Origin: Rhizobiaceae bacterium | GTDB lineage: Bacteria > Pseudomonadota > Alphaproteobacteria > Rhizobiales > Rhizobiaceae | Assembly: GCA_004299545.1 (NCBI GenBank) | Contig: SCRB01000772.1 | Location: 1 to 14,198 of the forward strand | DNA length: 14,198 nucleotides | Reading direction: 5' to 3' | Translations under genes and position numbers: made by a program | Part shown: positions 1 to 14,198 of the stretch, piece by piece | How the letters are laid out: each line of letters starts with the position of its first letter | Numbering within the stretch: position 1 is the first letter of the stretch | The notes under the pieces: generated by a model | Database searches by the model: none | What the model saw: only the letters and a program-made list of their open reading frames with translations | What the model was told of the DNA's origin: nothing

Positions 1-131
1 CAGTCGATATCCCGAATTGCCGACCTTGTCTGCTCAATGTTATCCGTATCGTCACCGATCATTGGTTTGTGGGAATCGCCATTTATCACGAGTTTGAGCG
101 GCGGCACACGGCTATGCGGTTCTCGACTCAT
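1..131 (-). CDS. Partial hypothetical protein, N-terminus only (runs off window start)
   Basis: An open frame reads from an ATG at 131 to the window edge without a stop, giving 43 residues that begin MSREPHSRVPPLKLVING. A GGAGGG ribosome binding site (plus-strand 140-145) sits 8 nt before this ATG. A second in-frame ATG at 149 is possible but lies upstream of that site. The frame follows the DoxX gene on the same strand after a 76-base gap, so it may be the fifth gene of the metallophore operon. The visible part is hydrophilic, has no signal peptide or membrane segment, and matches no family I recognise. In related operons an ECF sigma factor or its NrsF/DUF1109-type regulator often follows, but this N-terminus does not identify either. 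It could also be a chance open frame, since only 43 codons are visible. Confidence 0.42.
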   Translation of the reverse strand, partial: MSREPHSRVPPLKLVINGDSHKPMIGDDTDNIEQTRSAIRDID

Positions 132-207
132 CAAGGGCACCCTCCGCATGGGCGAGAGCCCTTGGGGTGCTTGCAATGAACGCGTCTTGCGGCGGAACGG
201 GCAACCA

Positions 208-732
208 TCACGTTGTACCTTTTGGCTTTCTCGGTCGGCAAAGCGCGTCGATAAGATGATCGAGAGATAGCCTGCCCGGACCAATTGCGATGATGCCGAT
301 CGCCATGGCGGCCCAGGGAAGATGGAAATTCGCCCAGCCTTCGGGCACGACAAGCTGAATGACGCCGGTCATGACCAGCAGACCGAACGCGCTGAACCGG
401 GCTGCAAGGCCAACGACCAACAGGATCGGCAAGACGATCTCGGCAACGCTGTCGAATGACGCGAGCACGCCGGGCATTGGAAGGTCGTAGACGCCACCGA
501 AGATATGCAGCTTGAACTGCTCTTCGAACAGGAAAACCGCCGTTGGGGACAAGGACAGGAATCCATCCCATTTGGTCAGGCCCGAGCGGAAGAACGGAAC
601 AGCCAAGGCGATCCGAAGCGCAATCGGCGCCACGGCATATGCCATCCACGCCAGCCATTTGAGGACGAGGCGAACGCCCCGTTCCGCACGCGTCCCGCCG
701 ATCCGGTTTGTTGCGGTTTGTGAATGTGTCAT
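208..732 (-). CDS. DoxX-family inner-membrane protein of the bufferin operon
   Basis: This 174-residue protein has about four hydrophobic membrane segments (roughly residues 26-48, 96-112, 115-130 and 138-153). The DoxX-type motif FFRSGLTKWDGF follows the first segment, and a short basic tail ends the protein. Length and topology fit the DoxX/DoxD superfamily of small quinol- or thiosulfate-linked membrane proteins; the biochemical role of these buf-linked members is not established. Its ATG overlaps the bufC stop as ATGA, indicating translational coupling and co-expression. DoxX genes are frequent companions of DUF2282-DUF692-DUF2063 clusters. A role in redox supply or membrane handling for metallophore maturation is inference. 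Family assignment is confident, function is not. Confidence 0.9.
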   Translation of the reverse strand: MTHSQTATNRIGGTRAERGVRLVLKWLAWMAYAVAPIALRIALAVPFFRSGLTKWDGFLSLSPTAVFLFEEQFKLHIFGGVYDLPMPGVLASFDSVAEIVLPILLVVGLAARFSAFGLLVMTGVIQLVVPEGWANFHLPWAAMAIGIIAIGPGRLSLDHLIDALCRPRKPKGTT

Positions 733-1535
733 GCTCTCACACCTCGCGTCAGCCGCCCCGGTTCGTTAGCCGTGTGGCAGTCGATGAAGGCTCCGATGGC
801 AATCAGATCGCGGATGTTTCTTGAAAGATCGAAACGCGGGTCCGCGCGGAGGGCAATCTTCATAGCCTCGGTCAGCGGCTGGCCTTGTTGCAAGGCCTCC
901 ACGAATTCGTAGCCGCCGGGCGGCGTCGCACAGACCTCGACCTTGGCGGCGGGCCGCACCAGGAGCACGTCCTCGCCGCCAGCCGTCAAGTCCACTGGAG
1001 CCGGCACGCCGTCGCCAATATTCATTCGCCAGATCGTGAGTATCGGAAACCGGGACCAGATCAGGCGCAGCGAGGGGTGGAGGCTGAATGTAATGCCTGC
1101 TGCCTGGTTTTCGGGGATGGCGGCCAGGGCCGCGGCCGTCAGTGGATTTGCTTCGGGCGCGTGGTAGGCTTCGTGCCATGCGCGCTCGAGTCGCGCGATA
1201 TCGGCCAGGTAGGGAACGTCCGCAACGGGCTCGAATCCGGCGATGAAATTAGCAAATCCGATGCCAAATTCAAAGAGGATCGGCGAGGTGGGCGGCTCGG
1301 AAGCCACGAAGATACGCGCCATTGCGTCAAAGAATTCCTCGCCCACGATGCGGCAAACCGACGGGAAGTTAGCCTTCAACGCCTCGACGAGACCGACCAC
1401 CACATTGTTCCGATAGACCGCAAATCTTCTCGGGCTCGGCTCACCATCCGGCCCGACGAGCCCTGGCGGCAGGACGATTGTCGGATCGAACAAGGCATCA
1501 GCAAAGCCGCCCAGCCTGTCAGCCAGCGATTGCAC
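729..1535 (-). CDS. bufC: BufC/HvfC-like DUF2063 protein, partner of the MNIO maturase
   Basis: This protein (268 residues from the chosen start) carries the DUF2063 N-terminal domain signature [14 protein letters not shown] (about 36-49). It is followed by [17 protein letters not shown] and [20 protein letters not shown] (about 107-126), then a C-terminal domain typical of HvfC/BufC. Such proteins pair with DUF692 MNIO enzymes (MbnC is the methanobactin analogue) and are thought to bind and present the precursor peptide. The old label 'putative DNA-binding' rests on a structural resemblance only. I chose the GTG at 1535 because AAGGAG lies 7 nt upstream and the N-terminus [15 protein letters not shown] matches the usual family start. 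A TTG at 1556 would add seven residues but has no better site. The gene overlaps the end of bufB by 17 bases and the start of the DoxX gene by 4. Confidence 0.9.
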
Positions 1536-2418
1536 GGGCCTGCTCCTTTCGGTCAATGGCGGACATGATTGCCTCCGCCCGCTCGGCTTCGGCCTTTAGC
1601 TCCGGCCACGGAGGCACATTGGCGTCCCACTCGATCAGGGTCGGCATCGGCCCGAGGCGCCCGATAGTATGCTGGTAAAGATCCCATACAATGTCGTCGA
1701 CAGGGCGGTCATGCGTGTCGATCAGTAGCGGTCGCCCCTTCTCGTCCGTTTCAGGAGTGTAGCCGGCAAGATGAATCTCCTGAACCGACGCAAGCGGATA
1801 TTCATCGATGTAGCGGAGCGGATCCCATTGCTGATTGGTCGAGGCGACATGAACATTGTTGACGTCGAGCAAGAGCCCGCAACCAGTTCGTTTAACGATC
1901 TCGGCGATGAAGTCGATTTCCGAATAGGTGCTTTCGGCGAAGGTCAGATAGGTTGACGGGTTTTCCAGCAGCATCTGCTGCCCAAGCGCTTCTTGAACTT
2001 CGTCAATGTGGGAAGCCACACGCGAAAGCGACTCCGTGGTATAGGGCACGGGTAAGAGGTCATCGAAATACGCGGTATCGTGGGTCGACCACGCAAGATG
2101 TTCAGAAAACAGTCCAGGCCGATAGCGCTCGATAAGCCCCTTCAGCCGATTGAGATGATCGCGATCGAGCGGCCGGTCGGCACCGATCGAGAGCCCCACA
2201 CCGTGGAGTGATAGCGGATAGAGGTTGCGGATCTCGGTGAGGTAACGGTGCGGGGGGCCGCCGGCGCCCATATAGTTTTCCGCATGCACCTCGAAGAAGC
2301 CGATATCGGGCGCAGTTTCGAGGATCGTCCGGTAATGTTCGGGCTTGAGACCGACTCCGGCACGCGATGGAATTTGTCCATTCTGCGGCACACTGGCATC
2401 ATCGTTTCGGCGGCTCAT
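1519..2418 (-). CDS. bufB: BufB, DUF692 multinuclear non-heme iron (MNIO) maturase
   Basis: This 299-residue protein is of normal length for the DUF692/MNIO family, a TIM-barrel fold with two or three irons that oxidatively remodels Cys or Asp residues in RiPP precursors (MbnB, TglH, ChrH, bufferin enzymes). Clusters that fit the conserved metal-ligand set are all present: FFEVHAENY (E43, H45, E47, N48), LHGVG (H72), SEHLAW (E106, H107), LLENPSTY (E152, N153), [10 protein letters not shown] (D185, N187/N188, H190), EIHLAGY (H216), DTHDRPV (D234, H236) and LIEWD (E263). No ligand position looks lost, so the enzyme should be active. AGGAGG-like GGGAGGAA precedes the ATG by about 10 nt. By analogy with characterised bufferins it would convert Cys residues of BufA to thiooxazole-type groups before export; this is inference for this protein. 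It is separated from bufA by 85 bases containing a hairpin. Confidence 0.95.
1543..1548 (-). promoter_or_regulatory. Ribosome binding site that decides the bufC start
   Basis: On the minus strand AAGGAG lies 7 nt before the GTG at 1535, inside the final codons of bufB. It supports the GTG start over the TTG at 1556, which would place this site inside the coding region. Confidence 0.6.
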
Positions 2419-2454
2419 GACAGGAGTTCCTCCCTTTAACTCGATGAACGGTTT

Positions 2455-2482
2455 CCGGAGCGGACGCTGCGGTCCGCTCCGG
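2455..2482 (-). other. Perfect intercistronic hairpin between bufA and bufB
   Basis: An inverted repeat has 11-bp perfect arms, CCGGAGCGGAC (2455-2465) and GTCCGCTCCGG (2472-2482), and a 6-nt loop. It lies 21 bases past the bufA stop and about 36 bases before the bufB ATG. On the bufA-to-bufB transcript it is followed by AAACCG, not a U-tract, so it is not a standard intrinsic terminator. The most likely role is to protect the 3' end of a processed bufA mRNA, or to cause partial termination, so that precursor exceeds enzyme. That role is inference. Confidence 0.75.
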
Positions 2483-2503
2483 CTGGGCGGCTTGACGGCC
2501 GTT

Positions 2504-2854
2504 TCAGGAGTTGATCGGTGTCAGGCTGCCGTGACCCTTTGGCGTGCTGATCGTCGTGCAGGTCCCCTTCTTTACCAGCTTGAAGGCGTTGCCCTGATAG
2601 TTGACCGTGCTGGTTCCCGCACAGGTGGTGCCCGCCCCTGCGTAACAGTCGTTCTGGCCCTTCAAGGCAACGCCGTAGCACTGCTCGAACTTGCCAGTCT
2701 TCATCTCCTTCATGGTCTTCGCCTGGTTCTCCTTCATCATTTTTGCCATGTCGGCTTTGTTCATTCCCGCGGCGCTGACGGGGGCTGCGGCGAGCGAGCC
2801 GACGGCAGCGGCAAAGGCGCTGGCGACGACGACAGACAACATGCGGTTGGACAT
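2504..2854 (-). CDS. bufA: BufA1-type bufferin precursor (DUF2282), exported metallophore peptide
   Basis: This 116-residue protein has a Sec signal peptide: N-terminal SNR, a hydrophobic stretch from 6 to 24, and an APVSA-AG cleavage site near residue 28. A spacer of residues 31-56 is rich in Met and Lys (M31, M36, M39, M40, M48, M51). The DUF2282 core follows: [34 protein letters not shown] and KKGTC, with exactly four cysteines at 59, 70, 78 and 99. In bufferins the core cysteines are split between disulfide and MNIO-made thiooxazole groups that bind copper; which residues are modified here is unknown. An ideal site, AGGAGGAA, precedes the ATG by 4 nt. It is the first gene of the operon, under a SigF-like promoter, with bufB and bufC behind it. 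The mature peptide should act in the periplasm as a metal buffer. Confidence 0.95.
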
Positions 2855-2897
2855 TTGTTCCTCCTATCGGTTGAGGCGGCCACGGCGGCCGCTGGCC

Positions 2898-2917
2898 AGC
2901 AAGCGGCAAGGCTTGCT
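2898..2917 (-). other. Stem-loop in the bufA 5' leader
   Basis: AGCAAG (plus 2898-2903) and CTTGCT (2912-2917) form a 6-bp stem with an 8-nt loop. It lies just downstream of the expected transcription start, within a GC-rich leader of about 65 nt that also contains the palindrome GCTGGCCAGC (2891-2900). It may only give leader structure; no riboswitch family is recognised. Confidence 0.35.
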
Positions 2918-2926
2918 CCTGCTTAT

Positions 2927-2952
2927 TTCGTTTGGCAGAGTCAAAAGGTTAC
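2927..2952 (-). promoter_or_regulatory. ECF SigF-type promoter of the buf operon (GTAACC-N16-CGAA)
   Basis: Read on the minus strand, GTAACC (2952-2947) is followed by exactly 16 bases and then CGAA (2930-2927). This is identical to the consensus I recall for Caulobacter crescentus SigF targets, which include a DUF2282 gene and respond to heavy metals such as chromium and cadmium. The expected transcript start is near 2920, giving a leader of about 65 nt to the bufA ATG. Neither the sigma factor nor its membrane anti-sigma (NrsF/DUF1109) is visible in this window. Confidence is high because motif, spacing, orientation and target gene all agree. Confidence 0.85.
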
Positions 2953-3001
2953 CATGCCGTGCCAGAAATCGACTCAGTTGACACAGGTTTCGCGGTTTCC
3001 C

Positions 3002-3103
3002 AGCCTGGGTCTCGGCAACGTCACGCCGGCGGATGTCTTCTTCGACAGAATTAAACGGCAGCCTGAACATTGGGGCTTGCTTCACTGCAAGCTCGCCGCA
3101 TAG
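3002..3103 (+). pseudogene. Decayed C-terminal remnant of an IS3-family transposase (OrfB/integrase core)
   Basis: The plus-strand frame ends SLGLGNVTPADVFFDR then IKRQ, and closes LLHCKLAA followed by a stop at 3101-3103. This closely resembles the carboxy end of IS3-family transposases, which usually reads like NVTPADVYFGR, about ten variable residues, then IKRQT and RRLxHxxxAA. Here the ten-residue stretch is missing in frame and conserved residues are altered, so this is a fossil, not a gene. The catalytic DDE region is absent and upstream sequence is unrelated. No terminal inverted repeat was identified. It marks a past insertion about 50 bases upstream of the buf promoter. Confidence 0.6.
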
Positions 3104-3337
3104 CATCAACCCCAGACAAGGCCGATCCTCCGCTGGATGCCGCCGCCAACTGTCCCCATGGCAGGAGGTTCGGAGATTGTCGTGCGGGTGCATTTTTGAG
3201 AGGGCACGGAAGTCGCAATCGGTCCGGTGCGAACATCGGTGAAGTTCACGGGAGAACATGATCGCGGTCCTCTGCTTAGCTTGTTGAAAATGGGTGGGGA
3301 AGGGCACGGGCGCGCCGCAAACATAAAGGAACTTCCG

Positions 3338-4168
3338 ATGGCCGTGGTTGAAGTGAAAATCCGAAACGAGATCGGCTGGATCACGCTTAACCGCGCCGAA
3401 AAGATCAATGCGCTTTCGTCGGAAGTCGTCCGGACCGCGCGCGAGGCGGTCGCGGATCTGGAAGCGCGTGACGACGTCAAGGTGATCGTGCTGCGCGGCT
3501 CCGGCGCCAACTTCTCCGTCGGTTACGACATTGCCGAAGAGGTCGAGGTCGGACTCTCCCGCCCCGAGGACTGGCATGGCGCGCTCACCAGAAACGTCGG
3601 GCTTTCCATGGCGGTATGGTCCTCGACAAAGCCGACGATCGCCGCAGTCGACGGCTGGTGCCTTGCCGGCGCCTGCGAACTGGCGATGGCCTGCGACATG
3701 ATTGTCGCCACCGACAGGGCGAAATTCGGCGAACCGGAAATCCGTTTCGGCTCCGGCCCGGTGACGCTTCTGATGCCGTTCATAGTGGGGCAGAAAAAGA
3801 CGATGGAACTTCTGCTGACCGGTGACATCATCGACGCGGCGCAAGCCGAGCGTTTCGGCCTGGTCAACAAGGTGGTGACGCCGGACGAACTGATACCGGT
3901 GGTGGAGCGACTTGCGCGCAAAATCGCGTTGACGCCGCTGGTGACATTGCGGCTCACCAAAACCGCCCTGACGCGGGCCTACGAGGCGATGGGGCTGCGC
4001 AACGCGGTCCATGCCAATCTCGATCTGGCCGCGATCCTGAACGCGGCTGATGCGCCGGAGAAAAAGCAGTTCGCCGAACTGGTGCGCTCGCAGGGGCTGA
4101 GACGCGCTCTCGATTTCCGCGACAGCCGCTATGGCGCGCTCTCGGACAAGCCGGGAGCCAAATCGTGA
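3338..4168 (+). CDS. Enoyl-CoA hydratase/isomerase family protein (crotonase fold)
   Basis: This 276-residue protein is slightly longer than the usual 255-265. Crotonase landmarks are present: N-terminal IRNEIGWITLNRAEKINAL, the oxyanion-hole strand NFSVGYDIAEE (about 59-68), and AGACELAMACD with catalytic-type E114. FGEPEIRFGSGP carries the second glutamate, E134. Both acid/base glutamates of classical hydratases are kept, so water addition to an enoyl-CoA is likely; substrate is unknown. GYD replaces the more usual GAD at the oxyanion loop. I chose the ATG at 3338 because AAAGGA lies 7 nt upstream and the family start MAVVEVKI follows. A longer in-frame extension to 3227 has no supporting features. 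The neighbouring oxidoreductase and CoA ligase suggest organic-acid catabolism. Confidence 0.92.
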   Translation: MAVVEVKIRNEIGWITLNRAEKINALSSEVVRTAREAVADLEARDDVKVIVLRGSGANFSVGYDIAEEVEVGLSRPEDWHGALTRNVGLSMAVWSSTKPTIAAVDGWCLAGACELAMACDMIVATDRAKFGEPEIRFGSGPVTLLMPFIVGQKKTMELLLTGDIIDAAQAERFGLVNKVVTPDELIPVVERLARKIALTPLVTLRLTKTALTRAYEAMGLRNAVHANLDLAAILNAADAPEKKQFAELVRSQGLRRALDFRDSRYGALSDKPGAKS

Positions 4169-4286
4169 GAAAACAAAAGAAGAGGCCTGATTGCTTCTTC
4201 CCTGCGTCCGAGTCCGGCGCCTGTGACGCAACAACACGCTATTGCCGTGCGCATCGGATCGGCGTGAAGAGCCGAATTGAAAACTC

Positions 4287-4916
4287 ATGACCGCCAGCGA
4301 CCGACAAGCCCACTGGCAAGACATCTACACGAACAAGGCGGAAGACCAGGTCAGCTGGTTTCAGGCGGATCCCGCTGTCTCGCTGGAGCTGATCGGCGCG
4401 GCCGGCGCGAGCAAAGCCTCCGCGATCGTCGATGTCGGAGGGGGCGCGTCCCGGCTGGTCGATATGCTGGCTGGTCTCGGCTACGACAATCTCACGGTCC
4501 TGGACATATCGGAAGCGGCGCTCGCCATGGCCAGGACGCGCATGGGCGACAAGGCCGAGGCCGTCGACTGGATGGTCGCCGATGTGACGACCTGGGAACC
4601 GACCGCGAAATTCGATGTGTGGCACGATCGCGCCGCTTTCCATTTCCTGACTGAGGAGCCTGAGCGAGCCGCCTATGTGGCCCGATTGAAACGAGCCCTC
4701 CGGCCCGGAGGAACCGCGGTCATTGGCTCCTTTTCACCGGAAGGCCCGGAAAAATGCAGCGGTCTCCCGGTGCGGCGCTACGATGCGGCCAGTTTGGGCG
4801 CGGTGCTTGGACCCGCATTCAAGCTGATGGAAACGCGAAACCACGAGCACAGGACGCCGTGGGGATCGGTCCAGAACTTTCAGTTCAGCAGCTTCGTTTT
4901 CGATCGGCTTGATTGA
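4287..4916 (+). CDS. Class I SAM-dependent methyltransferase
   Basis: This 209-residue Rossmann-fold methyltransferase opens with AHWQDIYTNKAEDQVSWFQ (about 8-25), the hallmark of a bacterial small-molecule methyltransferase group. Motif I is IVDVGGGAS (47-55) and the acidic residue ending strand 2 is D73 in TVLDIS. WMVADV (95-100) and FDVWHDRAAFHFL (109-121) follow. The late block KCSGLPVRRYD (156-166) and HRTPWGSVQNFQF (188-200) appear typical of this group. The substrate is unknown. The ATG at 4287 has only a weak upstream purine stretch (TTGAAAAC), so translation may be modest. It lies 118 bases after the hydratase gene, with only a weak inverted repeat (AAGAAG to CTTCTT) between, so co-transcription is possible but unproven. 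Confidence 0.88.
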   Translation: MTASDRQAHWQDIYTNKAEDQVSWFQADPAVSLELIGAAGASKASAIVDVGGGASRLVDMLAGLGYDNLTVLDISEAALAMARTRMGDKAEAVDWMVADVTTWEPTAKFDVWHDRAAFHFLTEEPERAAYVARLKRALRPGGTAVIGSFSPEGPEKCSGLPVRRYDAASLGAVLGPAFKLMETRNHEHRTPWGSVQNFQFSSFVFDRLD

Positions 4917-5073
4917 ACAATTGGAGGATGGCAGCAGAAGGCGCCGAATTTCCCAACTCGATGGGCGGGCGCACGTCTTGGCTTCAACCGCACTCCTTTC
5001 TGCTGTCTGCGATGCTGCCATCGCCCGGAATGTCGGCGACAAGCCGCAAAGCCTTGCGCGCAGCCATGCTGCG

Positions 5074-5093
5074 AATCCGAAATTCGGCGGATT
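5074..5093 (+). terminator. Hairpin with T-run just before the hydroxyacid dehydrogenase start
   Basis: AATCCG (5074-5079) and CGGATT (5088-5093) form a 6-bp stem with an 8-nt loop, followed by TTTCGGGG. The stem plus T-run resembles a weak intrinsic terminator, but it lies only about 16 bases before the next ATG and beside its ribosome binding site (GGGGAGGG). It could end the methyltransferase transcript or modulate access to the ribosome site. Evidence is the sequence pattern only. Confidence 0.35.
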
Positions 5094-5109
5094 TTTCGGG
5101 GAGGGTTCC

Positions 5110-6009
5110 ATGCAATACGGCTTCATCGGGCTCGGTAATCTCGGCGGACATCTGGCAACCAGCCTGCTTCGTTCTGGCTTCAAGGTGAGGGTGCACGATA
5201 AGGAACGCGTGGCTGCCAATCCCCTTGTCGAACTCGGGGCGGAATGGGCGGCATCGCCGGAGGCGCTTGCCGGGGAATGTGACGCCGTCTTTACGTGCCT
5301 GCCATCGCCGAAAGTCTCGGAGCGCGTGCTTGGCGAGATGCTGAAAACCATGCGGCCAGGGTCGGCCTGGATCGAGATGTCAACGCTTGGCCGCGACGAA
5401 ATCCTCCGCCTTGCTTCAATCGCCGAGGCGAAAGGCGTGCGTACGATGGAACTGCCGGTGACCGGCGGCGTCCATCTCGCGGCGCAAGGCAAGATCACGA
5501 TGTTGGCCAGCGGCGACAAGGGCCTCTTTGAACTGCATCGCCCGGCCCTTGAAGCCATGGGCAACAAGATTTTTCACATGGGTCCGCTCGGCAATGCGTC
5601 GGTGATCAAGGTCATCACGAACATGCTGGCGTTCATCCATCTCGTCGCCGACGGCGAAGCGCTGATGCTGGCCAAGCGGGGCGGACTGGACCTTGGACAG
5701 GCCTGGGCGGCGATCAAGGCCAGTTCCGGCAATAGCTTCGTTCATGAAACGGAAGGTCAGCTTATTTTGAACGGAAGCTATGACGTCGCCTTCACCATGG
5801 ACCTTGCCCTCAAGGATCTTGGGTTCGCCATGGATTTCGGCCGCGAGTTCGGCGTTCCGCTCGATCTGGCCGGCCTCACCAACCAGATTTTTGTCAGGGG
5901 CCGGGCCGCCTATGGCGGCCAGGCCCAATCGACGCAGATCGTCAAGCTGCTCGAAGATGCCGTCGGCGCCGATTTGAGGGCGCCCGGATTCCCCGCTCGT
6001 CTGGAATAG
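5110..6009 (+). CDS. 3-hydroxyisobutyrate dehydrogenase-family NAD(P)-dependent oxidoreductase
   Basis: This 299-residue protein matches the usual length of beta-hydroxyacid dehydrogenases (HIBADH, tartronate semialdehyde reductase). The dinucleotide-binding GFIGLGNLG is at 4-12 and the second strand ends in D30, favouring NAD. The substrate-binding motif is ELPVTGG (114-120) in place of DAPVSGG. Catalytic K167 lies in GNASVIKVITN, with the conserved Asn at 171, and KDLGFAMD at 235-242 completes the family set. I chose the ATG at 5110 because GGGGAGGG lies about 5 nt upstream and the protein begins directly with the Rossmann strand. The open frame extends 67 codons further upstream without family similarity. 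It converges on the MFS gene with 27 bases between. The substrate is probably a beta-hydroxy acid, not further defined. Confidence 0.92.
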   Translation: MQYGFIGLGNLGGHLATSLLRSGFKVRVHDKERVAANPLVELGAEWAASPEALAGECDAVFTCLPSPKVSERVLGEMLKTMRPGSAWIEMSTLGRDEILRLASIAEAKGVRTMELPVTGGVHLAAQGKITMLASGDKGLFELHRPALEAMGNKIFHMGPLGNASVIKVITNMLAFIHLVADGEALMLAKRGGLDLGQAWAAIKASSGNSFVHETEGQLILNGSYDVAFTMDLALKDLGFAMDFGREFGVPLDLAGLTNQIFVRGRAAYGGQAQSTQIVKLLEDAVGADLRAPGFPARLE

Positions 6010-6036
6010 GCGAAGGTCGCGCGAGAGGATCCCGGC

Positions 6037-7221
6037 CTACGTCCTACCGACACGGGGCAGAAAGGCAGGCGAAAGGACCGCGATGGCGGCGGCCACAACC
6101 AGCGCCATTCTGTAATTCCCATGCAGGTCATACAGCCATCCCGCCAATCCGGGGCCCAGCAGGCCCGCCGCCGCCCAGCCGGTGAAGGCCCGGCCATAGA
6201 TACGGGCGCCCGCAGACACGCCAAAGTTTCGCGAAATGGACGCGGGAAAAACAGAGATCACCCCACCATAGGCAAAGCCGACAGCGGCTAATCCTGCAAT
6301 GGTGACGACACTCTGTGGCAGGAACGCCATTGCGATCAGTGCCGTGGAGGTCAAGATCGCGAGGGATGCGAGTAGCACCCGGTCCTGCGCTTTATCGAGC
6401 ATGACCCCGCAAAGAATGCAGCCGAACATGTTTGAAGCCGCAACCACGGCAGGCGACGCAACGATCAATCGTTCACTGGCGTCTGCAGCCCACGCGATGC
6501 CGGTGGCTTGTCCCATCACCATCAGCCCTGCCATCACCGCGCAACCATAGGCCAACCAGAACGAGACGATGACTTTTCGGTCGACATCGCCGCTCGAAGC
6601 GGAGCGGCCAGCGGAACGCGCGTAGAACATTCGCGAGCGGGCGAGCAGAATGGAACCGCCGGCGGCGAAGACGATTATGGCGAACGACAGCACGAGCAAT
6701 GCCGCCGTCCACCCGCCTTCATCCAGCGCTGCGGCGAGCGGGACCGGAAAGACGACGGCGCCGAGGGCATATGCGGCGTTGATGGCTCCCATCGCCAAGC
6801 CTTTACGGCGCGGCATCGCCTGGGCCGACAACTGCAGCGCATAGCCGTAGCCCAATCCGTTGGCGCCACCGAAAAAAAGGCCATAACCGATCCAGACCAC
6901 GGTCACCGATCCCCCAAAGCCCGCGAGAAGGCAACCGGCCGCGGCGAGGAGACTTGTCGCGGCGGCATATGTTGCGGGAGCAAGTTTCGAATAGAGGCGG
7001 TGGCCCGTCAAAACGCCAAGGGCGAGGCTCGCAAGCGCGATTGAGTAGGTGAGGCTGGCGACCATCCGGCTTGTGCCAAAATCTCTTTCCATCGCCGGAA
7101 GAAAAACTGAGAAGGCATGGACGGAGCCCAAACCGAAAGAAAACAGCATCAATCCGGCCAAGGCAGACAGATTATGGCTGGAGAACGCAATGCGACGCGG
7201 GTTTTCCGTCCCGTTGAACAT
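6037..7221 (-). CDS. MFS transporter, oxalate/formate antiporter (OFA)-like
   Basis: This 394-residue protein has about 12 hydrophobic segments split by a hydrophilic central loop (around residues 197-220). The N-terminal half has LFSFGLGSVHAFSVFLPAM (26-44) and the motif GANGLGYGYALQ (119-130) followed by PRRKGLAMG, typical of OFA-like monocarboxylate carriers. A likely substrate is a small organic or aromatic carboxylate, inferred from family and neighbours. The ATG overlaps the stop of the upstream crotonase gene as TAATG, showing translational coupling. It is the last gene of a three-gene operon with the CoA ligase. The frame is open far upstream inside the crotonase gene, but those residues are not MFS-like and are a shadow. 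Confidence 0.9.
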   Translation of the reverse strand: MFNGTENPRRIAFSSHNLSALAGLMLFSFGLGSVHAFSVFLPAMERDFGTSRMVASLTYSIALASLALGVLTGHRLYSKLAPATYAAATSLLAAAGCLLAGFGGSVTVVWIGYGLFFGGANGLGYGYALQLSAQAMPRRKGLAMGAINAAYALGAVVFPVPLAAALDEGGWTAALLVLSFAIIVFAAGGSILLARSRMFYARSAGRSASSGDVDRKVIVSFWLAYGCAVMAGLMVMGQATGIAWAADASERLIVASPAVVAASNMFGCILCGVMLDKAQDRVLLASLAILTSTALIAMAFLPQSVVTIAGLAAVGFAYGGVISVFPASISRNFGVSAGARIYGRAFTGWAAAGLLGPGLAGWLYDLHGNYRMALVVAAAIAVLSPAFLPRVGRT

Positions 7222-7976
7222 TATTTCTGCCGCGATTTGATGAATGCGGTCAGAGCCGTGCGGGTCTCTTCGGAGCGAAAGCAATCGGAATCGTAGGCTT
7301 CCTCCAATCGTAGGACCGACATGAAATCCGCATCGGCGGCCATGTGGAAGGACCGTTTGATATTGCGCAGTCCGGTCATGGGGAAGCTGGCGATACGCTG
7401 GGAAAGCTTCTCCGTTTCCGCCACGAGCGCGTCGTCCTCGACGACCCGGCTGACCAGCCCCACGCGCAGGCTTTCGTCGGCATCCAGCATGTCGGTGGTC
7501 AGTGCCATGTCCATCGCCACGCTGAGCCCCACCATTCGTGTCAGCAGCCATGTCAGTCCGCCGGTTGGGCTGAATCCCAGATTGGCGTCGGGCAGACCGA
7601 GCCTGGCCGACTTGCCGACGATGCGCATGTCGCACATCAGCGCGATTTCCAGCCCACCCCCAAGGGCGAAGCCGTTGATCGCGCCGATGATCGGCTTGTC
7701 GAGCGCTCGTGTCTCCGCCGCCAGCGCCTGATAGAGCGCGGCCGCCTTGCGAAAATCGTCGTCCGTCATTTTGGCCATCGCCTTGATGTCGGCGCCGACG
7801 CTGAAGGCGCGGCCGGTCCCGGTCAGAACCACGACCCGTACATCGGGGGATTCGGCGGCTTCCCGGAACATCCGCAGAAGTTCCTCAAGGCCGGGGATGT
7901 CGAAAGCGTTCAGCGCCTCCGGCCGATCCATGATCACCCACAAGACGCCGTTGCGGATTTCCTTGCGAATGGTCAC
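7221..7976 (-). CDS. Enoyl-CoA hydratase/isomerase family protein with Asp at the second catalytic position
   Basis: This 251-residue crotonase-fold protein has the oxyanion loop AFSVGADIKAM (57-67) and GGGLEIALMCD with catalytic-type E110. LGLPDANLGFSPTGG (126-140) places Asp (D130) where hydratases have Glu in a PEI-type motif. One glutamate and one aspartate suggest an isomerase, a lyase or a modified hydratase instead of a standard beta-oxidation enzyme. The start is GTG at 7976, supported by GGGAGGG 6 nt upstream and 18 bases after the ligase stop. It lies between a CoA ligase and a carboxylate transporter, so its substrate is probably the CoA thioester made by the ligase. Confidence 0.92.
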   Translation of the reverse strand: MTIRKEIRNGVLWVIMDRPEALNAFDIPGLEELLRMFREAAESPDVRVVVLTGTGRAFSVGADIKAMAKMTDDDFRKAAALYQALAAETRALDKPIIGAINGFALGGGLEIALMCDMRIVGKSARLGLPDANLGFSPTGGLTWLLTRMVGLSVAMDMALTTDMLDADESLRVGLVSRVVEDDALVAETEKLSQRIASFPMTGLRNIKRSFHMAADADFMSVLRLEEAYDSDCFRSEETRTALTAFIKSRQK

Positions 7977-7982
7977 GAGCGG

Positions 7983-7989
7983 CCCTCCC
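7983..7989 (-). promoter_or_regulatory. Ribosome binding site supporting the GTG start of the crotonase gene
   Basis: On the minus strand GGGAGGG lies 6 nt before the GTG at 7976 in the 18-base gap after the CoA ligase stop, a strong site that supports the non-ATG start. Confidence 0.6.
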
Positions 7990-7994
7990 TGCTT

Positions 7995-9320
7995 TCAGAG
8001 CTTGTAGTTGCGCAGGACACGACGCGTCTTGTGTTCCGAAGCGATCGTTCCTTGGGGAACCAGTTCCACCAGAGCGGCAAAAGCGGCTTTCGTCCGGATG
8101 ACGGCCTCGGTTTCCCTGATCAGCGCCGCGTGTTGGGATGATGGTACGCCGGGGGAAACCTCAACCAGCAGGCGCGGCGCATAATCGAAGGGTGGCGGGG
8201 TATCCAATGCCACCTGAAACTCGCCGGTGAGGCGAGGGTGCAATTCGTGCAGCACTTCCTGGATCGACGTTGGAAAGATGTTGACCCCCTTGACGACGAA
8301 CATGTCGTCGCTGCGGCCGCGCGTGTGAAAGCGGAAACCGGTGCGCCCACAAGCGCAGCGGCTTGTTTCCACCGCGACGAAATCGTGGCTGCGCAGGCGT
8401 AGGAGCGGCGAGGCCTGGCGGCGGATGGACGTGAAAACCAACTCGCCGGTTTCGCCGTCTTTCATCTTCTTGACAGCGCCGCTGTCCGGATCGATCAACT
8501 CGGCGATCACATAGCCCTGACCGCAGAAGTGCATGCCGTTGCGGTGCTCGCATTCGGCGCTCTGGCAACCAAGTTCGGCGACGCCATAAAGGTCGCCGGC
8601 TGCCATTCCCCAAGTTTTTTCGATCTTCTGGCGGTAGCCGGGCACTTGAAGCCCGGCTTCACCCGAAAAGACGCCTTTTCTTACGTTCAAGGTCCGCGGT
8701 TCCATCCCCGCTTCCGACGCGATGCCGGCCAGCCGCACGGCATATGAAGGTGTCGAGTAGAGGCATTTGTCGCCTGGAAGATCGGCGAGCAGGTCGAGCA
8801 GGGCACGCGAGTTTCCGACGCCGTAGGCAAGCACCGCGGCACCGAGATGTTCGAACGCCATGTGATCCATCACGCCGCCGGCATATATCGAATAGTTGAA
8901 GCAGTTTACGACCAGGTCGCCGGGCCGGCAGCCGAGGATCCACAACGCGCGCGCGCCCATTTCACTATACGCGTGCACATCTTCGCGGGTCCAGGCAATG
9001 CGCATGGGTTTGCCGCTGGTGCCGCCGGTGCCGACCAGCCGCACGATTTTATCCATCGGTGCGCACTGATGCGGGCCGATCAACAAACCCTCGCGCTGCG
9101 CCTGAGCCAAGTCCTTCTTTTCGGTGAAGGGCACCATTTCCAGCGCCTCATGACACGTAATCTCGTGGGGTCTGATTCCGGCGTTGTCCAGCACGCAGCG
9201 ATAATAATTGGAATACGCGTAGAGATATTCGACCTGCGCCGCGAGAATTGGCGCTTCGTAGCGGCGCAACTCCCCTGCCGTCATCGTTTCCAGTTCCTCG
9301 CACCAGAATGTCGGAGCCAC
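7995..9320 (-). CDS. Phenylacetate-CoA ligase (PaaK)-like AMP-forming acyl/aryl-CoA ligase
   Basis: This 441-residue protein is of normal PaaK length. It has the N-terminal FWCEELETMTAGELRR block, the ATP-binding loop GTGGTSGKP (97-105), LYGVAELG (244-251) and GRSDDMFVVKGVNIFP (335-350). The hinge and C-terminal domain follow, with a KTRR lysine region near the end. Cysteines C252, C257, C322 and C324 fit the structural zinc-type cysteines of PaaK relatives. The reaction is activation of a carboxylate to its CoA thioester through an adenylate; phenylacetate itself is not implied because no paaABCDE genes are nearby. The start is GTG at 9320, with GAGG 7 nt upstream; the ATG at 9284 would cut off the conserved N-terminus. 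It is the first gene of the ligase-crotonase-transporter operon. Confidence 0.93.
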   Translation of the reverse strand: MAPTFWCEELETMTAGELRRYEAPILAAQVEYLYAYSNYYRCVLDNAGIRPHEITCHEALEMVPFTEKKDLAQAQREGLLIGPHQCAPMDKIVRLVGTGGTSGKPMRIAWTREDVHAYSEMGARALWILGCRPGDLVVNCFNYSIYAGGVMDHMAFEHLGAAVLAYGVGNSRALLDLLADLPGDKCLYSTPSYAVRLAGIASEAGMEPRTLNVRKGVFSGEAGLQVPGYRQKIEKTWGMAAGDLYGVAELGCQSAECEHRNGMHFCGQGYVIAELIDPDSGAVKKMKDGETGELVFTSIRRQASPLLRLRSHDFVAVETSRCACGRTGFRFHTRGRSDDMFVVKGVNIFPTSIQEVLHELHPRLTGEFQVALDTPPPFDYAPRLLVEVSPGVPSSQHAALIRETEAVIRTKAAFAALVELVPQGTIASEHKTRRVLRNYKL

Positions 9321-9327
9321 GACAGCG

Positions 9328-9331
9328 CCTC
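9328..9331 (-). promoter_or_regulatory. Ribosome binding site for the GTG-started CoA ligase
   Basis: GAGG on the minus strand lies 7 nt before the GTG at 9320. It favours this start over the internal ATG at 9284. Confidence 0.45.
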
Positions 9332-9380
9332 GTCAGATGTTTCACAGGCAATCATTCTGCTCGGAAAAGGCGACTTGTGC

Positions 9381-9394
9381 AGATTGAAAAATCT
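9381..9394. promoter_or_regulatory. Candidate LysR operator in the divergent ligase/regulator intergenic region
   Basis: The inverted repeat AGATT-GAAA-AATCT lies in the 97-base region between the divergent ligase operon and the LysR gene, 23 bases before the regulator ATG. AT-rich interrupted dyads of this kind (T-N11-A class) are typical LysR-type binding sites that serve both autoregulation and activation of the divergent operon. This is inference from position and symmetry. Confidence 0.45.
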
Positions 9395-9417
9395 TACGAT
9401 TCGCATACGCTGAAGTT

Positions 9418-10311
9418 ATGGAAAGCCTGTCTCGCTCCCTGCCGCCGCTGCGCGCCCTTCTGGCTTTCGAAGCCGCTGCGCGCCTTGGCAGTTTCACCCG
9501 TGCCGCAGATGAATTGAACGTCAGCCAGCCTGCCATCAGCCGCCAGGTTCGCGCCTTGGAAGAGGCCCTCGGCGTGCCCCTGTTTCTCCGGGATCACCGA
9601 CGTGTCACGCTGACGCTTGCCGGGCAAAGCTATCGCGAGGCGATCGTTCACGGATTAAATAGCATCCTGCTCGCGGGCCGCAGAATAGCCGAAAGCGGAG
9701 CGTCGGAGCGCGTGACGATCCATGCCAATTATGGTCTTGCTTCCTACTGGCTGATACCGCGCCTTGCGGAACTGCAGGCGGCGCACCCCGAAGTCGAGAT
9801 CGCTGTCGCGACCATGGAAGAAGACCGCGCTTTTTCCGAAGCAGAAGCGGAAGTCGCCATACGTTTCGGAAAAGGCCGCTGGCGTGACGGCGCGACGCGG
9901 CTCCTTTTTCCAGAAGCAGTCTTCCCGGTTTGCAGTCCGCGCTATCTCGAGACGTCACCGCCGTTGAAGTCCGTCGCAGACCTGGAACGGCACAAATTGT
10001 TGCATGTTCGGACAACCTTGGAGCGGCCGTGGCTGGACTGGCGGTCCCTTTTGAAAGCGCTCAAGGCAAATTCTCCCGCCAGTTCCGGTTCTTCCTACAA
10101 CAATTACACCCTGGCCGTTCAGGCGGCGCTGGCCGGACAGGGCCTCGCAATCGGCTGGAAGCACATCATCGATGACTTTCTCGACAAGGGTTGGCTCGTC
10201 AAGCCTCTGGACGTCGAGGTGACGACTGCATCCGGCTATTATTCGGTCGCAAACAGAATGGCGCAAAACTCCAACCATGCAAGAATGGCGCTCGACTGGC
10301 TTCACCGGTAG
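9418..10311 (+). CDS. LysR-type transcriptional regulator, GcvA-like
   Basis: This 297-residue protein is the standard LTTR length. The N-terminal winged HTH covers about residues 10-66, with LLAFEAAARLGSFTRAADEL and NVSQPAISRQVRALEEALG followed by VPLFLRDHRRVTLTLAG. The C-terminal effector domain has the GcvA-like features SYWLIPRLAELQAAHPEVEI and AEVAIRFGKGRW. Residues NNYTLAVQAALAGQGLAIGW form the usual late LTTR motif. It is divergent from the PaaK-like ligase operon and is probably its regulator, with a CoA-activated acid or its precursor as effector. It may also act on the plus-strand genes downstream. The ATG at 9418 is well placed before the HTH; the ribosome site is weak, common for LTTRs. 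Confidence 0.93.
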   Translation: MESLSRSLPPLRALLAFEAAARLGSFTRAADELNVSQPAISRQVRALEEALGVPLFLRDHRRVTLTLAGQSYREAIVHGLNSILLAGRRIAESGASERVTIHANYGLASYWLIPRLAELQAAHPEVEIAVATMEEDRAFSEAEAEVAIRFGKGRWRDGATRLLFPEAVFPVCSPRYLETSPPLKSVADLERHKLLHVRTTLERPWLDWRSLLKALKANSPASSGSSYNNYTLAVQAALAGQGLAIGWKHIIDDFLDKGWLVKPLDVEVTTASGYYSVANRMAQNSNHARMALDWLHR

Positions 10312-10315
10312 ATGC

Positions 10316-10329
10316 GCCGGTCGACCGGC
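10316..10329. repeat. 14-bp perfect palindrome after the LysR gene
   Basis: GCCGGTCGACCGGC is a perfect 14-bp palindrome 5 bases past the LysR stop, with no loop and no T-run after it. It may contribute to transcript ending or be a protein site. The remaining bases up to 10438 show nothing else. Confidence 0.4.
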
Positions 10330-10438
10330 AATCCCGAGCGAACCCCTTTTATGCGCGGCAAAACGTGGATGCCCTGGATTGACGGAACAGCCCTCAAGGC
10401 GGGCAGACAATTTTGAGAGTAATTGCCGAGGGTGGGGG

Positions 10439-11365
10439 ATGAAGGTCGGATTTATCGGATTGGGCACGATGGGGCGCAACGCGGCGCTCAATATTGTCCG
10501 CGAGGGATTCGCCACCGTCGTTTACGACATCCGGCCTGACGCTCTTAAGCCGTTGATCGAGACAGGCGCCGTCACGGCGGCTAATCCGGCCGAGGTGCTG
10601 GACCAGGTCGATGCCGTCGTCACGATGGTGTTCGGCCCGAAGGAGATCGAGGCGGTCGTCCGCGGAGAGAACGGATTCCTTTCGACGAATTGCCGGGGCA
10701 AGTACTGGATCGATCTCACGACCAGTAGCCCGGGATTGATGCGCGTGCTCGGGGAGGAGTTCCGGGCCAGAGGAGGTAAGCCGATCGATGCCCCGGTGAC
10801 CGGATCGGTCGACGCCGCGATCCGCGGCGACATGCCGATGTTTGTCGGCGGCGATGACGCCGACATCGAACACGTCCGACCGGTCATCGAGGCCATGGGC
10901 GAAATCCGCAAGGTAGGGAGATATGGCAATGGCTATGTCGCCAAGCTGGTCAACAACCAGCTGTGGAAAATTCATGCAGCGGCGATCGGCGAGGCGATGG
11001 TCACAGCCAAGCTGGCCGGTCTCGATCCGGAGGTGTGGTGGACTGTGATGAAAGGCGGCGCCGCCGACAGTTTCGTCCTTCGCCACGATGTGCCTTCCAT
11101 CTTTGCAGGCCACTACGATCCCTCCTTTCCGCTTGCGCTCTGCCTGAAGGATCTGGGGCTGATCGAGGAACTGATGAACGAGACAGGAACCCGCAACGAA
11201 CTGACAAGAGCGACCCATGAACGTTTCAAGGAGGCGGCATTACGATACGGCAAGGAAGCCGGCGAAATGAGCGTGTGCCGGGTTATTGAAGACGATGCCA
11301 GGACCGATCTTCGCATCGCGGGCGACTGGATCGCACCTTGGGAAGTTGCGGCGCCCACAGCCTAA
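10439..11365 (+). CDS. Beta-hydroxyacid dehydrogenase (3-hydroxyisobutyrate dehydrogenase family)
   Basis: This 308-residue protein has GFIGLGTMG (4-12) for dinucleotide binding with D30 ending the second strand. The substrate motif is DAPVTGS (117-123), where the final residue is Ser in place of the usual Gly. Catalytic K169 and N172-N173 lie in GYVAKLVNNQ, and KDLGLIEEL is at 237-245. It is a paralogue of the gene at 5110 but clearly diverged, so the two probably use different substrates. I chose the ATG at 10439 because GAGGG lies 6 nt upstream and the Rossmann strand starts at once. Only 28 bases separate it from the enolase-superfamily gene, so both are likely one operon, with the dehydrogenase possibly oxidising the hydroxy acid linked to that enzyme. 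Confidence 0.92.
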   Translation: MKVGFIGLGTMGRNAALNIVREGFATVVYDIRPDALKPLIETGAVTAANPAEVLDQVDAVVTMVFGPKEIEAVVRGENGFLSTNCRGKYWIDLTTSSPGLMRVLGEEFRARGGKPIDAPVTGSVDAAIRGDMPMFVGGDDADIEHVRPVIEAMGEIRKVGRYGNGYVAKLVNNQLWKIHAAAIGEAMVTAKLAGLDPEVWWTVMKGGAADSFVLRHDVPSIFAGHYDPSFPLALCLKDLGLIEELMNETGTRNELTRATHERFKEAALRYGKEAGEMSVCRVIEDDARTDLRIAGDWIAPWEVAAPTA

Positions 11366-11393
11366 ATCGCCATTCGGAACTTCGGAGGATGGA

Positions 11394-12560
11394 ATGAAAA
11401 TCACTGGCCTGAAGGCAACGCCCATCAACATTCCGCTTGAGCGGCCGCTCTGGTGGTCGGCGGGTCAGTATCCCGGGACTTCCAAGATCATCATAGAGTT
11501 GGAAACGGATACGGGTCTTGTCGGGCTAGGCGAGGCGCCTTCGACGGATGTGCTGCACCATATCGTCGCGATGGGCGAGCGCCTGCAAGGCCACGATCCG
11601 CTTGATATTGCCGGATGCGAGGCGGTCTGCCTGCCGCCCTGGCAGGTTGTTCAGAACACGGATGATTCCTCGGTCGTCAAGGCATTCGGCTCCATCGAGA
11701 TCGCCATGTGGGACCTGCGCGGCAAGGTCGCCGAAGAGCCGCTTTACCGGCTCCTGGGCGGTGCGGTTCGCAAGAACATTCCCTTCACCGAGTATTTCGG
11801 CTTCCGACCCGAGTCCGAAACCTGCTCCAGCGAAGTCGCGGACTATTGCATGGCCATGCGCGAAGCCCATGGTTCGACCATGTTCGAGGGCAAGCTCATC
11901 CTCGGCGATCCGGTTCTGGAGATCGAGACGGTGAAAGCCATTCGAGAAGCGCTGGGACCCCGAGCCATGATCCGGCTCGATTCCAACATGCAATGGTCCG
12001 TCGCGACCGCCATCCACGTTCTGCGTGAGATCGAGCCCTACAACGTCCGAAACTATGAAGATCCGGTCGCCACCTTCGAGGAGATGGCGGTGCTGAGGCG
12101 TCATTCCTCGATCCCGTTTTCCACGCATATTCCCGATATACGAAAGGCTGTCCGGCTAGGCGTTCCGGATACCATCGTCACAAACTTCGCCGTGCTCGGC
12201 GGCATAACACGTGCGACAAGGTTCATCGGCGCCTGCGAGGCGATGAATGTCGGCTTCTGGTGCTATTCGGGCGATGCTGGCGTCGCGACGGCTGCCTACC
12301 TGCACGTAAAGGCAGCAACGCCCTGGATCACTGAACCGTCGCAATCCTTATTCAGATGGCAAATCGGCGACGTCATCGAAGGCGGGCCATTCAGGCAAAC
12401 CGACGATGTGGTTACCGTGCCCGAAGGGCCGGGTCTGGGCGTAACACTCGATCAGGACGCGCTGAAGGTCTGGCATCGCCATTTCGTTGACAATGGCCCA
12501 CTGGACCACTTCTACGACCCGGCTCATCCGCATCGCTACAGGCGACTTCCTCTCAATTGA
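11394..12560 (+). CDS. Mandelate racemase/muconate lactonizing enzyme-family (enolase superfamily) protein with altered active site
   Basis: This 388-residue protein has the MR/MLE capping domain (about 1-125, with GLVGLGEAPS and FGSIEIAMWDLRGKVAEEPLYRLLGG in two parts) and the barrel domain. Metal ligands D196 (IRLDSNMQW) and E222 (NYEDPV) are clear. The third ligand region reads PFSTHIPD, with H245 where Glu or Asn is usual. The KxK base motif is incomplete: FEGKLILGD (164-172) keeps one Lys (K167), and the partner position is E165 or I169 depending on alignment. No His-Asp dyad was found; the late strand reads WCYSGDAGV. Chemistry is therefore unusual; dehydration or racemisation of an acid sugar or hydroxy acid is only the family default. 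GGAGG lies 5 nt before the ATG at 11394. Confidence 0.88.
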   Translation: MKITGLKATPINIPLERPLWWSAGQYPGTSKIIIELETDTGLVGLGEAPSTDVLHHIVAMGERLQGHDPLDIAGCEAVCLPPWQVVQNTDDSSVVKAFGSIEIAMWDLRGKVAEEPLYRLLGGAVRKNIPFTEYFGFRPESETCSSEVADYCMAMREAHGSTMFEGKLILGDPVLEIETVKAIREALGPRAMIRLDSNMQWSVATAIHVLREIEPYNVRNYEDPVATFEEMAVLRRHSSIPFSTHIPDIRKAVRLGVPDTIVTNFAVLGGITRATRFIGACEAMNVGFWCYSGDAGVATAAYLHVKAATPWITEPSQSLFRWQIGDVIEGGPFRQTDDVVTVPEGPGLGVTLDQDALKVWHRHFVDNGPLDHFYDPAHPHRYRRLPLN

Positions 12561-12577
12561 CCTGTTTTACAGGCTTT
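12561..12577 (+). terminator. Weak intrinsic-terminator-like hairpin after the enolase-superfamily gene
   Basis: CCTGT-TTT-ACAGG begins right after the TGA stop and is followed by CTTTTG. The stem is only 5 bp, so termination would be partial at best. The 184-base gap that follows, before the MFS gene, shows no other clear signal. Confidence 0.3.
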
Positions 12578-12744
12578 TGAGGAGCTCGGCGTCGCTGCGA
12601 AATCCGGCACAGCCTGCAAAAATATTCGCGGCCTGCGACTACGCTGACGCCGCGAAAGCGTCGGTTGTGGACGCTCCTTGAAAAGTCGATGCCGCGATCT
12701 CGGTGATAATTTCAGCTTTGGGTCATCCAGGGATTGGCGTCATC

Positions 12745-14016
12745 ATGATGGGCAGCTTGCGATCGGTCGGCGTGTTGCTGCTCAGTACATTCATCATGAT
12801 GCTGGCGGTTGGATTGCAGGGCATGCTCATCCCGTTGCGAGCCGCCGCGGAAGGCTGGGATCGCACCGAAATCGCTTGGATTGGAACGTCTTATGCGCTT
12901 GCCTTCACCGCAGGCTGCATCGTCACACCGATCCTGGTGAAGCGGGTCGGCCATATCCGTGTGTTTGCCGCACTTCAGGCGCTGCTCGGCATTTCCTTGC
13001 TGCTCCATGCCCTGGTCCTTGAGCCGTTTGCATGGTGCGGATTTCGGGTAATAGGCGGCTTTGCTCTTTCCGGCGCTTACATGATCATAGAAAGCTGGCT
13101 CAACGAGCGTGTGGATAACGCCAATCGTGGTGCGATTTTCGCCGGCTACATGATCGCTTCCATGTCGGGCGTCGGAGCGGGACAATTCATCCTGCCTTTG
13201 GGCCAGGTGGGAACCTCGGCATTGTTCATGATTGGCGCTTTGCTCTATAGCATCGCAATGCTGCCGATTGCCTTCACGACGGCGCAGTCGCCGCAACCGC
13301 TTACCCGCGTGTCCCTCGATCTCAAGGCGCTTTATTTCAAATCGCCGGCGGCGCTCGTCGGTTCATTCCTCGCCGGCGTCATCTTTGGCAACTGGAACTA
13401 TTTCGGGCCGCTTTACGGACGGTCGGTCGGGCTTTCCGCGACAGGCATCGCCACCATGATGACGGCCGCGATGGTGGGCGGCATGCTGTTCCAGGTTCCG
13501 TTCGGCAGGCTGTCCGACCGCATCGATCGTCGCGTCGTCATGGCGTTTGCCGGACTGATTGGAGTGGTGATTTCCCTGATCATGATCGTCACTTCGCCTG
13601 TTCGGCCTGTGGCAATTATCGGCGGCGTGTTTGCACTGGGTTCAGTTCTTTTCACGATCTACGCGCTCAATGTCGCACATGCCAACGACAAGGCCGATGC
13701 AGGCGAATTCCTGCAAGTGTCGGGCGGCCTGCTGATCGTTTACGGCATTGGCACCATGATCGGCCCGCAACTCGGCGGGCGGCTCATGGATGCAACGGGC
13801 CCATCAGGCTTTTTCATTGCAATGGCCATCATTTATGGGCTTTACGGATTGCATGCCTTATGGCGCTCCTGGCAGGCGCCGGCGGTCGATCCCGATCAGC
13901 GCAGCGATTTCCAGGTTCTGCCTGCAACCCCGGTTCATATTCCCGGGACCGTGGCCCTGGACGGGCGGGCAAATGAAGAGTCGAAGGGTGAGGGCGTCAA
14001 GCAGCTTGACACATGA
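12745..14016 (+). CDS. MFS transporter, YcaD-like
   Basis: This protein (423 residues from the chosen start) has about 12 membrane segments and a hydrophilic tail of about 45 residues. The block IIESWLNERVDNANRGAIFA (about 114-133) followed by GYM and GAGQF is characteristic of the YcaD-like MFS group; FGRLSDRIDRR is the second-half motif A. The substrate is unknown. The start is uncertain: tandem ATGs at 12745 and 12748 directly precede the first membrane segment but lack a close ribosome site (CAGGGA is about 12 nt upstream of the first), while a GTG at 12703 would add 14 residues. Position after the hydroxyacid dehydrogenase and enolase-superfamily genes suggests transport of their substrate, but the 184-base gap leaves this open. 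Confidence 0.88.
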   Translation: MMGSLRSVGVLLLSTFIMMLAVGLQGMLIPLRAAAEGWDRTEIAWIGTSYALAFTAGCIVTPILVKRVGHIRVFAALQALLGISLLLHALVLEPFAWCGFRVIGGFALSGAYMIIESWLNERVDNANRGAIFAGYMIASMSGVGAGQFILPLGQVGTSALFMIGALLYSIAMLPIAFTTAQSPQPLTRVSLDLKALYFKSPAALVGSFLAGVIFGNWNYFGPLYGRSVGLSATGIATMMTAAMVGGMLFQVPFGRLSDRIDRRVVMAFAGLIGVVISLIMIVTSPVRPVAIIGGVFALGSVLFTIYALNVAHANDKADAGEFLQVSGGLLIVYGIGTMIGPQLGGRLMDATGPSGFFIAMAIIYGLYGLHALWRSWQAPAVDPDQRSDFQVLPATPVHIPGTVALDGRANEESKGEGVKQLDT

Positions 14017-14071
14017 CCGGGCCGTCAATGGTGCGGGTGAAGGCGAGCGCTGTGACAGCTCCGAGACGCAG

Positions 14072-14198
14072 CTATCGGTCGGATTCCGCTAACAAACCGT
14101 CACGGGAGCTTTGCTCAAGCGGGCCGGCGACGTCATCATTTCGCCCGGTGCCGCGGATTGCCTTCGCGACGAAGATGCGCGACAGGGCGCGATAGAAC
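14072..14198 (-). CDS. Possible C-terminal fragment of an unidentified minus-strand gene
   Basis: A minus-strand frame enters from the window end and stops at TAG (14074-14072), giving 41 residues ending GLLAESDR. Third positions are mostly G or C, as in true genes here, and the frame faces the MFS gene convergently. No family is recognised, and the piece is short enough to be chance. Plus-strand frames in the same stretch lack a start with a ribosome site. Confidence 0.3.
   Translation of the reverse strand, partial: FYRALSRIFVAKAIRGTGRNDDVAGPLEQSSRDGLLAESDR

Follow-up and report, generated by a model that had tools for sequence, protein, structure and literature searches.

Organization of the locus

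We analyzed the whole of contig C680 (here called the window; 14,198 bases), which comes from a 4.59-Mb assembly of 1067 contigs that is 85% complete. Four intact frames lie on its minus strand in the order bufA, bufB, bufC, and doxX (Table 1), and the assembly as a whole has one DUF2282 match and one MNIO match. An earlier note, made from the sequence alone, had assigned the four products to the DUF2282, DUF692, DUF2063, and DoxX families and placed their genes on one strand; both points were borne out, and the profile searches that the note had proposed for the first three placed all of them, and DoxX too, in the expected Pfam families. The note had also described a complete operon with overlapping ends. 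The ends of bufB and bufC do share 17 nt (with a GTG start at 1535) and those of bufC and doxX share 4 nt, whereas 85 nt separate bufA from bufB. Nor is the operon complete, as an ECF sigma gene begins 76 nt past doxX, at an ATG at position 131 on the minus strand, and runs off the contig edge. The extent that had been given, 208 to 2854, was nearly right; the promoter falls outside it.

Table 1. Features of the bufferin locus in the window
Feature	Coordinates	Strand	Evidence
bufA, Buf1 bufferin precursor, 116 aa	2504..2854	-	PF10048, E 3e-22
bufB, MNIO maturase, 299 aa	1519..2418	-	PF05114, E 3e-108; NF050167; 3bww
bufC, DUF2063 partner protein (PME type 1), 268 aa	729..1535	-	PF09836, E 1.5e-23
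doxX-like membrane protein, 174 aa	208..732	-	PF07681, E 9e-13
sigF, first 43 codons, ends at contig edge	3..131	-	blastp-short against related SigF N-termini
sigma-F (ECF16)-type promoter, GTAACC-N16-CGAA	2927..2952 (-35, 2952-2947; -10, 2930-2927)	-	exact motif

The precursor, BufA, contains exactly four cysteines (Cys59, Cys70, Cys78, and Cys99), all in its core. These four columns hold cysteine in 118 of 118 domain rows, which come from 86 distinct BufA open reading frames (some contributed two rows each), and the four residues are also kept in 22 BufA sequences that were aligned separately. Judged by eye, the N terminus has a charged start, a hydrophobic stretch, and a VSA/AG-like site, and these features align in relatives. 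No NCBIfam model matched BufA at an E value of ≤0.001, and no solved structure matched it at an E value of ≤1; the predicted structure was of low confidence (mean pLDDT of 54) and was set aside. The gene order, the four-Cys core, and an N terminus resembling a signal peptide agree with the published description of Buf1, in the parts of that source available (PMC12452194), and support the reading of the locus as a bufferin operon. The operon adds one unremarkable copy to Buf1, a known bufferin system whose chemistry and function have been published.

BufB belongs to the Pfam family MbnB_TglH_ChrH and passes the NCBIfam model for the MNIO family bufferin maturase (MNIO_BufB; 391 bits, with a cut-off of 310), while scoring under the respective cut-offs of the HvfB, ApyH, MbnB, and ChrH models. 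It aligns to the solved MNIO structure 3bww with an E value of 4e-46. Thirty-three H, D, E, N, Q, Y, or C positions are conserved in at least 95% of 82 BufB sequences; the set includes H72, H107, E152, D185, H216, D234, H236, and E263, which are identical in 3bww and which we take to be the metal ligands. For bufC, the GTG at 1535, preceded by AAAGGAG, is a likelier start than the TTG at 1556, although the PF09836 E value in Table 1 was obtained with the 275-aa form that begins at the TTG. BufC is 268 to 275 aa long, depending on the start, and matches DUF2063; the expected Buf1 partner is mostly 250 to 260 aa long, with an RRE domain. A search of solved structures found no match for BufC.

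A truncated sigF gene and its presumed partner

The frame at the contig edge matches the SigF N terminus of an Aminobacter locus at 48% over 48 columns (E value of 5e-9 in a small search set made up of SigF N-termini from related loci only), and none of the other frames in positions 1 to 207 matched these N-termini below an E value of 1. The assembly has a single NrsF match, the C-terminal half of the protein (PF06532; E value of 1.4e-13), right where contig C89 ends. Another genome of the genus, G003, has bufA, bufB, bufC, doxX, sigF, and nrsF consecutively, the last two matching the Pfam families Sigma70_r2/r4 and NrsF. Because C89 is syntenic with the region of G003 downstream of nrsF, it most likely lies across a short gap from the window, and this gap would contain the remainder of sigF and the N-terminal half of nrsF.

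Further genes that might travel with the operon were also sought. Among the 25 largest families of neighbor genes, none was common to more than 8 of the 37 loci with sigF (E value of <1e-40; best 80 of at least 546 loci). One of the two families found at eight loci contains a DsbD/CcdA-like gene of G003.

A sigma-F promoter that accompanies sigF and nrsF

The motif GTAACC-N16-CGAA, the Caulobacter sigma-F consensus (PMC3511200, in part), occurs once in the window as an exact match, where the expected mean is 0.04 and 7 of 200 shuffles contained at least one. Its first base is 98 nt before the bufA start codon. For comparison, we scanned a GTDB genome set, which yielded at least 546 BufB relatives, and retained the best 80. 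Relatives among these 80 have the motif about as far from bufA as it is here.

To relate the promoter to its presumed regulators, 80 loci with BufA were compared (G003 was added, the window was left out, and L045, whose contig begins in bufB, was dropped). Among these loci, all but G003 from the best 80 of at least 546, the exact motif was present within 250 nt upstream in 23 of the 26 loci with a close nrsF (E value of <1e-50) versus 2 of the 54 others; with one mismatch tolerated, the counts were 26/26 and 11/54. Grouping the same loci by sigF gave 23/28 versus 2/52 at an E value of <1e-60 and 23/39 versus 2/41 at <1e-15. Fisher values for these counts do not represent independent tests, because the loci are related (Afipia sp. 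1NLS2 alone gave three). When the search was widened to 450 nt and the window was included, 26 of 81 regions had the exact motif and 38 had it when up to one mismatch was allowed; the corresponding means over 20 single-base shuffles per region were 0 and 2.3.

A wider sigma-F regulon in the same genome was considered and rejected: the assembly contains 12 exact matches with spacers of 15 to 17 nt, that of the window included, versus 17 for the reversed control, and the matches are therefore at chance level. Two of them (on C44 and C633) have the same letters and lie near contig ends, and the open reading frames beside them gave no lead.

Two cysteine-histidine patterns in NrsF

The NrsF fragment of this genome is a member of the Pfam family NrsF that falls outside the two-Cys type represented by Caulobacter NrsF and Bradyrhizobium OsrA. 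It keeps the first of the two cysteines studied in those proteins and has a histidine in the place of the second. The NrsF type linked to the operon has an extra cysteine 20 residues before the first studied one. In the Aminobacter representative (P0001), Cys110, Cys130, and His180 are the sole Cys and His residues of the chain, and they are nearly invariant: among 120 listed of its 3216 homologues, they are conserved in 120/120, 119/120, and 120/120, respectively. The fragment of this genome and the 26 loci with a close nrsF (best 80 of at least 546) share this pattern, with histidine at the second cysteine position in all 26 and a tyrosine at 130 in one of them.

The other type has Cys130 together with adjacent His179 and Cys180, as opposed to Cys110, Cys130, and His180. 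In 120 listed of 485 homologues of the Allorhizobium NrsF from locus L085, Cys130 and the His179-Cys180 pair were each found in 120/120, and position 110 was L, M, I, G, or A (119 of the 120 could be read). The six other nrsF loci among the best 80 of at least 546 also show this second pattern at 130 and 180. Caulobacter NrsF is described with C131 and C181, which are conserved, functional, 50 residues apart, and both oriented towards the periplasm (PMC3511200, in part). In OsrA, C129 and C179 are the only cysteines; C129 is placed within the membrane, and C179, which is periplasmic, is needed for the response to peroxide (PMC3420878, in part). Assignment of both proteins to the second pattern, in contrast to the Cys-Cys-His group, rests on these reported positions and their spacing.

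In a structural model of NrsF (mean pLDDT of 81; 66 to 77 around the first two residues and about 72 after the third), Cys110, Cys130, and His180 map to the ends of helices 97-113, 125-149, and 158-180 or close to them (model numbering is one higher). Those helix ends would be periplasmic if the N terminus is inside. A Foldseek search of the PDB with this model returned no match at an E value of ≤0.001. From these observations, we tentatively propose that Cys110, Cys130, and His180 of the operon-linked NrsF form a relocated Cys2-His site that senses metal at the periplasmic surface of the membrane and that NrsF may sense Cu(I) directly, an idea that we regard as possible but doubtful. Of the 120 first-pattern homologues (listed of 3216), 95 carry an additional cysteine at alignment column 37, within the first membrane segment, which counts against a clean three-residue site. 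If the proposal is true, NrsF would not be a thiol-oxidation switch, and copper itself would turn on its own buffer in a closed loop. The proposed relocated site is the sole fresh idea to come from this locus. We found no description of the Cys-Cys-His variant in titles, abstract openings, or passages of NrsF papers. As the two ligand patterns are near-invariant, what NrsF senses becomes testable by simple substitutions.

The Cys-Cys-His type is not restricted to bufferin operons: it is also found apart from DUF2282, next to which the His-Cys type can occur too. When 121 genomes of the order were searched with P0001, 27 matched at an E value of ≤0.001 and 7, including the genome under study, at below 1e-20. 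The other six comprise four with Cys-Cys-His, one with Cys-Cys-Arg, and one with Phe-Cys-Arg. The Cys-Cys-His protein is encoded about 3 kb from DUF2282 in G045, 11 kb away in G004, and on a separate contig in G074, and the genome of G120 has no DUF2282 match. Both genomes of the Arg type (G088 and G048) contain a second NrsF match, roughly 1 kb away from DUF2282; the one in G088 is of the His-Cys type.

Comparison with known systems and a proposed mechanism

Bufferins carry thiooxazoles derived from cysteine, chelate copper in the periplasm, and aid growth when copper is in excess. Modification in Buf1 falls on the central cysteines, and the outer pair forms a disulfide. The core genes are those for the precursor, the MNIO, the DUF2063 protein, and DoxX, and Buf1 clusters can also contain genes for a sigma factor and the anti-sigma factor NrsF (PMC12452194, in part). 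A 5-thiooxazole has been assigned in related MNIO products too (PMC13097082, in part). The closest described counterpart is the Caulobacter Buf1 operon (CC3254-CC3257), with the same DUF2282-DUF692-DUF2063-DoxX order, a four-Cys precursor, and the GTAACC-N16-CGAA promoter (PMC3511200 and PMC12452194, each in part). Caulobacter sigF-nrsF (CC3253-CC3252) is a separate transcription unit, whereas the genes probably follow doxX on the same strand here, as in relatives. The Caulobacter SigF regulon includes two DUF2282-DUF692-DUF2063(-DoxX) operons (PMC3511200); these targets are induced by copper, and a sigF mutant is copper sensitive (PMC8224329, in part). Sinorhizobium meliloti RpoE7-EcfR7 similarly combines an ECF16 sigma factor with control of a four-gene set that includes DUF692 and DUF2063 genes (SMb20530-SMb20527), but it differs in its divergent arrangement, its GTAACA promoters, and the conservation of the two studied cysteines (PMC6180224, in part).

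By homology to these systems, we consider it very probable that the locus is a Buf1 operon, bufA-bufB-bufC-doxX-sigF(-nrsF), governed by an ECF sigma factor of its own, and that the copper-buffering mechanism can be transferred to it. Excess periplasmic copper, or perhaps another thiol-binding stress, would inactivate the membrane anti-sigma factor NrsF; SigF would then be released, and the operon would be transcribed from the GTAACC-N16-CGAA promoter. BufC would present the precursor, BufA, to BufB, an iron enzyme that would oxidize the central Cys70 and Cys78 to 5-thiooxazoles, while Cys59 and Cys99 would form a disulfide. The modified peptide would be exported by Sec and chelate copper in the periplasm. 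DoxX may have an accessory role.

Several reports speak against parts of this mechanism. In the passages available, the Cupriavidus metallidurans cluster was without effect on copper resistance, although other determinants may mask it (PMC8224329); H2O2, cadmium, and chromate, a list from which copper is absent, failed to induce S. meliloti rpoE7 (PMC6180224); and a 2012 study found Caulobacter sigF and two of its target genes to be non-essential for metal resistance (PMC3511200). An alternative is that the main role lies in another stress (gold, silver, chromate, cadmium, or oxidants) and that copper is incidental. This would fit with the induction of Caulobacter SigF target operons by chromate and cadmium (PMC3511200), the naming of the Cupriavidus relatives as gold-induced genes (PMC12452194 and PMC8224329), and the response of OsrA to H2O2 (PMC3420878). 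Yet inactivation of Caulobacter sigF severely impaired growth with copper, unlike growth with chromate or cadmium (PMC8224329), and bufferin 1 is described as a chelator of both Cu(I) and Cu(II) (PMC12452194), which makes a primarily copper-independent role rather unlikely.

Two further alternatives were weighed. DUF2282 is found in two of four same-genus genomes, NrsF is found in the same two, and the operon is therefore dispensable; however, decay or silencing is very improbable here, given four intact frames, retention of the four cysteines and the conserved BufB residues, and an exact promoter. An oxazolin-like (Hvf) or other MNIO peptide in place of a Buf1 bufferin is scarcely credible, for although the oxazolin system (HvfABCX) shares an MNIO, a DUF2063-type partner, and a DoxX-like protein, and its HvfB model matches BufB while HvfX and HvfC match DoxX and BufC weakly, all three scores are under the cut-offs (242/360, 50/80, and 38/142 bits, respectively), BufB passes its own, and the precursor is a four-Cys DUF2282 protein lacking the EGKCG repeats of the oxazolin precursor family (PMC13097082, in part).

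Distribution of the operon

The operon represents one more host for a family of copper-binding peptides that is large and was described recently, and its main value lies in regulation, in that Rhizobiales operons of the bufferin kind are tied to a sigma-F promoter. The suggestion that it may be undescribed in its host carries little weight, with DUF2282 present in 71 of the 121 genomes searched within the order. The operon is widespread and partly plasmid-borne. Positions 1 to 2960 of the window have a DNA match in 150 of 72,556 plasmid records, 147 of them at 60 to 80% identity and none spanning more than 80% of that region. One hundred of the 150 plasmids are named as Sinorhizobium, Rhizobium, Shinella, Ensifer, Agrobacterium, or Neorhizobium, and by prediction 25 of the 150 are conjugative, 38 are mobilizable, and 87 are neither.

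Possible covariation of the -35 element with sigma factor and NrsF type

The -35 element GTAACC is replaced by GTAACG, GTAACT, or GTAACA at compared loci that carry a more distant sigF or the other NrsF type, with Cys130 and His179-Cys180 (L054, L059, L062, L077, L084, L087, and L093). Judging from these sequences, it looks as if the sigma subtype and the -35 element had changed jointly. The exceptions to this pattern were L085, where no promoter motif match was found, and L019 and L055, which have GTAACT despite the first NrsF type (Cys110, Cys130, and His180).

Gene content and order

Among the best 80 of at least 546 BufB relatives, the bufB-bufC gap was enlarged by at least 0.3 to 1.0 kb in 15 loci (L019, L023, L027, L029, L031, L034, L036, L041, L042, L043, L045, L046, L047, L051, and L052). 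The added sequence is possibly the inserted gene that PMC12452194 names adjamnio-VI; the window operon does not have the enlarged gap. A tandem pair of bufA ORFs was found in 5 of the 81 loci having BufA (L028, L053, L054, L057, and L085), a set drawn from the same best 80 relatives, with the window and the same-genus genome G003 counted in. The gene order of L063 was also unusual.

Beyond nrsF, G003 carries a redox gene pair, whereas on contig C89 of the window's own genome (L011 and L095) a DUF3047-like gene follows nrsF after ~0.2 kb, so the thioredoxin and DsbD/CcdA-like genes are absent at that spot. Pfam and NCBIfam searches of the remaining window revealed a catabolic-looking gene cluster.

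Positions and gene content of the flanking and rearranged regions
Region	Positions	Genes
Window, catabolic-looking cluster	3338-14016	enoyl-CoA hydratase (2), methyltransferase (1), 3-hydroxyisobutyrate-dehydrogenase-like (2), MFS transporter (2), AMP-ligase-like (1), LysR regulator (1), enolase-superfamily dehydratase (1)
G003 (L094), 3' of nrsF	5305-7189	thioredoxin, DsbD/CcdA-like, DUF3047
L063	414-3385	doxX-like and sigma-like, between bufA and bufB
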